Assembly: GCF_025399835.1 (NCBI RefSeq) | Contig: NZ_JAODVR010000001.1 | Coordinates: forward strand, 1,674,001-1,738,000 | DNA from: Haloarchaeobius sp. HME9146 | Lineage (GTDB): Archaea; Halobacteriota; Halobacteria; Halobacteriales; Natrialbaceae | DNA length: 64,000 nt | Direction: 5' to 3' | Shown: piece by piece, positions 1 through 64,000 of the stretch | How the letters are laid out: the number at the start of each line of letters is the position of its first letter | Numbering within the stretch: position 1 is the first letter of the stretch | Notes under the pieces: generated by a model | Database searches by the model: none | Told to the model about the DNA's origin: nothing | What the model saw: only the letters and a program-made list of their open reading frames with translations | Translations under genes and position numbers: made by a program

Positions 1-606
1 GACCTGGTCCCCGGGTTCGATGACCGTCTCACCGCGTGGGATGGTCACGTCGCCGTTGCGGATGATGGCCGCGAACGTCAGCGACTCGAACCGGTCGGCG
101 TTCTGGACGGTCTGGTTGGCGACCGTCGAACCCTCCTCTATCTCGAACTGCGCCATGCGGACGCGCCCGCTCGCGAAGGAGTCGACGTCCTGCGCGCCGG
201 GGAGGCCCGCGATGCGGACGACGGACTGGGCGGTCAGCAGGTCGGTACAGACCATGAAGTCGACGCCGAAGGCACCCTTCGACCCCTGCCAGGTGTTGAG
301 GAAGTCGGTCTTCTTCACCCGGGCGATGGTGAACGGGTCACCGCAGGTCTTGGCGGTCGAACACGCGACGATGTTCGCCTCGTCGCGGTCCGTACTGGCG
401 ATGAGCATGTCGGTCTCCTCGATGCCCGCCTCCTCGAGGGTCGAGAGGGAGGTCCCGTCGCCTTCGATGGGCAACACGTCGAGTTCGTAGGTGAGCGATT
501 CGACGCGGTCGCCGTCCGTGTCGATGACGACGACTTCGTGACTTTCGGACAGGCTCGCGGCGATGTTCGAACCCACCTCTCCGGCTCCGATGACGATTAC
601 ACGCAT
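1..606 (-). CDS. trkA: TrkA-type potassium uptake regulator (truncated by window edge)
   Basis: This is the cytosolic NAD-binding regulatory subunit of a Trk/Ktr potassium uptake system. The visible 202 residues begin with MRVIVIGAGEVG, a Rossmann nucleotide-binding loop at residues 4-12, followed by an acidic residue at the end of beta-2 (IDTD, about 28-31) typical of NAD binding. Motifs such as GDGTSL and ATDRDEAN fit the RCK/TrkA-N fold. The last residues seen (GETVIEPGDQ) match the start of an RCK-C domain, so the gene runs off the left edge. The start at 606 sits directly before the Rossmann strand. Family assignment is strong; the transport partner is not in view. Confidence 0.9.
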   Translation of the reverse strand, partial: MRVIVIGAGEVGSNIAASLSESHEVVVIDTDGDRVESLTYELDVLPIEGDGTSLSTLEEAGIEETDMLIASTDRDEANIVACSTAKTCGDPFTIARVKKTDFLNTWQGSKGAFGVDFMVCTDLLTAQSVVRIAGLPGAQDVDSFASGRVRMAQFEIEEGSTVANQTVQNADRFESLTFAAIIRNGDVTIPRGETVIEPGDQV

Positions 607-669
607 AGAGACTGGTCTCGTTGGATAGACGGCGGTTGACAGGGGGAGAACAAGAGGATTGTTATTCGG

Positions 670-1215
670 TTACTCCGCCGCGGTCGATATCTCGAGGTCG
701 ACGGCGCGGCGCTGCCCTTCGAGGTCGGCGACGATGCGCTCGACGATGCGCCGGGCCTCCTTCTTAATCTTGGGCTTGACCTTCTCGATGACCCACGCCA
801 GGGAGACGAACCGCGGGATGTCGATGTTCCCGGCGTGCGCCGAGTCGGGGTCGTAGGTGACGAGGAAGGTGACCTCCGAGGCGGGCGTGTCCTCGTCGGG
901 TGCCTTCTCGGGGACGGACTCGACCGACCACTGTCCGGTCGCGTCGATGTCCTTGATGATCTTCCAGTCGATCACGTTCGGCGGCTCCACCGCGGTCACC
1001 TCCGACCGCGCCGTGTAGGTGAGCTTCCACCACGCGAAGTGGAGGTCGTACCGCGTGCCGGGCTCCCCGTCGCCGTCCTGGGTGACCTCTTTGAGGTACT
1101 TCGAGTAGCGGGCATACCGGGGGAAATCGAGGAGGAACTCGTAGACTTCCTCGGGCGGCAGGTAGACGACCGTCGTGACCTCGACTCGTTCCACAGCCGT
1201 GTTACTCTCACTCAC
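670..1215 (-). CDS. SRPBCC (START-like) domain protein
   Basis: This is a predicted soluble SRPBCC/polyketide cyclase-like ligand-binding protein of 181 residues from the GTG at 1215. The N-terminal VERVEVTTVVYLPPEEVYEF strand-helix pattern is the usual start of the fold; FPRYARYSKYL and TAVEPPNVIDWK follow. An ATG further upstream would add 18 residues (MRNKGHWP...) that look unlike the family, so I prefer GTG. The C-terminal third (KPKIKKEARRIVERIVADLE) forms the long helix that closes the pocket. The ligand is unknown. It is encoded next to trkA on the same strand with a 63-nt gap, so co-transcription is possible. Confidence 0.75.
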   Translation of the reverse strand: MSESNTAVERVEVTTVVYLPPEEVYEFLLDFPRYARYSKYLKEVTQDGDGEPGTRYDLHFAWWKLTYTARSEVTAVEPPNVIDWKIIKDIDATGQWSVESVPEKAPDEDTPASEVTFLVTYDPDSAHAGNIDIPRFVSLAWVIEKVKPKIKKEARRIVERIVADLEGQRRAVDLEISTAAE

Positions 1216-1346
1216 CACGTAAGCCTTTCCGTCATCGCAGTCCTCCGGCCAGTGCCCTTTATTTCTCAAGCAACAAGTCTCATTCCATCTGTTTGTCTGT
1301 GAAAAGATTAATTATATTTCGGTCTGAAAATGTTTGGAAGGAGACT

Positions 1347-2591
1347 ATGGGAACCAACCGAAGGGGGACGAGGCTGCTGTTGGGGTGTCTCGTCTGTGCG
1401 CTCTTGCTGACACCGGTCGCAGGAGCCACGGACGGGGGAGGACGAACGACCGAGAACACGCGTGCAGTGAGCTACTCGATAGCCGTCACGGCCGGCAACG
1501 CGAGTCCGGGCGAGACGGTGACCGTCGAGTTGACCGTCGCGAACGAGGGGAGTACCGTGGCAGAGTCGGTCCGCGCCGAGGCCCACCTCAGGCGACCCGG
1601 CGCGAGCGAGCCGGTCGGCTGGTCCGTCGTGAACCACACCGACGGCGGCAGCCAGTTCGGCGACCGCGGTCTCGTCTGGCAGTGGGAGTCGCTCGACCCC
1701 GGCCAGAACGCCACCACGTCCGTGACGCTTCGGGTGCCGGCCAACGCCAGTGCTGGGGAGGTGACGGTCTCGGGACGGGTCAGCGACCGAAGCCGGAACC
1801 AGGCGATAGCGGAGACGACACTCTTGGTGGGAGAATCCGACGATTCCGACGAGACCGACGACGGCGATAGCTCGGACGATTCCGACGATTCCGACGACGG
1901 CGACAGCTCGGACGATGGCGGCGACGGCTCCGATGGAACAGACGGTGACAACGCAGACGACGATAACGCGGACGACGATTCCGGCGGGCTCCAGCCCGGT
2001 GACGGCGAGGATGGCTCCAGCGACGACTCCGGGTCGGAGGGTGAGGATGACTCGGAGGACGACGACACGGCGGATTCCGGAGACGACGACGCCACCGATG
2101 GAGGACTCGGCGAAGGCGACGGTGGCGACACCACGACCGACGCGGGGGGAGACGGCAGCGAGGGGAAGTCCGAGAGCGATTCGAACACCACGAAAGAGGA
2201 GGGAACGTCCGCGCCGGAGGACTCCTCGACCGAGACGCAATCGACGGACGACTCCGCCGGTGACGGATCGACCGGCGACGACGCCGAAACCCAGGCGACA
2301 GCCGATGGAACCGAGAGCAAGCAGGCGAGCGCTGGCGGCACGGACACGGAATCGGCAGACGAGAAGGCAGGCAGTACCGGCCGGGATTCGGCGGACGGGG
2401 GGAGTTCGAACCAGGGCGCAAGCGATGGGAGCACCGTCATCGACAACCCGGAGGACTCGGTCGAGTTCCTCTCCGTCCTCGACCCGTTCGCGACACCCGT
2501 CGAACACCCCGAGACGCAGGACTTCAACGGCGTGTTCGGTCTGGTGTCTTTCATCTGCATGGGGACGCTCGTGGCCCGCCGAATCCAGTGA
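1347..2591 (+). CDS. Secreted Asp/Ser-rich surface protein with CARDB/NEW3-like domain
   Basis: This 414-residue protein has a Sec-type signal peptide at its N-terminus (MGTNRRGTRLLLGCLVCALL, then LTPVAGA). It is followed by one beta-sandwich domain (about residues 35-160; motifs ASPGETVTVELTVANEG and LDPGQNATTSVTL) like CARDB/NPCBM-associated domains. A highly acidic low-complexity linker of Asp, Ser, Gly and Glu runs for about 200 residues. The C-terminus is a hydrophobic segment (VFGLVSFICMGTLVARR) that would anchor it in the membrane. No PGF motif precedes that segment, so archaeosortase processing is not supported. A GGAAGGAG ribosome-binding site at 1336-1343 fixes the start. Likely role: cell-surface or envelope protein; function unknown. 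Confidence 0.8.
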   Translation: MGTNRRGTRLLLGCLVCALLLTPVAGATDGGGRTTENTRAVSYSIAVTAGNASPGETVTVELTVANEGSTVAESVRAEAHLRRPGASEPVGWSVVNHTDGGSQFGDRGLVWQWESLDPGQNATTSVTLRVPANASAGEVTVSGRVSDRSRNQAIAETTLLVGESDDSDETDDGDSSDDSDDSDDGDSSDDGGDGSDGTDGDNADDDNADDDSGGLQPGDGEDGSSDDSGSEGEDDSEDDDTADSGDDDATDGGLGEGDGGDTTTDAGGDGSEGKSESDSNTTKEEGTSAPEDSSTETQSTDDSAGDGSTGDDAETQATADGTESKQASAGGTDTESADEKAGSTGRDSADGGSSNQGASDGSTVIDNPEDSVEFLSVLDPFATPVEHPETQDFNGVFGLVSFICMGTLVARRIQ

Positions 2592-2598
2592 AGAGCAC

Positions 2599-2608
2599 GA
2601 CTTTTGTA
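2599..2608 (+). promoter_or_regulatory. TATA element for the flavoprotein gene at 2631
   Basis: GACTTTTGTA is centred about 26 nt upstream of the ATG at 2631, so the transcript is probably leaderless. Confidence 0.45.
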
Positions 2609-2630
2609 GGAGTGTGGCCGACGTTCGGCT

Positions 2631-3365
2631 ATGGACTGTGACGTCTGTATCGTCGGCGGTGGCGTCGCCGGCCTCAGTGTCGGTATCTTCACCGCCCGTG
2701 CCGGACTCGACACGCTCGTCGTCAACGACGGCGAACCGATCCTCTACCGCAACGCGCACCTGGAGAACTTCCCCGGCTTCCCCGAAGGCGTGGATGCGCG
2801 CCGGTTCCACCAGCAGACCCGGGCCCAGGCGGGCAACGCCGGCTGCGAGTTCCTCACCGGCCGAGTCACCGACGTGGCTGGCGAGTTCGACTCTGGGTTC
2901 ACCGTGACGGTGGACGACGACGCCGAACTCACCTCGGGGCGAATCGTCGCCGCCTCGTGGGCTGATTCCTCCTACCTCGACGGCCTCGGTGTCGAGGCCG
3001 AACAGCGCGGGAGCAAGACGTTCCTGGAGGTCGACCACGCGGGCCGGACGAACGTCGAGGGTATCTACGCTGCCGGCCGCCTCGCGGACCAGTACCACCA
3101 GGCGATCGTCTGCGCCGGCCACGGCGCGACCGTCGGTCTCACCATCGTCCACGAGTCCGACGTGAACTTCTACCACGACTGGGTGACGCCGCGGGGCTAC
3201 TTCACTGGCCGCGACCGTGACGTGCCGCCGGGCTGTGAGGAGATAGACGACGAGGAACGCCTCGCACGGGATGCGGCTGCCCGTGATGCGAACCGGGCCT
3301 ACGCCGAGCCCCTGGACGACGAGCCGCGGATGCACCCGAGCGTCGACCAAGAGGATCTGGACTGA
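2631..3365 (+). CDS. FAD-dependent NAD(P)/FAD oxidoreductase, thioredoxin-reductase-like
   Basis: This is a 244-residue flavoprotein. The N-terminus carries the dinucleotide fold DCDVCIVGGGVAGLSVGI (GGGVAGL at about residues 8-14) and an acidic residue after beta-2. A C-terminal GIYAAGRLADQYHQ segment (around 150) is the second FAD-contacting motif found in thioredoxin-reductase-like proteins. There is no CxxC redox pair and the protein is shorter than true TrxB (about 310-340), so its partner and reaction are unknown. The tail after about residue 190 (DWVTPRGYFTGRDRDVPPGC) is a haloarchaeal extension. It stands alone with its own promoter. Confidence 0.75.
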   Translation: MDCDVCIVGGGVAGLSVGIFTARAGLDTLVVNDGEPILYRNAHLENFPGFPEGVDARRFHQQTRAQAGNAGCEFLTGRVTDVAGEFDSGFTVTVDDDAELTSGRIVAASWADSSYLDGLGVEAEQRGSKTFLEVDHAGRTNVEGIYAAGRLADQYHQAIVCAGHGATVGLTIVHESDVNFYHDWVTPRGYFTGRDRDVPPGCEEIDDEERLARDAAARDANRAYAEPLDDEPRMHPSVDQEDLD

Positions 3366-3464
3366 GCAGCATCTGGGCCGGAATTACTCAAAAATATTCA
3401 GTTCGGAAATCGGGTGACTACGAGGTTTTGCTCGCCTGGTGTTTGTGCGATTGACAATAAAGGC

Positions 3465-3474
3465 CTTATTGTAA
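3465..3474 (+). promoter_or_regulatory. TATA element for the beta-propeller lipoprotein gene
   Basis: CTTATTGTAA is centred 26 nt before the ATG at 3496, in an AT-rich patch that stands out from the GC-rich surroundings; a leaderless start is implied. Confidence 0.45.
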
Positions 3475-3495
3475 TAACCAACAACTATCACCACA

Positions 3496-4704
3496 ATGAC
3501 TTCTGTGTCCCGCCGCGGCCTACTGGCCCTCCTCGGCGCAAGCAATCTCTCGGGGTGTCTCTCTACCACCTCGTTCCTCTCGTCCAACTCGGCTCCAGAT
3601 TCGCTCCCGTTCGAACAGTGTCAGGACTCCACGGTCTGGCCAACATTCCAGGGGTCACCCCAGCGCACAGGGCAGACCGGGATATCCGTCGGAGAGGAAC
3701 TACGCCTCGTGTCTCACGACGGCACTCTGGAATCACTCTACGGTACCGGAGCGGCGGTAGCCACAGACGAACACGTCTTCTGGCACCAGTTTCAAGACAG
3801 GACGATCTATCGGACCCACAGATCGACGGGCCATACAGACGCTCTCTCGCTGAATCATGCGGCGAGAGTCGGCCCGGTACTCGGCTGTGGACGACTCGGT
3901 GTGCACACCAATGCTGGCCTGATATGGGTCGATATCGATTCGTGGGAGGTCGTCGGGAAGACCCCGACGGCATCACCGCACACCGGGACCCTCATGGATG
4001 AGCTGCTCGTCTACATTCCCGGTATCGACGGCGGTCTGCAATCCTACTCGGTCGATTCCGGTGACCAACGATGGGCAGTCGAGAGCAACCGGGTGATTAC
4101 AGGAATTAGCAGTTCGAAGGAGGCGGTCTATCTCGTCGATGCGAATTCGGAAGGGGGCGAGGTCGTCGCAATCGAGAAATCGAGTGGAAACGTTCGGTGG
4201 CGCACCGACGTCGTTGGCGAGACGTACACCACTCCTGTCCTCGGCACACACGTCTTCGTTCGAGACAACAGCGGCGTTCTCCACGCCCTTAGAAAAGACA
4301 CCGGAGAGCGAGTATGGCGCACGCAGTCGAAGACGACCGACCCCTACACGGTCCCCGCGTACAGGGATGAGACGGTCTACGTCCCTGACGAGAAGACTGG
4401 GACCGTCACCGCTCTGCACGCGACAACGGGGGAGCAGGTGTGGCGGACGCAGATTCCAACTGGTGACGAACGGAAGGAACGAGCGACAACGCTCTCCGCA
4501 CCCCTCTGTACTCCGGATTCGGTGCTCGTCGGTGCGTCGCCAGGAGGGCTGGTCGTCCTCTCGGCGGAGACGGGCGACAAGCGGTGGCAAGATACGACGG
4601 ACGCGTTCGATTCGAACCTCGTCGCAACCGGAGATTCGATATACGGCCTGACGACCGACGGTATTGTCGAGGCGACGCCGTTCCCAGAATCCCAGGACGA
4701 CTGA
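3496..4704 (+). CDS. PQQ-binding-like beta-propeller lipoprotein
   Basis: This is a 402-residue exported protein. The N-terminus has a twin-arginine signal (SRRGLLALLGASNLSGC): Tat motif, short hydrophobic stretch and lipobox LSGC, so it should be lipid-anchored on the outer face. The rest is a string of PQQ/WD-like blades with repeated GxxxWxT motifs (for example SGNVRWRTDVVGETYTTPV, TGERVWRTQ, TTGEQVWRTQ, TGDKRWQD). These bind PQQ in quinoprotein dehydrogenases or act as assembly scaffolds (BamB type); no catalytic residues for dehydrogenase activity are evident. Codon use is less GC-biased than in neighbours, suggesting a more recently acquired or fast-evolving gene. Function is unassigned. 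Confidence 0.8.
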   Translation: MTSVSRRGLLALLGASNLSGCLSTTSFLSSNSAPDSLPFEQCQDSTVWPTFQGSPQRTGQTGISVGEELRLVSHDGTLESLYGTGAAVATDEHVFWHQFQDRTIYRTHRSTGHTDALSLNHAARVGPVLGCGRLGVHTNAGLIWVDIDSWEVVGKTPTASPHTGTLMDELLVYIPGIDGGLQSYSVDSGDQRWAVESNRVITGISSSKEAVYLVDANSEGGEVVAIEKSSGNVRWRTDVVGETYTTPVLGTHVFVRDNSGVLHALRKDTGERVWRTQSKTTDPYTVPAYRDETVYVPDEKTGTVTALHATTGEQVWRTQIPTGDERKERATTLSAPLCTPDSVLVGASPGGLVVLSAETGDKRWQDTTDAFDSNLVATGDSIYGLTTDGIVEATPFPESQDD

Positions 4705-4861
4705 ACTTGACGCGTAGCGAGCGAGTTGCATCGGTTTCTGGCTTGTCCGCCCGTCGACGGGACCATGGCAGGGGGTGGCGACGGGGCACAACAATGGTTT
4801 TCACCTCGGTTCGCGACACGCGACCGACACACCCGTAACCCATGCGCCCGAACCGGGTGTC

Positions 4862-6061
4862 ATGAGCATGCTCGACGGTGTGAACGTCGCCCTCGGCGTG
4901 ACGGGCTCCATCGCGGCCGTGAAGACGGTCGAGCTGGCCCACGAGTTGCGTCGACGGGGGGCCGAGGTCAGGGGAGTGATGACGAACAGTGCGCAGGGAA
5001 TCATCCACCCCTGGTCGGTCGAGTTCGCGACCGACAACGAGGTGGTCACCGAGATCACGGGCAAGGTCGAACACGTCGCGTTGTGTGGCCGGGACGAGTG
5101 GGCAGACGTACTCCTCGTAGCACCTGCCACCGCCAACACGGTCGGGAAGATCGCCCACGCCGTGGACGACACGCCCGTGACGACCTGCGCGACGACCGCC
5201 ATCGGGGCCGGCGTTCCGGTCGTCATTGCCCCCGCGATGCACGAACCGATGTACGACCATCCTGGGGTTCTGGAGGCTATCGAGAAACTGGAGTCGTGGG
5301 GCGTCGACTTCGTGGCCCCCCGCATCGAGGAGGAGAAGGCGAAGATAGCCACCGAGGACGCCATCGCCCTCGCGGTCGCCCGCGCGTCGGGTGAGTCGCC
5401 CCTCGCTGGCACGGAGGTCGTCGTCACCAGCGGTGCGACCGCCGAATCCGTGGACCCGGTCCGCCTGCTGACGAACCGGTCTTCGGGGAAGATGGGCCGC
5501 GCGGTGGCACGAGCCGCCTACGTCCTCGGGGGTGACGTGACGCTGGTCCACGCGACGGTCGGGCCGCACCCGCTGACGAGTAGTTCAGCAATCGACGACG
5601 TACCCTACGCCGACCTCGTCTCGGTCGAGAGCGCAGGCGAGATGCTGGATGCGACGCTCGACGCCTGCGAGACCGCTGACGCGCTGGTTTCTGTTGCAGC
5701 TATCAGCGACTACACCGTCGAGCAGAGCGACGAGAAGATTCGCTCCGGGCAGGAGGAACTCACCCTGTCGCTCACGCCGACACCGAAGCTCATCGACACG
5801 GTCCGCAAGGAGTATTCGGATATGCGCATCGTCGGCTTCAAGACCGAAACGAGTGGGGAGGACGAGAAGATGGTCGAGGCCGCCCGGCAGACGCTGGACC
5901 GGGCTGGACTGGCGTTCGTGGTGGCCAACGACGCCAGCGTCATGGGCAGCGACGAGACGCGGGCGTTGCTGGTGCACCAACAAGCCTATTCTGAATATCG
6001 GGGGGCGAAAGAGGACCTGGGGCTGGAGGTCGCGAAGGCGCTGGCGGCGACGTTGTCCTGA
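4862..6061 (+). CDS. coaBC: Bifunctional phosphopantothenoylcysteine decarboxylase / phosphopantothenate-cysteine ligase
   Basis: This 399-residue protein (Dfp) performs two consecutive steps of coenzyme A synthesis. The N-terminal half is the FMN-dependent CoaC decarboxylase: ALGVTGSIAAVKTVEL at the start, LVAPATANTVGKIAHAVDD, and the PAMHEPMYDHP substrate-clamp motif containing the conserved PxMxxxM. The C-terminal half is the CoaB ligase: VTSGATAESVDPVRLLTNRSSGKMG (positions 5425-5500), then VSVAAISDY and KLIDTV. I start at the ATG at 4862; a start at 4868 is also possible, while the upstream in-frame ATG at 4775 adds non-conserved residues. Both catalytic regions look intact. Confidence 0.93.
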   Translation: MSMLDGVNVALGVTGSIAAVKTVELAHELRRRGAEVRGVMTNSAQGIIHPWSVEFATDNEVVTEITGKVEHVALCGRDEWADVLLVAPATANTVGKIAHAVDDTPVTTCATTAIGAGVPVVIAPAMHEPMYDHPGVLEAIEKLESWGVDFVAPRIEEEKAKIATEDAIALAVARASGESPLAGTEVVVTSGATAESVDPVRLLTNRSSGKMGRAVARAAYVLGGDVTLVHATVGPHPLTSSSAIDDVPYADLVSVESAGEMLDATLDACETADALVSVAAISDYTVEQSDEKIRSGQEELTLSLTPTPKLIDTVRKEYSDMRIVGFKTETSGEDEKMVEAARQTLDRAGLAFVVANDASVMGSDETRALLVHQQAYSEYRGAKEDLGLEVAKALAATLS

Positions 6062-6105
6062 CGGGCGGAGTCCGTCGGGTGAAACTCTCGTTGCAGCTTC
6101 GACAG

Positions 6106-6113
6106 TACTTTTG
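6106..6113 (+). promoter_or_regulatory. TATA element for the lipoprotein gene at 6138
   Basis: TACTTTTG is centred about 28 nt upstream of the ATG, consistent with a leaderless mRNA. Confidence 0.4.
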
Positions 6114-6137
6114 ACAGTTCCGGAAGCAGTTCTCGAT

Positions 6138-6593
6138 ATGAATCGCCGGGCGGTCCTCGCAGGTGTCTGCTCACTCGCGACGGTCGGAGCGGGATGTCTC
6201 TCGATTCCCGCCGACCGCGACCCCGAGTTCACCGTCGAGAACCCACCGGCGTGGCTCCAGACGGCCGACGCCTGTCCCCCCGAGGAGCGTATCGCGATGC
6301 TCGACGTCGTGGGGCCGAACGGGTCGGCCGGCGAGTCGACTGCGGTGGTGAACTACGGCGAGTTGCGCGAGGAGTCACAACTCGTCTTCAGGTTCGGTGT
6401 CCAGCACGGGGGCGCAGTCACCTGTCACGGTTCGGGCGCGAACGCGTTCTCGACGCTACTGGGCGACGTGATGGAGAATGCGCTTGGCCCGTATCGGGAA
6501 GAACACCTCTACGGAGCGGACGCTGTCGCTATCCGGGGACCCGAAGGCTTCTACGGTATCGAGTTGCAGGTGTACGACCAGGTGCTCCCGTGA
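6138..6593 (+). CDS. Predicted lipoprotein of unknown function
   Basis: This 151-residue protein starts MNRRAVLAGVCSLATVGAGC, a Tat-like twin-arginine signal with a lipobox ending in Cys20, so it is exported and lipid-modified. The mature part has two further cysteines (DACPPEE, VTCHGSG) that could form a disulfide outside the cell. I do not recognise the domain. It follows coaBC by 76 nt but has its own TATA element, so it is probably independently transcribed. Confidence 0.7.
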   Translation: MNRRAVLAGVCSLATVGAGCLSIPADRDPEFTVENPPAWLQTADACPPEERIAMLDVVGPNGSAGESTAVVNYGELREESQLVFRFGVQHGGAVTCHGSGANAFSTLLGDVMENALGPYREEHLYGADAVAIRGPEGFYGIELQVYDQVLP

Positions 6594-6659
6594 GGGGGTG
6601 GCGCGAATCAGCCTGCGGGTGACGACACACCAGCAATCGGCAGCAGCGACCCTCCGACC

Positions 6660-7058
6660 TCAACACCCCTCGATACCGAACTCGTACTCGTCGATACCGT
6701 GGTGTGCGAACGGCCCGAACCGAAGTTCTGTCTTCCCGGACTCGGCGGGGACATCTCGTGAGAACTCCGCTCGCCCATCGGTCGATTCGACGTATCCAGT
6801 TACCGTGACGACCGAGTCGGTGTCGTTCCGGACGGCCACGACGACGTAGTCGTCCGTCGCTGCCGGCGCGGGTGTGGTTGTGTCCGTCCCGCCTGTTCCG
6901 GACGTCGCAGTGTCGGGCTCCGCTGGGACGACCGTTGCGTCGACGACCTCGGCCTCGGCGCAGTTCGGTCCCGAGTCACCGCCGATGCCACCCTGTAGGC
7001 AGCCGGCGAGTCCGACGGTGCTGGCGAGGCCAGCTGCGAGAAAACTGCGTCGGTCCAT
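6660..7058 (-). CDS. Predicted lipoprotein of unknown function
   Basis: The N-terminus of this 132-residue protein (MDRRSFLAAGLASTVGLAGC) is a twin-arginine signal with a lipobox at Cys20. A Thr/Gly/Ala-rich spacer (about residues 45-68) leads to a small beta-rich domain (VVVAVRNDTDSVVTVTGYV) resembling the FxLYD/DUF-type domains of haloarchaeal lipoproteins, and it ends in a conserved-looking Cys. It is convergent with the lipoprotein gene at 6138. No function can be assigned. Confidence 0.7.
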   Translation of the reverse strand: MDRRSFLAAGLASTVGLAGCLQGGIGGDSGPNCAEAEVVDATVVPAEPDTATSGTGGTDTTTPAPAATDDYVVVAVRNDTDSVVTVTGYVESTDGRAEFSRDVPAESGKTELRFGPFAHHGIDEYEFGIEGC

Positions 7059-7078
7059 GGACTCACGTCAGAAACAGA

Positions 7079-7087
7079 GTATAAAGT
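7079..7087 (-). promoter_or_regulatory. TATA element for the lipoprotein gene ending at 6660
   Basis: On the minus strand this reads ACTTTATAC, centred 25-26 nt before the ATG at 7058; a leaderless start is implied. Confidence 0.5.
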
Positions 7088-7189
7088 GTCTTGTGTGCAG
7101 TCGGCGGCACGAACGGTCGCGACGAAAATAGTGTAGGAAATTCGACACAGCCAGAACAGTTAGTTGGACGTGAATCGAGAGGAACTGGT

Positions 7190-7294
7190 ATGAGCGAGCG
7201 AGGCGCGTTCGGGAGTTGGTACGACCATGGTCGGCCCGGCCATGGCGAAGTTCCCACCTGTGATGGTGACCGTGTACGGGGAGGCCCAGCATGA
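7190..7294 (+). CDS. Possible 34-residue peptide coupled to the next gene
   Basis: This short ORF (MSERGAFGSWYDHGRPGHGE...) is preceded by GAGAGGAAC. Its TGA stop overlaps the ATG of the next ORF at 7291 in an ATGA junction, the arrangement used for translational coupling in this genome. It is Gly/Arg/His-rich with no recognisable domain. It may be only the untranslated leader of the downstream gene, so confidence is low. Confidence 0.22.
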   Translation: MSERGAFGSWYDHGRPGHGEVPTCDGDRVRGGPA

Positions 7295-7461
7295 GTGGGG
7301 TCGACACGACGAAGCTGGCGCTTCGTGGGGTCGGCGCAGTCCTGGTAGTTTCCGGAATCCGTATCCTGACCGAGTTCACGGTCGGGTACACGCCCTCGGA
7401 CTGGCTCACCACGGTGCTGTTCTTCGGCGTTCTCGCCGGGTACTACTCCGTCGAAGGATGA
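7291..7461 (+). CDS. 56-residue two-span membrane protein
   Basis: The ORF starts at ATG 7291, ten nucleotides after a GGGGAGG ribosome-binding site, and encodes two hydrophobic segments: LALRGVGAVLVVSGIRIL (about 9-26) and WLTTVLFFGVLAGYYS (about 37-53). Third codon positions are strongly GC, as in neighbouring genes, which supports it being coding. It is convergent with the last gene of the Mnh operon. I cannot assign a function. Confidence 0.5.
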   Translation: MSGVDTTKLALRGVGAVLVVSGIRILTEFTVGYTPSDWLTTVLFFGVLAGYYSVEG

Positions 7462-7482
7462 GTGCGGGAAACGCGCGGGCGG

Positions 7483-7872
7483 TCAGTCGTCGGCCGTCCC
7501 GGGCGACTCGCCGTCTCCGGCGCGGTCGGTGTCGATACCGGCTCCTTCGATGGGCCACGCGACCTCCTCCATGAAGTCGATGCCCATCTTGCGGGCCGAC
7601 CGCGAGATCATGTGCGCGCCGGTCGGGGCGGTGAGGAACAGGAACAGGATGCCGACCAGCGATTCGAGGCCGACGCCCTGGCCCCCGAAGTAGACGAACC
7701 CGGCGAGGAACATCGAGGCCGCGCCGAGGGTGGTCGACTTGCTGGTGGCGTGCATCCGGTTGTACACGTTGGGCAGGCGGATGAGGCCGATGGTCCCCAC
7801 GAGCAGGAAGAAGCTGCCCACGAGGACGAGCGCTGCGACGACGCCGTACTGGATGGTTTCTGCGAGCGCCAT
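7483..7872 (-). CDS. mnhG: Na+/H+ antiporter subunit MnhG/MrpG
   Basis: This 129-residue subunit of the Mrp (Mnh) multisubunit cation/proton antiporter has three membrane spans: VVAALVLVGSFFLLVGTIGL, LGAASMFLAGFVYF, LVGILFLFLTAPTGAHM. The motifs GLIRLPNVYNRMHA and TAPTGAHMISRSA are MrpG hallmarks. It is the last gene of the operon, 2 nt after mnhF. The acidic C-terminal tail is typical of halophilic versions. The start at 7872 is the first ATG before the first span. Confidence 0.93.
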   Translation of the reverse strand: MALAETIQYGVVAALVLVGSFFLLVGTIGLIRLPNVYNRMHATSKSTTLGAASMFLAGFVYFGGQGVGLESLVGILFLFLTAPTGAHMISRSARKMGIDFMEEVAWPIEGAGIDTDRAGDGESPGTADD

Positions 7873-7874
7873 GG

Positions 7875-8168
7875 TTATTCGATGATGTCCCCCTCGGTCA
7901 CGTAGCGAGCGACCGCGATGGTGCTGATGAAGCCGATGATGGCGAGCACGAGGCTCACGTCGATGAACAGGCCGCGGTTCTGGACCATCGCCCACACCAC
8001 GGCAATGGCGACGACGTTCGTCCCGATGGTGTCGAGTGCGACCACGCGGTCGGGCGTCGACGGCCCCCGGATGACCCGGTAGGCACACAGCAGCGTCACG
8101 CCGCTGGCGACGATGAGCCCGAACTGCAGGACGAGTCCGAGCCATTCGGGGGCTGCGGCCTCAGTCAT
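7875..8168 (-). CDS. mnhF: Na+/H+ antiporter subunit MnhF/MrpF
   Basis: This 97-residue MrpF subunit has three hydrophobic spans. YRVIRGPSTPDRVVALDTIG is the strongly conserved MrpF loop. The ATG at 8168 overlaps the end of mnhE by 8 nt, supporting coupled translation. It works only as part of the Mrp complex, which exports Na+ in exchange for protons at the cytoplasmic membrane. Confidence 0.93.
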   Translation of the reverse strand: MTEAAAPEWLGLVLQFGLIVASGVTLLCAYRVIRGPSTPDRVVALDTIGTNVVAIAVVWAMVQNRGLFIDVSLVLAIIGFISTIAVARYVTEGDIIE

Positions 8169-8817
8169 CCTGCTCACCTCCGGAGCGCTGTTTCGAGGCG
8201 ACGGGTGACTCCCCACCCGGCGTCTCCGGGTCGGGCACCGGCGAGCCGGGACTGCGGCGTTCGTCGAAGATGACGAGCGCGTAGTCCTCCCAGCGCCGGA
8301 TGGGTTTGACTATCGATTCGTGGTCCCGCGCCGCGATGGCGTGGACGTACAGCGCGTTTCTTTCTTCGTCGTAGTCCATGGTGAGCGTCCCTGGGGTGAG
8401 GGTGATGGAGTTCGCGATGGTGGTGACGGCCACGTCGGTCTCGACGCGCAGCGGCACCTCGATGACGTCCGGGTGGATGGGCATGCTCGGCGAGAGCACG
8501 CGCCTGGCCACGTCGTAGTTCGCCGTGATGAGTTCCCAGACGAACAGCCCGACGTAGGCGGCCGCGGCCGGGACGACGCGGACCGTCCGGCTCACGCCGT
8601 ACGTCCGGGCGAAGAACCGGCGGAACAGGAAGGCGATGGGCAACCCGACGACGAGGCCGAGGATGAACTCGCCCGCCGCGAGCCACGGTTCGTCGATGAA
8701 GTGGACACCGCGGACGAACAGCCAGAGGATGGCCAGCACGAGGCCGATGGTCGGCCACTTGCGCGTCTTTCCAGGTTCCGTGCCGGTGTCGAGCTGGGTC
8801 GTTTCGTTCTCGGACAT
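8161..8817 (-). CDS. mnhE: Na+/H+ antiporter subunit MnhE/MrpE
   Basis: This 218-residue MrpE has two or three membrane spans in its N-terminal half (IGLVLAILWLFVRGVHF, AGEFILGLVVGLPIAFLF, and the AAAAYVGLFVWELI segment). The cytoplasmic MrpE domain contains TTIANSITLTPGTLTMD and LYVHAI, both diagnostic. The ATG at 8817 overlaps the mnhD stop by one nucleotide. A charged, Pro-rich C-terminal tail of about 35 residues is longer than in bacterial homologues. Confidence 0.93.
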   Translation of the reverse strand: MSENETTQLDTGTEPGKTRKWPTIGLVLAILWLFVRGVHFIDEPWLAAGEFILGLVVGLPIAFLFRRFFARTYGVSRTVRVVPAAAAYVGLFVWELITANYDVARRVLSPSMPIHPDVIEVPLRVETDVAVTTIANSITLTPGTLTMDYDEERNALYVHAIAARDHESIVKPIRRWEDYALVIFDERRSPGSPVPDPETPGGESPVASKQRSGGEQDD

Positions 8818-10475
8818 CAGTGACCACCTCCGTTTCCGCTGGTGAGACCGTCGGTGAGGTGGACGGCCTCGATGTACGCGTCGGTGTTCGTCGCCGCCTG
8901 TGCCGCGTCGATGGCCGCCGCGACGACCGGGTCGAACGCCGCGCCGACCAGCACGACCGAGAGCGCGAGCGCGAGCACGATAGCTACCTGACCGGTCGGG
9001 CGCTGTGCCACGTCGACGGCCTCCGAGGGAACCCCCCAGAAGCCGCGGTTCCACGCCCGGGTGAAGTACGCGATGGTGAGTATCGCACCGGCGAGCGCGA
9101 GTGCGACTCCGGCTCCGGAGCCGGCGTTGACCGCCGCGTCGAACACGAGGAACTTCCCGAAGAAGCCGAGGAACGGCGGAATCCCGACCAGCCCGAGCCC
9201 GGCGAGGAAGAACGCGGCCGAGAGGAACGGAAGCCGGTTCGCCAGCCCGCCGAGCCTGTCGAACTCGATGGTCCCGATGGCGGTGTTGATGGCCCCGCTG
9301 ACGAGGAACAGCGCACCTTTCGCCAGTGCGTGGTTCAGCGAGTACACCAGCGCGGCCGCGATACCGAGGACCGCGAGGTTCCCGAACGGTTCGGGAGCCG
9401 ACAGCGGCTGGTCCGCGGAGCCGCCGGCGATGGCCGTCGCGGCGAACGCGAGCGCGAGCACGATGAACCCGACCTGGCCGATACTGGAGTACGCGAGCAG
9501 GTCGTCGACGTTGTCGCGGTTGACCGCGCCGATGCCGCCGATGAGGATGCTCGCGCCGGCCATCACGAACAGGACGGGCCCGAAGAACGCCAGCACCGAG
9601 TCGCCCGCGAGCCCGGGGAGCCCGAGGTCGAGTGCGCCCGTGTCAGCGTTCGCGAAGATGGTGAAGTACAGTCGGATGATGGCGTAGACGCCGACCTTCT
9701 TCACGACGCCTGCGAGGACGGCCGCGACGGGGGCGGGGGCGGCGCGGTACGCCGCGGGCACCCACCACTGGAACGGCACGATGCCGGCCTTCAGCGCGAA
9801 GACGACGAACAGGACCGCCGAGAGGCCGAGGACCGGCGCGATGCTGACGATGCCGAACTCGGCCGGGTTCGCCAGTCTGCGGGCCAGGTCGGCCATGTTC
9901 AGCGTCCCGGTCGTCGCGTAGAGGCCACCGATAGCGACCAGCATCAGCGCGCTCCCCACAAGGTTGAGTGTGACGTACTGGAGCGCGGCCTTGGTGTGTT
10001 GCGGACCGGAGTAGAACACGACGAGCACGTAGCTCGACATGAGCATCACCTCGAACCAGACGAACAGGTTGAAGATGTCGCCGGTGAGGAACGACCCGCT
10101 CACGCCCACCAGCATGAAGTGGAACAGCGGGTGGTAGGAGACGCGTTCGGCGGACTCGTCGAGGTACAGGATGGAGAACGCGAGCGCCGCCAGCGAGACG
10201 ACGGCCGCGAGCGCGAGCATGAACACCGCGAGGTCGTCCGCGACCAGCGAGATGCCGAACGGGGCGTCCCAGTTCGACAGCTGATAGGTGAGGATCGCGT
10301 CCGAATCAGCCTGGACCTGCTGGAACAGGTACGCGACCGCGGCGACGTAGCCCACGCCACCGAGCAGGCTGATGGCCTGCTGGGGGCGCTTCGTCCGGTG
10401 TGCGACCAGCGCGAGGATGGCGGTCACGAGCGGGACGAGTATCGGTGCGATGACGGCGAGTGGGTATTCAGACAT
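8817..10475 (-). CDS. mnhD: Na+/H+ antiporter subunit MnhD/MrpD
   Basis: This is a 552-residue proton-translocating subunit related to NuoM/NuoN, with about 14 membrane spans. The conserved glutamate lies in FVWFEVMLMSSY and the conserved lysines in FALKAGIVPFQWWVP and LNHALAKGALFLVSG. The start is taken at 10475 (MSEYPLAV); it overlaps the mnhC end by 8 nt. It forms the ion-conducting pair with MnhA. The C-terminal soluble tail ends in GNGGGH. Confidence 0.94.
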   Translation of the reverse strand: MSEYPLAVIAPILVPLVTAILALVAHRTKRPQQAISLLGGVGYVAAVAYLFQQVQADSDAILTYQLSNWDAPFGISLVADDLAVFMLALAAVVSLAALAFSILYLDESAERVSYHPLFHFMLVGVSGSFLTGDIFNLFVWFEVMLMSSYVLVVFYSGPQHTKAALQYVTLNLVGSALMLVAIGGLYATTGTLNMADLARRLANPAEFGIVSIAPVLGLSAVLFVVFALKAGIVPFQWWVPAAYRAAPAPVAAVLAGVVKKVGVYAIIRLYFTIFANADTGALDLGLPGLAGDSVLAFFGPVLFVMAGASILIGGIGAVNRDNVDDLLAYSSIGQVGFIVLALAFAATAIAGGSADQPLSAPEPFGNLAVLGIAAALVYSLNHALAKGALFLVSGAINTAIGTIEFDRLGGLANRLPFLSAAFFLAGLGLVGIPPFLGFFGKFLVFDAAVNAGSGAGVALALAGAILTIAYFTRAWNRGFWGVPSEAVDVAQRPTGQVAIVLALALSVVLVGAAFDPVVAAAIDAAQAATNTDAYIEAVHLTDGLTSGNGGGH

Positions 10476-10824
10476 CGTCGGTTTCACCTCCCTGACCGAG
10501 TTGCACGAGGTCGATCGTCCCGTTCTCCTGGTAGACGCGGTAGGTCAGGACGAGCGCGAACGCGGTCGTCCCGAACCCGATGACGATGGCGGTCAGCACG
10601 AGCGCCTGGACCAGCGGGTCCGTGACGCCCGCGGCCCCTTCGCCGTGGTGACCGAGGACCGGGACGGCCCCATCCATCACGCCCATCGTGACGAGGTACA
10701 TATTCGCAGCCTGTGAGATGATGCTCACGCCCCAGACGACGCGAACGATGTCGCGACGCATGATGAGGAAGGTCCCGAGCGCGAACAGGAGCCCGAGCAC
10801 CGTGGCGAGGACGAACTCCGTCAT
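10468..10824 (-). CDS. mnhC: Na+/H+ antiporter subunit MnhC/MrpC
   Basis: This is a 118-residue NuoK-like subunit with three spans. The motif ISQAANMYLVTMG and the DPLVQALVLTAIVIGFGTTA segment are characteristic of MrpC. The ATG at 10824 overlaps the mnhB stop by 4 nt (ATGA). Confidence 0.94.
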   Translation of the reverse strand: MTEFVLATVLGLLFALGTFLIMRRDIVRVVWGVSIISQAANMYLVTMGVMDGAVPVLGHHGEGAAGVTDPLVQALVLTAIVIGFGTTAFALVLTYRVYQENGTIDLVQLGQGGETDDV

Positions 10825-11330
10825 TCGCCACCCACCACCGAGAGGATCGTGAGGAGGCCACCGACGACCACGAGGTACACCCCGAGGTCGAACGCGAAGG
10901 CGGTCGCCCAGTGTATCTCGAACAGCGTGCCGAAGACGAACTCGCCGACGACGCCGAGGCCCTCGCCGTGGTACGTGTCGTCGACCTGGTTGAGGAAGGC
11001 GTCGCCGAACGCGATGGCCCCGATGCCGCTGAGAACGGCGATGAGCAGGCCGATGGCGAACGTGCTCCGGAAGTCGGCCACGATGGCCGGTCGGTCGATG
11101 CCGAGCGAGGGCCGCACGTCACGGTCGAACAGGGTGTCCTGCAGGTACTCCAGCCCGAAGATGACGTAGATGAGGGCGAACGCGGCGGCGGTGAGCACGC
11201 CCGCGATGAAGCCCCCACCGGGGAGGTTGTGTCCCTGCAACAGCAGGGCGATGGCCGTCACCAGGATGATGGGCACGACGATGCGTGCCACCGTCCGGGC
11301 GATGACCGTCGTGTCGTCGCTGTAGCTCAT
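10821..11330 (-). CDS. mnhB: Na+/H+ antiporter subunit MnhB/MrpB
   Basis: This 169-residue MrpB-domain protein has four spans. LLLQGHNLPGGGFIAGVLTA is the signature of the MnhB family, and the last span is followed by a short VVGGE tail. It overlaps mnhA by 4 nt and mnhC by 4 nt. A second MrpB-like region is present at the C-terminus of MnhA, as usual for the family. Confidence 0.94.
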   Translation of the reverse strand: MSYSDDTTVIARTVARIVVPIILVTAIALLLQGHNLPGGGFIAGVLTAAAFALIYVIFGLEYLQDTLFDRDVRPSLGIDRPAIVADFRSTFAIGLLIAVLSGIGAIAFGDAFLNQVDDTYHGEGLGVVGEFVFGTLFEIHWATAFAFDLGVYLVVVGGLLTILSVVGGE

Positions 11331-13915
11331 TCGGTCTCACCCCGTTCGCGCAGGGCAACCAGAGTCACGACCGACAGTGCGGCCATCGCGACGACAGCTA
11401 TCTCTCCCATCGTATCGAATGCGCGGAAGTCGACCAAGATGACGTTGACGATGTTCGTCCCACCCGCCTCGGGGTAGGATGCCGCAGCCAGCGTGGTCGC
11501 GATGGTGTCGGGCTGGTTCGCCGTCGTCAACAGGACGGTGACGAACACCGTCGCACCGACGACGAGCGAGAGCGCCCCGTCACGCAGCACGCGCACCCGG
11601 TTCCACTTGCCGTAGAACGCGGGGAGCTTGTCGAGGACGAGCAGGAAGATGACCAGCACGAGCGTCTCGACGACCAGTTGCGTCAGCGCGAGGTCGGGCG
11701 CGTTGGCGAGGATGAAGAATATCGCCACCATGAACCCGAGGATGGAGAGCGTGAGCACCCCGGCGATGTGCGAGGGTGCGCGGCTCACCGCGAGCGCGGC
11801 CACGACGGCCAGCGAGAGCACGAGCACGATGGGCACCGAGGTCGTCAGGCTCACGTCCTGGGTCAGCACCGCCCAGCCGATGAGGGCGCTCACACCAGCG
11901 ACGAGCACGCCCGCGACACCGGTCGCGGTCCGCAGCGAGACGTTGCTGAACAGCATCGCTGTGACCACGAGGACCGTCCCGACCAGGACGATGGGAAGCA
12001 CCGACCCGAGCGTCGACGGCAGATTGGGCGAGACCCCCGCGGCAACGTAGCCGAGGATGGTGAGGGTCGCGAACGCCGCGACGGTCCAGGTCGCGTACGT
12101 GCGAAGGAGACCGTTCTGGACGAGGTCCCGAAGGCGGTCACTGTTGGGGTTGAGCGCCTCGGTGGCGTTGTCGTACCACCAGTTCGCACGGACCGGGCCC
12201 TTCAGGAGCGACCGGATACCGTGGTGCAGCCGGTCGTACTGCGGGTAGGCGACGAGGCCGAGCGCGATGGTCGCCGCGCTCATGCCGGCCCACGGACTCG
12301 CCTTCGTCGGCAGGTAGTAGTGGAACGTCTCGGACTCGGCACCCAGCGGTTCGACCGCGTGGATGACCTCGCCGACGAACGAGTTGATGAAGCCACCGAG
12401 CGGGCCGAGGTAGACCTCGAACGTCGACGTGACGCCGACGATTCCGACGAGGCCCGCCAGCGTCGCGAGGACGGCCGGCGGCGCGAGCATCGCCAGCGGC
12501 GGCGAGTGGACGTGCCCCAGCTCGTCGGGCTTCTCCCCGAAGAACAGCATCAGGAAGCGGATGGAGTAGAGGAACGTGAAGACGCTCCCGAAGACGGCGA
12601 CCACCGGGATGAGCCAGAAGATGCCGCCCGAGGCGGCCCCGGTCTCCCACGCGCCGTGGAAGAGGAACTCCTTGGAGTAGAACCCGTTGAACGGCGGGAT
12701 GCCGGCCATCCCGAGCGCGGCGACGGCCGCGATGACCGCGGTGAACGGCAGGTCCTCACGGAGGCCACCTAACTCGGCTATCTTCCGCGTCCCTGCCTCG
12801 TGCGCGATGATACCTGCGACGAGGAACAGGGTCGCCTTGAACAGCGCGTGGTTCAGGATGTGGAACGCACCCGTCTCCGCGCCGAGGTGGCCCGCGAAGC
12901 CGAAGCCGGCGACGATGAGGCCCAGATGGGAGGCGGTCGAGTACGCGAGCAGCTCCTTGATGTCGGTCGCCGAGACCGCGAGGATGGCCGTGACGGTCAT
13001 CGTCAACAGGCCCAGCGTCGCGAACACGAGTGTCCACAGTTCGAGACTACCCGGGTGTGCGCCCTCGGGCATGAACAGCGGGCGCATCCGGCCGACGAGG
13101 TAGACGCCGGCCTTGACCATCGTCGCGGAGTGCAGGAAGGCCGAAACCGGCGTCGGGGCCTCCATGGCGTTCGGCAGCCAGATGTGCAGGGGAACCTGCG
13201 CGGACTTGGCCGCCGCACCGATGCCGATGAGTGCGAGGACGAGCCAGAAGACGCCCTGCTCCTCCATCGCGGCGCGCATCGCCTCGGCGTTCTCCGCGCT
13301 ACCCAGCATGGCGTTCTCGCCGCCGAACAGCGCCCACGTCGCCTGGCCGAGCGCGTCGACACTGACCGTGTGCAGGATGACGAAGCCGACCAGCATGAAC
13401 AGGCCACCCGCGACCGTGATGAGCATGGATTTGCGGGCGGCGTACTGCGAGGATTCCTGGTCGGTGTAGTGCCCGATGAGCAGGAACGAGGTCAGGCTCG
13501 TCAGCTCCCAGAACAGGAAGAGGGTGATGAGGTCGGCCGCGAGCGCGACGCCCAGCATCGACCCCATGAACGCCAGCAGCGTGGCGTAATACTTCGGCTG
13601 CCCGGGTTCGCCGTGCATGTACCCACCCGAGTAGGTGAGGATTGCGACGCCAACCCCGGTGGCGAGCGTGGCGATGAGCAGCGAGAGTCCATCGACGTAG
13701 AACCGCAGGGATACGTCGAGTGTCGGTATCCACTCCACCCCCGCACTGCCGTGCGTGCCGTAGAGCTGGGAGACCAGCCCGAGACACACGAGCGCGACGG
13801 CCGCAGCGAAGTACGCCGTCCGTTCGCCGAGGACGCGAAAGACGAACGGGACGGCGGCCGCGCCGAGGAACGGCAGGCCCACGAGGGCGAGGAGGACCGC
13901 AAGGTCCGGTGTCAT
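11327..13915 (-). CDS. mnhA: Na+/H+ antiporter subunit MnhA/MrpA
   Basis: This 862-residue NuoL-like subunit is the first gene of the operon. The N-terminal two thirds is the proton-pumping domain (FLFWELTSLTSFLLIGHY with the key Glu; IWLPNAMEAPTPVSAFLHSA; LNHALFKATLFL). The C-terminal part carries the DUF4040 region (FILANAPDLALTQLVVETL) and an MrpB-related end with an FDTMGEIAV motif. The length is near that of other archaeal MrpA proteins and no frameshift is seen. The complex exports Na+ and supports pH and salt balance. Confidence 0.95.
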   Translation of the reverse strand: MTPDLAVLLALVGLPFLGAAAVPFVFRVLGERTAYFAAAVALVCLGLVSQLYGTHGSAGVEWIPTLDVSLRFYVDGLSLLIATLATGVGVAILTYSGGYMHGEPGQPKYYATLLAFMGSMLGVALAADLITLFLFWELTSLTSFLLIGHYTDQESSQYAARKSMLITVAGGLFMLVGFVILHTVSVDALGQATWALFGGENAMLGSAENAEAMRAAMEEQGVFWLVLALIGIGAAAKSAQVPLHIWLPNAMEAPTPVSAFLHSATMVKAGVYLVGRMRPLFMPEGAHPGSLELWTLVFATLGLLTMTVTAILAVSATDIKELLAYSTASHLGLIVAGFGFAGHLGAETGAFHILNHALFKATLFLVAGIIAHEAGTRKIAELGGLREDLPFTAVIAAVAALGMAGIPPFNGFYSKEFLFHGAWETGAASGGIFWLIPVVAVFGSVFTFLYSIRFLMLFFGEKPDELGHVHSPPLAMLAPPAVLATLAGLVGIVGVTSTFEVYLGPLGGFINSFVGEVIHAVEPLGAESETFHYYLPTKASPWAGMSAATIALGLVAYPQYDRLHHGIRSLLKGPVRANWWYDNATEALNPNSDRLRDLVQNGLLRTYATWTVAAFATLTILGYVAAGVSPNLPSTLGSVLPIVLVGTVLVVTAMLFSNVSLRTATGVAGVLVAGVSALIGWAVLTQDVSLTTSVPIVLVLSLAVVAALAVSRAPSHIAGVLTLSILGFMVAIFFILANAPDLALTQLVVETLVLVIFLLVLDKLPAFYGKWNRVRVLRDGALSLVVGATVFVTVLLTTANQPDTIATTLAAASYPEAGGTNIVNVILVDFRAFDTMGEIAVVAMAALSVVTLVALRERGETE

Positions 13916-13950
13916 AGCTACTCGAAACGTACGACGAACCCGACTTATGT

Positions 13951-13960
13951 CTTCTTAAAG
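13951..13960 (-). promoter_or_regulatory. Probable promoter of the mnhABCDEFG operon
   Basis: On the minus strand CTTTAAGAAG is a TATA-like element about 40 nt upstream of the mnhA ATG at 13915, giving a predicted leader of about 15 nt. A second AT-rich stretch (ACATAAG, 13944-13950) is an alternative box. Confidence 0.4.
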
Positions 13961-14081
13961 CGGTCGCTCACGTTCATCGCAGTACGAAACGTTATGTACG
14001 ACCCCGATGCACGATAGGATACGATGCACCGCGGCTGTGATTACAGACGGGCGAGCGTGACATCGGTGTGTCGAGGTGGCC

Positions 14082-14648
14082 ATGAGTAGTCAGACGACCG
14101 TCATCGACGGCCGACTCTCGAAGGGCGAGATATTCGACGTTCTTCGCAACCAACGACGCCGGTTCGTCCTCCAGTACCTCAAACGGCGGGGCGAACCGGT
14201 CGAACTCGGCGACCTCGCGACCCAGGTCGCCGCCTGGGAGTACCGCACTCCCTGCGAGAAGGTCACCTCGGAACAGCGCAAGCGCGTCTACACGACCCTC
14301 CAGCAGACCCACCTCCCCCGGATGGCGGAGGCGAACATCATCGAGTACGACTCCGACTCGGGGCTCATCCAACCCACCACGCGCACGAAGGACCTCTCTA
14401 TCTACCTCGAGATCGTCCCCGGCAGCGAACTCCCCTGGCGCGAGTACTACCTCTCGCTCGGGGCGGTCAGCTGTGCGCTCTGTGCCGCGGTCTGGGGCAA
14501 CGTCTACCCGTTCACCGTGCTGCCCGACGTGGCATGGGCGATGCTCATCTCCGTCTCGTTCACCGTCTCCGCCGCGATACACATCTACTACGAGCAGAAC
14601 ATGCGGTTGGGCGACCTCGAGGTCCCGCCCGAACTCGACCTCGAGTGA
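14082..14648 (+). CDS. Winged-helix regulator with two C-terminal membrane spans (DUF7344-like)
   Basis: In this 188-residue protein the N-terminal about 100 residues form a winged helix (KGEIFDVLRNQRRRFVLQYL, VELGDLATQVAAWEY, RKRVYTTLQQTHLPRMAEAN), the pattern of the haloarchaeal DUF7344 domain. Two hydrophobic segments follow (LSLGAVSCALCAAVWGNVY and VAWAMLISVSFTVSAAIHIYY). It is therefore a membrane-tethered putative DNA-binding protein; target and signal are unknown. An in-frame GTG at 14076 is an alternative start. It lies divergently from the mnh operon and just upstream of a pilin gene, so either could be a target, but that is inference. Confidence 0.7.
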   Translation: MSSQTTVIDGRLSKGEIFDVLRNQRRRFVLQYLKRRGEPVELGDLATQVAAWEYRTPCEKVTSEQRKRVYTTLQQTHLPRMAEANIIEYDSDSGLIQPTTRTKDLSIYLEIVPGSELPWREYYLSLGAVSCALCAAVWGNVYPFTVLPDVAWAMLISVSFTVSAAIHIYYEQNMRLGDLEVPPELDLE

Positions 14649-14697
14649 CCAGCTCATTCGATTCCGCGCGGGATATCGCGGCACGCTTGGCCGTTCC

Positions 14698-14703
14698 GTT
14701 TAT
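14698..14703 (+). promoter_or_regulatory. TATA element for the pilin gene
   Basis: TTTATA is centred about 29 nt before the ATG at 14730; it is a clear box in otherwise GC-rich DNA. Confidence 0.5.
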
Positions 14704-14729
14704 ACCACCGTACCACCGATTAGCACCAG

Positions 14730-15188
14730 ATGCAACTTCGGGCCCTCGTAACCGACGACGACGCGCTCTCGCCGGTCATCGGTGTCGTGCTGATGGTGGC
14801 GGTGACGGTCGTGCTGTCTGCCGCCGTCGGGGCGTTCGTCCTCGATATCGGCTCGCAGGTGACACAGAAATCACCGAACGTCGTCGTGGGGTACGATTTC
14901 GCTGTGGACGGGGCCTCGGACGAGTACGTCAACCTGACCCACACCGGCGGTGACGACGTGAAATCGGGGAACGTCGAGGTGTTCATCAACGGGACGATCG
15001 CGTGGAACGACGGTGCGCAGGGCTCGTGGACGGTCGGGGCCGACGACTGGGCGGGCGGAGAGATCACGGGCGGCAACCAGCTCGTCCTGCAGGGTGGGAC
15101 TGCAGACGTTTCGACCGGCGATTCGGTCCAGGTCATCTGGCGCAAGGGCGACAGCTCGTCCATCCTGAGCAGCAAGACCGTCTCGTAG
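14730..15188 (+). CDS. Type IV pilin-like protein
   Basis: This 152-residue protein starts MQLRALVTDDDALSPVIGVV, the class III/type IV prepilin leader of haloarchaeal pilins with the SPVIG motif after the predicted PibD cleavage site. A hydrophobic assembly helix (VVLMVAVTVVLSAAVGAFVL) comes next. The remaining about 110 residues form an extracellular beta-rich domain containing N-glycosylation sequons (for example NLT and NGT). It is probably assembled into an adhesion pilus on the cell surface. It is an orphan: no pilus ATPase or membrane platform gene is nearby. Confidence 0.85.
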   Translation: MQLRALVTDDDALSPVIGVVLMVAVTVVLSAAVGAFVLDIGSQVTQKSPNVVVGYDFAVDGASDEYVNLTHTGGDDVKSGNVEVFINGTIAWNDGAQGSWTVGADDWAGGEITGGNQLVLQGGTADVSTGDSVQVIWRKGDSSSILSSKTVS

Positions 15189-15210
15189 GGACGACGCAAT
15201 AATCGTCAGC

Positions 15211-15217
15211 TTTTATT
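15211..15217 (+). promoter_or_regulatory. TATA element for hpt
   Basis: TTTTATT is centred exactly 26 nt before the ATG at 15240, indicating a leaderless transcript. Confidence 0.5.
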
Positions 15218-15239
15218 GCTGGTTCCCCCGACCTACGAC

Positions 15240-15809
15240 ATGGACCAACTCAAGGAATCCCTCCTCGACGCGCCGATCATCGAGAAGAACGGATACCACT
15301 ACTTCGTCCACCCCATCAGCGACGGCGTCCCGCAGCTCGACCCCGGACTCCTCCGCGAGATCGTCATCCGCATCATCCGGAAGGCCGAACTCGAAGAGGT
15401 CGACAAGATCGTCACACCGGCCGCGATGGGGATCCACATATCCACGGCCGTCTCCCTGATGACCGACATCCCGCTGACGGTCATCCGGAAGCGCGAGTAC
15501 GGCCTCGAGGGCGAGGTGTCGCTCGCCCAGCAGACCGGCTACTCCGAGAACGAGATGTTCATCAACGACGTCCACGAGGGCGACCGCGTGCTCGTTCTCG
15601 ACGACGTGCTCTCGACCGGTGGCACCCTCGCCGCGGTCCTCGGCGCGCTCGACGAGATCGGCGCGGACGTCGTCGACTGCGTCGCGGTCATCAAGAAGGT
15701 CGGCGGCGAGAACAAGATCGAGGAGTCACCGTACGACGTGAAGACGCTCATCAACGTCGACGTCGTCGACGGCGAGGTCGTCATCGTCGACGAAGACGGC
15801 GACGACTGA
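15240..15809 (+). CDS. hpt: Hypoxanthine/guanine phosphoribosyltransferase
   Basis: This 189-residue type I phosphoribosyltransferase salvages hypoxanthine and guanine with PRPP in the cytoplasm. The PRPP-binding motif [18 protein letters not shown] is intact (about residues 119-136), the hood region [14 protein letters not shown] is present, and the flexible loop contains [13 protein letters not shown]. The length equals that of haloarchaeal HGPRTase-like proteins. Adenine as substrate cannot be excluded by sequence. The upstream in-frame start at 15216 would precede the predicted transcription start, so I use 15240. Confidence 0.9.
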
Positions 15810-15838
15810 GTCGGCCGGCCGTCCCTGTTCTACCCGTT

Positions 15839-16858
15839 TCAGTCCGCGTCGCTCCCGACCCGTGGGTCGAGCACGGTGTAGGCGATGTCCTGGACGAAGT
15901 TGCCGACGATACCCACGAACGCGACCACCATCGTCACGCCGAGGATGAGTGGCATGTCCCGCGCGCTCACCGCCTGAAGCATGAGGGCGGCGAGGCCGTC
16001 GATGTTGAACACGGACTCGATGACGAACACGCTGAGGACGAGGACGCTCAGCATGTCGGTGAAGAAGAGCGAGACCAGCGGAATCGCGGCGTTGCGGATG
16101 ACGTGGCGGGCGACCCGGATGGGACCGGCACCCTTCGCGCGGGCGATCTTCACGAACTCGGTGTCGATGTATTCGAGCGACTCCGCGCGTGCGTAGCGCA
16201 ACTGTCCTGCGAACAGGGCCGTGGTCAGGGTGGCGATGGGCAGCAGGTAGTACTGCTGCGTGGTCGTGAGTTCGGGTCCGGGCAGGACGCCCCAGTGGAG
16301 CGTGAACCCGAGGTGGAACAGTTGGCTGGAGTCGATGGGATAGGGAAACCCGATGATGTTGTGCTGGTTGACGATGGCGTCCACGAGGATGTACGCCAGC
16401 CAGAAGTTCGGGACGCCGAGCCCGAGATAGGCGACGGTCGTGACCAGCCTGTCGCTGAAGGTGTGTTGGCGGAACGCGGCGAACAGCCCGAAGCTGATAC
16501 CGAACACCGCGGCGAGGACGATAGAGGGGACGAGGTACGCGAGTGTCATCCCCGCCCGGTCGCCGATGACGTCGAGGACCGGTTGTCCGGTGCTGTAGGA
16601 GATTCCCCAGTCCCCGGTCGAGATACCGACGATCCACTTCGCCCAGCGCTGGACGAGCGGGTCGTTCAGGTTGCGGGCCTCGCGGTAGGCCGCGACGGCC
16701 TTGTCGACGTCCTGGCCGGTGTTGCTCGCCTGGTACGCCACCGAGCCGACGTTCGGGTCGTTGGTCAGCGCGATGACGCCGAAGGCGATACTGATGACGA
16801 GATACGTCGAGAAGAGTGCGAAGGCACCCCGCCGGAGGAGCTTTCGTCCCATACTCAT
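15839..16858 (-). CDS. dppB: Peptide-type ABC transporter permease (DppB family)
   Basis: This 339-residue membrane permease has six predicted spans and the BPD_transp_1 EAA loop EYIDTEFVKIARAKGAG. The segment QRWAKWIVGISTGDWGISY is the DppB/OppB signature periplasm-side region. A GGAGGTGA ribosome-binding site (minus strand, 16867-16874) precedes the ATG. It is transcribed away from dppC-dppD-dppF, so the two permeases of one transporter are in divergent units. The substrate is probably a peptide, but nickel or sugar transporters share this fold. No binding protein is nearby. Confidence 0.85.
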   Translation of the reverse strand: MSMGRKLLRRGAFALFSTYLVISIAFGVIALTNDPNVGSVAYQASNTGQDVDKAVAAYREARNLNDPLVQRWAKWIVGISTGDWGISYSTGQPVLDVIGDRAGMTLAYLVPSIVLAAVFGISFGLFAAFRQHTFSDRLVTTVAYLGLGVPNFWLAYILVDAIVNQHNIIGFPYPIDSSQLFHLGFTLHWGVLPGPELTTTQQYYLLPIATLTTALFAGQLRYARAESLEYIDTEFVKIARAKGAGPIRVARHVIRNAAIPLVSLFFTDMLSVLVLSVFVIESVFNIDGLAALMLQAVSARDMPLILGVTMVVAFVGIVGNFVQDIAYTVLDPRVGSDAD

Positions 16859-16930
16859 CGGCGGTCACCTCCCATGGGTGCTGTACCGTCGGTGGAGAGC
16901 ATCGTTCGACTCAGCGGTCACCCACTAACG

Positions 16931-16939
16931 TAATAAAAA
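16931..16939 (-). promoter_or_regulatory. Promoter elements in the dppB/dppC intergenic region
   Basis: The minus strand reads TTTTTATTA here, a TATA box placing the dppB start of transcription near 16909 and leaving a leader of about 50 nt. Facing it, CATTTTAG at 17013-17020 and CCTTTTTACG near 17023 are candidate boxes for the dppC side. Confidence 0.4.
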
Positions 16940-17087
16940 CCAGTGACAGAGACGGTGTTTTCACCAGAGATCGGTCGCTTTCGGGTGGTTCCAATGTTAA
17001 ATACCAGTTTGACATTTTAGTACCTTTTTACGGTTCGGGCAATATGTCTGGGTCACGAATGACGGTCCGCCCTGGTTCCTCGACATC

Positions 17088-17094
17088 GGAGGTG
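17088..17094 (+). promoter_or_regulatory. Strong ribosome-binding site of dppC
   Basis: GGAGGTG lies 7 nt before the ATG at 17102 and selects that start. It is unusual in this window, where most first genes look leaderless. Confidence 0.6.
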
Positions 17095-17101
17095 CAGACA
17101 G

Positions 17102-18715
17102 ATGGCGACACGTAGCGGGACCGACCGCGCCCAGTTCGAGACCATCGACTGGGACGCGGTCGAACCGACAGGCGGGGTCCTGACCCGCCGTAGCTGGCTG
17201 TTCCTGCTGAGCGTCGCCGCGATTCTCCTGCTTCTGTTGTACGACGTGTTCGTGGCCGCCCCCGACCCACTCTTCCACAACGTCGGGCTACAACAGGGGA
17301 TACAGGACCCCTTCACCTGGGACGTCCGCGGCATCGACTGGGTGTTCATGCTCTCGTTGCTCGTGTTCGGCTTCTACATCCTCGCCCCGCTCGTCGACGA
17401 TATGGCGCGGACGAAGCGATATGCGGCCGAACTCCGCAAGAACAAGTCGGCGACGTTCGCGCTCGGGTACCTCGTCTGTTTCTTCGTGTTCGGTGTGGTC
17501 GGCACCATAATCGTCGGTCGCCCCTCGACGAACGTCTCGAAGACCTCCCGGCCCCCGGTGTCGTTCGCGACCCCGCTCGGTCGCATCGACCTGTTCACGC
17601 TGCTCGTCCTCCTCGGCGTGACGCTGCTCGGGAGCTGGGTGTTGCTGGCGAAGTTCGACCGTGACCGTGAACTGGCAGGCGTTGCGCCGATAACAGGGGC
17701 AATCGCCCGGTTCGGGCTGGTCTCGCTCCTCGTCTCGACGCCACTGGCCGTCCTGTTCTCGGTCTTCCCGTTCGCCCCACTGACGGTCGCGGCCGGTGCC
17801 GGTGTTCTCGCCGGGGTCGTCGCGGTCGCGGTCTGGGCAGCCCGGGCCGACTTCAGGCTGGGCAGCGAGACGCTCCGGGGGCTCGCGGTGGTCGGGGGCG
17901 CGTTCGCGGTCCTGTTCGTCGCCGGCTTCGCAGTGGTTCAGACGGTCCTCTACGGCTTCCTCGGGTTCGACCCGCTGGCGACCGGCGTGGTCGCCACGAC
18001 CTGCGAGGGGGCCGCGGCCGTCTCCGGTGGCTGTTACGGAACCTGGGCGGAGCCGCTCGGCACGAACCGCTGGGGCAAGAGCATGGTCAAACTCGTGTTC
18101 GACGGGATGCGCATCGCCCTCCAGGTCGCGCTCATCTCGTCGGTGCTCATCGTCCCGCTCGCGACGCTGACCGGCACGGTCGCGGGCTACGTCGGTGGCA
18201 TCGTCGACGACCTGCTCATGAGTTACGTCGACATCCAGCAGACGGTGCCCGCCATCGTGGTCTACATGATCACGGTCCACGTGTTCGGGCGCAGCCTGTT
18301 CGTCCTCGTCCTCGTCTTCGGTCTGCTCTCGTGGGGTGGGGCGGCCCGCCTCGTGCGCTCCGAAGTGCTCCAGCGCCGCGAGGAGGACTACATCACCGCG
18401 GCAGAGAGCGCCGGTGCCGGCAAGACCCGAATCATGTTCCACCACGTCCTCCCGAACGTCTCGAACACCGTCCTCACGTCGGTGACACGCCAGATTCCAC
18501 AGCTCGTCCTCGCGGAGGCAGCCATCGCCTTCCTGAACCTCAACGACATCATGCTCATCTCGTGGGGCGAGACAGTCAACATCTCGCTGAAGTTCCTCCC
18601 CGACGGCTGGTGGATGTCGACCATCCCGGTCGTCTTCCTCGCCGTGACGGTGCTCTCGTTCAGCGTGCTGGGAGACGCCCTTCGTGACGTGCTGGACCCG
18701 CGAGGTGGTGCCTGA
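17102..18715 (+). CDS. dppC: Peptide-type ABC transporter permease (DppC family) with extended N-terminus
   Basis: This permease is 537 residues, against about 280-350 for typical DppC. The last about 220 residues are the BPD_transp_1 domain with the EAA loop EEDYITAAESAGAGKTRIMF and the usual end GDALRDVLDPR. The first about 320 residues carry additional hydrophobic spans (for example WLFLLSVAAILLLLLYDVFV, ALGYLVCFFVFGVVGTIIVG, LLVLLGVTLLGSWVLL) not needed for transport. Similar long versions are known to me from haloarchaea. It overlaps dppD by one nucleotide (TGATG). With DppB it forms the membrane channel. Confidence 0.85.
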   Translation: MATRSGTDRAQFETIDWDAVEPTGGVLTRRSWLFLLSVAAILLLLLYDVFVAAPDPLFHNVGLQQGIQDPFTWDVRGIDWVFMLSLLVFGFYILAPLVDDMARTKRYAAELRKNKSATFALGYLVCFFVFGVVGTIIVGRPSTNVSKTSRPPVSFATPLGRIDLFTLLVLLGVTLLGSWVLLAKFDRDRELAGVAPITGAIARFGLVSLLVSTPLAVLFSVFPFAPLTVAAGAGVLAGVVAVAVWAARADFRLGSETLRGLAVVGGAFAVLFVAGFAVVQTVLYGFLGFDPLATGVVATTCEGAAAVSGGCYGTWAEPLGTNRWGKSMVKLVFDGMRIALQVALISSVLIVPLATLTGTVAGYVGGIVDDLLMSYVDIQQTVPAIVVYMITVHVFGRSLFVLVLVFGLLSWGGAARLVRSEVLQRREEDYITAAESAGAGKTRIMFHHVLPNVSNTVLTSVTRQIPQLVLAEAAIAFLNLNDIMLISWGETVNISLKFLPDGWWMSTIPVVFLAVTVLSFSVLGDALRDVLDPRGGA

Positions 18716-19848
18716 TGTCGCTGCTCGAGGTCCGTGACCTCTCGGTCACCTTCGACACCGACGGCGGGACAGTCCATGCAGTCGACGGGGTCTCCTTCGA
18801 CGTCGACCGCGGCGAGACGGTCTGTATCGTCGGTGAGTCCGGCTCCGGGAAGACGGTGACCAGCGAGTCCATCACGCGACTCGTCCGTGAGCCACCGGGG
18901 AGCGTCGAGGCGGCCCGGGTCAGTTTCGAGGGCGACGACCTCTCCCGGATTCCGAAGAAGCGACTCCGCCAGCTTCGCGGGGACCGCATCGCCCACGTGT
19001 TCCAGAACCCGCAGGGGTCGCTGAACCCGGTATACACCGTCGGTCGGCAGATAATCGAGGCGATTCGACTCCACGAGGACGTTTCGAAAGCGGCCGCGCG
19101 GACGCGAGCCATCGACCTGCTCGACCGGGTCGGCATCCCGACGGCTGGCGAGCGCATCGACGACTACCCCCACGAGTTCTCCGGCGGGCAGAAACAGCGC
19201 GTCGTCATCGCGATGGCCATCGCCGCGAACCCGGACCTGCTCATCGCGGACGAGCCGACGACCGCGCTCGACGTGACCATCCAGGCACAGATTCTCCGCC
19301 TGCTGCGGGACCTGCAGGACGAGTACGGGATGGCGATGTTGCTCATCACGCACGACCTCGGCGTCGTCGCGGAGGTCGCCGACCGCGTCGTCGTGATGTA
19401 CGCCGGGAAGGTGATGGAGACCGGCGACGTGTACGAGATATTCGAGAACCCGTCCCACCCCTACACCAAGGCGCTGCTCGACTGCCTCCCCGGCCGGCGA
19501 ACCGGCGCAGAGGGCATTCCGGGGACCCTGCCGGACCCGAAGCAGCCACCCGACGGGTGTCGCTTCGCGAACCGGTGCCCGCACGCCATCGACGCCTGCA
19601 GGGAGGGCGACCACCCGCCGCTCGTCCCCGTCGCCGACGGCAGCACGACTCACGAGGCCGCCTGCGTCTACTACCAGGCTGGCTACGACGCCAGCACCGT
19701 CCGGAACGGCTCCAGTGAAGCGGCCGAGACAGAGGGCTGGAGCGACGACGCGAACGCCGGCTGGGGAACCGGCCGGACCGACGGTGGAACCGAGGTCGAC
19801 GATGCGGTGGACGGCGAGTCCGAGACCAGCCGAGGTGACACACGATGA
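18715..19848 (+). CDS. dppD: Peptide-type ABC transporter ATP-binding protein (DppD family)
   Basis: This 377-residue ATPase has Walker A GESGSGKT (about residues 40-47), the signature FSGGQKQR, Walker [13 protein letters not shown] and the H-loop LLITHDLG. The C-terminal oligopeptide-transporter extension has [18 protein letters not shown] and a further CVYY Cys. An acidic linker after residue 325 is species-specific. It overlaps dppF by 4 nt (ATGA), so translation is coupled. Confidence 0.9.
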
Positions 19849-21266
19849 GCGACCGACAGCACCAGAAACGAGAGCGCGACCCCCTGCTGACCGTCCGCGG
19901 CCTGAAGAAACACTACCCCATCACCAAGGGACTCCTGCGCCGCGAGGTCGGTCGCGTGAAGGCGGTCGACGGTATCGACTTCACGCTCTACCGTGGGGAG
20001 ACTCTCGGCCTCGTCGGCGAATCCGGCTGTGGGAAATCCACGGCAGCGACCTCACTCCTCCGACTGGAGGAACCGACCGACGGCGAGGTGCTGTTCCACG
20101 GCGACGTTCCCAGTGACGACGGCGGGCGCTCCTCGCTCGCCGGGCTCTTCGGCTCGGGTCGGCGTCACTCGGATGTTGACCGCGACGACCGGGACGTACT
20201 CGGCTTCTCGGACACCCAGCTGAAGCGGTTCCGGCGGTCCGGGCAGATGATATTCCAGGACCCGACGAGCTCGTTCGACCCCCGGATGTCCGTCGGAGAG
20301 TCGGTCGCGGAACCGCTCATCGTCCACGGGATGGACGACCCCGACCGCCGGCGCGCCATCGTCGAGGACCTGCTCGACCGGGTGGGCCTCGCTGCGTCGG
20401 ACTTCGACCGCTACCCCCACGAGTTCTCGGGCGGCCAGAAACAGCGCATCGCGCTCGCCCGCGCGCTCGTGGTCAACCCCGAGTTCGTCGTGGCCGACGA
20501 GCCGGTCTCGGCACTCGACGTGTCCATCCAGGCCGAGATTCTGTCCTTGATGCGCGACCTGCAGGACCGGTTCGGGCTCTCGATGCTGTTCATCAGCCAC
20601 GACATGGGCGTCATCCGCGAAATCTGTGACCGTGTCGCCGTGATGTACCTCGGCGAGATCGTCGAGGTCGCCCCCACGGAGGAGCTGTTCCAGAACCCAC
20701 AGCACCCCTACACGAAGGCGCTGCTCGGCTCCATCCCCGAACCTGACCCGCGAAAACGCGGCCTCGGGATGGAGCTCACCGGCGACGTGCCCAGCCCCGA
20801 GAACCCACCATCGGGCTGCCGGTTCCACACCCGCTGCCCGGTCGTCATCCAGCCGGACGAGGTCGACTTCCCGCAGGAGGAGTGGCGTCGCGTCCTCGAC
20901 TTCCGCCAGCAGGTCGAGAACGGCGGCATCGACCGCGACGGCGTGGTCGAGCTGGCACTCGCCCGGTCCGGGAGTGACTCAGAGGACGCGCTCTCACAGG
21001 ACGACCTTCGGCGTGCGCTCCGCGCCGAGTTCGACCTGCCCGGTGAACTCGCCGAGGCCGACGCCGAGGCGACGCTCTCGAACGCTATCGACCTCGTACT
21101 CGCGGAGAACACCGACGCCGCGACCGAGCTGCTCGCGGATTCGTTCTGGACACCCTGCGCGCAGGACACGCCAGTGACGGAGCGCGTCGGAGATAATCAT
21201 ACGGCCGCCTGCCACCTCGTCGAGGGGGAGACCATGGCCGAGGCCGAAGTCTCGGCGGACGACTGA
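19845..21266 (+). CDS. dppF: Peptide-type ABC transporter ATP-binding protein (DppF family)
   Basis: This 473-residue ATPase has Walker A GESGCGKS, signature [15 protein letters not shown] and Walker [12 protein letters not shown]. Two inserts distinguish it: about 40 residues ([20 protein letters not shown] and onward) between the first subdomain and the Q-loop ([10 protein letters not shown]), and about 110 acidic residues between the FHTRCP motif and the final HTAACHL cysteine. It is the last gene of the dppCDF unit and forms the ATPase heterodimer with DppD. Confidence 0.9.
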
Positions 21267-21358
21267 CCGCCTTCACGTCGTTTTTCGACGGTTGTGTATG
21301 TGTCGAAAGCTAGCACAAATCATGTCTGTTTAAATGTCTGTTACCCAATCGTTCAACT

Positions 21359-22027
21359 GTGAAAATAACAGAGGGCGTCCACGCCTTGCCGTTGACACTC
21401 GAGGTGCAGGACCAGGAGCTCACCATCAACCCAGCCGCGGTCGAGACGGAGCGCGGCCTCATCCTCGTCGACACGGGGCTGCCACCGACCGTCGACAAGC
21501 TCGATGCGGCGCTCGATTCAGCCGGGTTCGACTGGGACGACATCTGGGCAGTGCTCCTGACGCACCAGGACGTCGACCACGTCGGCGGTCTCACGGCAGT
21601 CATCGAGCGTGCCGACCCCGTCGTCTTCGCCCACCGCGAGTGCGCCCCCTACGTCGACGGCCGGGAGCACCCCATCAAGCTCGAAGACGAGAGATACCCG
21701 CCGGTCCCGGTCGACGTCGAACTCTCCGACGGCGACCGATTCGGGACGACTGCCGGGCCGATGGAGGTCGTGTTCACGCCCGGACACGCCCCCGGTCACA
21801 TCTCACTCTACTTCGAAGAGGCGTCACTGCTCCTCTCGGCCGACGCCCTTCACGCTCCCGACGGTGACATCGATGGCCCCCGAGTACCACTCGACGAAGA
21901 CCTCGCAGTCGACTCCATCGAGACGCTCTCGGAGTTCTCCTTCGAGCGAACCCTCTGCTACCACGGCGGGTTCGTCGAGGACGGAACTGGGGCGGTCGAG
22001 GCGGTACTGGATGAACGCGAGGACTGA
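21359..22027 (+). CDS. MBL-fold metallohydrolase with variant metal motif
   Basis: This 222-residue metallo-beta-lactamase-fold protein starts at GTG 21359. The metal motif reads LLTHQDVDHVGGL: the usual HxHxDH becomes HxDxDH, a variant known in some MBL subfamilies. Downstream metal ligands are present in FTPGHAPGHISLYF and LLLSADAL, and the last His in CYHGG. It probably hydrolyses an ester, lactone or thioester; the substrate is unknown. Leader DNA contains an AT-rich stretch (TGTTTAAATG, about 21328-21337) that could be its TATA box. Confidence 0.85.
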   Translation: MKITEGVHALPLTLEVQDQELTINPAAVETERGLILVDTGLPPTVDKLDAALDSAGFDWDDIWAVLLTHQDVDHVGGLTAVIERADPVVFAHRECAPYVDGREHPIKLEDERYPPVPVDVELSDGDRFGTTAGPMEVVFTPGHAPGHISLYFEEASLLLSADALHAPDGDIDGPRVPLDEDLAVDSIETLSEFSFERTLCYHGGFVEDGTGAVEAVLDERED

Positions 22028-22080
22028 GTCAGGGCCAGAACGGGGGCGTTGACTTTCGGTTCTCGCCGGTGTTCGAGGAT

Positions 22081-22203
22081 GGCGGGAGGTAGATTTGAAC
22101 TACCTCACTCCGCTCCGCTTCGTCCGTGAGTTCAATCTACCGTGACCGACTTCGCGACTCATGGACTCGTCGCTTCGCTCCTCGTCGTTGTTCGTCGCAA
22201 TAG
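22081..22203 (-). repeat. tRNA-iMet 3'-end-derived double-hairpin unit 1
   Basis: This 123-nt unit is the second of two downstream of the initiator tRNA at 22344-22418 (minus strand). It opens with a copy of the tRNA T-arm/acceptor end (22081-22100). An inverted, slightly decayed copy (GTTCAATCTACC) follows near 22131-22142, so the pair can fold into a long hairpin with CTCAC/GTGAG inside. A second, weaker hairpin (TTCGCGAC...GTCGCAATAG) abuts the next copy. It is nearly identical to unit 4 at 22913-23036. No protein is encoded: overlapping ORFs are by-products. Confidence 0.7.
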
Positions 22204-22343
22204 TAGCGGGAGGTAGATTTGAACCTCGCCCGAGAACCTGTGCTTCGCACAGAACCTCGGTCTGGTTCAAACTACCACAGTTCTATTTTCAGAATTCAGG
22301 GTTCGTTCGACTACGTCTCACTCACCAATTGAATTCTGAAAAA
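22204..22343 (-). repeat. tRNA-iMet 3'-end-derived double-hairpin unit 2
   Basis: This 140-nt unit lies directly after the initiator tRNA gene at 22344-22418 on the minus strand. A 21-nt exact copy of the tRNA 3' end occupies 22204-22224. Its partner GGTTCAAACTACC lies near 22272-22284, with an inner stem GAACCTGTGC/GCACAGAACC. Next to the tRNA is a near-perfect 16-nt inverted repeat (CTATTTTCAGAATTCA...TGAATTCTGAAAAATAG), well placed to act as a transcript-end hairpin. Confidence 0.75.
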
Positions 22344-22418
22344 TAGCGGGAGGTAGATTTGAACTACCGATCTGCGGGTTATGAGCCCGCCGGAATCTCC
22401 TGGCTATCCCATCCCGCT
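22344..22418 (-). tRNA. Initiator tRNA-Met (CAU), copy 1
   Basis: The 75-nt minus-strand gene folds as a full cloverleaf without intron: acceptor AGCGGGA/TCCCGCT with discriminator A, anticodon loop CTCATAA in a GCGGG/CCCGC stem, and T-arm GTAG-TTCAAAT-CTAC. The three G:C pairs of the anticodon stem and the A1:U72 pair mark it as the initiator. CCA is not encoded. The 10 nt immediately upstream (ATGCAGAAGT on the minus strand) are shared with copy 2, and CCCTTATCC further upstream is a possible TATA element. Confidence 0.95.
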
Positions 22419-22510
22419 ACTTCTGCATATTCCCGTCCCACGGATAAGGGTTATGAGTTGGAGGTCGATTCCGCCAGCGACATTCGTGAGGGTTCGAGGC
22501 CAGCCGTGGG

Positions 22511-22681
22511 CTACTCGACAGCGTACACCTCCACCCATAGGTAGACGATACCGATGGTGGAGTAGAGGAGACCGAACCCGGTCGGGACCCACTCGCTCTG
22601 ACTCGCGAAGAGAGCTGCCTGGACGATGCCGAGGAGTACCATCGCCAGCCCGAGCATCGTCTTCAGGCGGTGGCGTTCCAT
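22511..22681 (-). CDS. 56-residue two-span membrane protein between the two tRNA genes
   Basis: The ORF starts at ATG 22681 (MERHRLKTMLG) and contains two hydrophobic spans (MLGLAMVLLGIVQAALF and TGFGLLYSTIGIVYLWVEV). GC-rich third codon positions support coding; an extension further upstream would run into the tRNA-derived repeat and is rejected. It resembles small haloarchaeal membrane proteins but I cannot name a family. It lies on the same strand as both initiator tRNA genes. Confidence 0.55.
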   Translation of the reverse strand: MERHRLKTMLGLAMVLLGIVQAALFASQSEWVPTGFGLLYSTIGIVYLWVEVYAVE

Positions 22682-22737
22682 GTGGCTCTCTTCGGTCGGT
22701 TCGGTGAAAAATCTCGGGCTGTTGGTCTGGGTCTGTG

Positions 22738-22912
22738 GCAGGAGGTAGATTTGAACCTCACTCGCTTCGCTCACGGTTTCACCGTTCGCGTCGCGGTTCT
22801 CGCTACGCTCCGAACCGCGCACCGCTCGCTGGTTCAAACGACCACAGTTCTATTTCGCCGAACTCGCGACTCGCTCGCCTACGTCTCGCTCGTCGATTGA
22901 GTTCGGCAGAAA
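22738..22912 (-). repeat. tRNA-iMet 3'-end-derived double-hairpin unit 3
   Basis: This 175-nt unit is second downstream of the initiator tRNA at 23037-23111. The T-arm copy (22743-22757) is intact but its acceptor end has decayed (GCAGGAGG). The inverted partner GGTTCAAACGACC lies near 22832-22844, with an inner stem CGCGGTTC/GAACCGCG. A 16-nt inverted repeat CTATTTCGCCGAACTC/GAGTTCGGCAGAAATAG ends at the next tRNA copy. The stretch ACCACAGTTCTATTT is shared with unit 2. Confidence 0.7.
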
Positions 22913-23036
22913 TAGCGGGAGGTAGATTTGAACTACCTCACTCCGCTCCGCTTCGTTCGTGAGTTCAATCTACCGTGACCGACTTTGCGACTCATGGACT
23001 CGTCGCTTCGCTCCTCGCCGTTGTTCGTCGCAAAAG
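22913..23036 (-). repeat. tRNA-iMet 3'-end-derived double-hairpin unit 4
   Basis: This 124-nt unit abuts the initiator tRNA at 23037-23111. It starts with an exact 21-nt copy of the tRNA 3' end (22913-22933), has the inverted copy GTTCAATCTACC near 22963, and ends in the hairpin CTTTGCGAC...GTCGCAAAAG next to the tRNA. It differs from unit 1 at only a handful of positions, so one was copied from the other or both from a common source. Confidence 0.75.
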
Positions 23037-23111
23037 TAGCGGGAGGTAGATTTGAACTACCGATCTGCGGGTTATGAGCCCGCCGGAATCTCCTGGCTAT
23101 CCCATCCCGCT
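23037..23111 (-). tRNA. Initiator tRNA-Met (CAU), copy 2
   Basis: Sequence-identical to the copy at 22344-22418: same cloverleaf, anticodon CAU, GGG:CCC anticodon stem and A1:U72 pair, no intron and no encoded CCA. The upstream minus-strand sequence TTATGCAGAAGT resembles that of copy 1, and CCCTTAACTAG about 30 nt upstream may be the TATA box. Confidence 0.95.
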
Positions 23112-23227
23112 ACTTCTGCATAACCCGGTGCACTAGTTAAGGGTTGTGATTAGGACGCCGTGTGTGAGTTTCTCCCTGTCGCTCGGTGGCGATTTCCAGG
23201 CGTCTCGGGGCGAAAATTAACCCCCAC

Positions 23228-23704
23228 TCAGTCGTGCTGGACGCGCCAGGTGAACAGGCTCTCGGCGACGTAGTTCACGAGCATGCCGACGCCGATGCCG
23301 GTGACCTTCGCGAAGACGAACCAGGCGTCGATACCGAGGAGGTCGAGGTCCAGCGCGATGACCCGGAACACGACCCAGAAGGTGCCCAGCTGGACGAGGA
23401 TGCCGCCGGCCCGGACGACGTTCGACCGGGCGAGTCGCTTGAGGGTCGGGAGGATACCGCCTGCGCCCTGCTCGGAGAACGTCCAGTTGTCGTTGAGCAG
23501 GAACATGACGACGACGGCGACCTCGATGCCGACGAAGACGGCGAGTTCGGGGAACACGCCGAGTTCGCTGAGGATGGTCGCGGTGGTCACGTCGAACATC
23601 GCGCCGACCACCCCGACCGAGGCGAACTTTCCGAAGCGGACGCCGGAGGTCAGCGAGTCGACGTGGTCGTCGACGGTGTCCCGGAGGCCGGTGTCGTCAC
23701 TCAT
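23228..23704 (-). CDS. GtrA family membrane protein
   Basis: This 158-residue protein has four hydrophobic spans matching the GtrA fold: KFASVGVVGAMFDVTTATIL, AVFVGIEVAVVVMFLLNDNW with the conserved N-x-x-W-T-F, GGILVQLGTFWVVFRVI, and GIGVGMLVNYVAESLFTW. GtrA proteins are proposed to move or support lipid-linked sugars for cell-surface glycosylation. Its start overlaps the GT2 gene end by 8 nt, so the two are translated together and probably act in one pathway. Confidence 0.85.
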   Translation of the reverse strand: MSDDTGLRDTVDDHVDSLTSGVRFGKFASVGVVGAMFDVTTATILSELGVFPELAVFVGIEVAVVVMFLLNDNWTFSEQGAGGILPTLKRLARSNVVRAGGILVQLGTFWVVFRVIALDLDLLGIDAWFVFAKVTGIGVGMLVNYVAESLFTWRVQHD

Positions 23705-24479
23705 CGGACTCCCTGGCGAGGCGGTCGACCAGCGGGTTGGTGTTCGAGCGACGGTTCGAGATGAACGAGTGGAGTCGGTTCCCGGTGAGCCGTTTGGCGC
23801 GGTGGCGCGATTTCACGAGCGAGAGCGCGAGTTCGATGGTCGTCCCGACGGGCGAGACGGTCGATTCTGGCTGGTCCTCCCAGATGACCGGGACCTCCGC
23901 GACGCGGTAGCCCCGGGCGTTCGTCATCGCGATGAGTTCGAGGTCCCACGCGAAGCCGGCCTCGTAGAGGTGGCCGCGGACCTGCTGCCAGGCCTCGCGG
24001 TCGATGGCCTTCGCGCCGCACTGGAAGTCGTACAGGTCGACGTTGAGGAAGGTCCGGGCGAGGAACGCGAACCCGTCGCCGAGGTAGCGGCGGGCGACCG
24101 TCTGGTGCGACCGGACGTCCGCGTCGGGATGGCGTCTGGAGCCGACCGAGAGGGCAGCGCGCTCGTCTACGACGGGCTCGACCACGTCCGCGATGGAGTC
24201 CGCGGGGGTCGCGCCGTCGGCGTCGGCGAAGGCGAGCACGTCGGTGTCGAGGTGCTCGAAGCCGCAGGTGATGGCCGCCCCTTTGCCACGGCGGGCGTCC
24301 ACAGCGTGGACGGTGCAGGGGGCGTCTTCGAGCGCCGCGAGCGTCTCGCTATCGGGCGCGTCGAGTTCCACGAGGAGAGTCTCGGGGTCCAGTCGGTCAT
24401 CGAGGGCGGACAGGTAGTCGACGAGTCTGTCGACAACGGGGTCGTAGGCGGGGACGACGACTCCGACTGACCGTTGCAT
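23697..24479 (-). CDS. Family 2 glycosyltransferase (dolichyl-phosphate sugar synthase type)
   Basis: This 260-residue GT-A enzyme is predicted to transfer a sugar from a nucleotide donor to a lipid phosphate on the inner membrane face. Motifs are VGVVVPAYDP at the N-terminus, KGAAITCGFEHLDTDVLAFADADGAT with the metal-binding DAD (about 85-92), DFQCGAKAIDREAW and the FAWDLELIAM segment. No C-terminal membrane spans are present; the adjacent GtrA protein may supply that function. An unrelated DUF2298 gene faces it divergently. Confidence 0.85.
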   Translation of the reverse strand: MQRSVGVVVPAYDPVVDRLVDYLSALDDRLDPETLLVELDAPDSETLAALEDAPCTVHAVDARRGKGAAITCGFEHLDTDVLAFADADGATPADSIADVVEPVVDERAALSVGSRRHPDADVRSHQTVARRYLGDGFAFLARTFLNVDLYDFQCGAKAIDREAWQQVRGHLYEAGFAWDLELIAMTNARGYRVAEVPVIWEDQPESTVSPVGTTIELALSLVKSRHRAKRLTGNRLHSFISNRRSNTNPLVDRLARESDE

Positions 24480-24504
24480 TACTTCGTGAAGGGTCGCCGC
24501 GGGG

Positions 24505-24514
24505 AGTAAAAGGG
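24505..24514 (-). promoter_or_regulatory. TATA element for the GT2-gtrA operon
   Basis: The minus strand reads CCCTTTTACT, centred about 29 nt before the ATG at 24479; the transcript is probably leaderless. Confidence 0.45.
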
Positions 24515-24577
24515 TTCGCTTCCAGCCGGTGGGTCGAAGGGAAAAGCCCTTACCCGACGACCACTCGTATCACCGGT

Positions 24578-27235
24578 ATGGAAATTGGGCTGGTCGTCCT
24601 CTGGCTCGCGATGATGGTCGGTTTGACCGTCGTCGCCGCCCCGCTCTCCGCGCTCGTCTTCTCGCCCCTCTCCGACCGCGGTGGAACCCTCGCCCTCCCG
24701 CTCGCCCTCGCAGTCCTCGGCGTCACGAGCTACTGGGTCGGACAGGTCGCGTTCGGCTGGCCCGGCATCGTCGCGACGCTGCTCGTCCTCGGTGGCGGGT
24801 CCGCGTACGCGTTCTCGCGCGGAATCGACCCTGACTGGCGGCAGGTCGGGGTGGGCTTCGCCGTGTTCACCATCGGGTTCGGACTCGTCGTCCTCATCCG
24901 GAACGCCCAGCCGGCGGTCGTCGCCGGCGGCGGCGAGAAGTACCTCGACTTCGGCCTCCTGAAGACGCTCGTCCGGGCCAACAGCCTCCCCCCGGAGGAC
25001 TTCTGGTACGCCGGTGACCGCGTCCAGTACTACTACGGCGGCCACCTCGTGAGTGCGCAGCTGACGACCCTGACCGGCATCGCGGCGCGCTACAGCTACA
25101 ACCTCTCGCTGGCGACGTTCTACGGCGCGCTCGTCACCGGTGCGTTCGGGCTCGCCTGGAACATCGCGGCCGAGCGCGACCTGCCCCGGCTCGCGGCCGG
25201 GGCGCTGGCGGTCTTCTTCGTCGGGTTCGCGAGCAACCTCACGACGCTCGCCCGGACCGTGGTCTGGCTGCTGCCGGCCAGCATGAAGACGCCGGTCGAC
25301 ACCAATCCGGACCGGCCCGGGATGGAGAGCGTCGAAGCGTTCGGTGCTACCTGGAGCAAGTTCAGTCTCGCCTCCGGCCCGGACAGCTTCAACTACTGGC
25401 CCGCCTCGCGGGTCATCCCGGGCACGATCAACGAGTTCCCGCTGTTCTCGTTCCTCAACGGCGACCTCCACGCGCACATGACGAGCACGCACCTGCTCCT
25501 GCTCACGGCGGCCGTCGGCCTCGCCTACTGGCTCACCCCGCAGGGGCAGGTGTGGCGGCGACGAGCGTACCTCTTCGTGTGCGCACCCGTGCTCGCGGGC
25601 TGGCTCGCCATCGTGAACACGTGGAGCTACCCCTCCGTGGCTGGCATCACGACGCTGGCAGTCATCTTCGCGGGGGCACACCCGGCGAGCGTGTTCCCGG
25701 CCCGCGCCTGGGACCGGGTCGAAGCTGCTATCGACGGGTCGCCGGCCGCCGCCGAAGCCACGCGACTGCTCGCGGCCGGAACCGTCGGCGTCGCGGTCGG
25801 CGTCGGCGGCTTCCTGTTCGCCATCCCGTTCTTCACTGGCGCGACGAGCGGCCAGTCGCTCGCCTTCCTCCCCGACCGCAGCGGACTCGCGGGGCTGGTG
25901 CTCGTCCACGGGGCGTTCCTGCTCGTGACGCTCGCATACTTCGCGCCGCGAATCGCCCCCGGCAGGCGACTCGACCTCGGCTTCGGCGCGCCGGTCGCGC
26001 TCATCGCGCTGGCCGCGGTGGGGAACGCGCTGGTCGGCTGGGTCCCGATACCGACCGTCGTCGTCGCCCTCCTCGGGGTCGCCGCGCTCACGCAGCTCCG
26101 TGACGGCGACCTCGTCCCGGGTGCGGTGCTGTACGGCCTCGCGGTCGTCCTCGCGCTCGCGACCGGACCGACCGTCCAGCGCCTCGGCATCTACGGCGCG
26201 ACACTGCTCGTCGGTGTCGGGGCGGTCGTCTCCGACCTGGACGAGGAGACGCGTGTTGTGGCGCTTACGGGCGTCGGCTTCGCCGTGTTCGCGGGGGTCG
26301 CCTGGGCCCTCGACGCGGTCGTCCTCGCCGTCGTCACCCCCGCGCTCGTCCTCGGCTGGCTGTTGCTCCGGCTCGACCGCGACCTCGGCTACGAGACGGT
26401 CCTCGTGGTCGCTGCAGTCGGGCTGGTCACGATGGTGGAGTTCGTCTACGTCTCCGAGCGGGCCGGCAGCGGTCGGTTCAACACGGTGTTCAAGTTCTAC
26501 ATGCAGGTGTGGATACTGTGGGGCACCGCGGTCGGCGTCATGCTGACGGACGTGGTCGCCCGCCAGTGGCCCGACTGGAGCATCGGCGAGCGCCTGGCCG
26601 CCGGGCGCGGGCCGGACCTGGCGCGGCTCTCCCGTGTCGCCGCGGTCGTGTTCGCGGCGGTCCTCGTGCTCTCGACGAGCATCTACGGCGGCCTCGCGCT
26701 CTCCTCGCACTTCGACGCGCACAACGCGAACACGCTGGACGCCAAGCAGTGGACCCAGGACAACTACCCGGACCAGTACGCCGCCATCGAGTGGTTGGAC
26801 GAGAAGGAGGGTCGCCCGGTCGTCGTCGAGCGTCCGACCACCATCCACCTCTACAGCGTCAACCGGCCAACGACCCCGCTCGTCAGTGGTGTGTCCAGTC
26901 TGACCGGGTTACCGACCATCGCGGGCTGGGGCCACGCCTCGAACTACCACACCGAGGAGGGGTGGGACGAGCGCATGGCCGACGTTGCGGCGGTGTACGA
27001 AGGAGAATCGGTGTACCGGGAGACCACGGTGACCCGGGCGGCCGTGCTGGCGAAGTACGACGTGCAGTACATCTACGTCGGCCCCCACGAGCGCGAACAC
27101 TACGACGTGTCGGGACTGGCCGACGCACCCGGAATCACGGTCGCGAAGCAGTTCGGTGACGTGACGGTCTACGCGGTCGACCAGTCAGGGGTCTCGGCGG
27201 ACGCGTCCGACGAAGCAGCAGAAAGAGCCGTGTGA
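24578..27235 (+). CDS. DUF2298 (YYY family) polytopic membrane protein
   Basis: This 885-residue protein has many membrane spans through most of its length. The segment GGGEKYLDFGLLKTLVRANS with the following PPEDFWYAGDRVQYYYGGHL is the hallmark of the Chlor_Arch_YYY/DUF2298 family. A downstream FLNGDLHAHMTS motif and an extracellular C-terminal region of about 150 residues (NTLDAKQWTQDNYPDQYAAI) match GT-C-type glycosyltransferase-like architecture. The family's reaction is not established. Its placement beside GT2 and GtrA genes is consistent with a role in surface glycan transfer, which is inference. Confidence 0.85.
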   Translation: MEIGLVVLWLAMMVGLTVVAAPLSALVFSPLSDRGGTLALPLALAVLGVTSYWVGQVAFGWPGIVATLLVLGGGSAYAFSRGIDPDWRQVGVGFAVFTIGFGLVVLIRNAQPAVVAGGGEKYLDFGLLKTLVRANSLPPEDFWYAGDRVQYYYGGHLVSAQLTTLTGIAARYSYNLSLATFYGALVTGAFGLAWNIAAERDLPRLAAGALAVFFVGFASNLTTLARTVVWLLPASMKTPVDTNPDRPGMESVEAFGATWSKFSLASGPDSFNYWPASRVIPGTINEFPLFSFLNGDLHAHMTSTHLLLLTAAVGLAYWLTPQGQVWRRRAYLFVCAPVLAGWLAIVNTWSYPSVAGITTLAVIFAGAHPASVFPARAWDRVEAAIDGSPAAAEATRLLAAGTVGVAVGVGGFLFAIPFFTGATSGQSLAFLPDRSGLAGLVLVHGAFLLVTLAYFAPRIAPGRRLDLGFGAPVALIALAAVGNALVGWVPIPTVVVALLGVAALTQLRDGDLVPGAVLYGLAVVLALATGPTVQRLGIYGATLLVGVGAVVSDLDEETRVVALTGVGFAVFAGVAWALDAVVLAVVTPALVLGWLLLRLDRDLGYETVLVVAAVGLVTMVEFVYVSERAGSGRFNTVFKFYMQVWILWGTAVGVMLTDVVARQWPDWSIGERLAAGRGPDLARLSRVAAVVFAAVLVLSTSIYGGLALSSHFDAHNANTLDAKQWTQDNYPDQYAAIEWLDEKEGRPVVVERPTTIHLYSVNRPTTPLVSGVSSLTGLPTIAGWGHASNYHTEEGWDERMADVAAVYEGESVYRETTVTRAAVLAKYDVQYIYVGPHEREHYDVSGLADAPGITVAKQFGDVTVYAVDQSGVSADASDEAAERAV

Positions 27236-27236
27236 T

Positions 27237-27506
27237 TCAGACTGACAGCTCGCCCTTGGCCTTGATGACATCGATGGTCTCGGCGTCGACGCGGTCGACC
27301 TCCAGATGGTGCGGGATGTAGTTCCGCTCCTCGAAGTCCTGTTTCTCCGACTCGTCACCGACGACACACCACAGCTGGACCTCGTCTGGGCCGTGCCATT
27401 CGCCGTTGCGGCTGATGGAGAAACAACGGACCTCCTCCCCACCGTCGTAGCTGATGATGGCGTCCTTCCGGATGCCGGGGTCCCCGTGGATGATGAGGCG
27501 CTTCAT
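27237..27506 (-). CDS. HAH_0734-type small conserved haloarchaeal protein
   Basis: This is an 89-residue soluble protein starting MKRLIIHGDPGIRKDAIISY. The core FSISRNGEWHGPDEVQLWC and the ERNYIPHHLEVDRVDAE segment are, from memory, those of the HAH_0734 family found throughout haloarchaea. Its role is unknown. I use the ATG at 27506; the longer frame to 27584 adds residues lacking family resemblance. It converges with the DUF2298 gene and is divergent from the coiled-coil gene. Confidence 0.75.
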   Translation of the reverse strand: MKRLIIHGDPGIRKDAIISYDGGEEVRCFSISRNGEWHGPDEVQLWCVVGDESEKQDFEERNYIPHHLEVDRVDAETIDVIKAKGELSV

Positions 27507-27604
27507 AGCCGGGCGTTTGCACACCGTCCAATTAAGCGTATCGAAGCCGCCGATACGCGCGGACCGAGCCTCGTTCACAAGCATGTTCGGACACTAACAG
27601 TAGT

Positions 27605-27614
27605 GAAATTAAAG
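27605..27614 (+). promoter_or_regulatory. TATA-like element upstream of the coiled-coil gene
   Basis: GAAATTAAAG is the only AT-rich box before the ORF. Its predicted start of transcription (about 27633-27635) lies after the ATG at 27629, favouring translation from 27653. Confidence 0.35.
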
Positions 27615-27652
27615 TAGCAGTGGGTAGAATGTTCGATAATCAGGGGTTGGGT

Positions 27653-28924
27653 ATGCGACACACAGGGACACTAAGCAACACCACGACGGTCTCGCAAGAT
27701 GGTATCACGGTCGAGAAGGGAATCGCACCGGGGGACAAGCGGATGACGGTCCGCTACCAGGTCACCTCCGAACGCGAGGGGCCCGCGGCGATTCGACTGG
27801 TCGAACCACTGGGGGCGGAGTTCCCGCTGGAGAGTCTGAACCTCGACGGTGCGGGCCACGGCGATTGGCTGCTGGAAGAGGGCGGGAGCCGCGTCGCGCT
27901 CGTCGATATCGTCGACGCGGGGGAGACCGTGACGACGAGCTACGTCGTCCACAGCGGCGACCCGACCTCGGTCGAATCTGTTCTCGAAGCGCCGATCATC
28001 GACATGGTCGACCCGGTCGAACCGGCAAGCGCGCGGACGCAGGCGGGCCTCGCCGATGGCGACGGACAGGAGCCCGCCACCGACGAGCAACCGGTCATCG
28101 CGCCGGTGGTCGACGAGGAGACGGTCGTGACCGCACTGGTCGACGCGCTCGACTCCGGCGCGGTCGACGCCGACCAGCTCGACACGCTCCGGGACCACAT
28201 CGCGCCCGCCATCGCGCGGAGCGACGAGGTCCGGTTCCGCCACCTGCAGTCACGCCTCGAGGACTTCGCCGCGTACGCGGACGGGCTCGAGGCGCTCATC
28301 GACGAACACGGGACGGCGAGCGACATCGTCGTCGAACTCAAGGCGGACATCGGGCGCGTTCGCGACGACCTCGCGGCAGCGACCGACCGACTGGACGAGG
28401 CGAGTGCCGGCCACGCGAATGTGGGTGCCCGGTTCGACGCCGCGGAAGCCCAGCTCTCGACCGTCGCGAGCCGACTGGATACGGTCGAGGAGCGACTCAA
28501 GACGATCGACGGGCGACTGACGACGGTCGACGACCGCCTCGCGAGCGTCGACGACGCCATCGACCGAATCGACGACCGGCTCGACGCGATGGACGCCCGG
28601 TTCGAGACCGCGGATGGTCGGTTCGACCAGCTAGACGAGCGACTGGCCACCATGGATGGTCGCCTCGACGACCTCGCGACGGACCTCGACGCGGCGCGGT
28701 CCCGGGTCGAAACCGTCGACGACAACCTGGACGAGTCGACGGCCGCGCTGTCCGAGGACCTCGATTCGATGGCCGACCGCCTCGACGACCTGGCGGCCGA
28801 CCTCGCAGAGACGGAGGCCTGGCGCGACCAGCTCGGCGAGGCCTTCCAGGGACGGCTCCCGGAGGGAACCGGCGGGGAGTCCTCCGAGACGCCCGACGGC
28901 GACGACCCGGCGGCGACCGAGTGA
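27653..28924 (+). CDS. Coiled-coil protein with N-terminal beta domain, function unknown
   Basis: This 423-residue acidic protein (11 residues more if started at 27629) has an N-terminal about 110 residues (MRHTGTLSNTTTVSQDGITV, KRMTVRYQVTSE, TVTTSYVVHSGD) that read as a small beta-sandwich. The rest is a long heptad-rich rod in which a unit of the form RL-xx-VDxRL is repeated about 15 times (RLDTVEERLKTIDGRLTTV and similar). There is no signal peptide or membrane span, so it is probably a cytoplasmic filament-like or scaffold protein. Such repeats also occur in phage-tail and chemoreceptor-like proteins, but no other domain supports those roles. Confidence 0.65.
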   Translation: MRHTGTLSNTTTVSQDGITVEKGIAPGDKRMTVRYQVTSEREGPAAIRLVEPLGAEFPLESLNLDGAGHGDWLLEEGGSRVALVDIVDAGETVTTSYVVHSGDPTSVESVLEAPIIDMVDPVEPASARTQAGLADGDGQEPATDEQPVIAPVVDEETVVTALVDALDSGAVDADQLDTLRDHIAPAIARSDEVRFRHLQSRLEDFAAYADGLEALIDEHGTASDIVVELKADIGRVRDDLAAATDRLDEASAGHANVGARFDAAEAQLSTVASRLDTVEERLKTIDGRLTTVDDRLASVDDAIDRIDDRLDAMDARFETADGRFDQLDERLATMDGRLDDLATDLDAARSRVETVDDNLDESTAALSEDLDSMADRLDDLAADLAETEAWRDQLGEAFQGRLPEGTGGESSETPDGDDPAATE

Positions 28925-28962
28925 AACCCACGCACGGCGCTCACCGGACCGAACCAAATGCG

Positions 28963-28970
28963 TTTTAAAG
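28963..28970 (+). promoter_or_regulatory. TATA element for the rpl44e operon
   Basis: TTTTAAAG is centred about 39 nt upstream of the ATG at 29005; start of transcription is expected near 28993, giving a leader of about 12 nt. It drives the translation-gene cluster. Confidence 0.5.
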
Positions 28971-29004
28971 GACCGTGGCCAAATCGACCGTAAGGCCGAT
29001 ATCT

Positions 29005-29286
29005 ATGCAGATGCCCCGACGCTTCAACACGTACTGCCCACATTGTAACGAACACCACGAGCACGAAGTGGAGAAAGTCCGGACCGGTCGCACGACCGGT
29101 ATGAAGAAAGACCAGCGCAAGCAGCGCGAAGGGAAGAAGACCATCGGTAACGCTGGTCGCTTCTCGAAGGTCCCCGGTGGCGACAAGCCCACCAAGAAGA
29201 CGGACCTGAAGTACCGCTGCGGCGAGTGCGGCAAGGCTCACCTCCGCCAGGGATGGCGAACGGGCCGACTCGAGTTCCAGGAGTAA
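29005..29286 (+). CDS. rpl44e: Ribosomal protein L44e (eL42)
   Basis: This 93-residue large-subunit protein starts [20 protein letters not shown]. Two zinc-binding Cys pairs are visible: CPHC near the start and CGEC near residue 73. The basic middle ([20 protein letters not shown]) contacts rRNA near the E site. An upstream in-frame ATG (28975) precedes the expected start of transcription and is rejected. It is first in an operon with S27e, aIF2-alpha, Nop10 and a PAC2 protein, a gene order conserved across archaea. Confidence 0.96.
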
Positions 29287-29289
29287 ACC

Positions 29290-29463
29290 ATGGCAGGAAG
29301 TTTCTACAACGTCAAGTGCAGCGATTGTGAGAACGAACAGGTCGTGTTCGGGAAAGCCTCGACCGTCGTCAACTGTGCGGTCTGTGGGACGACGCTCGCC
29401 ACGCCGACCGGCGGCAAGGCCGAGATTCCCCACGACATCATCGAGACGGTCGAATCACGATGA
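29290..29463 (+). CDS. rps27e: Ribosomal protein S27e (eS27)
   Basis: This 57-residue zinc-ribbon protein starts [20 protein letters not shown]. The two CxxC pairs (CSDC and CAVC) coordinate zinc. It lies 3 nt after rpl44e and its TGA overlaps the ATG of the aIF2-alpha gene (ATGA at 29460-29463), so translation is coupled. The length is typical for haloarchaeal S27e. Confidence 0.95.
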
Positions 29464-30260
29464 AGTACAGCGGCTGGCCCGACTCCGGTGAGCTCGTCGT
29501 CGGCAAGGTCGACGAGATCGAGAACTTCGGCGTCTTCGTCGACCTCGAGGAGTACGAGGACAAGCGTGGCCTCGTCCACATCAGCGAGGTCGCCAGCGGA
29601 TGGATCAAGAACGTCCGCGACCACGTCCGTGAGGGCCAGACCGTCGTCTGCAAGGTACTCGACGTCGACGAGGACTCCCAGCAGATAGACCTCTCCATCA
29701 AGGACGTCAACAACCACCAGCGCTCCGATAAGATCCAGGAGTGGAAGAACGAGCAGAAGGCCGACAACTGGATGCTGCTGGCGTTCGGCGAGGACGTGAG
29801 CGACGAGCAGTACGCTTCGGTCGCGAACGAACTGCTCGGCGAGTACGGCAGCCTCTACGAGGGCTTCGAGCAGGCAGCCATCCACGGCCCGGCCGCGCTG
29901 GAAGCCACCGACCTGACCGACGAGGAGGTCGAGAAGGTCGTGGGGACCGCCCGCGAGAACGTCTCCGTCCCGTACGTGAACGTCACCGGCTACATCGACC
30001 TGCGCTGTCCGAACCCGGACGGCGTCGACGATGTGAAGGAGGCGCTGAAGGCCGCCGAAGGGAACGGTGAGGTGCCCGACGAGGTCGAACTCGACGTGAC
30101 CTACGTCGGCTCGCCGGAGTACCGCATCAAGGTCAAGGCTCCGAACTACAAGACGGCCGAGTCCGAGCTGGAGGAGGCCGCAGCACGCGCGAAATCGGAG
30201 ATCGAGAGTCGCGGCGGCACGGGCGAGTACCACCGCGAGCGACGGTCCGACGACGAATGA
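29460..30260 (+). CDS. eif2a: Translation initiation factor aIF2 subunit alpha
   Basis: This 266-residue subunit of the heterotrimer brings initiator Met-tRNA to the ribosome. Domain 1 is an S1 fold ([59 protein letters not shown]). The helical domain 2 and alpha-beta domain 3 follow ([36 protein letters not shown]). It overlaps nop10 by 4 nt. The initiator tRNA genes it serves lie 6-7 kb upstream in this window. Confidence 0.95.
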
Positions 30261-30439
30261 AATCCGACATCCGGGTGTGTTCGGCGTGGCGCGATTGCCA
30301 CGAACGCCCGGTGTACACACTTTCTGACGCCTGTCCCGAGTGCGGAGCCGACGCTGTCAACAGCGCGCCGGCCCCGTTCGACCCGGCGGACCCATACGGC
30401 GAGTACCGACGCGCTCTTAAGCGCGCCGCACACGAGTAG
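30257..30439 (+). CDS. nop10: H/ACA RNP protein Nop10
   Basis: This 60-residue component of the archaeal box H/ACA pseudouridylation complex binds Cbf5 and the guide RNA. A zinc-binding ribbon ([20 protein letters not shown] then CGADA) is followed by the conserved [19 protein letters not shown] tail. It overlaps the aIF2-alpha gene with an ATGA junction and is 5 nt before the PAC2 gene. Confidence 0.95.
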
Positions 30440-30444
30440 GCCGT

Positions 30445-31203
30445 ATGGACCCACTCGACATCGAGCACGTCGCTGAAGCGGAGCTTTCGGACCCGGTGTT
30501 CGTCGAGGGACTGCCCGGCGTCGGCCACGTCGGCAAGCTCGCGGCCGAGCACATCCTCGACCAGCACGACGGTGAACTCGTCCGTCGTGTCTACTCGCAC
30601 GACCTGCCGCCGCAGGTCGACGTGGACGAAGACGGCATCGCCGAACTCACGCATCTGGAGTTCCACGCGGTCGAGACGGACGGGCGCGACCTGCTCGTCC
30701 TGACCGGCGACCACCAGGCCCAGAGCAACGACGGGCACTACCGCCTCGCGAGCGCCGTGCTCGACCTCGCCGAGGAGTTCGGCTGCGAGGAGGCGTACGC
30801 CCTCGGCGGCGTCCCGACCGGCGAACTCATCGAGGAGTACGCGGTGCTCGGTGCCGCGACGAACGACGAGATGAAAGACGATCTCACCGACCTCGGTGTC
30901 GAGTTCCGCGAGGACGAACCCGCGGGCGGCATCGTCGGCGTCTCCGGGCTCGTGCTCGGGCTCGGCCGTCGCCGTGACCTCGACGCCGCGTGTCTCATGG
31001 GTGAGACCTCCGGCTACCTCGTCGACCCCAAGAGCGCACAGGCAGTCCTCGAAGTCCTCGAGGAGCGCTTCGAGATGGACCTCGACTACGCCTCGCTCGA
31101 GGAGCGCGCCGACGAGATGGAGGAGGTCATCGGGAAGATCCAGGAGATGGAACAGCAGCAGGCGAACGTGCCGAGCGACGACGACCTCCGGTACATCGGG
31201 TAA
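30445..31203 (+). CDS. Proteasome assembly chaperone (PAC2) family protein
   Basis: This 252-residue PAC2 domain protein shows FVEGLPGVGHVGKLAAEHI at the N-terminus, LLVLTGDHQAQSNDGHYRLA in the middle and the GVPTGELIEEYAVLGAATN segment. Archaeal members are linked to 20S proteasome assembly by homology to eukaryotic PAC2, but direct roles are little studied. The C-terminal about 50 residues are helical (RADEMEEVIGKIQEMEQQQ). It is the last gene of the translation cluster. Confidence 0.9.
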   Translation: MDPLDIEHVAEAELSDPVFVEGLPGVGHVGKLAAEHILDQHDGELVRRVYSHDLPPQVDVDEDGIAELTHLEFHAVETDGRDLLVLTGDHQAQSNDGHYRLASAVLDLAEEFGCEEAYALGGVPTGELIEEYAVLGAATNDEMKDDLTDLGVEFREDEPAGGIVGVSGLVLGLGRRRDLDAACLMGETSGYLVDPKSAQAVLEVLEERFEMDLDYASLEERADEMEEVIGKIQEMEQQQANVPSDDDLRYIG

Positions 31204-31299
31204 CGGCGTCACCGGCCCCGACCTCGTCACTCCAGCGACTCCTCGGTTCTCGCGAGACGACGGTCGCCGAGTGGCGACGCGATGACGGTGAAAAACGGG

Positions 31300-31611
31300 T
31301 CAGTCCGCGGTCGACTCCGGTTCCGGTTCGGGTGCCGCCTCCAGTGCTGGCGGCGCACCGGCCGCGTTCTCGCGCTGGTTTCGGAGATAGAGCGCGAGCA
31401 GCGCCAGCCCCGCCGAGAGGGTCACGCCCTGGACGAGGACGCCGTCGACGAGCTTGGTCGCCGCGTACGCCGTCCAGAGGACGGTTCCGACGAGCCCGAC
31501 GCGGATGTCGGTCCACGCCCAGGTCCCGCGCTGGTACGCGAAGAGGCCGTAGAGCGCGAACGAGAGCCAGGCCACCAGCAGCAGCGAATAGAGTTGTTCG
31601 GAGAGCGTCAT
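31300..31611 (-). CDS. Small membrane protein of unknown function
   Basis: This 103-residue protein with three hydrophobic segments (LYSLLLVAWLSFALYGLFAY, VGLVGTVLWTAYAATKLV, LSAGLALLALYLRN) ends in an acidic Glu/Pro tail. The ATG at 31611 starts directly before the first span. No family is recognised. It is downstream of, and on the same strand as, the alpha/beta hydrolase gene. Confidence 0.65.
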   Translation of the reverse strand: MTLSEQLYSLLLVAWLSFALYGLFAYQRGTWAWTDIRVGLVGTVLWTAYAATKLVDGVLVQGVTLSAGLALLALYLRNQRENAAGAPPALEAAPEPEPESTAD

Positions 31612-31663
31612 CAGTGAGGATACGGGTGCGACGACGATAACGGGGGAAGTAACCGCGCCCTCG

Positions 31664-32620
31664 TCACCCGAGGAAGGCCCGGACCCGGTCCTCGAACGCC
31701 GCGGGACGTTCACGGGGTGGCATGTGCCCACAGCCGGGCAGTACGAACAGCTCGGCGTCCGGGAGCAGGGCGTGGGCACGGATGGCCCAGTCGACGGGGA
31801 CGACCGGGTCGCGTTCCCCGTGGACGAGCAGGGTCGGCACGTCGAGGGTCGGGAGGCGGTCGAGGAACGCGGTTCGGAGCCCGTTCGGCGTGACCTCGTG
31901 GCGCTGGAACGCGCGCCAGTCCGCACCCACCTCTGGCCGGCGAAGGGCGGCGACTGCGTCGGCTTCGAGCGTCGGGTCGGGGTCGACGACCATGCTGCGG
32001 ATGGAGAGCCGACCGAGACGCTCGCTGTGGCGGAAGGCCCACCAGATGGCGCGGTTCAGGCGCTCGGCGCGGGTGAACCAGTAGCCGAGTCGGCCACCAG
32101 GCACGCTCGTCCCGAGCCCGTAGCTGTCCACGAGGACGAGTTTCTCCACCTGGTCGGGGTGGTCGGTGGCGAACTGGAGGGCGACGCCGCCGCCCATCGA
32201 GATACCGACGAGGGAGACACGGTCGAGGAACAGTTCGTCGAGGAACTCGGCGAGCACGTCCGCGTAGTAGGCGAGCGAGGGCTGGTCGCTGGCCGGACCG
32301 CTGGCACCGTACCCCGGCAGGTCGGGTGCGAGGACGTAGTGCGAGTCGGCGAGGCCAGGGGTGAGGTGTCGCCACGAGAGGCTCGCCTCGTCGAGGCCGC
32401 CACCGTGCAGGAGGACGACCGGTGGGGCCGTCGCCTCGCCGGCAGCGACGTAGTGCACGCGGACGTGTCGGAGGTCGAGATACCGGGACCGCGGTCGGTC
32501 GCCCTGGCGGGTCGTCCCGGTGGTCGGGGTGGCTGGCGTTTCGGCTGTCGGTTCTGCGGGTTCGACGGTCGTCTTCTCGGGCGCAGTTGGGACCGGTCGG
32601 GAGCGGCGGTCGATATCCAT
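31664..32620 (-). CDS. Alpha/beta hydrolase
   Basis: This is a 318-residue hydrolase. The oxyanion region VVLLHGGGLDEASLSWRHL, the nucleophile elbow GISMGG (Ser about residue 152), the acid region LLVHGERDPVVPVDWA and the catalytic His in LPGCGHMPPRERP are intact. The first about 55 residues are a Pro/Thr-rich tail without a signal peptide. The reaction is likely ester or C-C hydrolysis; the substrate is unknown. An alternative ATG at 32686 would add 22 poorly supported residues. Confidence 0.88.
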   Translation of the reverse strand: MDIDRRSRPVPTAPEKTTVEPAEPTAETPATPTTGTTRQGDRPRSRYLDLRHVRVHYVAAGEATAPPVVLLHGGGLDEASLSWRHLTPGLADSHYVLAPDLPGYGASGPASDQPSLAYYADVLAEFLDELFLDRVSLVGISMGGGVALQFATDHPDQVEKLVLVDSYGLGTSVPGGRLGYWFTRAERLNRAIWWAFRHSERLGRLSIRSMVVDPDPTLEADAVAALRRPEVGADWRAFQRHEVTPNGLRTAFLDRLPTLDVPTLLVHGERDPVVPVDWAIRAHALLPDAELFVLPGCGHMPPRERPAAFEDRVRAFLG

Positions 32621-32696
32621 GTCGAACTGATAGGTCGTCGGCGAAGAAGTCGCTTCCTCCAACGAACTCTTTACCGACCGTGACATACCTTCCCCC

Positions 32697-33332
32697 GTGG
32701 CACTGCCAGTGGTAGACACCGGGTTCGGATGGGTGACGACGCTCCCGTCGTGGTTGCTGGCCGGTCTCTCGCTGGGGGCGTTGTTCGCGGTGCTCTCCGC
32801 GACGATGTTCGTGGCGGGTGAGTACCTCTTTCCGGAGCCGGCCGGGTACACGCGTGACAGCAACCGGAACCTGTCCAGCGAGGCTCGCCGCCGCGAGGAG
32901 ATCCGCTGGTATCTCGACGCCATCGGCGAGCAGTACGCCGAGGACCATCCGGTCGCGGGGGACACCGTCGCCTTCTACCTCCCGGCCCGAGACGTCGCGG
33001 TGACCTTCGACGCCCACGCCTTCTTCCGCATCCAGCAGACCGACACCTACGCAGTGCTCTGCGAACACGAGATGCACGGCCATCACCTGGGGGCACGTCT
33101 CCCGTTCGAGGTACCCGAGATCGACTGGGAGGTCGACGAACCCGACGAGGGCGACGTCATCACGCAGGCCTTCAGGGCGCTGGGGCTGCCACCGTCGGCG
33201 TCGACGGACGAGGTCCGGGCCGCGTACCGGGAACGGGTCATGGAGACCCACCCCGACCACGGCGGCTCCGAGGAGTCGTTCAGGCGAGTTCGCGAGGCGT
33301 ACACCACGGCGAAAGAGCACGCCGCGGACTGA
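32697..33332 (+). CDS. Membrane-anchored J-domain (DnaJ-like) protein
   Basis: This 211-residue protein starts at GTG 32697, with CTCTTTACC at 32667-32675 as a leaderless promoter. One N-terminal membrane helix (SWLLAGLSLGALFAVLSATMF) is followed by a cytoplasmic region. A C-terminal J-domain (about 150-211) follows: AFRALGLPPSASTDEVRAAY, the HPD motif in METHPDHGG, and FRRVREAYTTA. It should stimulate the DnaK ATPase at the membrane; the client is unknown. Shared membrane-J-domain architecture is common in haloarchaea. Confidence 0.85.
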   Translation: MALPVVDTGFGWVTTLPSWLLAGLSLGALFAVLSATMFVAGEYLFPEPAGYTRDSNRNLSSEARRREEIRWYLDAIGEQYAEDHPVAGDTVAFYLPARDVAVTFDAHAFFRIQQTDTYAVLCEHEMHGHHLGARLPFEVPEIDWEVDEPDEGDVITQAFRALGLPPSASTDEVRAAYRERVMETHPDHGGSEESFRRVREAYTTAKEHAAD

Positions 33333-33399
33333 GTCCGGACGAAAACGGCAGCGAGGGGCGGTAACGCTCCGGTAACTGAGCGACAGCATGGCAACAAGA

Positions 33400-33407
33400 T
33401 TTTATGC
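33400..33407 (+). promoter_or_regulatory. TATA element for artA
   Basis: TTTTATGC is centred 26 nt before the ATG at 33429, indicating a leaderless artA transcript. Confidence 0.5.
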
Positions 33408-33428
33408 ATTCTCTCCGTTCTCCCGTAC

Positions 33429-34376
33429 ATGCTCCCCCTACCCGCCGCCCTGCCGACGGTGTTCGGCATGCCTGCGACGGACCTGCTCGCGTGGGTCGTC
33501 ATCGCGGCGTTCCTCGTCGGCGCGGTACTCGACAGATACGACCGGACGCTGGCCATCTACTGGCTCGCCGGGACGTGGGTCCTGTTCGGTGGGTTCTGGC
33601 TCGCCGTCTTCCCGCACTTCGCCTTCGAGGTTCGTAGTTTCGTCGAAGGCGGGCTCGCGCTCTTTGCGGTCCCCGCCTCGGTCTACACCGGCTACCTCCT
33701 GCTCCAGGGCCGCGAGCGCCTCGTGGTCCTCTCGAAGGCCGTCGGCGTGATGGGGCTCATCTACCATCCGACGCAGGCGATTCCGTTCGTCCGCCGGGTG
33801 CTCATCGAGGAGGTCGCCCGGGAGACGTACTGGGGTATCCAGCTCCTGGGCTACAACCCCGAGTTCACCACCGGTCCGGAGTACGGCTACCTCAACATGT
33901 TCGTCTTCTCCGAGTTCGCGACCTACATCGTCTACGCCTGCACGGGCATCGGCTCGATGGCCATCTTCGCCGGGCTCATCGTCGCGGTCGACGCGCCGCT
34001 CAAACGCAAGCTGAAGTCCTTCGCGCTGGCCATCGGCGTCATCTGGGTGCTCAACCTCATCCGGAACGTGTTCGTCGCCATCGCGGCCGGCAAGGGCTGG
34101 TTCCTGCAGGGCCCGGTCGTCCAGTTCGCGGCGCTCGCGGGCGTCGAGCGGAGCCACGCCTCGTTCTGGTTCGCACACAGCGTCCTCTCGCAGATACTCT
34201 CGGTGTTCGCGCTCGTGGGAATCACCTGGGGTGTGGTCCACGTGCTGCCGGAACTCCTCGGCGTGCTCGAAGAGGTGCTGTTCGTCGCGACCGGTGAGGA
34301 GTACGACCTCGAAGACGCCCTCGGCCTGAACGACGCGATTCGCGCCGACGGCGGCAAGGTCGATGGCGGCGACTGA
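33429..34376 (+). CDS. artA: Archaeosortase A
   Basis: This 315-residue polytopic membrane transpeptidase cleaves PGF-CTERM surface proteins and links them to lipid. The conserved residues are in place: the catalytic Cys171 (VYACTGIGSMAIFAG) and Arg212 (VLNLIRNVFV). A third conserved position is expected near RSHASFWFAHSVLSQ (about 241-255), where His250 is the best candidate. About eight membrane spans are present. The gene overlaps the following metallophosphoesterase gene by 14 nt. None of the window's secreted proteins shows a clear PGF-CTERM signal, so its substrates lie elsewhere. Confidence 0.92.
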   Translation: MLPLPAALPTVFGMPATDLLAWVVIAAFLVGAVLDRYDRTLAIYWLAGTWVLFGGFWLAVFPHFAFEVRSFVEGGLALFAVPASVYTGYLLLQGRERLVVLSKAVGVMGLIYHPTQAIPFVRRVLIEEVARETYWGIQLLGYNPEFTTGPEYGYLNMFVFSEFATYIVYACTGIGSMAIFAGLIVAVDAPLKRKLKSFALAIGVIWVLNLIRNVFVAIAAGKGWFLQGPVVQFAALAGVERSHASFWFAHSVLSQILSVFALVGITWGVVHVLPELLGVLEEVLFVATGEEYDLEDALGLNDAIRADGGKVDGGD

Positions 34377-35067
34377 GCTCGGGTTCGCTGACCGGGCGGC
34401 CTACCTCCCCGCCGCCGCCGCGCTCGTTCTCTCCGACCTCCATCTCGGCAAGGCCCACGCGTCCAGCGTCGACTTCCCCCTCAACGAAGGCGCGGCGATG
34501 ACCGACCGGCTCTCCGCGTTGCTCGACCGCTTCGACCCCGAGACGGTGGTCTTCGCCGGCGACGTGCTCCACACGTTCACGACGGTTCCCGTGCCGGCTC
34601 GTGATGCGCTCGACGGGCTCACCGACCTGGTGACCGACCGGGCCGAGCTGGTGCTCGTCCGGGGGAACCACGACACGCAACTCGACCGGGTCACCGACCT
34701 GCCCGTCCACGACTCCTACCGGCTTCCGGACGGGACCGTCGTCTGTCACGGCCACGAGGAACCCGAGGGCACCGGCGATGAAGTGACGCGCTACGTCGTC
34801 GGGCACGACCATCCGACCATCGACATCGAAGGACGGACGTACCCCTGTTTCCTGTACGGGCCGGGCGCACATCGCGGGAGCGACGTGCTCGTCCTCCCGT
34901 CGTTCACGACGCTGGCGGCAGGGATGACGGTCAACCGGATGCGCGGGTCGGACTTCCAGACACCGTTCGTCGCGACCCCCGATGGGTTCCATCCCATCGT
35001 TCGTGACGAGACCGGCGACGAAACGCTCCGGTTCCCGCCGCTCGGGGAGTTCAGGCGACTGTTGTAA
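34363..35067 (+). CDS. Calcineurin-like metallophosphoesterase
   Basis: This is a 234-residue di-metal phosphoesterase. Motifs in order: SDLHLGKAH (24-32), FAGDVLH, VRGNHD, CHGHEE and VGHDHP, which together supply the metal ligands. This pattern resembles the DNA ligase-associated and YfcE-like groups; the substrate is unknown. Its ATG lies inside the end of artA (14-nt overlap), so the two are co-translated, but a functional link is not shown. Confidence 0.88.
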   Translation: MAATELGFADRAAYLPAAAALVLSDLHLGKAHASSVDFPLNEGAAMTDRLSALLDRFDPETVVFAGDVLHTFTTVPVPARDALDGLTDLVTDRAELVLVRGNHDTQLDRVTDLPVHDSYRLPDGTVVCHGHEEPEGTGDEVTRYVVGHDHPTIDIEGRTYPCFLYGPGAHRGSDVLVLPSFTTLAAGMTVNRMRGSDFQTPFVATPDGFHPIVRDETGDETLRFPPLGEFRRLL

Positions 35068-35079
35068 CGGAGAAGAGCG

Positions 35080-36351
35080 CTACTGCCGGTCCTCGCGGAC
35101 CGCGTCGGCCGCCACCTTCCCGCTCTCCAGCGCGGCCTGGATGGACGACCAGCGCGTGTAGTCCCCGGCGAGGTAGACGGGGCCAGCGGGCGCTCGCGCC
35201 GCTGGAAGGTTCTCCGCGAAGCCCGGTGGTTGCTCGAACTGCGCGAACTCGATGCGGTCGGTGTGTCGCAGTTCGAAGCTGGCGAACTGGCGCTCGGGGT
35301 ACCACGACGCGAGGGTATCGTGTGCCAGCACCGCGAGTTCCTCGTCCGACTCCGTTCGCTCGCCGAGGAACGTCGCACTCAACAGCCGCGTCCCGTCGGG
35401 GGCGTACTCGGGCGCAACGATGGTGTGGTCGACGATCTGGTTCGGGGCGTCGGACTCGGCGTTGAGCATGAGTCGCTTGCCAGCGTCGAGGTCGCCCGTG
35501 TCCTCGAGCGCGTACCACTGTGTGACACAGCTGTGGGCGTCGGTCGGGATGGTCTCGACGTCGGTGAGTGACGATGCGGCGGCCGGGTCGGTCGCGACGA
35601 CGACGGCGTCGGCGGTGACGGTCTCGCCCCCGAGGTCGACGGTCGCCCCGTCGCCGTCGGTCTCGACAGCCTCGACCGGTCGGTCGGTCCGGATGGTCGC
35701 GCCGGCGTCTTCAGCACGGTCACGCAGCTGGTCCGAGATGGCCCCCATGCCACCGGCCGGAACGACGGTCTCGCCCGCCGAGAGCATCTTGAAGGTGTAC
35801 TCGAACACGTGCTTCGAGGTCGACAGCGACCGGTCGAGCGTGATGCCGCCGTAGAACGGCGCGGCGAAGTTCTCGAGGTACTTCCGCGAGAATCCTCGCG
35901 AGTTCAGGTAGGCTTCGATGGACCTGTCCGGTCCCTGGAAGAGCGAGTCGGTCGACCGACTCTGCAACTCTCGTTTCAGTCGCAACGTGTTGAGCTTGTC
36001 CGTGACGGTCACGTCGCGGTTGAAGATGGACTCCGTCAGCGAACCGGGGTCGCGGAACGGGTCAGAGAGGATGGACCGATGGCCCTCGCGACAGATACAG
36101 GCCCCGGCCGTGAACGAGCGGAGGTCGAGCGCGTCGTAGTCGAGTTCGCGCTGTGCCGCCGGGTAGGCGGTGAACAGTACCTGGAATCCCCGGTCGTACG
36201 TGAACCCCTGTTCGTGTGTCGACCGAACGCGGCCGCCGACCGCTGGCTCTCGCTCGAACAGCGTGACGGCTGCCCCGGCGTCCGCCAGGTGGCGGGCGGC
36301 AACCAGCCCGGCGAGCCCGCCCCCGACCACGATGACCTCGTCGTCGTGCAT
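35080..36351 (-). CDS. FAD-dependent oxidoreductase (phytoene desaturase/amine oxidase-like)
   Basis: This 423-residue flavoprotein has the N-terminal Rossmann motif VIVVGGGLAGLVAARHLADA and the FEREPAVGGRVRSTHEQGFT segment, which bind FAD. The C-terminal VYLAGDYTRWSSIQAALESG is the second FAD motif. It resembles protoporphyrinogen oxidase, phytoene desaturase and amine oxidase relatives; none of their special residues allows a choice. It could act on an isoprenoid or heme precursor, but no pathway genes are adjacent. Confidence 0.85.
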   Translation of the reverse strand: MHDDEVIVVGGGLAGLVAARHLADAGAAVTLFEREPAVGGRVRSTHEQGFTYDRGFQVLFTAYPAAQRELDYDALDLRSFTAGACICREGHRSILSDPFRDPGSLTESIFNRDVTVTDKLNTLRLKRELQSRSTDSLFQGPDRSIEAYLNSRGFSRKYLENFAAPFYGGITLDRSLSTSKHVFEYTFKMLSAGETVVPAGGMGAISDQLRDRAEDAGATIRTDRPVEAVETDGDGATVDLGGETVTADAVVVATDPAAASSLTDVETIPTDAHSCVTQWYALEDTGDLDAGKRLMLNAESDAPNQIVDHTIVAPEYAPDGTRLLSATFLGERTESDEELAVLAHDTLASWYPERQFASFELRHTDRIEFAQFEQPPGFAENLPAARAPAGPVYLAGDYTRWSSIQAALESGKVAADAVREDRQ

Positions 36352-36459
36352 ACGGTCCGATAGGGTAGTGGGGGTGAAAACCCCCCTGCCCTCGGCAGTT
36401 TGGTCCGGCGGGAGCGGGCGATGGACAGCGATTAGTTACCGCCCACCGAAGCCGGGCGT

Positions 36460-37659
36460 ATGGAGACGACCGACGCCTTCGTCGGACTCGACTGTGTGTC
36501 GTGTGGCGACCGATTCGACGCCGACGTGGCCACCCACCGGTGTCCCGAGTGTGGGGGCATCCTCGACCCGGCGTACGATTACGATTCGCTCGAACTCTGG
36601 CGCGACGAACTCGAGTCCCGCCGGTTCGACTCGCAGTGGCGCTACGAGGAACTGCTCCCGTTCACGCGATCGGCTGCCGTCTCGATGGACGAGGGGGCGA
36701 CCCCACTGGTGCCCTGCCCCGACCTCGCCGACGAACTCGGCGTCGGGCAGGTGTACCTCAAGGACGAGGGCCGGAACCCGACGGGGACGTTCAAGGACCG
36801 CGGGCAGTCCGTGGCCGTCACCGCCGCGGTCCAGCACGAGGCGTCCGACGTGGCACTCGCTTCCGCGGGGAACGCCGGGCAGGCTGCCGCGGCCTACGCG
36901 GCCCGCGCCGACCTCGACTCCCACGTCTTCCTGCCGGCCCGGGCGGGCTTTACGAACAAGGCGATGGTGAACGTCCACGGCGGCGACATGACCGTCGTCG
37001 GTGGCCGTATCTCCGAGGCGGGGGCGGCCTACGAGGACGCGATGGCCGACGAGGAGAACGAACACTGGTACTCCCTCCAGACGTTCCAGACGCCGTACCG
37101 TCACGAGGGCAAGAAGACGATGTACTACGAGGTCGTCGAGCAACTCGACTGGGAGGTCCCCGACGCGGTCGTCTACCCGACCGGCGGCGGCGTGGGCCTC
37201 ATCGGCATGTACAAGGCCGCGAACGAGTTCCGCGACCTCGACATCACGGACGGGATTCCGGGGTTCTACGCGGCACAGGCCGAAGGCTGTGCACCCATCG
37301 TCACCGCCTTCGAGGACGGCCGTGACGAACACGAACCGTGGGAGCACCCGGACACCATCTGTGGCGGCATCGAGATTCCGAACCCCGGCGCGAGCCCGTG
37401 GATCCTGGAGGCGCTCCGCGAATCCGACGGCGGTGCCGTCGCCACCAGCGACTCGGACATCCTCGACGCTGCCATCACGGTCGCCCAGAACGAAGGGCTC
37501 GAGATGGGTGCGACCTGTGCCGCCGCCGCCTCCGGCGCGTGGGAGCTCGCCCAGCGCGGCGAGTTCGACGAGGACGACACCATCGTTCTCATGAACACTG
37601 GCACCGGGAACAAGGACGACGACGTCCTTCGCTCGCACCTGATGGGCAAGGGTATCTGA
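36460..37659 (+). CDS. thrC: Threonine synthase
   Basis: This 399-residue PLP enzyme converts O-phosphohomoserine to threonine. An N-terminal zinc ribbon (CVSCGDRFD, CPECGG) is followed by the substrate loop MDEGATPLVPCPDLA, the PLP lysine Lys112 in NPTGTFKDRGQS, the phosphate-binding ASAGNAGQAAA segment and the YPTGGGVGLIG loop. The length fits the haloarchaeal family. The short DUF-like tail (DDDVLRSHLMGKGI) is normal. It stands alone and converges with a small regulator. Confidence 0.93.
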   Translation: METTDAFVGLDCVSCGDRFDADVATHRCPECGGILDPAYDYDSLELWRDELESRRFDSQWRYEELLPFTRSAAVSMDEGATPLVPCPDLADELGVGQVYLKDEGRNPTGTFKDRGQSVAVTAAVQHEASDVALASAGNAGQAAAAYAARADLDSHVFLPARAGFTNKAMVNVHGGDMTVVGGRISEAGAAYEDAMADEENEHWYSLQTFQTPYRHEGKKTMYYEVVEQLDWEVPDAVVYPTGGGVGLIGMYKAANEFRDLDITDGIPGFYAAQAEGCAPIVTAFEDGRDEHEPWEHPDTICGGIEIPNPGASPWILEALRESDGGAVATSDSDILDAAITVAQNEGLEMGATCAAAASGAWELAQRGEFDEDDTIVLMNTGTGNKDDDVLRSHLMGKGI

Positions 37660-37688
37660 GCGGGCTCGCCGGGGAACTCCCTCGAAAA

Positions 37689-38048
37689 TCAGTCCGCTGC
37701 GGGTTCGACCGCCACACCGTCCTCGTCGTCGAAGCCGACCGAGATGGTGAGGTTCTCGAACTGCGGTTCGTACTCCTTGGCGTGGGCTCCGTCGGCCCGG
37801 ATGCGGGTCTGTTCTTCCAGGAGCGCACCGTCGGTCATGAGTTCGAGCTTGCGGTAGGTCGTCGAGAGCGGCAGGTCACAGCACTCCGACAGCTCGCTCG
37901 CCGACCGTGGCTGTTCGCGAACCGACTTGAGGATGGCTCGACAGTCGCCGTCGTTCAACGCCGTGAGGAGCGAATCCGCGTCGACGTCTATCAGGTCTGC
38001 GCTACCGACCGAACGGGGGTCTTCGAACGTGGAAGTCTCGACGGACAT
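37689..38048 (-). CDS. Winged-helix transcriptional regulator
   Basis: This 119-residue protein has a helix-turn-helix core (ALNDGDCRAILKSVREQPRS, ASELSECCDLPLSTTYRKLE, LMTDGALLEE) of the MarR/ArsR-like type. A short beta-rich C-terminus (YEPQFENLTISVGFDDEDG) is probably the dimer or effector part. The ATG at 38048 is chosen; the frame is open further upstream but that part holds the promoter. Its own promoter region carries two inverted repeats, suggesting autoregulation (inferred). Confidence 0.75.
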   Translation of the reverse strand: MSVETSTFEDPRSVGSADLIDVDADSLLTALNDGDCRAILKSVREQPRSASELSECCDLPLSTTYRKLELMTDGALLEEQTRIRADGAHAKEYEPQFENLTISVGFDDEDGVAVEPAAD

Positions 38049-38081
38049 GGGGTGTCTCTCTACCAGTATGTACCGACTGGA

Positions 38082-38128
38082 GGGGTACGGAACGCTACCC
38101 ACGATATGAGGGGTAGTTTAAGTACCCC
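38082..38128. promoter_or_regulatory. Paired GGGGTA/TACCCC inverted repeats upstream of the winged-helix gene
   Basis: Two inverted repeats share the same half-sites: GGGGTA-N8-TACCC at 38082-38100 and GGGGTA-N7-TACCCC at 38110-38128. The second encloses GTTTAAG, which on the minus strand is a TATA-like CTTAAAC for the gene starting at 38048. A third shorter repeat (CCAGT-N8-ACTGG) lies at about 38063-38080. These look like operators. Confidence 0.5.
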
Positions 38129-38175
38129 CGGACAGCGGCCCCGGGACCACGGCACCGCACTCGGACGTCCCAGTC

Positions 38176-38182
38176 GTTAAGA
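38176..38182 (+). promoter_or_regulatory. TATA element for the Bat-like regulator gene
   Basis: GTTAAGA is centred about 27 nt before the ATG at 38206, suggesting a leaderless mRNA. Confidence 0.35.
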
Positions 38183-38205
38183 GGGCCGACGTTCAGAGGG
38201 CAGTC

Positions 38206-38862
38206 ATGGGCGAAGGCATCCGTGCGGAGGTCCGAATCGAGTCACCCGATGGGTGTCCCGTCGCGGGTGCGACCGAAGCGACCAGTACCGCGAGTTACTC
38301 GGTCTCGAAATCCGTGAACCCGGTCGAGGGCGGCCGCGTCACCGAGGAGTTCATGCTCGACGACGAGGCAGTGGTCGAGGAGGCCGACCTCGCCGACGAA
38401 CTGACCGAGGTGTTCGCGTACGGCTCGAAGAGCGCCTACCGGTTCGAGCGCGAACACGGCCGGTTCTGTCCGTGCGAATGCATCGAGCGCTTCGACTGTC
38501 CCGTGGTGGACGTGCACGCGCGAGAGGAATCGCTGTTCGTCACCTTCCACGCGCCGGACATGGAGACGCTGCAAGACGTCATCGGTGACCTGCGCGGCGC
38601 GTACCCGAGCCTCGACGTGCAGCGCCTGCTTCGCTCCGAGGGGAACGCGTCGGAGGAGAGCCTCGTGTTCGTCGACCGTGGCGAGTTGACCACCCGCCAG
38701 CAGGAGGTGCTGGAGACCGCCCACGAGATGGGCTACTTCGAGCACCCCAAGCGTGCCAACGGCGGCGAGGTCGCCGACGAACTCGGTATCTCCCGGTCGA
38801 CACTGTCTGAACACCTGGCTGCTGCACAGTCGAAGCTGCTCGGCACCATCTTGGCGAGTTGA
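38206..38862 (+). CDS. Bat-type (HTH_10) transcriptional regulator with Cys-rich sensor domain
   Basis: The C-terminal part of this 218-residue protein (about 155-218) is an HTH_10/bacterio-opsin-activator DNA-binding domain (RGELTTRQQEVLETAHEMGY, VADELGISRSTLSEHLAAAQ). The N-terminal about 150 residues contain a Cys17 (PDGCPVAG) and a C-x-C-x-C cluster (RFCPCECIERFDCPVVDV), suggesting metal or thiol sensing. The specific signal is unknown. It is divergent from the winged-helix gene at 37689 across a region with operator-like repeats. Confidence 0.8.
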   Translation: MGEGIRAEVRIESPDGCPVAGATEATSTASYSVSKSVNPVEGGRVTEEFMLDDEAVVEEADLADELTEVFAYGSKSAYRFEREHGRFCPCECIERFDCPVVDVHAREESLFVTFHAPDMETLQDVIGDLRGAYPSLDVQRLLRSEGNASEESLVFVDRGELTTRQQEVLETAHEMGYFEHPKRANGGEVADELGISRSTLSEHLAAAQSKLLGTILAS

Positions 38863-38923
38863 CCCGTGCCAACGTAGTCCCGCACATTTACGTAGTCGTC
38901 TCTCCGAGATATCGACGAGAGCG

Positions 38924-39373
38924 ATGGCAGGCAACGATACCGTCGATATGACGCGCGACGAGATGGACACGTTCCTCGGGCAGAAAGGAACCGGCGTCCT
39001 CTCCGTCGCCGACGATGACGTTCCGTACTCCTTTCCGGTCTCTTACGGCTACGACGCCGACGCGTGCGAGTTCTATCTCAGACTCGGGTTCCGTGAAGGC
39101 AGCACCAAGACAGACTACGTCGACGAACCGTGCCCCGCGCGGCTCGTCGTCTACGACGAAGACGGCACGCACTCCGAGAGCGTGATCGCGACGGGTGACC
39201 TCGTCGAGATACCGCGCGAGGAGTTGACTCCCGATATCGTCACCGCGCTCGGGGATGCCCGGACGCCGGAGTTCGACATATGGGACGAGACGAAAGCGGA
39301 ACTCGACTTCAGCATCAACCGTCTGGAATCGATACGTCTAACCGGGAAACAGTCGCGGAACATCGAGGAGTAG
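38924..39373 (+). CDS. Pyridoxamine 5'-phosphate oxidase-like flavin-binding protein
   Basis: This 149-residue split-barrel protein shows TRDEMDTFLGQKGTGVLSVA at the N-terminus, VPYSFPVSYGYDADACEFYL, and the TKTDYVDEPCPARLVVYDE strand; these match PNPOx-like F420/FMN-binding proteins. It probably binds a flavin or heme and reduces or binds a small substrate. Not a true PdxH: it is too short and lacks the substrate motif. The ATG at 38924 follows the Bat-like gene by 61 nt. Confidence 0.8.
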   Translation: MAGNDTVDMTRDEMDTFLGQKGTGVLSVADDDVPYSFPVSYGYDADACEFYLRLGFREGSTKTDYVDEPCPARLVVYDEDGTHSESVIATGDLVEIPREELTPDIVTALGDARTPEFDIWDETKAELDFSINRLESIRLTGKQSRNIEE

Positions 39374-39398
39374 AACGAGCGGCGTCTCGACGTGGGAG

Positions 39399-39542
39399 TT
39401 ACTGCTCGAACGAGCCGTCCGAGACCGGGTTCCCACAGATGATGCAGCCACTGGCCACGATGGCCTCTTTCATCGACTCGTTGACCTCGATGTTCTCGGC
39501 GCACTCCGGGCACTCGAACCGGTAGTTGCCGGTGCTACTCAT
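39399..39542 (-). CDS. Small zinc-ribbon protein (DUF7560-like)
   Basis: This 47-residue protein starts at ATG 39542 (MSSTGNYRFECPECAENIEV). Two CxxC pairs (CPEC, CIIC) form a rubredoxin-like zinc ribbon; the closing SDGSFEQ tail is conserved-looking. It is consistent, from memory, with the DUF7560 family of haloarchaeal small zinc-finger proteins, which affect growth and motility in some species. The longer frame to 39587 is excluded because the TATA box lies inside it. Confidence 0.75.
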   Translation of the reverse strand: MSSTGNYRFECPECAENIEVNESMKEAIVASGCIICGNPVSDGSFEQ

Positions 39543-39566
39543 CAATTGTAGATTGGCGACCGGGAC

Positions 39567-39600
39567 CCAATAAAAGGTACCCATCATACCGAGGGTATGA
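39567..39600 (-). promoter_or_regulatory. Promoter and upstream palindrome of the zinc-ribbon gene
   Basis: On the minus strand CCTTTTATTG (39567-39576) is a TATA box about 30 nt before the ATG. Directly upstream is a perfect inverted repeat TCATACC-GAG-GGTATGA (39584-39600), placed where an activator or repressor would bind. Confidence 0.5.
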
Positions 39601-39660
39601 GAACGCTGGCGTGGGTGGGCAGACGGGGCACCGACGAGGTGGTCCCCTTACCGCAGAACT

Positions 39661-39680
39661 TTAGGTTTAGACGGGTCTAA
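39661..39680 (+). promoter_or_regulatory. DtxR-type operator overlapping the sirR promoter
   Basis: The sequence holds TTAGGT followed by a perfect inverted repeat TTAGAC-GG-GTCTAA (39667-39680), ending 12 nt before the ATG at 39693. The TTAGG half-site matches what is known for DtxR/IdeR boxes. It overlaps the predicted TATA box (TTTAGGTTTA), so binding would block transcription; autoregulation by metal is inferred. Confidence 0.6.
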
Positions 39681-39692
39681 TCCCACGTACGA

Positions 39693-40382
39693 ATGCTCAG
39701 TGACGTCATGGAGGACTACCTGAAGGCCATCTACTACCTCCAGGAACACGAGGGGACGCCGGTCACGACATCACAGATCGCCGAGTACCTCGGCGTCACG
39801 CCACCGACGGTCACGAGTATGGTCGAGAAGCTCGACGACCGCGGGCTGGTCGACCGCGAGAAGTACAAGGGCGTCGAACTCACCGACGAGGGTGTCACCG
39901 TGGCACTGGAGGTGCTCCGGCATCACCGACTGCTCGAAGCCTATCTCACCGAGCACCTGGACTACGACTGGTCGGAGGTCCACGAAGAGGCGGACGTGCT
40001 CGAACACCACATCTCGGAGGAGTTTGAGCGCCGCGTCGCCGACGTGCTGGGCAACCCGACCGTCGACCCACACGGCGACCCGATTCCGAGCGCCGACCTC
40101 TCGCCGCCGGAGGAAGGTGGCCTGACGGCCCTCTCGGAACACGACGAAGGTGCTCGGGTCGAGATCGCCCGGGTCAGCGACCGCGACGAGGAGGAGTTAC
40201 GCTACCTCAAGGAGGCCGGCATCGTCCCGGGGACCGTCGTCGAGATCGTCGACGTCGCGCCGTTCGGGATGATAACCGTCGCCGTCGACGGGCGCGAACA
40301 GAGCCTCCCGGATGCGGTCGCGAGTTCGATTCGCGTCAAGCCGGTCGGTCGGGAGACCGAACGCGCCGCCGGCGGAGCCTGA
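39693..40382 (+). CDS. sirR: Metal-dependent DtxR/MntR-family transcriptional repressor (SirR-type)
   Basis: This 229-residue repressor has an N-terminal winged helix (MLSDVMEDYLKAIYYLQEHE, TTSQIAEYLGVTPPTVTSMV), then a dimerisation domain with the metal-binding residues in HHRLLEAYLTEHLDYDWSEV, HEEADVLEHHISE, and a C-terminal FeoA/SH3-like domain (about 155-220). DtxR relatives sense Fe2+ or Mn2+. A predicted operator sits in its own promoter. TMEM165/Gdt1 and LysE genes follow, so Mn2+ is a plausible effector. Confidence 0.9.
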   Translation: MLSDVMEDYLKAIYYLQEHEGTPVTTSQIAEYLGVTPPTVTSMVEKLDDRGLVDREKYKGVELTDEGVTVALEVLRHHRLLEAYLTEHLDYDWSEVHEEADVLEHHISEEFERRVADVLGNPTVDPHGDPIPSADLSPPEEGGLTALSEHDEGARVEIARVSDRDEEELRYLKEAGIVPGTVVEIVDVAPFGMITVAVDGREQSLPDAVASSIRVKPVGRETERAAGGA

Positions 40383-40462
40383 GCCACGTCACCGATTCGT
40401 CCACCACGTTACCGAGCCGTCCACGACGTCACCGAGCGGTTCGCTGAACCAACTCGACATCG

Positions 40463-41212
40463 ATGGAGTACCTCGAAATCGTCGCTATCGCGTTCGTCGC
40501 ACAGCTCGCCGTCCTGCCCGGGGAGAAGGTGCAGTTCATCATCGCCGGGCTCTCGACGCGCTATCACCCCGCCGTCGTCGTCTCGGCCGCCGGGACCGCG
40601 TTCGCTGGCTGGACCGCCCTCGAGATCGCGTTCGGGAACGCGGTGAAGCAGGCGCTCCCGCCGGTCGTGTTGAGTGTCATCAGCGGCCTGCTCTTCTGCC
40701 TCTTCGCCGTCCTGCTCTACCGGTCCATGCCTGCGGCGGGCGGGGACGCGACCACGGGCGACGGGCCGGACCAACCCGACGGCGTCGAAACCGACGGCGG
40801 GTTCCCGACGCCTGGCGGTGACGGGTCCCTGGAGCTCTTCGGTCGTGAGGTCCCGCAGTACTTCGGCGGCTGGCTCCCCATCTTCGGGATGATGGCCGCC
40901 GGTGAGTTCGGAGACAAGACCCAGCTCGTCACCATCGGACTGGCCATCGAGTACGGGGCCACGTCGGCCATCTGGGCCGGTGAGATGCTCGCCATCATCC
41001 CGGTCAGCATCGCGAACGCCCTGCTGTTCTACCGGTTCTCGCACGCCTTCGACGCCCGTCTCGCCCACGCCTTCTCGGCCGGGCTGTTCGCGTTCTTCGG
41101 CATCGACACGCTCCAGAGCATCGTGACCGGGTTCTCCGTCTGGGAGACGCTGGTCGGGCTGGTCGCGGGCCAGCTCACCGCGGTCGCTGACGCGGTCGTG
41201 TCGCTGCTGTGA
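40463..41212 (+). CDS. TMEM165/Gdt1 (UPF0016) family cation transporter
   Basis: This 249-residue membrane protein has about six spans in two repeats. The second repeat has the canonical signature GEFGDKTQLVTIGLAIEYGA. The first repeat reads LAVLPGEKVQFIIAGLSTRY, so the E-x-G-D-K-T motif is altered. Family members exchange Mn2+ or Ca2+ for protons, and bacterial MneA exports Mn2+. A Pro/Gly-rich linker separates the repeats. It lies 80 nt after sirR, fitting metal-regulated manganese export. Confidence 0.85.
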   Translation: MEYLEIVAIAFVAQLAVLPGEKVQFIIAGLSTRYHPAVVVSAAGTAFAGWTALEIAFGNAVKQALPPVVLSVISGLLFCLFAVLLYRSMPAAGGDATTGDGPDQPDGVETDGGFPTPGGDGSLELFGREVPQYFGGWLPIFGMMAAGEFGDKTQLVTIGLAIEYGATSAIWAGEMLAIIPVSIANALLFYRFSHAFDARLAHAFSAGLFAFFGIDTLQSIVTGFSVWETLVGLVAGQLTAVADAVVSLL

Positions 41213-41278
41213 CTCGGGCAACCAGCAGGACGCCCCGCAGACGGTGTGCTTTTCAATCAGCCTGACGGAATGACCATC

Positions 41279-41968
41279 ATGGCTCTCGTGACGACCGCCC
41301 TCATCGGGCTGGTGTTCGGCTTCGCCCTCGCCTCGCCACCGGGGCCGATGAACGCCATCATCGCCGAGGAGAGCGTCGTGCGGGGCTGGCTCGCCGGGGT
41401 CCGCGCGGGCCTCGGGGCGTTCACCGCCGACGCCTGCTTCTTCGTGCTCGCGTACCTCGGGGTCGTCGCCATCGTCGACGAGTCCGCCCTGCTCCAGGGA
41501 CTCATGGTCGCCGCCGGCGGCGTCCTCATGCTGTACTTCGCCTACGGCGCGTTCGAGGACGCTCGCTCCGCGAGCTCGTTCGTCGAGACCGACACCGACG
41601 AGGACCAGAAGGGCTTCCAGAAGGCGTTCGTCCTCGCGCTCACGAACCCGTACCAGATCGTCTTCTGGCTCACCGTCGGCGTGCACATGCTCGACGACAA
41701 GGCCATCGACGTGTTCGCGGAGGTCCCCTACGTCGGCCAGCAACTCGCCGGCACACTCGTCGTCCAGGCGGGCAGCCCCACCCTCATCGTCGGCTTCTTC
41801 CTCGGCATCCTGGTGTGGGTCGCCGGCTTCCCGGCGACGCTCGTCTCCGTCGGGAAGCGGGTCGACCGCTTCGCACCAGTGGTCGCCGGTTCGAGCGCGG
41901 TGGTGCTGGCCGGGTTCGGGCTCTACTTCCTCGCCGACGCGAGCGGGACGCTCGTCGGACTGTTCTGA
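41279..41968 (+). CDS. LysE/RhtB family exporter
   Basis: This 229-residue exporter has six spans. The hallmark FGFALASPPGPMNAIIAEES occurs near the N-terminus (from about residue 12), followed by FTADACFFVLAYLG and LTNPYQIVFWLTVG. It likely exports an amino acid or a small cation. CTTTTCAA (41249-41256) is centred about 26 nt before the ATG at 41279; the ATG at 41270 is an alternative start. It follows the TMEM165 gene. Confidence 0.85.
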   Translation: MALVTTALIGLVFGFALASPPGPMNAIIAEESVVRGWLAGVRAGLGAFTADACFFVLAYLGVVAIVDESALLQGLMVAAGGVLMLYFAYGAFEDARSASSFVETDTDEDQKGFQKAFVLALTNPYQIVFWLTVGVHMLDDKAIDVFAEVPYVGQQLAGTLVVQAGSPTLIVGFFLGILVWVAGFPATLVSVGKRVDRFAPVVAGSSAVVLAGFGLYFLADASGTLVGLF

Positions 41969-41996
41969 ACCGGTGTGAGAACGCGGTGACTCCGGC

Positions 41997-42692
41997 CTAG
42001 AACTCGACGTCGAGGTCGTCGTGTTCCATCTCCGAGACCTCCTCTTCGAGCCACTCGCGGAACCACTTCACTCGCTTGAGTCGCTGGTGGGCGATGCTCT
42101 CTGCGGCGTCGGATTCGATGCGCTTGGCGGCGTCCTTGCCGCGTTCGAGCACGCGGTCGACCATCTCGGCCGAGTCCATGTGGGTCCGGGCTTCGTACCC
42201 CATCCGCAACAGCATGAGTGCGGTTCCGTTGGCCCCGACCTTGTCGAGGATGTCCGCCTCGATGAGGCACTGGGTCTCCAGCGGGAGGTCCGAGAGGTCG
42301 CCCTGGTAGGAGTGGTCCTCGACGGCCCGACACACCTGGTCGATGAACGACGCCGGGAACTCACCCTGTGATTCGAGGTAGGTCCGGGCGACCCGGGCAC
42401 CCTCCTCGGCGTGGACGTCCTGGTCGGCGTCGAGTTTCGCGATGTCGTGGAACAGTGCTGCGACGCGCGTCACGTCCACGTCGGCACCCTCACGGCGAGC
42501 GATCTTGGTCGCGAGTTCGACGACGTTCAGGATGTGGTTGTGGCGATATTCAGCAGAGTGCCACGGGTACCAGCGCATCCGGCCGCCCTCGTCCTCGTTC
42601 TCGACGCTGGCGAGGAGGTAGTCGTAGACGAACTCTTTCATCGCCTCGAACTCCTGGTCGGTGACGCGGGATTCCTTTATTTCGACACCCAC
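41997..42692 (-). CDS. HD-domain phosphohydrolase
   Basis: This 231-residue protein starts at GTG 42692. The HD metal site is intact: HSAEYRHNHILNVVELATKI (first His), ALFHDIAKLDADQDVHAEEG (HD pair), and VEDHSYQGDL. Such proteins hydrolyse nucleotides or act as tRNA or signalling phosphohydrolases; the substrate is not predictable. The C-terminus is an acidic helical tail. It is convergent with LysE and divergent from the alanyl-tRNA editing gene. Confidence 0.85.
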   Translation of the reverse strand: MGVEIKESRVTDQEFEAMKEFVYDYLLASVENEDEGGRMRWYPWHSAEYRHNHILNVVELATKIARREGADVDVTRVAALFHDIAKLDADQDVHAEEGARVARTYLESQGEFPASFIDQVCRAVEDHSYQGDLSDLPLETQCLIEADILDKVGANGTALMLLRMGYEARTHMDSAEMVDRVLERGKDAAKRIESDAAESIAHQRLKRVKWFREWLEEEVSEMEHDDLDVEF

Positions 42693-42774
42693 AGAGAATC
42701 ACCCCGCGAAAAGCGTTGCGTAGTCATTGTTACCCGTACAAAGGTCTGTTCGACTCTTAGGCGTTACGACACCG

Positions 42775-42783
42775 TAAATTAAG
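42775..42783 (+). promoter_or_regulatory. TATA element for the alanyl-tRNA editing gene
   Basis: TAAATTAAG is centred about 30 nt before the ATG at 42809, giving a leaderless or very short leader. Confidence 0.45.
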
Positions 42784-42808
42784 TTTCTCGGCCGCTTTCG
42801 ACCGCACG

Positions 42809-43537
42809 ATGACGAAGTCGCTCTTCCTCGACGATTCGACGATTCGACAGTTCGACGCGACGGTCGAACGCGTGCTCGACGACCGGGTCGTTCTCGACCG
42901 GACCGCGTTCTATCCGACAGGTGGTGGCCAGCCACACGACACCGGGACCCTGACGGTGGACGGCGAGACGTGGACGGTCACGGACGTCCAGAAGAAGGAC
43001 ACCATCTACCACACCGTCGACGGGACACCGCCGGAACCCGGCACGACCGTCACCGGGGAACTGGCCTGGGACCGCCGCCACGCGCACATGCGCTACCACA
43101 CTGCCCAGCACCTGCTCTCCGCGCTCCTCCTCGACGAGTTCGACGCCGAGACCACCGGGAACCAGGTGTACGCCGACCGGGCCCGGCTCGACTGCGCCTA
43201 CGAGCGATTCGACGAGGACGACCTCGGCGACATCGAGGCTCGGCTGAACGAACTCGTCGGCGACGAACGACCGGTCCGGTGGTACGAACTCGACCGCGAG
43301 GAGGCAGAAGACCGCCTCGACACCCAGCGCACCCGTATCGACCTGCTCCCGGACTCGATCACGGAGCTACGCATCGTCGAGATTGCGGGTGAAACACCCG
43401 ACGACGAGCCCTTCGACCGGACGGCCTGTGCCGGCACCCACGTCTCGAACACGGGCGACATCGGGACCGTCACCGTCACCGGGCGCGAAACCCGCGGAAA
43501 CGGCGAGGAACGCATCTACTTCGACCTCTCGGACTGA
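42809..43537 (+). CDS. alaX: Alanyl-tRNA editing protein (AlaX type)
   Basis: This 242-residue free-standing editing enzyme hydrolyses Ser- or Gly-tRNA(Ala) mischarged by AlaRS. The N-terminal beta-barrel has FYPTGGGQPHDTG. The zinc site is HTAQH (97-101) and the CAGTH motif near residue 213, matching the C-x3-H editing signature. Its length matches the AlaX-M/AlaX-L boundary; a C-terminal oligomerisation domain is absent. It is divergent from the HD-domain gene. Confidence 0.9.
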   Translation: MTKSLFLDDSTIRQFDATVERVLDDRVVLDRTAFYPTGGGQPHDTGTLTVDGETWTVTDVQKKDTIYHTVDGTPPEPGTTVTGELAWDRRHAHMRYHTAQHLLSALLLDEFDAETTGNQVYADRARLDCAYERFDEDDLGDIEARLNELVGDERPVRWYELDREEAEDRLDTQRTRIDLLPDSITELRIVEIAGETPDDEPFDRTACAGTHVSNTGDIGTVTVTGRETRGNGEERIYFDLSD

Positions 43538-43638
43538 CGGCGGCCGCCCGGGCAGCCAGGACACCCGTCCCGTCCGCGGTGGCGCGCTTCCCGCACGCCC
43601 CCGGTGTCCTTTTCAGACCTCCGCGCGCACCCACCGCT

Positions 43639-44592
43639 ATGAACGTGAGACAGGTCCTCCCGCCGGACGCCATCCCGAGCGTCGATGCCCCCGAGTTCCT
43701 CCCCGTGGGTGAGTACGATGGCGACGGCAGCGACGAGGTCGTCGTCGTCGACGGCGAGACACCACGCGCCTATCCCATCCGGTACCTCCACTACCACGAG
43801 ATCGTCAACACCGACCGCGACGGTGAGCCCATCGCCGTCACCTGGTGTCCGCTCTGTGGCAGTGCCGTCGTCTACGACCGCGTGGTCGACGGCCAGACGC
43901 TCACCTTCGGCGTCTCGGGCAAGCTCGCGGACGACGACCTCGTGATGTACGACCGCGAGACCGAGTCCGAGTGGAAACAGAGCCTCGGGACGGCCATCGC
44001 CGGCGAGCACGAGGGGACCGACCTCAGGGTGCTCGCGGCCGCGATGCTCCCGATGGACCGATTCCGCGAGCGCCACCCCGACGGCGAGGTCCTCGCCCGC
44101 CCCGGCGGCCAGACCGAGGCCGGTCAGAAGGGCGGTGACGCCGCGGAACCGGCGTACGACGCCGACCCCTACACCCAGTACTTCGAGATGGACGGGTTCG
44201 GGCTCGGGGCGCACCGCGGCACCGGCGGGCGAGAGTGGGACCGCGACGACGACATCGAGGCGAAAACAGTGGTTCTCGGGGTCGAGGATGGCGACGACGC
44301 ACTGGGGTTCCCGCTGCCCCGCGTCGACGCCGTCGACGGCTTGGCCAAGGCGACCGTCGGCGACACGGCAGTCGTGGTCTTCGCGACTGCCGACGGAATC
44401 CACGCCTTCGCCGACCCCGGCTACTCCTTCGAGCCCGCCGAAGACGGCCAGTTCGCGGCCGACGGCACGACCTGGGACGGTGCGACCGGCGAGAGCGCTG
44501 ATGGACGGACCCTCGAGAGACTCCCGGCTCGCCGGCTCTTCGCGTTCGCGTGGCAGGACGACCACGGCGCGGACAGCTTCTACGAGAACTAG
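43639..44592 (+). CDS. DUF3179 domain protein
   Basis: This is a 317-residue cytoplasmic protein. The core motifs are VVDGETPRAYPIRYLHYHEI, VTWCPLCGSAVVYDR (the CPLC pair) and the ending region RRLFAFAWQDDHG, all typical of DUF3179. No signal peptide or membrane span is present, unlike secreted family members. The biochemical role is unknown; the CxxC may be redox-active or metal-binding. The ATG at 43639 avoids an unconserved extension. Confidence 0.8.
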   Translation: MNVRQVLPPDAIPSVDAPEFLPVGEYDGDGSDEVVVVDGETPRAYPIRYLHYHEIVNTDRDGEPIAVTWCPLCGSAVVYDRVVDGQTLTFGVSGKLADDDLVMYDRETESEWKQSLGTAIAGEHEGTDLRVLAAAMLPMDRFRERHPDGEVLARPGGQTEAGQKGGDAAEPAYDADPYTQYFEMDGFGLGAHRGTGGREWDRDDDIEAKTVVLGVEDGDDALGFPLPRVDAVDGLAKATVGDTAVVVFATADGIHAFADPGYSFEPAEDGQFAADGTTWDGATGESADGRTLERLPARRLFAFAWQDDHGADSFYEN

Positions 44593-44717
44593 CAGCGGCT
44601 GACCGACCAGACCCGAGCTGAGACACCCTCCAGAAAAGACCGACTGCGACGCCGCCTGACTCCGGCGTGGGCCCCGAACTCACCGCACCCTTGACCCACT
44701 GCGGAGTCCCTGCCCGT

Positions 44718-44900
44718 TCAGTCGTCGCTGTCGCCGCCCTTCATGTCCTGGAGCTGGTCGACGAGCTCCTCGTTGGACATGTCGGGTTCGAACTCGACCG
44801 TCCCGTCGTGGTCGTGTTCGTGGACACTGACCGCATCGTCTTCGTCGATGTCGTTGTTCTGGTCCTGTTGTTCGGACTCGTCGTAGCTACCAAAACCCAT
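44718..44900 (-). CDS. DUF5786 small acidic protein
   Basis: This 60-residue, very acidic protein (MGFGSYDESEQQDQNNDIDE, then the conserved EFEPDMSNEELVDQLQDMK region) is recognised from memory as the DUF5786 family, conserved in haloarchaea. No catalytic motif; probably a small soluble regulatory or structural protein. Its TATA box is at 44926-44933. Confidence 0.75.
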   Translation of the reverse strand: MGFGSYDESEQQDQNNDIDEDDAVSVHEHDHDGTVEFEPDMSNEELVDQLQDMKGGDSDD

Positions 44901-44925
44901 GTTCGCTAGTTCCGGCCATCCACGG

Positions 44926-44933
44926 AAAAGTAG
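44926..44933 (-). promoter_or_regulatory. TATA element for the DUF5786 gene
   Basis: The minus strand reads CTACTTTT, centred about 29 nt before the ATG at 44900; leaderless transcription is implied. Confidence 0.4.
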
Positions 44934-44984
44934 TCCGCTTGCGCACCGTTTTGGGGAGCGGTACCACCAACCTCTCCGCGTCGA

Positions 44985-46133
44985 TTACGGTGCCGTGAAC
45001 CCGGCGACGACGTCCAGGTAGTCCGTGCTGTATGTCGTGTCTCGGAACCGTCCGGGCTCGATCTGGTGCCCCTCCGTCCAGTCGTTGAAGCTTGCGACGT
45101 TCACGCGCCCTGTACTGTACTCCCGTGCGAGTTCCAGCAGCTCCCGCAGGTGTGCTGGGGCTCGCGGGATGTACCGACCTGACCCCCAGCACGAGTTGTG
45201 TCGGTCGTCGAATCCTGGGAAGGTCATCGGGTGGTACGCCATGTCGTGTTCGTCACAGAACGTCCGGGTCGCCGCGAAGCTCTGGGCGACGTGGTCCCTG
45301 GTGGTCTCCCAGTCGAACACCTCGGTCTGGACGGGTATCCAGTTCGTCGCCCCGTCGAGGTGCCGGTTCAGTTCGGTGTAGTCGGCCGGAAACCCCCCGA
45401 CAGCGTGGTCGGCGAAATCGCCGACGAGGAACGGCTCGGTCCCGTCGACGGTCAGTTGCTCGCGCAGGTAGTCGACGAACCCTGCCGGCCCGCCGCGGTC
45501 TTCCACGAGTTGCTTGGCTTCCTTCGAATCCTCACTCCCACCCCACGCGAGGAAGTCGAAGTCCCAGAAGGTGATGACTGGTCGGCCGTCCCTGCGGTGA
45601 CATCGGTCCGTCGAGAGCAACGTCTCCCGGAGGAACTCGAAGTCCGCCTCGATGTCACGGTCTCGCCGGAGCGCCTGACTGATGACGTAGAAGGGTTCGA
45701 CCGACAGCGGGCCGAGGTCTGCCCGGAGAAAGGTACTGAGACGCTCGTGGTCCCGCCTCGATTCGCCGACGTTGAACATGACGGTGGAGACGCCTGCATC
45801 GGCGAGCCAGGATGCGTGCCGGGTCGCGATAGCTGACGGAACCGGGTCGCCGTACTGGCCGAGTTCGGGCTGGGAGACCGTCGTACACTCACCGAACTTA
45901 TCGCCGACGAATGGAATGTAGACGACGCCGACGTCCACGCTCTCGGCAGACGCCTCAGTCGTCGTCTCAGTTCGCGTTTCGGAGGGCGTCGGTTCGGTCG
46001 TGGTGTCGGTCTCCGTCTTCGACTGGGTGGTCTGGCTGGCCGTCGTCTCTCGGACAGTTCTCTGTGTCTCGGTCGACGAGGAACACCCGGCCAGCCCGGC
46101 GCCGAGTGCAGTCAAGAGGGCACGACGGTTCAC
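44985..46133 (-). CDS. GH99-like (WbsX-type) lipoprotein
   Basis: This 382-residue exported protein starts with a twin-arginine lipoprotein signal: MNRRALLTALGAGLAGC with lipobox LAGC. A Thr/Glu-rich spacer (about 20-70) precedes a barrel domain: VVYIPFVGDKFGE, VSTVMFNVGESR, DGRPVITFWDFDFLAWGG, and the C-terminal NVASFNDWTEGHQIEPGR, which matches the Glu-containing signature of GH99/GlcNAc-domain and WbsX-like proteins. It probably acts on or binds a glycan outside the cell. Confidence 0.8.
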   Translation of the reverse strand: MNRRALLTALGAGLAGCSSSTETQRTVRETTASQTTQSKTETDTTTEPTPSETRTETTTEASAESVDVGVVYIPFVGDKFGECTTVSQPELGQYGDPVPSAIATRHASWLADAGVSTVMFNVGESRRDHERLSTFLRADLGPLSVEPFYVISQALRRDRDIEADFEFLRETLLSTDRCHRRDGRPVITFWDFDFLAWGGSEDSKEAKQLVEDRGGPAGFVDYLREQLTVDGTEPFLVGDFADHAVGGFPADYTELNRHLDGATNWIPVQTEVFDWETTRDHVAQSFAATRTFCDEHDMAYHPMTFPGFDDRHNSCWGSGRYIPRAPAHLRELLELAREYSTGRVNVASFNDWTEGHQIEPGRFRDTTYSTDYLDVVAGFTAP

Positions 46134-46237
46134 TGGTGGAGGGATTTGTCCGCAGCAGTTAGTTCTGCTGGCTTCCGGGATTGTAGCTATCGAGAGAACT
46201 GGCGGAGAGGAACTATATCGTTGAGATTGTGTTTACT

Positions 46238-46329
46238 CGGGCGGATTCGAACCGCGGAGACTCGCATCCGCTCGTCTCCTGGGCTCGAATCCACCGTTCG
46301 CTATTCGTCCTCACTTCGTTCGGACAGAA
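46238..46329 (-). repeat. tRNA-Gln 3'-end-derived double-hairpin unit
   Basis: This about 92-nt unit lies directly downstream of the tRNA-Gln gene (minus strand). It starts with an 18-nt copy of that tRNA's T-arm/acceptor end (46238-46255, CGGGCGGATTCGAACCGC). An inverted partner GGGCTCGAATCCACCG is at 46281-46296, with an inner GGAGA/TCTCC pairing. A hairpin CTATTCGTCC...GGACAGAATAG (46301-46332) abuts the tRNA. The layout matches the initiator-tRNA units but the sequence is Gln-specific. Confidence 0.7.
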
Positions 46330-46432
46330 TAGTCCCGGGCGGATTCGAACCGCCGTCAATGGCTCACTTCGACGCTGGAACGAACCAGACGCCTCCAAAG
46401 GCCATTATGATTGGCCACTACACCACGGGACT
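46330..46432 (-). tRNA. tRNA-Gln (UUG) with intron
   Basis: The 103-nt gene folds into a cloverleaf after removal of a 30-nt intron (46365-46394). Acceptor AGTCCCG/CGGGACT with discriminator A; anticodon stem ATGGC/GCCAT with loop CTTTGGA, anticodon TTG; T-arm GGCGG-TTCGAAT-CCGCC. The intron starts after G37, the canonical archaeal position for splicing at a bulge-helix-bulge. Intron-containing tRNA-Gln(UUG) is known from haloarchaea. CCA is not encoded. Confidence 0.9.
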
Positions 46433-46473
46433 TCGCGCTGCGCTCGTGGATTGGAAATCAGCGTACAATAAGA

Positions 46474-47226
46474 TTACTTTTCGTCGGACGGGACGGGTGT
46501 GGCTACCACACCAGCCTCGACCTTGCGATGGCAGGGGCGACAGAGCGTGACGACGTTCTCCAGCTCGTGTGCATCGCTCGTGTCATCGAACTCTCGGACG
46601 CGGTCGATGTGATGCACGTCGGGGTTCTGGCCGAGGTCGTCGACATCCTTCCCACAGCACTGGCAGCTGTAGGCATCGCGTTCGAGTGCCTCTTCTCGGA
46701 CGCGCCACCAGCCGTTCCCATAGACGAGTGGGCCACCCTCCCACTGGTGATGCGATTCGCCGACGACGTTCGCGGAGAGCCAGTCTCCGTAGCATCGGGT
46801 CGAACAGAACGTCCCGTACGAGTTTCCCGTGGTTCGCGACGGTGGGGCCGGAAACGACTCGCCACAGTACTCGCAGTCGACGACGGTTGGCTCGAGGTCG
46901 TCCATCGGATTCTCTGGCAGCAACCCGCTCGCGTCCTCAACACACTCGGGGCAGTACACGCCCTCCTTCTCCGAGGGATAGTACTCGAAGCTCGAATCGC
47001 ACAGTACACAGACCGACTCCTCGGTCGCGTCGCGCCAGTTCCCGTTGTGTTCGCCCGCGTTGGGGTTGCAGTCGTCGCAGAACTCGCGGCGCGACTTCGG
47101 GTCGTAGAAGCGGTCGTCACATCCCGAGCACGTCCGGTTCGGGAGGGAGACGCCGTGGACTTTGGTGTGGTGCTGGCGCATCCCTCGTTCGGTGGCGAGG
47201 GGTTTCCCGCAGGTGGGGCACTGCAT
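46474..47226 (-). CDS. HNH endonuclease with multiple zinc-finger motifs
   Basis: This 250-residue protein has an N-terminal C2H2-type finger (CPTCGKPLATERGMRQHHTKVH), then five further CxxC-type pairs spread to residue 150, and a C-terminal HNH nuclease (CQCCGKDVDDLG, VHHIDRVREF, NVVTLCRPCHRKVE). The finger array probably directs DNA binding. The ATG at 47226 begins the first finger. It sits 42 nt from the tRNA-Gln 5' end on the same strand. Such nucleases occur in restriction-like and homing contexts; no partner genes indicate which. Confidence 0.85.
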   Translation of the reverse strand: MQCPTCGKPLATERGMRQHHTKVHGVSLPNRTCSGCDDRFYDPKSRREFCDDCNPNAGEHNGNWRDATEESVCVLCDSSFEYYPSEKEGVYCPECVEDASGLLPENPMDDLEPTVVDCEYCGESFPAPPSRTTGNSYGTFCSTRCYGDWLSANVVGESHHQWEGGPLVYGNGWWRVREEALERDAYSCQCCGKDVDDLGQNPDVHHIDRVREFDDTSDAHELENVVTLCRPCHRKVEAGVVATPVPSDEK

Positions 47227-47288
47227 GGCGAGTCTGCGCCGTCATCGAATAAGAACCAGGAGACGACGGTCGGGAGACTGCACCCGAA

Positions 47289-49703
47289 TCAGTCGTCAGA
47301 GGGGTCCGGTTCGAGTTCGTCGACGAGTTCGGCGTCGTCGGTGTCACCGAACACGAACTCGTCGGTGTCGTCCGGAGAGGAACTGGAGACACCGCCATCG
47401 GCGACATCGGGGACCTCGGTGTCGAAGCGGTCGAGAGCTTCGCTCAGGCGGGAGGCCTGTTCGCTGAGCGAGCTGGCGCTGGCACTAACCTCGGTGAGGG
47501 CGGTGGTCTGTTCTTCGGCGGCGGCGGCGACGTTCTCGGCTTCGGCGGTGGTCTCCTCGGAGATGGTCGCTGCCTCGTCGACCATCGCGACGACCTCTTC
47601 GGTGGAGGCGGCCTGTTCCTCGGTGGCGGCCGAGATCTCCTGGATGCCGGTGTTGGTCTCGGTCGCGTACCCGGCAATCTCGTCGAGGGCGTCGACGGCG
47701 TTGTCGACGGCTTCGGTGGTCTCGACGATCTGGCGGCGAGTGGCTTCGACGCCCTCGACGGTCTGGCTGGTCTGGGCCTGGATGCGGTCGAGGCGGGAGT
47801 CGATGTCCTCGGCTGCCTCCTTCGTGTCGGCGGCGAGTTCCTTGACCTGCCGGGCGACGACGGCGAAGCCGTCACCGGACTCCTCGCCGCCGCGGGAGGC
47901 TTCGATGTTGGCGTTCAGCGCGAGCATGTTGGTCTCCTTCGCGAGGCTGGAGATGAACTCGGCAAGCTCGTCGATCTCGTCCATCTCGTCGGCGAGGTCG
48001 GCGATGTCGGAGACGGCGGCGGCGGACTGGGATTCGATGTCGTTCATCCCGGACTTGGCCGCCTGGGCGGCTTCGCGGCCGTCGCGTCCCGTCTCGGCGG
48101 TTCGTTCGGCGAGGTCGGCGACCTCGTTCGAGGAGGCGGCTATCTCTTCGGTCGTGGTGGAGAGGCTCTCCATCTCGTGGGAGACCGCCTGGAACTCCTC
48201 GTTCTGGCGGTCGGCCCCGTCGGAGATCTCCTGGATGGACTCGGTGACCTGTTCGCTGGCCCCGCGGACCTCCTCGGAGCTGGCGGTGACCTCCTCGCTG
48301 GCGGTCGCGACCTCCTGGGCGAACGTCTTGACCTCGGCGGTGGTCGCCTCGATCTCGGCGACCATCTCGTTGAAGGCCGCGGCGATGTCGGCCATGGCCT
48401 CGTTCTGGCTCTCGGGGTCCATCCGGGCCGTGAGGTCGCCGTCGGCGCAGGCCGCCATGACGGTGCTGTACTCGTCCGCCTTGCGCTCCAGATGGGTGTT
48501 CATACGCTCGGCTCTCGCCTGGGCGGTTTCGGCCGCGTCCCTGGCGTCTCTCGCCTCTGATATCTGGTCGCGAAGTGCGTCGCGCATCTCGGCGAAGCCG
48601 TCGTAGAGGCGGCCGATGTTGTCGATGCGGCCGGTCTCGAACTCCACGTTCAGGTTGCCGTTCTCCATCTGCTCGGCCTTGGACCGGAGCCGGTCGACCG
48701 ACTTCGCGGTGTTGCGGCCGAGGACCGCGCCGACGAGTCCGATGAGGACGACGCCGGCGACCGTCGCGTACAGGCCGTACTGGGAGACGCTCTCGACGAA
48801 GCCATAGGCCTCCGTGGTGGGCGTGTGGACGAGGACGACCCAGTCCGTCTTGGCGACGGGTGAGTAGCCGACCACGTAGGAGGTGCCGTTCACGCCGGAG
48901 GCGGTGCCGTCGGTCAGGACGGCTCCGGTCGGCGGCCCGCCCTGGAGTGCGCCGCTCTCTCCCGGGTCGAGTCCGAGCCCGTTCTGGACCGCGCTGGTGT
49001 CCTCGCCGTAGGTCGAGAGGAGGTGCGACCCGGTCTCCTCGAAGACGACCGAGCCGGAGCGGTCGACGACGAGGGTCGTGCCGCTCCCATCGCTGCCCTG
49101 CAGGTTGCCGACGTACTCCTGTAGCGGGACGGCGTACACCAGCGCCATGTCCGCTGGCAGGTCCTTCGTGGTGACGAAGGCGTACCGGGGGACGTTCGAC
49201 CCGTAGGTGCTCTCGCTGGAGTAGGCACCGGTCATGACGGTCTCGGTCCCACCGGAGAGCTCTTCGGTCCACGAACCGTTCAGCTCCGAGACGGGGGTAC
49301 CCGCGAGCCCGAACTTCGTGCTCGCGACGACCTCCCCGGTGGAGCGGTCGATGTAGTGGAGGTTCGCCGAGTCACCCGCGTCGGACCCGGTGAACCCCTT
49401 CTTCTCACGTTCGAGGTACTTCGTGATGTTCTCGGTCGAGTCGCCCGTGGGCGTGCCGCGCGCGACCGACTCGACCACCTGGCGTTGCTGCTGGTTCCAC
49501 GCGTACAGGGCGCGTGCCTCCTGTTCTGCGAGCGTCGCGTACTCTTCGTTCGCGTCTGCCTGTATCTGTTCGCTCATCTGGTCGGTGGCTGCGATACCCA
49601 CGCCGCCCACGGAGACCCCGAGGACCACCAGCGCGATGGCGAACTTCAGTGCGTAGTTCCGCCGGATGAACCGCGGAACGATACGTCGCAACATCCCAAG
49701 CAT
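47289..49703 (-). CDS. Methyl-accepting chemotaxis transducer (membrane, dCache-type sensor)
   Basis: This 804-residue transducer has a first membrane span near residue 20-40 (LKFAIALVVLGVSVGGVGIA), an extracellular sensor of about 260 residues, a second span (YGLYATVAGVVLIGLVGAVLG), a HAMP region (SVDRLRSKAEQMENGNLNVEF), and a long methyl-accepting coiled coil with the CheA/CheW-binding hairpin tip (ISSLAKETNMLALNANIEAS then DGFAVVARQVKELA). Glu/Gln pairs for methylation are present. The ligand is unknown. No other chemotaxis genes are in the window. A start at 49694 is also possible. Confidence 0.9.
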   Translation of the reverse strand: MLGMLRRIVPRFIRRNYALKFAIALVVLGVSVGGVGIAATDQMSEQIQADANEEYATLAEQEARALYAWNQQQRQVVESVARGTPTGDSTENITKYLEREKKGFTGSDAGDSANLHYIDRSTGEVVASTKFGLAGTPVSELNGSWTEELSGGTETVMTGAYSSESTYGSNVPRYAFVTTKDLPADMALVYAVPLQEYVGNLQGSDGSGTTLVVDRSGSVVFEETGSHLLSTYGEDTSAVQNGLGLDPGESGALQGGPPTGAVLTDGTASGVNGTSYVVGYSPVAKTDWVVLVHTPTTEAYGFVESVSQYGLYATVAGVVLIGLVGAVLGRNTAKSVDRLRSKAEQMENGNLNVEFETGRIDNIGRLYDGFAEMRDALRDQISEARDARDAAETAQARAERMNTHLERKADEYSTVMAACADGDLTARMDPESQNEAMADIAAAFNEMVAEIEATTAEVKTFAQEVATASEEVTASSEEVRGASEQVTESIQEISDGADRQNEEFQAVSHEMESLSTTTEEIAASSNEVADLAERTAETGRDGREAAQAAKSGMNDIESQSAAAVSDIADLADEMDEIDELAEFISSLAKETNMLALNANIEASRGGEESGDGFAVVARQVKELAADTKEAAEDIDSRLDRIQAQTSQTVEGVEATRRQIVETTEAVDNAVDALDEIAGYATETNTGIQEISAATEEQAASTEEVVAMVDEAATISEETTAEAENVAAAAEEQTTALTEVSASASSLSEQASRLSEALDRFDTEVPDVADGGVSSSSPDDTDEFVFGDTDDAELVDELEPDPSDD

Positions 49704-49950
49704 ACTGACAACAATATCGGCATGTGTAGTAAAATGTTGTGTAGAATTTCATCATGATTTCTGAGAATCGAACCTGTTAGTGTTCCTATCAGTAGTGATG
49801 GCCACTGGCGACGACGACCGGCCAGCTATCCGGGATTCGGGCTGCGTTCCAGCAAGATGTTCCACGAACCGCAACATTCAGACGCGCTGAAACCTCGTCT
49901 AACGGCCGTCTGACGGGTTTTGAAGTGACGCCGAGCACAACGTGAGTGAG

Positions 49951-50391
49951 ATGACAACGATCTCTGAGCGGCTCCGGCGGGTCGAGCGGGGAGCCGAGTT
50001 CACCGGACTGTACGGACCGGTCAACAGGCTCCTCCTGCTGGTCGGTGCGCTCTTGCTCAAGGTGAGCGTGCAGCTGACCGTCTTCGACGACTCGCTGGTC
50101 GGCGCTGTGCTGTACTACCTGGCCGTGACCGTTCTGGTCCCCATCGCGCTCGTCGGCTGGTATCGGCTGCGGTCGGCGGAACACAGTGGCCGCAGTACTC
50201 GAAACGGTGGTGGGGTTCGCGGCCGGTTCCAGTTCCCGTCGCTGGCGGTCTCTGTCGGTTCGGATAGTACAGGCCGTCGCAACTCGTCGCTCGGCCGGGC
50301 GTCTGCATCGCCCCTGGTTCGACTCCGCCGGCGACTCGCATCGATCCGCCCAGCAGTTCCCTGGGCACCCGACGAGATGGACAGGCTCTGA
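49951..50391 (+). CDS. Predicted membrane protein, C-terminal half doubtful
   Basis: The first about 75 residues of this 146-residue ORF are convincing: a charged N-terminus (MTTISERLRRVERGAEF) and two hydrophobic spans (VNRLLLLVGALLLKVSVQL and LVGAVLYYLAVTVLVPIALV). The rest is Arg/Ser-rich with more AT at third codon positions than the neighbours, which may reflect a frameshift or an untranslated end. No family is recognised. It is divergent from the chemotaxis transducer. Confidence 0.5.
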   Translation: MTTISERLRRVERGAEFTGLYGPVNRLLLLVGALLLKVSVQLTVFDDSLVGAVLYYLAVTVLVPIALVGWYRLRSAEHSGRSTRNGGGVRGRFQFPSLAVSVGSDSTGRRNSSLGRASASPLVRLRRRLASIRPAVPWAPDEMDRL

Positions 50392-50406
50392 AGGAGAACG
50401 TGGCTC

Positions 50407-50841
50407 TCAGTCGGCGGTCTCGCTGACCTCGAGTTCGAGGTGACAGCACTTGTCGGCCTCGGCGTCGAAGCAGTCGGGGCACTCCGAGCGGCGGTCGATG
50501 ATTGTGTCGAGTCGGTCGGCCACCGTGTCGTCGATGACGGCCTCCAGTGCGTGGGCCTCCTCCCGGAAGTTCTCGACCTCGAGGACGTTCGCGAGGAAGC
50601 GCTCGATGATGCAGTAGGTCTGCAGGGCGTCTTCGGCCCGGAGGATGCCCTCGTCGGTGAGTTTCGCGCCCTTGTACTTCTCGTGGTCGACGAGCCCGCG
50701 TTCTTCGAGTTTGCCGACCATCTCGTTCACGCTGGCGGGTGAGACGTCGAGCATGTCGGCGAGCGCGCCCGTCGCTGCCGGCCCGTCGTTCATTCGCTGC
50801 ACCAGGTAGATCGCCTTGAGGTATTGGTCTGCCGTATTCAT
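50407..50841 (-). CDS. Metal-dependent DtxR-family regulator (Idr-type)
   Basis: This 144-residue regulator starts at ATG 50841. The winged helix (MNTADQYLKAIYLVQRMNDG, GALADMLDVSPASVNEMVGK) is followed by the metal-sensing domain with Glu/His/Cys ligands (VENFREEAHALEAVIDD, ECPDCFDAEADKCCHLELE). The cysteines in CPDC and CC differ from the standard His/Glu/Met ligand set. It is shorter than the window's other DtxR protein and lacks the SH3 domain. It shares the strand with a ferritin-like gene 37 nt upstream, suggesting iron control. Confidence 0.85.
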   Translation of the reverse strand: MNTADQYLKAIYLVQRMNDGPAATGALADMLDVSPASVNEMVGKLEERGLVDHEKYKGAKLTDEGILRAEDALQTYCIIERFLANVLEVENFREEAHALEAVIDDTVADRLDTIIDRRSECPDCFDAEADKCCHLELEVSETAD

Positions 50842-50878
50842 CGGTCTGCCCCCGTGGTTCGCGGTCCGCCAGTGCCCG

Positions 50879-51376
50879 TCATTCGCGGTCCTCCATGATC
50901 GTGGCGACTTCCTCGACGCCCTCTGCCTCCTCCTCGCGGATGCTCCGGAGGGTGTCGAGGACGCGGTCGCGGTCGATGCTGAAGTCGCTGTCACTCGCCT
51001 CGATGGCCTCGATGAGGTCGTCGTAGAACTTGTACGCCGTCTCCTCGTTGCAGAGCTGGTCGTACAGTAGCCCGTCGAAGTCCTCGGGTTTCGTCTGTGC
51101 GTACTTGGCCTCGACGAGGGTGTTTATCTCCTCGTACGGGACGGTTTCGGCGTCGAGGTCCTCGATGAGTGCCTCGAGGCGGTCGCGGTGCTCGGCTGAC
51201 TCCTCGGCGGCGTGTTCCAGCAGGTCGCGGATCTCCTCGTCGACCTGCTCGGACTCGTCACCGAAGGAGTCGAGATGGTGGTAGGCACGTGACTCGACGA
51301 CCTCTTCGAGCACCGCGCCGATCTGGAGGAGGCGCGCGAGCTGGTGGTCGGTCGAGACACGCTGACCCAGACTCAT
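50879..51376 (-). CDS. Ferritin-like four-helix protein
   Basis: The core of this 165-residue protein (VLEEVVESRAYHHLDSFGDE, EEIRDLLEHAAEESAEHRDR, YDQLCNEETAYKFYDDLIEA, IREEEAEGVEEVATI) has the E...ExxH and EExxH-like spacing of ferritin/rubrerythrin diiron helices. A role in iron storage or oxidative defence is inferred from fold. It is followed on the same strand by a DtxR-type regulator, fitting iron homeostasis. The start at 51376 lies within the overlapping longer frame from 51382. Confidence 0.75.
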   Translation of the reverse strand: MSLGQRVSTDHQLARLLQIGAVLEEVVESRAYHHLDSFGDESEQVDEEIRDLLEHAAEESAEHRDRLEALIEDLDAETVPYEEINTLVEAKYAQTKPEDFDGLLYDQLCNEETAYKFYDDLIEAIEASDSDFSIDRDRVLDTLRSIREEEAEGVEEVATIMEDRE

Positions 51377-51556
51377 ATCCAAAAGGCGGGGACGGGGCTA
51401 CCTAACTCTTGCTGACTGTCGAAACGAGGCCAGTCGGCCCTCAGTGACTGCTATCTGGTCGATGTATCGCCGGTCTGTGGCCGGCATGTGGCCTGTGAGT
51501 AAGCCACACTGTCGAGAGCGTAACTCTCAACCTGCCGGCTCCGGTCAGTACGTACA

Positions 51557-53191
51557 ATGACTGGACAGGACTGGTACGAGGACGCGACCGTCTACACACT
51601 CGACGTGAAGACGTTCAACGACTCGAACGGCGACGGATGGGGTGATTTCCAGGGCCTCATCGAGAAGCTGGACTACCTCGACGACCTCGGCGTCGACTGC
51701 ATCTGGCTCCGTCCCTTCTACCCGAGCCCCCTCCGTGACAACGGGTACGACGTAGCTGACTACCGAGACGTCGACGACCGACTCGGCTCCCTCTCAGACT
51801 TCGAGGAGTTCACCGACCGGGCCCACGAGCGCGGTATCCGCGTGCTCACCGACGTCGTGTTCAACCACACGTCCATCGACCACGGCTGGTTCCAGGCGGC
51901 CCGCGAGGACCCCGAATCCGAATATCACGACTACTATCTCTGGACCAGCCACGTCGAGGACGCCTACAACACCATCAACATCTTCCCGGAGTACGAGGAC
52001 GGCGTCTGGTCCTACGACGACGTGGCCGAGAAACACTACTTCCACCAGTTCTACCACCACCAGCCCGACCTGAACGTGTCGAATCCCAGAGTGCGCGACG
52101 AGATTCACGATATCCTGCGGTTCTGGCTCGACAAGGGCGCAGACGGCTTCCGGGTCGACGCCGCCCATCCCATGCTGATGCAGAAGGGCCACAACGGGAC
52201 CGAGGAGGGCATCTGGCTGTTCAAGGAGATGCGCGAGGTCGTCAAGGCGGAGAAGGACCACGCCATCCTGCTCGCCGAGGCCGACGACGAACCCGAGCAC
52301 CTCGACCACTACTTCGGCGACGGCGACACCTTCGACCTGCTGTTCAACTTCGTCCTCAACGCCCACATGACCTACGCGGTCGGCGTCGGGGACACCTGGC
52401 CGCTCCACCGGGCCGACGACATCCTCCCCGACATCTCCGACGTGGGCCACTGGGCGAACTTCCTGCGCAACCACGACGAGTGGAACCTGCTCAAACTCCC
52501 CAACGAGGCGCTCGAACACGCCCGCGAGTACTTCGGGCCGGACGACGACTCCTCGTGGATCTTCGGCCGCGGCCACCGTCTCCGACTCGCCGACCTCTAC
52601 GACGGCGATCACGACCGCATCGCGATGGCTCACAGCCTCCTCTTCTCGTATCCCGGCACGCCCGTCATCCTCTCGGGCGACGAGATCGGCATGGGCTCGG
52701 ACCTCTGGCTCGACGAGCGCGAGTCCGTCCGCACCCCGATGCAGTGGGACGACAGCCAGAACGGCGGCTTCTCCGACGCCGACCGCGAGGACTGTTACAA
52801 CCCGCCCATCGCCCACGGGGAGTTCAGCTACGAGCGCATCAACGTCGCCGACCAGCGCGAGCATCCCGACTCGCTCCTCTCGCGCATCCAGCGCATCGTC
52901 GCGGCCCGACAGGACAACCTGGAACTGGCTGACGGCTCCTTCCACATCGCCGAGTCCGGCCACAAGGACGTGTTCGTCCACCGACTCGACACCGACGATA
53001 CGGCGTTCATCTTCGCCCACAGCCTTACCGACGAGCCCCGCGAATCGGTTCTCCAGTGGGAGGTGCCAGACGCCGATACGACCCAGATACTCGGACCCGG
53101 CGACTACCACGTCGAGGACGGCGGCGTGACGTTCTTCCTCGACGGCTGTGACTACGTCTGGCTGCGCGGCGACAAGAGCCACTGGGACTGA
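51557..53191 (+). CDS. treS: GH13 trehalose-synthase-like alpha-glucan enzyme
   Basis: This 544-residue TIM-barrel enzyme of family GH13 has the nucleophile Asp201 (ADGFRVDAAHPM), the acid/base Glu241 (AILLAEADDEPE) and Asp307 (NFLRNHDEWNLL). The first barrel strands read YTLDVKTFNDSNGDGWGDFQ and LTDVVFNHTS. The overall similarity is to maltose-to-trehalose isomerases and trehalohydrolase relatives. It may make trehalose or act on glucans in osmoprotection; the substrate is inferred. No maltokinase domain is present. Confidence 0.85.
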   Translation: MTGQDWYEDATVYTLDVKTFNDSNGDGWGDFQGLIEKLDYLDDLGVDCIWLRPFYPSPLRDNGYDVADYRDVDDRLGSLSDFEEFTDRAHERGIRVLTDVVFNHTSIDHGWFQAAREDPESEYHDYYLWTSHVEDAYNTINIFPEYEDGVWSYDDVAEKHYFHQFYHHQPDLNVSNPRVRDEIHDILRFWLDKGADGFRVDAAHPMLMQKGHNGTEEGIWLFKEMREVVKAEKDHAILLAEADDEPEHLDHYFGDGDTFDLLFNFVLNAHMTYAVGVGDTWPLHRADDILPDISDVGHWANFLRNHDEWNLLKLPNEALEHAREYFGPDDDSSWIFGRGHRLRLADLYDGDHDRIAMAHSLLFSYPGTPVILSGDEIGMGSDLWLDERESVRTPMQWDDSQNGGFSDADREDCYNPPIAHGEFSYERINVADQREHPDSLLSRIQRIVAARQDNLELADGSFHIAESGHKDVFVHRLDTDDTAFIFAHSLTDEPRESVLQWEVPDADTTQILGPGDYHVEDGGVTFFLDGCDYVWLRGDKSHWD

Positions 53192-53192
53192 G

Positions 53193-53444
53193 CTACCAGC
53201 CCGCCATCCAGGCCGTCTCGACCGTCTTTCGAACCAGCCAAAACCGCTTCTTCGCACCGCGATACTTGTTGTAGCTCACCAGTCCGAGCAACAGGAGCAA
53301 GACCAATCCCACGACCGCCGCCATCGTGGCTGCCCGGGTCGTTCCCAGTGACGCCGAACCGCCCAGGTACGTCACCGCGGCGAGTCCGACGGCGAACGGG
53401 AGCGCGTCGACGAAAGCGACCAGCAGTGCCGCGAATCGAGTCAT
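53193..53444 (-). CDS. Small two-span membrane protein
   Basis: This 83-residue ORF from ATG 53444 has two hydrophobic spans (VAFVDALPFAVGLAAVTYL and AATMAAVVGLVLLLLLGLVS) and a basic tail (KYRGAKKRFWLVRKTVE). The C-terminus has a Trp-rich end. No family recognised. It converges with the treS-like gene. Confidence 0.6.
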   Translation of the reverse strand: MTRFAALLVAFVDALPFAVGLAAVTYLGGSASLGTTRAATMAAVVGLVLLLLLGLVSYNKYRGAKKRFWLVRKTVETAWMAGW

Positions 53445-53559
53445 GTCGGCGGCTTCACGGGACCGCGAGAAAAGCCTTCGGCCCGGAACAACGGCCCGGA
53501 ACACAGCGGTCGCTCGGGAGGCTGAGAACGGAAAGAGAGAGAAAGAACCGCGTCTGCGC

Positions 53560-54771
53560 TTACCCGCGCAGGCGCTCGGAGATGAGCTCTTCGAGGTCGT
53601 CGCGGAGTTCGTCCACGGCGACCTCCTCGAGGACCGGCACGAAGAAGCCCTCGACGAGCATGTTCTTGGCGGACTTCGGGTCGACACCGCGCGAGGTCAT
53701 GTAGAACATCTCCTCGGCGTCCACCTGGCCGACGGTGGCCGAGTGGGACGCTTCGGTGTCGTGGTTGTTGATGATGAGCTTCGGCGAGGCGTCGGCCTCG
53801 GACTTGTCGGAGAGCATCAGCGTGTTCTCACGCTGGTAGCTCGACGTGTCCCAGGCGTCGCGGCCGACGTCCTGGACGCCCTCGTACACCGAGCGGGCGG
53901 TGTCGTCGAGGACGCCGCGGGTGACGAGGTCGGCGGTCGTGTGCTCGGCCTTGTGCCAGACCCGACTGTTCACGTCGAAGTGCTGGTCGTCGTGGCCGAA
54001 GAACGCGCCGACGATGTGGGTCTCGGAGCTGTCACCGTCGAGCGTCGTCTCGACGCTGGACTTGGTGAGACGGGACCCGATGTTGCCCTCGATCCAGTTG
54101 ATCGTGGCGTACGTGCCGGCGGTGCCGCGCTTGAGCGTGTAGTTGTACGTCTCCTCGTCGAGGTTCTGGAGGCTCCCGTACTGGACGTGGGAGTTCTCAC
54201 CGGCGGCGACCTCGACCAGCCCGCTGTAGTAGCGCTCGCCCTCGAGCTCCTCGCCAGTGGACTGGCGCTCGAGGATGGTGACGGAGGCGTTCTTCTCCGT
54301 GATGACGAGCGTGTAGTTGAACAGCGACTGGCTGTTCATGTGCGTCCGGATCTTCACGTCCTCGGCGTCGACCTTCTCGGGGACGTAGACGACGGTCCCG
54401 TCGGTGAACAGCGCGGTCGACAGCGCGGTGAGGTAGTTCTCCTGCGGGTCGATGACGCTGCCGAAGTGCTCCTTGACGAGCTCCTCGTGGTGGTCGACTG
54501 CCTCGGACCATTCGAGGACGGAGACGCCCTCGGCGCTGACGCGCTCTTTGTCCTGCGCTGCGTTCAGCGGGTCGACGAAGCCCTCGAAGTCGAGGTTCGC
54601 GAGGTTCGTCCAGTCGCGGCCGGGCGTCCGGATGACGCTCGGCATGTCGAGCGATTCGAGGGCCTCGAGCGCGTCGAGACGCGTCTCGAGGAGCCACTCG
54701 GGCTCGCCCAGTTCGGTCGAAATCTGCTCCACCTGGTCTCGTGTGAGATTGGCGTGTACCTGTGTGCTCAT
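53560..54771 (-). CDS. sufD: Fe-S cluster assembly protein SufD
   Basis: This 403-residue beta-helix protein forms the SufBC2D scaffold with SufB and SufC. The SufBD core domain contains NNHDTEASHSATVGQVDAEE and the FYMTSRGVDPKSAKNMLVEG motif, both family hallmarks. It is last in the sufC-sufB-sufD operon, 14 nt after sufB. It has no sufE, sufS or sufU partner nearby. Confidence 0.93.
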   Translation of the reverse strand: MSTQVHANLTRDQVEQISTELGEPEWLLETRLDALEALESLDMPSVIRTPGRDWTNLANLDFEGFVDPLNAAQDKERVSAEGVSVLEWSEAVDHHEELVKEHFGSVIDPQENYLTALSTALFTDGTVVYVPEKVDAEDVKIRTHMNSQSLFNYTLVITEKNASVTILERQSTGEELEGERYYSGLVEVAAGENSHVQYGSLQNLDEETYNYTLKRGTAGTYATINWIEGNIGSRLTKSSVETTLDGDSSETHIVGAFFGHDDQHFDVNSRVWHKAEHTTADLVTRGVLDDTARSVYEGVQDVGRDAWDTSSYQRENTLMLSDKSEADASPKLIINNHDTEASHSATVGQVDAEEMFYMTSRGVDPKSAKNMLVEGFFVPVLEEVAVDELRDDLEELISERLRG

Positions 54772-54785
54772 GTCAATTCTCGGGA

Positions 54786-56216
54786 TTACCCGAGGCTACC
54801 CTCCATCTCGAGTTCGATGAGGCGGTTGAGTTCGACCGCGTACTCGATGGGCAGTTCCTCCGTGATGGGCTCGATGAAGCCGGCGACGATCATCTGCTTG
54901 GCGTCGTCGTCGTCCAGTCCGCGGGACTGGAGGTAGAAGACGTCCTCGTCACCGATCTTGCCGACGGTCGCCTCGTGGGCGACGTCCACCTTGGACTCCT
55001 GGATCTCCATGTACGGCATGGTGTCGGAGGTGGACTCGTTGTCGAACATCAGCGCGTCACACTCGACCGACGTCGAGGAGTTCTCGGCGCCGTTGGCGAT
55101 GTGGACGAGGCCACGGTAGTTCGTGCGGCCGCCGTCCTTACTGATGGACTTGGACTCGATGGTCGACTTCGTGTCGGGCGCGTTGTGGTAGACCTTCGCG
55201 CCGGTGTCGATGTTCTGGCCCTTGCCGGCGAACGCGATGGTGATGTGGTTGTCCGTCGCGCCGCGGCCCTTCAGGATGGTCGCCGGGTAGAGCATGGTGG
55301 CTTTCGAGCCCATGCTGCCGGAGACCCACTCCATCGTGCCGTTCTTCTCGACGATGGCACGCTTCGTGTTGAGGTTGAAGGTGTTCTTCGACCAGTTCTG
55401 GACCGTCGAGTACTGGACGTGGGCGTCCTCGCCGACGAAGACCTCCACACAGCCGGAGTGGAGGTTGTGGCTGCCGTACTTCGGGGCGGAACAGCCCTCG
55501 ATGTAGTGGACCTCCGAGCCCTCCTCGGCGATGATGAGGGTGTGCTCGAACTGGCCCATCCCCTCGCTGTTCATGCGGAAGTACGCCTGCACCGGCATGT
55601 TGACCGTGACGTCCTCGGGGACGTACACGAACGAGCCGCCGGACCAGACGGCACCGTGGAGCGCGGCGAACTTGTTGTCCGACGGGGGGACGCACTTCGT
55701 CATGAAGTACTCCTTGACGAGGTCTTCGTGCTCCTGGACGGCCTTGTCCATGTCGCAGAAGATGACGCCCTTCTCCTCCCACTGCTCCTGCATGTTCTGG
55801 TAGACGATCTCGGACTCGTACTGGGCGCCGACGCCGGAGAGCGCCTTGCGCTCGGCTTCCGGGATGCCCAGCTTCTCGAACGTGTCCTTGATCTCGTCCG
55901 GGAGGTCATCCCAGTTGTCCGCGCCGCCACGCGTCTCCACGTCGGGGCGGATGTAGGGGACGATCTCGCCGATGTCGAGTTCGGAGAGGTCCGGCTGTCC
56001 CGGCCAGTCCGTCGGCATCGGCATCTTCTGGTACTGCTTCAGTGCGCGAACGCGGCGCTCGCGCATCCACTCGGGCTCGTCCTTGTCTTCGGAGATGAGC
56101 CGAATGGTCTCCTCCGTGAGACCCTTCTCGGTCTGGAACGCAGACTTCTGTTCCTTCTTGAACTCGAAACGGGCCTCGGTGTCTGTCTCTTTGAGGTGGT
56201 CTTGATCTGAACTCAT
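54786..56216 (-). CDS. sufB: Fe-S cluster assembly protein SufB
   Basis: This 476-residue scaffold protein carries the conserved Cys in SSTSVECDALMFDNESTSDT, which aligns with the catalytic Cys of bacterial SufB, and the HEATVGKIGDEDVFYLQSRG region with DDDAKQMIVAGFIEP. The N-terminal LTEETIRLISEDKDEPEWMR is a typical start. The alternative partner Fe-S residues are intact. It lies 60 nt after sufC. Confidence 0.94.
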   Translation of the reverse strand: MSSDQDHLKETDTEARFEFKKEQKSAFQTEKGLTEETIRLISEDKDEPEWMRERRVRALKQYQKMPMPTDWPGQPDLSELDIGEIVPYIRPDVETRGGADNWDDLPDEIKDTFEKLGIPEAERKALSGVGAQYESEIVYQNMQEQWEEKGVIFCDMDKAVQEHEDLVKEYFMTKCVPPSDNKFAALHGAVWSGGSFVYVPEDVTVNMPVQAYFRMNSEGMGQFEHTLIIAEEGSEVHYIEGCSAPKYGSHNLHSGCVEVFVGEDAHVQYSTVQNWSKNTFNLNTKRAIVEKNGTMEWVSGSMGSKATMLYPATILKGRGATDNHITIAFAGKGQNIDTGAKVYHNAPDTKSTIESKSISKDGGRTNYRGLVHIANGAENSSTSVECDALMFDNESTSDTMPYMEIQESKVDVAHEATVGKIGDEDVFYLQSRGLDDDDAKQMIVAGFIEPITEELPIEYAVELNRLIELEMEGSLG

Positions 56217-56276
56217 GATTTGATTGGTTGTTGATTACTGGTGGGTACGTATCTACCCTGTGCTAGCCAGAACCGG

Positions 56277-57188
56277 TTACGCGGTCTCGTAGACCTCCTC
56301 GCGGACCCAGTCGTACCCGTGCTCTTCGAGCTTCTCGGCGAGTTCCGGGCCCTCGCTCATGACGACCTGGCCGTCGAGCATGATGTGGACGTGGTCCGGC
56401 TCGACGTAGTCGAGAATACGCTGGTAGTGGGTGATCTGGAGGATGCCCGTGCCGACCTCGTCGCGCAGGGCGTTGATGCCGTGGGAGACGTCCTGCAGGC
56501 GGTCGATGTCCAGCCCGGAGTCGATCTCGTCGAGCACGGCGATGCTCGGCTCGAGGATGGCGGCCTGGAGGACCTCGTTCTGCTTCTTCTCCCCGCCGGA
56601 GAAGCCGGCGTTGAGGTAGCGCTGGGCGAACTTCTCGTCCATGTCGAGCTGCTCCATCTTCTCCTGGAGGAGCTGCTGGAACTCGGCGACGCCGATGTCG
56701 CCCTCGTCGGCGGGACCCTCCATCGGGGAGGTGTCGTAGCCCGCCTCTTCCTCTTCTTCCTCCTCGCCGTCGTCGTCCTCGAAGAGCTCCTCGCGCTCGT
56801 CGAGCTTGGCGTTGAGGGCCGTGCGCAGGAAGTTCGTCATCGTGACGCCCTCGATCTCTGCCGGGTACTGGAAGCCAAGGAAGATGCCGAGTGCGGCACG
56901 CTCGTTGGGCTCCATGTCGAGCAGGTTCCAGGTGCGCTTGTCTTCCGGAATCTCGAAGTCCTCGCCGAAGTCACCCTCCTCGAGGTGGAGCAGGACCTTC
57001 CCGTCCGTTACCTCGTAGGCGGGGTGGCCCGCGATGACCTTCGCGGTCGTGGACTTCCCGGACCCGTTGGGACCCATCAGGGCGTGAATCTCGCCCGAAC
57101 GAACCTCAAGGTCGACGCCATCGAGAATCTTCTCACCGTCGTCTTCTGCGACCTTCGCGTGAAGGTTTGTGAGTTCTAGTCGTGCCAT
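56277..57188 (-). CDS. sufC: Fe-S cluster assembly ATPase SufC with acidic insert
   Basis: This ABC-type ATPase is 303 residues, longer than the usual about 250. Walker A MGPNGSGKST (38-47), signature NAGFSGGEKKQNEV, Walker B SIAVLDEIDSGLD and the H-loop His in LQITHYQRIL are intact. An insert of about 30 residues, very rich in Glu and Asp (134-165, with a run of seven Glu), lies before the signature and accounts for the excess length. It drives conformational change of the SufBD scaffold. It is the first gene of the suf operon. Confidence 0.93.
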   Translation of the reverse strand: MARLELTNLHAKVAEDDGEKILDGVDLEVRSGEIHALMGPNGSGKSTTAKVIAGHPAYEVTDGKVLLHLEEGDFGEDFEIPEDKRTWNLLDMEPNERAALGIFLGFQYPAEIEGVTMTNFLRTALNAKLDEREELFEDDDGEEEEEEEAGYDTSPMEGPADEGDIGVAEFQQLLQEKMEQLDMDEKFAQRYLNAGFSGGEKKQNEVLQAAILEPSIAVLDEIDSGLDIDRLQDVSHGINALRDEVGTGILQITHYQRILDYVEPDHVHIMLDGQVVMSEGPELAEKLEEHGYDWVREEVYETA

Positions 57189-57341
57189 TCTGAGCTACCT
57201 CTTATCGTTCTAGCGAAAGGGGGTCGGCCCCATAATGCTTGCGTAATGCCCCGCTTTCGATTCCCGAATGCAGAAATATTTTTCTCGGTTGGTAAACTGT
57301 GGCACAGTTTCGGTCGACCGAAACCCCGTCGACCCGACGCC

Positions 57342-60122
57342 CTACATGAAGTTGCCGAGGCCAGTCTGTTGTTGGCCGGATTTCACTTCGTCCCAGGAGA
57401 TGCCCAGGGCTTCGATGACGCGGGCGATGGGACCCTTCAGGGTCTTCTCGAGCATCTTGTCGTAGTCGACCTCGAACGTCTCGGGCACCTGGTCGGCGTA
57501 CTCGAAGCAGATGACGTCCGGGTCGCGCTTGAACTCGCCGTAGAGGTGGTTGCGCTGGGGGTCGAACTCACCGGCGTCCTCCAGTTCTCGGAAGTACTCG
57601 GGGTGGACCTTCTTGAGGTAGAGGCGCTTCGGCTTCGACCCGCGGTCGAAGTTCGTCCCCAGCAGCATGTTCGCGTACTTCGCGCCTCGCACGTGCGCGG
57701 TGTCGGTGTCGTAGTCGTCGAGTCGTTTCCCGATACCGCCCGGGATGGCGATGTCGTCGTAGCTCATCTCACCGGCCTGGAAGTCCTCGATGATGTCGTG
57801 GAGGTACTCCGTGATGTCGTCCTCGCTGGCACCGCGGACGATCTGGTCGATGACGTGGTGCTGGACCTCCTTCGTGATGGCCGCGATGTCCGAGCGCTTG
57901 TACTCGAACCCGGTGATGTCGATGTCGTCGACGTCCTTGCCCTCCTTCCAGACGATGTGGCCCGCGTACCGCTTCTTCTTGCCCGCCTGGAAGAACCGGC
58001 GATACAGTTTCTCGAACTCAATCTGGAAGCGGTGCTCCTCGCCGCCCTCGATGTCGACGTCGAGCTGCTCTCGCGCGAACTCGTCGTAGGAGGCGTTGAT
58101 GTGCTCCTCTATCTTGAAGGACTGCTCGATGGCCTCCTCGACCGACACGTCGGTCCCGAGTTCCAGCATGACGGAGTCGGTGTCTCCGTACGCGACCTGG
58201 TAGTCTATCTCGTTGGCGGCTTTCTCGGTGTGTCGGATGACCTCGCGGCCTGTCGCGGTCACGGCGGCACCCATCTCCTTGTCGTAGAGGCGGAACCGGT
58301 CCCAGCCCAGCACGCCATACAGCGAGTTCATGATGACCTTCACTGCGGCCTGTTGCTGGTCGTATCGTTCGTAATCCTCGCTACCGGGTTCGTGCTCGTT
58401 GCGCAGCGACTTCTTGTGCTCGCGCTCGCCGAGCAGTTCGTCGACCATCTCCCGGATCATGCCGTCCTCGTCCTTCCGGAAGTGGGTCCCGTTGGGGGCC
58501 TTGTAGGTCGGGCCCTCGAAGCTGTCGGGGTCGACCTTCGTCTCGGGGCTCGCGTTGATGGTCACCATGCACATCGGGTAGAGCGACTTCAGGTCGAGCA
58601 CCGTCACCATCTCCTTGACGCCGGTGATGGGGTCGAAGACGGCCCCGCCCTCGTAGTCCTCGGACTCCTGTTTGCCCTTCGAGGGCAGCGCCCAGCTCCC
58701 GTGGACCTTATGGAGTACGTACATGTCGACCGCGTCACCCGCGGTCGGGGCGTCCTCTAACTTACAGCCGACGAAGGTGCGGACCTCGTCCCAGAAGGCG
58801 ACGATGTCCTGCTTGCGGTCGAGTTCGACACAGATCTCCACGTCACGAAGGTTGTATTCGAGGAGTTTCTCGGGGTCCTGCTCCCAGAGGTCGCCGATGT
58901 CGCCGGTGTAGCGCTCTTTCCCCACGTCGAGTTCGAGCTCGCCGACGGCGTCGAGCCGGTAGGATTCGAGTTCGGAGAACTGCGTGCTCTTGTAGGCGTA
59001 CAGCAGGTCGAAGACGACGCGGCCCTTGATGTCCGGACCGCCCCAGCCCGAGCGCCAGACCTCGTTCACGCGCGAGAGGCGATTCAAGTCCAGGTCGTAC
59101 TCGTGCATCGCGGAGTCAAGCACGTCGAGCCGGTCGAGGAAGTACGGCGCGTCGAAGTCCTCGAAGTTCCACCCGGTCAGCACGTCGGGGTCGGTCTCGT
59201 CGATGTAGTCGACGAACGCTTCGAGCATCGCCATCTCGGCCTCGCGCTGGCTCTCCCCGTCGAACGTCTCGACGCGCACGTCGAGGTCGCCCTCGATGGG
59301 CTCGTAGTTCGGCAGTTCCTCGGGAATCTGGGCGTCACCCTCGTGGGCGACGTTGAGCCAGACGACGTACTCGTCGTCGACGGAGTCGTGCGAGGTGAGA
59401 CAGACGATTGGTTCCTCACCGTCCTCGGGGAAGCCGTTCCGGTCGTCGACCTCGATGTCGAAGGTGTTGACGCGGGGTTCCGCGGTGACCTCGGTCGCCT
59501 CGACCTCCTGGTGGGGGACCCGGAGGACGCCACTGCGCCCGCGGCGCTCGGGGAGGCGAATCCCGCTCTGGATGTCCTTGTCGATGAGGAACCGGTTCGG
59601 GAACAGGATGTCGGCCTCGTAGTGGTCGAAGCGGTCGCGGATGTTCCCGACGTCCCGTGGCGTGCGTCCGAATATCTTCGTCAGGTGCTCCCCGCGGATG
59701 CTCTCGTAGGGCTCGCCCTCGTCGTTCGTCTCTTCCCAGTCCGTGATCACCGCCTCGTTCTCGAGTTCTTCCTCGTCGAGCGAGTCCGTCGGGGCGTAGA
59801 AGTACGGCTGGAAGCCGAACACCATGACGTGCTCGGCGGTGCCGTCGGGACGCCGGCCGAAGACGTGGATCACCGGCTCCTCGTGGTCCCCGGAGCCCTC
59901 GACGGTGTAGTCGACCTGCATGACGGCCAGCTCGACGGTCCCCTCGGGGTCGGGGAACAGTGCCTCGTCGCTCTCGACGATATCTGAGTTCTCCAGTCCC
60001 GGTGTCGTGACGGCCTCGGCCTCCGCGACGAGGTCGTAGGCGTCGTCACCACCGTCAGCCTGCGCACCCGCGTCCCCTGACGACTCCCCGAAGTCGGCGA
60101 AGGACGCCTGTTGTCCGGTCAT
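57342..60122 (-). CDS. polB: Family B DNA polymerase
   Basis: This 926-residue replicative/repair polymerase has 3'-5' exonuclease motifs NTFDIEVDD (Exo I), TGWNFEDFDAPYF (Exo II) and the LEYNLRDVEICVEL Exo III strand. Polymerase motifs are DLKSLYPMC (A), KVIMNSLYGVLGW (B) and YGDTDSVML (C). No intein interrupts motifs A-C, although such inteins occur in some haloarchaeal polB genes. The ATG at 60122 is favoured because a TATA element is centred about 28 nt upstream; the longer GTG-started form would precede the start of transcription. Confidence 0.95.
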   Translation of the reverse strand: MTGQQASFADFGESSGDAGAQADGGDDAYDLVAEAEAVTTPGLENSDIVESDEALFPDPEGTVELAVMQVDYTVEGSGDHEEPVIHVFGRRPDGTAEHVMVFGFQPYFYAPTDSLDEEELENEAVITDWEETNDEGEPYESIRGEHLTKIFGRTPRDVGNIRDRFDHYEADILFPNRFLIDKDIQSGIRLPERRGRSGVLRVPHQEVEATEVTAEPRVNTFDIEVDDRNGFPEDGEEPIVCLTSHDSVDDEYVVWLNVAHEGDAQIPEELPNYEPIEGDLDVRVETFDGESQREAEMAMLEAFVDYIDETDPDVLTGWNFEDFDAPYFLDRLDVLDSAMHEYDLDLNRLSRVNEVWRSGWGGPDIKGRVVFDLLYAYKSTQFSELESYRLDAVGELELDVGKERYTGDIGDLWEQDPEKLLEYNLRDVEICVELDRKQDIVAFWDEVRTFVGCKLEDAPTAGDAVDMYVLHKVHGSWALPSKGKQESEDYEGGAVFDPITGVKEMVTVLDLKSLYPMCMVTINASPETKVDPDSFEGPTYKAPNGTHFRKDEDGMIREMVDELLGEREHKKSLRNEHEPGSEDYERYDQQQAAVKVIMNSLYGVLGWDRFRLYDKEMGAAVTATGREVIRHTEKAANEIDYQVAYGDTDSVMLELGTDVSVEEAIEQSFKIEEHINASYDEFAREQLDVDIEGGEEHRFQIEFEKLYRRFFQAGKKKRYAGHIVWKEGKDVDDIDITGFEYKRSDIAAITKEVQHHVIDQIVRGASEDDITEYLHDIIEDFQAGEMSYDDIAIPGGIGKRLDDYDTDTAHVRGAKYANMLLGTNFDRGSKPKRLYLKKVHPEYFRELEDAGEFDPQRNHLYGEFKRDPDVICFEYADQVPETFEVDYDKMLEKTLKGPIARVIEALGISWDEVKSGQQQTGLGNFM

Positions 60123-60145
60123 TGCAGACGGATTAGCGGCCACCG

Positions 60146-60154
60146 ATTAAAAGG
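60146..60154 (-). promoter_or_regulatory. TATA element for polB
   Basis: On the minus strand this reads CTTTTAATC; its centre is about 28 nt upstream of the polB ATG at 60122, which selects that start and implies a leaderless mRNA. Confidence 0.5.
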
Positions 60155-60282
60155 ATGGTTCATCGCGGTCGGCCGGCGTGGCTCACCCTGAACGGCCGGT
60201 ATCCCACTGCCGTCTCCGGATGGTGTCGTTGCCCCGGCAAAAAGACCTTTACAGTGGTACGACTTAGCAAGGGGCGAGGTGA

Positions 60283-60462
60283 ATGGGCTTGTCCGACCAC
60301 GCAAGTAACGGTGACGGATCGACGCCCGACCAGAGCGCAGCAGATGGAACGGAATCCATCGAGACATACGAGACGGAGGATAGCGTCGTATTCTACGACG
60401 CCGAGAACCCGCTTGCGTGGCTCGAAGCCACCAAGACGTTCGCGCTGCGAGACGTGGCATAG
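60283..60462 (+). CDS. 59-residue conserved haloarchaeal protein (DUF7331-like)
   Basis: This 59-residue acidic protein (MGLSDHASNGDGSTPDQSAA) has the conserved core ETEDSVVFYDAENPLAWLEA near its C-terminus, recalled from DUF7331-type haloarchaeal small proteins. A GGGCGAGGTG ribosome-binding region lies before the ATG. No function is known. It lies upstream and divergent to polB. Confidence 0.7.
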   Translation: MGLSDHASNGDGSTPDQSAADGTESIETYETEDSVVFYDAENPLAWLEATKTFALRDVA

Positions 60463-60517
60463 AGAGACGACAGTCTCTGACATAGGGAGACAACGGCCCC
60501 TATCATAGGGAGACGAC
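60458..60517 (+). repeat. Three tandem 23-nt repeats
   Basis: CATAGrGAGACrAC recurs at 60458, 60481 and 60504, exactly 23 nt apart. The first copy overlaps the stop codon of the 59-residue gene. Copy 1 has an internal AGAGAC/GTCTCT stem and copy 2 an ATAGGG/CCCTAT stem. They could form a termination or RNA-stability signal; the start of transcription of the next gene (TATA at 60545-60552) follows. Confidence 0.55.
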
Positions 60518-60544
60518 TCGGCACAGTCTCGAACTATCGCAGAA

Positions 60545-60552
60545 CCCTTTTG
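60545..60552 (+). promoter_or_regulatory. TATA element for the DUF7322-like gene
   Basis: CCCTTTTG is centred about 29 nt before the GTG at 60578; a leaderless GTG-started mRNA is implied. Confidence 0.4.
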
Positions 60553-60577
60553 TCCCAACCCGAACTATCTAGAAGTA

Positions 60578-60973
60578 GTGTTCAACGAGCGTAGCGAGCA
60601 CGAACCGGACGAGTTCGACCCGGAGGACGACCTCCGGGACTACGAGGACGAACTCACCCCCTCGGTTCGGATTCCCGAAGCCCCGCAGGCACCGTCGGTT
60701 CCGGACGAGGCCGACGCTCCCAGCGAGCTGAAGTACGAGTTCTGGGCGATGGTGCTCGTGTTCAATGCTGCCATCCTGGGCGTGAGCCTGGGCGGGATGT
60801 ACATCCTGTTCCGGGGCAACTGGGAGCTCGGTGGCCGTATCTTCCTCGGCGGCGTCGTGTTCTTCCTCTACGGACTGTATCGGTACCAGACGCGGACGTT
60901 CGGACGTGGGGACGAGGACGATGAGACTGCCGATTCCGACGCCGACACCGAAGACGCAGTCGACAACGACTAA
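60578..60973 (+). CDS. DUF7322-like membrane protein
   Basis: The N-terminal part of this 131-residue protein is acidic and Pro-rich (MFNERSEHEPDEFDPEDDL). Two membrane spans follow: FWAMVLVFNAAILGVSLGGM and LGGRIFLGGVVFFLYGLYRY. A short acidic tail ends the protein. The layout matches a haloarchaeal DUF7322-type protein that I recall. It starts with GTG and precedes another haloarchaeal small gene by 24 nt. Confidence 0.75.
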   Translation: MFNERSEHEPDEFDPEDDLRDYEDELTPSVRIPEAPQAPSVPDEADAPSELKYEFWAMVLVFNAAILGVSLGGMYILFRGNWELGGRIFLGGVVFFLYGLYRYQTRTFGRGDEDDETADSDADTEDAVDND

Positions 60974-60997
60974 CGCCTCCTTCTCCAACCCGAAGCC

Positions 60998-61429
60998 ATG
61001 CGAACCGTGCGCGACGATTCGGGCGACCGCTACCTCCTCGTGAAACGGTCGAGTGAGGCCAGCCTCGTGCGCGACCCGGTGACCGGTGAGGAACGATACG
61101 TCGAGAACGACCGGCTGGAACCAGCAGAAGGCGAGACACCGCTGGAGACTGCCGCGGGGGCTGTCTCCCCCGCGGTTCGCCGGATTCTCACGGCGACCCA
61201 CGACGACCGCTCGCTCGGCCTGCTGGTCGAACTCGTCGACGGCGGTCCCATCGCGGTCCGGGACCTGCTCGCCACCTACGACCTCTGCGAGAGCGACATG
61301 CTCGGCCTGCTCACCGAGTTCCGTGCGGCCGGGCTGGTCGAAGAAGCGACCATCGCAGGTGAGCGCGGGTACGACGCGACCGACCTCGCGCGAGAGGGCG
61401 TCGCGGCACTCCGCAGCACCCGGGATTAG
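60998..61429 (+). CDS. DUF7346-like protein with C-terminal winged helix
   Basis: This 143-residue protein has a conserved N-terminus ([20 protein letters not shown], then [20 protein letters not shown]) of the type recalled as DUF7346. The C-terminal half ([36 protein letters not shown]) looks like a winged helix that could bind DNA. It converges with rad50 (stops overlap by 4 nt). Function unknown; the association with rad50 recurs in haloarchaea from memory and may hint at a repair link. Confidence 0.7.
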
Positions 61430-64000
61430 TACAGTTCTGCCAGCGGTTGCTCACCACGAGAGACCGTCGACCGGTTGGTCGTCGGGTCCTTCTCGACGTG
61501 GACCAGCGAGTCCGCCGCCCCGACGAGTTCCTCGTCGTGGCTGACGACGACGATCTGCTCGACGCCGTACTCCGTCCGCATCGTCTCGACCAGCGTCAGC
61601 AGTTGCGTGACGTGGCCGGAGTCGAGGAAGACGGTGGGTTCGTCGAGGATGAGTGGGGGCATCGGGGCCGCCCCCTCGACGCCCTCCGAGAGCAGCCGGT
61701 AGATGGCACACCGGAGGCTCAGGTTGAACAGGGCGCGCTCGCCGCCCGAGAGCTGCTCGGGGTCGAGCGTCTCGCCGTCCTTCTGGTAGACGGTGAGTTC
61801 GTACTCGCCGGAGAGCTCGATGTGGGAGTACGAGTCGTTCTGGTACACCAGGTCGAACGTCTCGTTCAGCATGCGTTCGAGCGTCTCGACGTTCCGCTGG
61901 CGGAGGTCCGCCCGGAGCTCCTTGTACATCTCCTGGAGGTCCTGCGCCTCTGCGTAGAGCGATTCCAGGGCATCGAGGCGCTCGCCGAGCGCGTCACGCT
62001 TCTCGCGCAGGTCCTCGAGTTCCTCGATTTCACCCCGGACGCGACCGGCCCGGTCCTGCAGGTCGTCGCGGGTCTCCGTAAGTTCTTCCAGCTTCGTTTC
62101 GACCTGTTCGATGTACGTCGCGGCGCGCTTCTTCTCGCTCCGGGCGTTCTCGACCTGCGAGTCGTCGACCGCGTCCTCGAGTTCGGCCTTTCGCTCGCGC
62201 TTGTCCGCGAGGGTCTGGCGGCGCTCGTCGTTCTGCTCGCCGAGCAGGTCGCGTTTCTCGCCGAGGCGTTCTATCTCGCTCTCGGTCTCCGAAATCTCGT
62301 CGAGCGTATCCGCGAGCGATTCGAGCGTCTCCTTTCGCTGGGTGACCGTGGCCTTCTCGGCGTTCGCTTCGCCGAGTGCCTCGCGGCTGTCCTCCAGCGC
62401 GTCGCGTTCGGCCTCGGCGTTCTCGCGTTTCTCGTCGGCCTCACTGTCGAACTCGTCCGCCTCGGAGCGCAACGTCTCGCGACGGTCGCGCTTGTCGGCG
62501 AGTGACGATTCTCGCTCCTCGACGAGCTGGGTTATCTGGTCGATGCGCTGGCGAAGCTGGGTCGCCTCGTCCTCGGCGTCGACCAGTGACTCGGCCGCTT
62601 CGATGCGGTCGTCGAGGGCCTCGAGGTCCGATTTCACCGACTCGAGTTCGGCTCGTTTCGCTTCGAGTTCCGCGCGGTCGTCCTCGATAGTGTCGACGTG
62701 GGGTGAGTCCTCGACAGGCTGGCCACACTCGGGACACTTGCCCTCGGCCAGCAGGTCTTCGGCCTCCTCGATGCGGCTGCGGAGCAACTCGACCTGGGTC
62801 TGGACCTCGTTTCGCTCCTCGCGCAGGTCCTCGCGCTCGCTCCGGAGCTCGTCGCGATGGGCCTCGGCCTCACCGAACTCGACCGGTGCGTCCTCGAACG
62901 GCTCCTTGGCGGCAGCGACCTCCGATTCGAGGCTGTCGAGCTTCTCGCGTCGGTCCGCGATGGCCTCCTCGTCCGCCTCTATCTCGTCGGCGAGGTCGGC
63001 TGCTTGCTCGCGTTTCTGTGCTGCTTTCGCGTCGAGGTCCTCGGCTTCCCCTTCGAGGCGGTCGGCGCGCTCGCGGTGGTTCGAGAGTTCGTTCCCGAGG
63101 TCGTTCACGCGCTCTTTGAGTTCGTCGAGGTCCGCGGTGACCTCGTCGATCCGTCCCGCGACGGTGTCGGCGTCCGGGTCATCATCGAGGTCAGTATCCG
63201 CCACGAGCTCGTCGCGGCGGTCGCGGGCCGCGGTCAGTTCCTCGCGCAGTTCCCGGCGTTCGGCCTTGAGTTCGTCGCGTTCGCGCTCGGTCTCGGCGAT
63301 GTTCGACTGGAGCGTCTCGATGTCGTCCGCGACCGACTCGAGCGTCTCCCGTTTCTCCTCGTACTCGGCGAGGATGTCTTCGGCCTCCTGCTTCGTCTGT
63401 TTCGCCGTCTCGACCTGCTGTTCGTAGTTCTCGATCTGCGATTTCGTCTCGGACAGGTCGGTCTCGATGGTGTTGAGCGTCGCGTGCAGGTCCTTCGCTT
63501 CCTTCTCGGTGATCTGGTCTTCCAGCCCCTCGTAGCGCCCGCGCACGTTGTCGAGCACGTCGTTGACGCCGAGGCGGGCCTCGCTGGCGCGCTCGCGGTA
63601 CTCCTCCAGCTTGCCTAACTGGAGCAGGTCGTCGATCATGTCCTGGCGGTCCGACGGTGAGGCGTGGATGAGCTTGTTGACCTCGCCCTGGCGGACGTAC
63701 GCGCAATTGACGAACGCGTCGGCGTCCATCCGGAGCAGTTCCGTCACCTTCCGACGGACGGCCCGCGCGCCCTCGAAGGTTCCTTCGGGCGCTTCGAGGA
63801 CGCACTTCGCGGTCTGGGCGCGGTCGGTGGTGTAGCGGATGCGGCGCTCGATGTGGTACTCGGACCCGGCGTGGGTGAACCAGAGTTCGACCTCGGCGTC
63901 CTCGGCACCAGTCCGGACCACGTCGTCCATCGTGCCGGTGAGTGCCTTCGAACCGTAGAGCGCGAAGAAGCAGGCTTCGAGCAGGCTCGACTTCCCGCTC
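61426..64000 (-). CDS. rad50: DNA double-strand break repair ATPase Rad50 (truncated by window edge)
   Basis: This is an SMC-like ATPase that tethers broken DNA ends with Mre11. At the right edge the Walker A region [20 protein letters not shown] is visible. It is followed by long heptad coiled coils, the zinc hook [10 protein letters not shown] (C-x2-C, about midway), a returning coil, the ABC signature [14 protein letters not shown] and Walker [15 protein letters not shown] with a VVSHDEELV segment. The gene extends beyond 64000, so its start is not seen. Mre11 would be expected just upstream of it, outside the window. Confidence 0.95.

Follow-up and report, generated by a model that had tools for sequence, protein, structure and literature searches.

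The cassettes of integrons (attI x attC, IntI) form polar tandem arrays beside a fixed site, turn over as whole units and contain a folded, strand-specific hairpin with unpaired bases. Integrative elements that target tRNA genes through integrases of the SNJ2, pNOB8 or SSV type show a direct repeat of the tRNA 3' end. The 3' ends of tRNA genes are the usual integration sites in archaea, and att sites of the SNJ2 type are reported to comprise, at their shortest, just the acceptor end (PMC8371274). Short non-coding palindromic repeats that are probably ssDNA-based are also known, namely the PATEs of Haloquadratum walsbyi, which have near-terminal palindromes (PMC3119063), IS605-type elements and the bacterial REP/BIME. 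MITEs are short and non-autonomous. The double-hairpin elements and t-elements of mitochondria combine two hairpins with tRNA-like sequence.

Here, we describe units that follow tRNA genes in haloarchaea. With integron cassettes they share the whole-unit turnover and apparently also the polar array and the strand-specific hairpin, whose unpaired bases would be a bulged G in CAGG/CCGTGG and single-base T-loop insertions in about 30 copies. Unlike these cassettes, the units are archaeal, contain no gene and have no linked integrase; the tRNA 3' end serves as their site, and every unit fits its own tRNA. Like tRNA-targeting integrative elements, they repeat the tRNA 3' end in direct orientation, and their exchange region fits the short acceptor-end att core of such elements, but they are ~120 nt long and gene-free, contain an internal inverted copy of the T-arm and form arrays at many tRNAs at once. 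PATEs, IS605-type elements and REP/BIME, in contrast, are not tRNA-specific, use a target of 4-6 bp and depend on a Y1 transposase, which is absent from the genome studied here. Unlike MITEs, the units have neither terminal inverted repeats nor a short target-site duplication, and no parent transposon was found. The mitochondrial elements differ in not being adapted to the neighbouring tRNA and belong to another organism and compartment. No description of such units was found in the open-access literature (an earlier one in a subscription paper is possible), and by their appearance they are a so far undescribed haloarchaeal family of insertion cassettes adapted to tRNAs.

Two initiator tRNA genes are each followed by two units

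The window is the whole 64,000-nt stretch of the Haloarchaeobius sp. HME9146 genome that was analysed. ARAGORN and Rfam RF00005 both place two tRNA-iMet(CAT) genes in it, at 22343-22419 (gene 1) and 23036-23111 (gene 2); in the layout given below, the genes are taken as 22344..22418 and 23037..23111. As both genes are on the minus strand, the units, which are given below on the same strand, lie downstream of them. After each gene there are two units, as an earlier note on this DNA had stated; they are ~120-180 nt long. Read in the tRNA sense, a unit consists of a hairpin (H2), an inverted arm (b'), a hairpin core and a direct copy (b) of tRNA positions 52-73. The b copy is the 3' arm of the second hairpin of the unit, and b', complementary to the T-arm, is its 5' arm. 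H2 starts directly after position 73, so that the second hairpin reported to abut the tRNA end was found again.

Gene 1 is adjoined by unit 2 (type B', 22204..22342). Its H2 hairpin (22284..22342, TTTTCAGAATTCA/TGAATTCTGAAAA) adjoins the tRNA gene and was recovered both as inverted repeat I6 and in the folds; b' (22264..22276) is an inverted T-arm copy reading GGTAGTTTGAACC on the minus strand, and b (22204..22225) is a direct copy of positions 52-73. The distal unit 1 (type A, 22080..22203) has its H2 at 22150..22203, as seen in the fold, b' at 22130..22141 and b, with a slightly decayed acceptor end, at 22080..22101. Gene 2 is adjoined by unit 4 (type A', 22913..23035), with H2 at 22982..23034 in the folds, b' at 22963..22974 and a direct copy of positions 52-73 as b at 22913..22934. 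The distal unit 3 (type B, 22736..22912) has H2 at 22850..22912 in the fold, b' with one decayed base at 22831..22843 and b with a decayed acceptor at 22736..22757; its core (22758..22830) is a long hairpin module that elsewhere in the same genome occurs only at units of tRNA-Gly, -Lys and -Asn. The four extra copies of the tRNA-iMet 3' end noticed earlier are present at the coordinates given then, each with an inverted partner.

Units 1 and 4, noted before as nearly identical, agree at 116 of 119 nt (97%). Units 2 and 3 are indeed related; they have a common layout and a partly common sequence (repeat families D4 and D5). The folding of unit 2 exceeded that of shuffled sequences with z = -6.6 as DNA and z = -7.9 as RNA; the DNA fold of unit 4 by itself was not significant against shuffles (z = -1.1). 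Between the two iMet arrays, a minus-strand ORF of ~56 aa (22511-22681) encodes a small membrane protein, for which no relative was found among the viral contigs searched.

The units occur at many tRNA genes throughout the Halobacteria

A search of the same genome with segments of the window led to three further places, each just after a tRNA gene, Gly(GCC), Lys(CTT) or Asn(GTT), and with b equal to the 3' end of the respective tRNA. The scan proposed earlier, of tRNA genes for downstream copies of their own 3' ends, was performed on unbiased samples at a score of at least 11 and gave 28/51 genes in this genome and 21/42 and 15/41 in two congeners. The units are therefore broader than first seen and not specific to the initiator tRNA. 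In a pooled set of 294 tRNAs, queried with 22 nt and including loci that had been fetched by unit sequence, 146 genes had a downstream self-copy at a score of at least 16. At the same threshold, the 3' end of another tRNA was found at 0/294 and upstream matches at 7/288, at least in part because of adjacent tRNAs and their units. Among non-halophilic archaeal tRNAs of the phylum, a self-copy was present in 0/32.

A 17-base pattern at the border of b' and the core was found in 79/194 Halobacteria genomes, while the reversed control gave zero in every genome. The exact-pattern search across 84,980 species returned 75 stretches, haloarchaeal by title except for one titled only Euryarchaeota, and 72 of the 81 exact matches sit 31-383 nt 3' of a tRNA on the same strand. 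Matches to a covariance model built on the second hairpin were obtained in 110/116 Halobacteria genomes, with a tRNA directly upstream of 28 of the 30 best loci. No unit was found in the viruses, phages and plasmids searched. Nineteen viral-contig matches to the short pattern were rejected as virus-borne units; they have no tRNA upstream, several are the antisense of tRNA genes, and they look like chance.

Anatomy of the units

Most units are 90-180 nt long, and they carry neither genes nor an integrase. The b copies start at tRNA position 52, with b' and the core upstream of them, and an inverted arm b' was found in 185 of 219 units, compared to 2 when shuffled. The inverted pairs are internal and not terminal, and the border repeat is the 22-nt tRNA copy. 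As in an integrative element, the tRNA is restored and the direct repeat of its 3' end stands at the border. Conserved hairpin signatures, CAGGGAGC...GCGACCGTGG and GAAC...GTGAG with tandem GA, recur at many tRNAs and in many genera and are absent from the tRNA itself. Neither random placement of the copies nor their origin from decaying tandem tRNA genes that lack a shared layout, both named earlier as refutations, was borne out: both layout and position are conserved.

In the T-loop of b, independent single-base insertions or changes were seen in ~30 of 219 units (e.g., L002, L003, L022), the acceptor part being exact; GGTTCACAATC, GTTCATAATC and GGTTCAACATC are examples of such variants.

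Both hairpin arms follow the tRNA that the unit adjoins

The b copies are identical to their own tRNA at 94-99% of positions 53-70, and b' is complementary to it at about 52-65 and 72-73 but not at 66-71. Where a tRNA deviates from the commonest isoacceptor sequence, b has the letter of its own tRNA in 108 cases and the common letter in 8; for b', the counts are 61 and 7. Both arms therefore track the host tRNA. H2 hairpins are alike chiefly when they belong to the same tRNA type (8.3% of pairs versus 0.15%). Meanwhile, cores are shared between different tRNAs: 50/50 nt are identical between Leu(TAA) of the window's genome and Glu(TTC) of the congener G196, the Gly, Val and Arg units of G194 have an identical core stretch of 27-28 nt, and six congeners yielded six occurrences of one core module, all of them at a tRNA unit.

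Another possibility would be that the copies are scars or decoys of tRNA-targeting mobile elements, that is, leftover or sacrificial attachment sites. The general use of tRNA 3' ends for integration in archaea (PMC8371274) and the arrays beyond attR-like fragments described below agree with this, but neither the tracking of the host tRNA by b' nor the conservation of H2, b' and core between copies is explained by it, and we consider it improbable.

Predicted folds of the tRNA-sense strand have DNA-type loops

The folds of 185 units contained 111 GNA triloops and 8 GNRA loops on the tRNA-sense strand, the antisense strand being the sole control for these loop-type counts. The H2 loops were GNA (42), GNYA (34), GNAB (14) and GNRA (5). 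C-GNA-G triloops together with GNYA and GNAB loops thus greatly exceed GNRA. Among the two-by-two internal loops, almost every one was of the GA/GA type on the tRNA-sense strand (271). The single (1x1) mismatches of H2 comprised 7 G-T and 12 A-C, so that the excess of G-U expected of a conserved RNA is missing. GNA triloops are unusually stable in DNA. Stability in DNA is also reported for GNNA and GNAB loops (PMC8373063). Taken together, the DNA-stable loops, the tandem G.A on the sense strand and the lack of a G.U preference disfavour a function as RNA, and the sense strand probably folds as DNA.

The earlier note had left two interpretations side by side, a non-autonomous element that duplicates the tRNA 3' end it targets and a tRNA-mimicking trailer that matters for RNase Z or termination. 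The first one fits what was seen across the class: units are placed at tRNA ends, with their start directly behind position 73 and a copy of 52-73 as their end, and congeners differ by entire units. More generally, the units could act as RNA, either as structured tRNA trailers or as processing, termination or antisense elements of the transcript. The strong RNA fold of unit 2, the fixed orientation on the tRNA strand, the T-rich start of the trailer, the paired stem changes of the iMet H2 and the antisense relation of b' to the T-arm are consistent with this. Nevertheless, only about half of the tRNA genes have a unit, with presence and absence varying between congeners, and this turnover is fast. 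The b copy lacks the 5' strand of the T-stem and pairs with the inverted arm, forming no T-arm; the loops and mismatches are those given above, and after Ala, Arg(CCG) and Gly(CCC) tRNAs the hairpins have the reverse sense. Apart from tRNA, nothing scored above the gathering threshold in Rfam, which offers no close family. A role as RNA therefore appears decidedly unlikely.

Units are gained or lost as a whole beside the tRNA

Comparison of related genomes, also suggested before, revealed that orthologous tRNAs of congeners differ by whole units adjoining the tRNA. At tRNA-Thr(CGT), the genome of the window carries one unit more than G196, and this unit lies precisely between the tRNA and the counterpart of the first G196 unit; at tRNA-Val(GAC), the situation is reversed and the extra unit is on the G196 side. 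Units are also shared between paralogous tRNAs. The iMet loci of G196 have a single unit each, type B after one gene and type A after the other, while the arrays of the window are A'-B and B'-A; each iMet gene thus seems to have gained the unit of the other one proximally. Distal copies are more diverged (19.0 versus 17.5 in pairs; 21.3, 20.4 and 18.4 in triples). Gain adjoining the tRNA is the simplest reading of the extra proximal units, but proximal units may instead have been lost elsewhere, or the b repeats may have exchanged by ordinary homologous recombination.

The latter leads to the strongest rival of our reading, homologous recombination combined with template switching. According to it, no dedicated enzyme is involved: the units are palindromic repeats that perpetuate themselves through template switching at hairpins and are reassorted in polyploid cells when b repeats recombine homologously, the complementarity of the arms and the paired changes resulting from quasi-palindrome correction and not from selection. 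Direct repeats of at least 22 nt are prone to recombine when a strong hairpin lies beside them, the exchange seen between the iMet loci of the window can be depicted as a crossover at b, and tandem identical units exist (e.g., L342). The creation and maintenance of hairpins and the homogenisation of the arms of inverted repeats are reported for template switching (PMC8794818, PMC8604942). However, local copying cannot be the source of the signatures that recur at many tRNAs and in many genera, as the tRNA does not contain them, and the exact pattern is restricted to the haloarchaeal titles, and the one Euryarchaeota title, mentioned above. We regard this explanation as possible, though on the unlikely side.

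A tentative model of recombination in the acceptor half

Our preferred reading, held tentatively and with somewhat less than even confidence, is that the units are non-coding cassettes, probably folded as ssDNA, that target tRNA genes and join them by recombination. A unit would join the tRNA by exchange in the acceptor half, at about positions 61-73. Joining at this place would keep the tRNA intact and turn the copy into the far border. Repeated joining would build tandem arrays in which the newest unit probably adjoins the tRNA, as for cassettes at integron attI. The active form would probably be the tRNA-sense strand folded as single-stranded DNA, and the enzyme may be a tyrosine recombinase.

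The T-loop insertions are confined to distal copies and the tRNAs are intact, which places the exchange point 3' of the T-loop. The nine exact-pattern matches without an upstream tRNA appear, by eye, to follow a tRNA 3'-end fragment; the fragments are mostly beside foreign DNA, and several begin at about position 60-62. Arrays after such a fragment, partly with integrase-like foreign sequence, are seen in L136:1600-2000, L140:6500-6830, L120:7600-7950, L158, L145 and L167. They look like the attR ends of integrated elements that displaced a unit array from its tRNA. Given the exchange point 3' of the T-loop, the fragments from ~60-62 and the short SNJ2-type att sites, exchange by a tyrosine recombinase in the acceptor half is the most economical model. 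Tyrosine recombinases were present in 12/12 genomes tested; integrases occur alike in genomes with and without units, and none is linked to units.

As the complementarity of b' is missing at 66-71, no complete duplex version of the att site arises. A full dumbbell or inverted triplication with a continuous duplex (b a L a' b' C b) was rejected, the match of b' to the tRNA being limited to 52-65 and 72-73; real units folded as circles were hardly better than those with swapped b, which weakens it further. Many genomes of the family retain the iMet H2 and show paired changes within the stem, and this persistence, which a purely transient element does not need, speaks against the preferred cassette reading, as do the incomplete att duplex, the lack of a linked recombinase and the negative searches of viruses, phages and plasmids.

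Transposition of IS200/IS605, RAYT or PATE-like type, in which an HUH Y1 transposase acts on ssDNA with two near-terminal palindromes, would suit the two hairpins per unit and the DNA-type loops, and PATEs with near-terminal palindromes are known from Haloquadratum (PMC3119063). On the other hand, searches for Y1_Tnp gave 0 in the genome of the window, G078 and G030, all of which are rich in units, and Y1 occurs in four genomes without covariance-model matches. A target identity of 22 nt is not known as a feature of Y1. This candidate is thus largely refuted, unless Y1 acts in trans from elsewhere, and we think it extremely improbable.

Taken a step further, the cassette reading would make the units an archaeal counterpart of integrons, with tRNA genes as attI and gene-free, ssDNA-folded cassettes that are captured by tRNA-targeting tyrosine recombinases and have both hairpin arms re-copied from the host tRNA. 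If the arms are re-copied in this manner, one element family can colonise many tRNA genes. We put this extension forward as unlikely in its full form.

The units form a repeat family that spans the class, is restricted to one lineage, occupies an essential set of genes and is matched to each tRNA touched. They would account for the hairpin clutter 3' of haloarchaeal tRNA genes and bear on the origin of tRNA 3' ends as integration hot spots. They also offer a natural archaeal system for testing ssDNA-hairpin recombination or the templated evolution of palindromes, and the need of every unit to fit its own tRNA supplies many natural variants for testing the rules.

Related hairpins and atypical tRNA clusters

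A GA-type mini-hairpin was tried as a diagnostic mark of the units and rejected: the genome contains 12 copies of GAGCGNAGCGAGC, of which about 4-5 lie at tRNA units, and its reversed control is equally frequent. The diagnostic part of a unit is the T-arm plus the core. A pair of GA/GNA-type hairpins is also present near base 1500 of L316 (G000:C1:602093), a place without a recognised tRNA unit, and hairpins of this style are thus not limited to such units. Near base 1500 of L324 (G000:C1:3039138), a unit-like hairpin pair ends in GTTCGGAGCCCGCCCCGGCCA, and no tRNA was recognised upstream of it, perhaps because the gene contains an intron or has been lost.

A second type of unit copies the acceptor end alone and has its GA/GNA hairpins on the antisense strand. 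On G000:C1, it follows tRNA-Ala(CGC) (L017), Ala(GGC) (L016), Arg(CCG) (L021), Arg(GCG) (L047) and Gly(CCC) (L006). Finally, tight clusters of atypical tRNA genes, several of them low scoring, were seen on a secondary replicon or contig at G000:C2:577166-578673, G194:C2:919782-925779 and G196:C3:597472-598996, and they are probably located on a mobile element.

Follow-up and report, generated by a model that had tools for sequence, protein, structure and literature searches.

Casposons encode Cas1 and duplicate their target at the 3' end of a tRNA gene. In Humcor2 the att site is 13 bp and identical to the 3' end of a tRNA, according to an excerpt of PMC7911831, and the annotated attP of Halfgib1 is 13 nt. 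Many small repeats that lack a transposase and carry near-terminal palindromes are present in haloarchaea, as reported in sections of PMC3119063. Archaeal integrons are the subject of PMC9668308, in the text of which the words 'haloarchaea', 'Halobacter' and 'tRNA' are absent. Repeat units at the 3' ends of haloarchaeal tRNA genes are reported here; full-text searches of a library of open-licence papers found no published description of them.

The window, which is the whole stretch of 64,000 nucleotides that was analysed, contains a tRNA-Gln gene with a unit directly 3' of it, ordered on the minus strand as a hairpin, H1, and then a longer hairpin, H2 (Table 1). An earlier note on this DNA had reported an 18-nt copy of the end of the Gln T-arm, an inverted partner at 46281-46296 and a hairpin against the tRNA, and all three are there. 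The direct repeat is exact over 18 nt (46238-46255 with 46336-46353, CGGGCGGATTCGAACCGC), its downstream copy being both the 3' arm of H2 and the right end of the unit. The inverted partner is contained in a 22-nt inverted repeat (46240-46261 with 46274-46295) that is 82% complementary, and the hairpin CTATTCGTCC / GGACAGAATAG adjoins the tRNA gene. H1 reads TTCTGTCC GAACGAAGTGA GGACGAA on the minus strand. The tRNA-Gln gene was not called by ARAGORN in bacterial mode; an intron-aware run names it Gln(ttg). An ORF at 46474-47226, starting MQCPTCGKPLATERGMRQHHTKVHG and HNH-like by eye, also adjoins the tRNA-Gln gene, and similar ORFs adjoin tRNA-Gln in two other loci (L066 and L074).

Table 1. 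Positions of the tRNA genes and of the units and their parts in the window.
Feature	Position	Strand	Basis
Initiator tRNA-Met gene 1	23037..23111	-	ARAGORN and Rfam RF00005
Type A unit of initiator tRNA-Met gene 1, with 25-nt tail copy	22913..23036	-	
Type B unit of initiator tRNA-Met gene 1, 177 nt	22736..22912	-	
Initiator tRNA-Met gene 2	22344..22418	-	ARAGORN and Rfam RF00005
Type B unit of initiator tRNA-Met gene 2, 140 nt	22204..22343	-	
Type A unit of initiator tRNA-Met gene 2, 124 nt	22080..22203	-	
tRNA-Gln(ttg) gene with intron; the unit inserts at its 3' end	46330..46432	-	Rfam RF00005, 51.6 bits; name from intron-aware ARAGORN
Whole unit (tRNA-end cassette), 92 nt	46238..46329	-	Repeats, RNA fold, homologous units
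Hairpin H1 (TTCTGTCCGAACGAAGTGAGGACGAA)	46304..46329	-	Fold; first base is the next after the tRNA discriminator
Hairpin H2: inverted T-arm, inner stem GGAGAC/GTCTCC, direct T-arm	46240..46295	-	Inverted repeat I1; fold
5' arm of H2, imperfect inverted T-arm (GGTGGATTCGAGCC)	46282..46295	-	Repeats and fold; not specially Gln-like
tRNA-Gln 3' end repeated exactly over 18 nt (GCGGTTCGAATCCGCCCG)	46238..46255	-	Direct repeat D1, 100%

The window also has two genes for initiator tRNA-Met, each followed by two units in tandem. The type A units of the two genes align with a score of 0.93 of the maximum, and the order of the units is swapped, being A-B at gene 1 and B-A at gene 2. As the earlier note had it, all three tRNA genes in the window have units, which is no surprise given that units follow roughly two in three tRNA genes of the genome.

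The genome of the window (G000) is 4.19 Mb and has 51 tRNA genes by RF00005, and the flanks of all 51 were examined. Copies of the tRNA tail were scored as ungapped matches to its last 26 nt (+1/-2) with a score of at least 11 within 500 nt, a cut-off picked after the scores were seen. A copy of the cognate tail is found downstream of 32 of the 51 genes and upstream of 3; one of these upstream copies is the neighbouring initiator tRNA-Met array and two are in a tRNA cluster on contig C2. Two further units fall outside this criterion, one at a tRNA-Trp gene missed by RF00005 and one, displaced 20 kb by an integrated element, at the elongator tRNA-Met gene. This gives 34 of 52, a count that leaves out the degraded units visible by eye at further tRNA genes. 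The distance from tRNA to tail copy is 62-268 nt, with the longest values spanning tandem units, and unit length is about 60-226 nt. Four tRNA genes (Glu, Val, Ala and Asn) at C2:577166-578673 are all without units.

Exact duplication of tRNA 3' ends is established, and the direct copies follow the tRNA beside which they lie, being strictly the best match to the cognate tRNA in 30 of 32 units in G000 and in 25 of 28 in a genome of the same genus (G001). None of the 32 copies in G000 starts less than 13 nt from the end of the tRNA, and 20 reach the discriminator. Their 5' limits are bimodal, with 15 at 13-16 nt, 17 at 21-25 nt and none at 17-20 nt; in G001 they lie at 11-15 nt in 6 of 28 copies and at 21-28 nt in the other 22. 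The inverted arm has the cognate tRNA as its best or equal-best match in just 8 of 32 units (G000) and 9 of 28 (G001), against permuted means of 1.6 and 1.0, and the inverted arm of the Gln unit in the window is matched better by 8 of the 46 distinct tRNA tails than by Gln's own. The inverted arm is mostly a generic complement of the T-loop. The proposal that each unit is built from its own tRNA is borne out for the direct copy and fails for most of the inverted arms.

A second class comprises five of the 32 units (Gly(ccc), Ala(ggc), Ala(cgc), Arg(ccg) and Arg(gcg)), in which the shared motif is present solely on the opposite strand; in those that were read by eye, the acceptor tail and not the T-arm takes part in the pairing. 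Several units, for example those at G000 C1:883869 and C1:3016304, have extra letters in the T-loop of the copy (e.g. GGTTCACAATCC), and such copies are faithful only in their last 14-16 nt.

The remainder of the unit is often shared between different tRNA genes. Modules were compared by blastn (E up to 1e-3) after dropping the last 26 nt of each unit and masking most of the T-loop letters. Modules common to units at tRNAs with different tails were found in 40 of the 60 units of G000 and G001, in 77 pairs, while shuffled queries in the same test gave no matches in five rounds. For example, the H1 of the Gln unit in the window is shared over 37 nt, at 94.6%, with the unit of a tRNA-Leu(tag) gene elsewhere in the genome. 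The units so make up one common modular repeat family, in which it is mainly the tRNA-side end that is fitted to each tRNA. Because parts unrelated to the tRNA are common to different tRNAs, one modular family is spreading, which contradicts what the earlier note had argued. All 9 matches of a unit motif in G000 are at tRNA genes. One of them, 12 kb past a tRNA-Lys gene, was considered as the mark of a large element and rejected, as it follows an apparent intron-containing tRNA-Trp gene missed by RF00005.

The family extends well beyond this genome. Exact matches to GGATTYGAACCAGSGAGC occur in 79 stretches of genome_contigs, 39 of them haloarchaeal by a count of those listed, from genera including Haloferax, Halorubrum, Halogeometricum, Halobellus, Halorientalis, Halovivax, Halomarina and Halorubellus. 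When viral sequences are included there are 89 motif matches, of which 35 lie within 400 nt downstream of a tRNA gene on the same strand. This position is held by 32 of the 39 haloarchaeal matches, and by L105 also by Rfam. Of the remaining haloarchaeal matches, L174 is 468 nt and L131 4.1 kb from a tRNA gene, no tRNA was found for L119 and L176, and in L116 and L137 the motif and the adjoining tRNA are on opposite strands, as would be seen after insertion of the unit in reverse. The other 50 matches (41 non-haloarchaeal and 9 viral) include 3 near a tRNA gene, all three bacterial.

Another family of the order is represented by the genome G194, in which copies are present at 9 of the 30 best-scoring tRNA genes, or 8 of 30 once a whole-gene duplicate is removed, and units resembling the second class were seen there by eye. 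The architecture is therefore a general one, present at 32 of 51 genes in G000 and 8 of 30 in G194. A control genome from the same phylum but outside the order (G260) has downstream copies at 6 of 30 tRNA genes. All six are 26/26-nt matches, consistent with duplicated neighbouring tRNA genes, and no partial copies reaching the cut-off were found at the 30 genes. An exact 18-nt motif was present in 2 of 216 genomes sampled from the phylum and in none of the 179 outside the order, an insensitive search that found only 2 of the 37 inside it; since this motif is so rare, it is a poor census tool.

Presence and absence of the unit could be compared at the tRNA-Gln gene, which was found in 122 of 125 genomes of the same family. 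Of 97 tRNA-Gln loci read, 40 are filled by the criterion of a copy scoring 13 or more within 250 nt, and the other 57 are empty or decayed. In one genus a filled locus (L258, G036) and an empty one (L256, G034) have a flank identity of 0.74 when the 102-nt unit is skipped and 0.49 otherwise. The corresponding values are 0.86 and 0.50 for L075 and L246, 0.84 and 0.51 for L075 and L058, and 0.76 and 0.50 for L092 and L259. At sequence level, these four comparisons of empty and filled loci with alignable flanks demonstrate the precise insertion of about 102 bp. The exact 22-nt Gln tail is present in 102 of the 125 genomes, with more than one copy on one contig in 20; the 21 second copies in these 20 genomes are all 98-103 bp from the preceding one. 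A longer, autonomous version at tRNA-Gln was sought and rejected, all 21 second exact-tail copies lying at this one spacing. Among 43 orthologous tRNA pairs of G000 and G001, both members are filled in 20, only that of G000 in 10, only that of G001 in 3 and neither in 10, with 8 tRNAs having no ortholog in the comparison. The units are thus both present and absent at the same tRNA genes, within one genus as well as across the family.

The bodies of the units in L258 and L261, excluding the tail copy, are identical, although the loci belong to different genera (g11 and g13). Flank identity is 0.48 and 0.51, against 0.50 for shuffled flanks, and the introns of the two tRNA genes are 0.86 identical, the unit being more alike than the intron of its own gene. 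The order of tandem units also varies at tRNA-Lys(ttt), where pairwise comparison gives X-Y in G000 and Y-X-Y-X' in G001, with X' decayed. Judged by eye, several Gln arrays have degraded distal units, while the one nearest the tRNA is as a rule intact. From these comparisons, movement of the units is well supported. None of the 9 Gln genes with a CAG/CTG variant of the T-stem is filled, compared with 40 of the 88 others (Fisher p 0.0096, with genera not independent), and no filled locus has a T-stem changed in this way. The sites downstream of tRNA-Gln at L074, L086 and L292 are without a unit and have another sequence in common, with GAGTTTTGAATCC no more than about 21 nt past the tRNA. Integrase elements were considered for the unit-less sites with TTTTGAATCC, and the ORF lists of three loci, including L074, suggested no integrase by eye.

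A possible source of this mobility is present in the genome itself. The elongator tRNA-Met gene contains a 20 kb SNJ2-like element (C1:861321-881373; L235 and L236) with a 14-nt core common to both borders and two integrase-family genes, one of which, compared over its full length, is 67.7% identical to the SNJ2 integrase. The genome has six PF00589 matches, none of them typed as the IntI of integrons. A complete unit with the Met tail directly follows the right core of the element, most simply because the element inserted between the tRNA and a pre-existing unit. With the tRNA on one side of the element and a complete unit on the other, element and unit insert at one and the same point. Tyrosine integrases are proposed as mobilisers of the units mainly because the short class of unit copies matches the extent of the 13-14-nt core. 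SNJ2 itself carries the tail-like CCGTCAGGGCCCA. Arms like those of H1 and H2 are absent from the SNJ2 attP, and neither H1 nor H2 is present at the ends of the intact elongator-Met element. With the Gln unit as query, a search for carriers found no phage records and, among plasmids, no full unit and one 36-nt partial match; the Gln locus gave one 42-nt plasmid match. The unit pattern occurs in 9 stretches of viral_contigs, none of them near a tRNA.

On the sequence evidence, it is reasonably probable that the units are non-autonomous, non-coding mobile mini-elements that insert at the 3' ends of tRNA genes in haloarchaea, with movement by an integrase as the presumed mechanism. The left border is the tRNA's own 3' end and the right border its copy, leaving the tRNA whole after insertion. 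Recombination would be site-specific, within the 13-14-nt core at the tRNA end, with tyrosine integrases, for instance of the SNJ2 type, probably acting on the units in trans; these candidate enzymes use the same core. H1 and H2 would be recognition structures and may act as a folded single strand. Counting against this explanation are the SNJ2 attP and the ends of the elongator-Met element, which have no H1 or H2, and the carrier searches, which found no full unit in phages or plasmids. In addition, at about 60-226 nt the units are short for excision as double-stranded DNA, and the shuffling of the arrays, clear as the reordering itself is, could have come from homologous recombination between repeats.

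It is also possible, though doubtful, that the tRNA genes are the receptor platforms of an integron-like system of gene-less cassettes in haloarchaea. Folded single strands (H1-H2) would then recombine into the tRNA 3' end, and new cassettes would enter beside the tRNA while older ones decay away from it, with cassettes being shuffled among the tRNA genes and also among species.

The hairpins themselves are conserved. Covariation was assessed in 28 Gln units, picked from the filled loci for clear ends and a single H2 type, with other filled loci left out. Over 24 named pairs, 97.0% of cells are paired, compared with 87.2% in shuffles and 19-45% when the pairings are slid along the alignment. 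Changes on both sides are found in 11 pairs, 7 of the 10 in H1 and 4 of the 14 in H2, the latter all in the inner stem. Since the T-arm copy hardly varies, no compensation could be seen in the outer arms of H2. A separate script run on 32 units (30 distinct) agrees. Compensatory changes are thus demonstrated in the alignment, and the covariation that the earlier note had set as its test is seen in H1 and in the inner stem of H2.

There are also signs that one strand matters. The Gln unit folds on the tRNA-sense strand at -47.6 kcal/mol (z -5.8, with none of 200 shuffles as good) and on the other strand at -37.2 kcal/mol (z -3.0), while the adjoining 92 nt used as a control have a z of 0.0. A single A unit folded alone is less striking than the Gln unit, with a z of -1.8. 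With mismatches scored without favour, G.T against A.C in H2 is 14/3 in G000, 12/5 in G001 and 26/3 in the Gln set. For the two genomes together this is 26 against 8 (p = 0.003, with orthologous units not independent). In H1 there is no excess (2/3, 4/1 and 3/8, in total 9 against 12). Of 32 units, 26 have the sense motif of conserved tandem GA letters and 7 the antisense motif, and a short T-rich run starts many units. Folding of the tRNA-sense strand, as RNA or as single-stranded DNA, is hinted at by the G.T excess in H2 and the tandem GA letters, and these signs are suggestive only. The G.T excess counts against a plain double-strand reaction, since such a reaction does not predict it.

The same signs would fit a conserved RNA element, with the unit as a transcribed pre-tRNA trailer in which H1 and H2 aid termination or processing of the tRNA 3' end. 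This has in its favour the stronger sense fold, the compensatory changes, the sense bias of the tandem GA mismatches, the G.T excess in H2 and the T-rich start. It is nonetheless unlikely. The unit must be dispensable because 57 of the 97 tRNA-Gln loci are without one by the criterion used and orthologous tRNAs within one genus gain or lose it. In addition, five units have the motif on the other strand only and distal tandem copies decay.

Transposition of the PATE or SMR kind, by a single-strand transposase of the IS200/IS605 type, would be in keeping with the two hairpins and with the abundance of small transposase-free palindromic repeats in haloarchaea. PATEs and SMRs make no target duplication, according to the sections of PMC3119063 available. 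The PATE or IS605-type pattern is a 4-5-nt target without duplication, whereas the units are bounded by copies reaching 13-25 nt into the tRNA. All 9 motif matches in the genome being at tRNA genes also argues against this route, which is quite unlikely.

The units could instead be scars of larger integrated elements, with attL and attR joined by internal deletion. Elements standardly integrate at the 3' ends of tRNA genes, the cores here being 13-14 nt, and integration leaves tRNA fragments, as an extract of PMC9897764 describes. Already weakened, this reading is very improbable: the ends of the intact SNJ2-like element in the genome are unlike H1 and H2, and neither the conservation of the units across tRNAs and genera nor the constant 98-103 bp between exact Gln copies is expected of random deletions. 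Least probable is replication template switching, a form of the earlier note's idea that tRNA 3' ends are copied time after time and given inverted partners, which would suit the inverted and direct copies side by side and the cognate inverted matches above permutation (8/32 against 1.6 and 9/28 against 1.0) but not the non-tRNA modules common to different tRNAs, the unit body identical between genera or the usually generic inverted arm, evidence that favours an inserted modular mobile unit over repeated copying de novo.

If the units are mobile mini-elements, then some two thirds of this genome's tRNA genes bear members of a large and apparently unnoticed mobile class, sited at essential genes. 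The motif matches beside tRNA genes in the many haloarchaeal genera named above suggest that the class is indeed large. Such a class would illustrate how elements with no coding room can specialise on tRNA ends, and the tandem units would be natural arrays that record insertion history. The action of SNJ2-type integrases in trans would become testable in genetically tractable haloarchaea. There is also a warning for genome annotation, in that repeats of tRNA ends in haloarchaea do not by themselves signal large islands.

Compared with the known systems, the units are too small to hold the Cas1 of a casposon. They resemble the PATEs, SMRs and MITEs of Haloquadratum, as far as the sections of PMC3119063 describe them, in being short, transposase-free, palindromic, haloarchaeal and variable between relatives. 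They differ from these in targeting the tRNA 3' end and having its copy at the right border, and no terminal inverted repeat was seen in them by eye. With integron cassettes, as the available portion of PMC9668308 presents those of archaea, they share the tandem arrangement at one receptor site, the changes of order, hairpins that may serve as recombination sites and the hint of strand-specific folding. Unlike cassettes, the units have no ORF, judging by their length, and the receptor is a tRNA gene. The tRNA fragments left by integrated elements are likewise partial 3' ends beside a whole tRNA, in the extract of PMC9897764, but the fragment of a unit lies about 100 nt away within a conserved unit of two hairpins and not at the far end of a large element. 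The SNJ2-type haloviruses and proviruses (Pleolipoviridae) differ in size and content, the units of about 60-226 nt having no gene and no room for an integrase or cargo, and carrying two hairpins and an inverted T-arm unlike the SNJ2 attP. Yet the insertion point at the tRNA 3' end is the same, the 13-14-nt att core matches the extent of the short class of copies (13-16 nt, 15 of 32), and the units, to judge from the four pairs of empty and filled loci, integrate precisely, like these elements, and leave the target otherwise intact.
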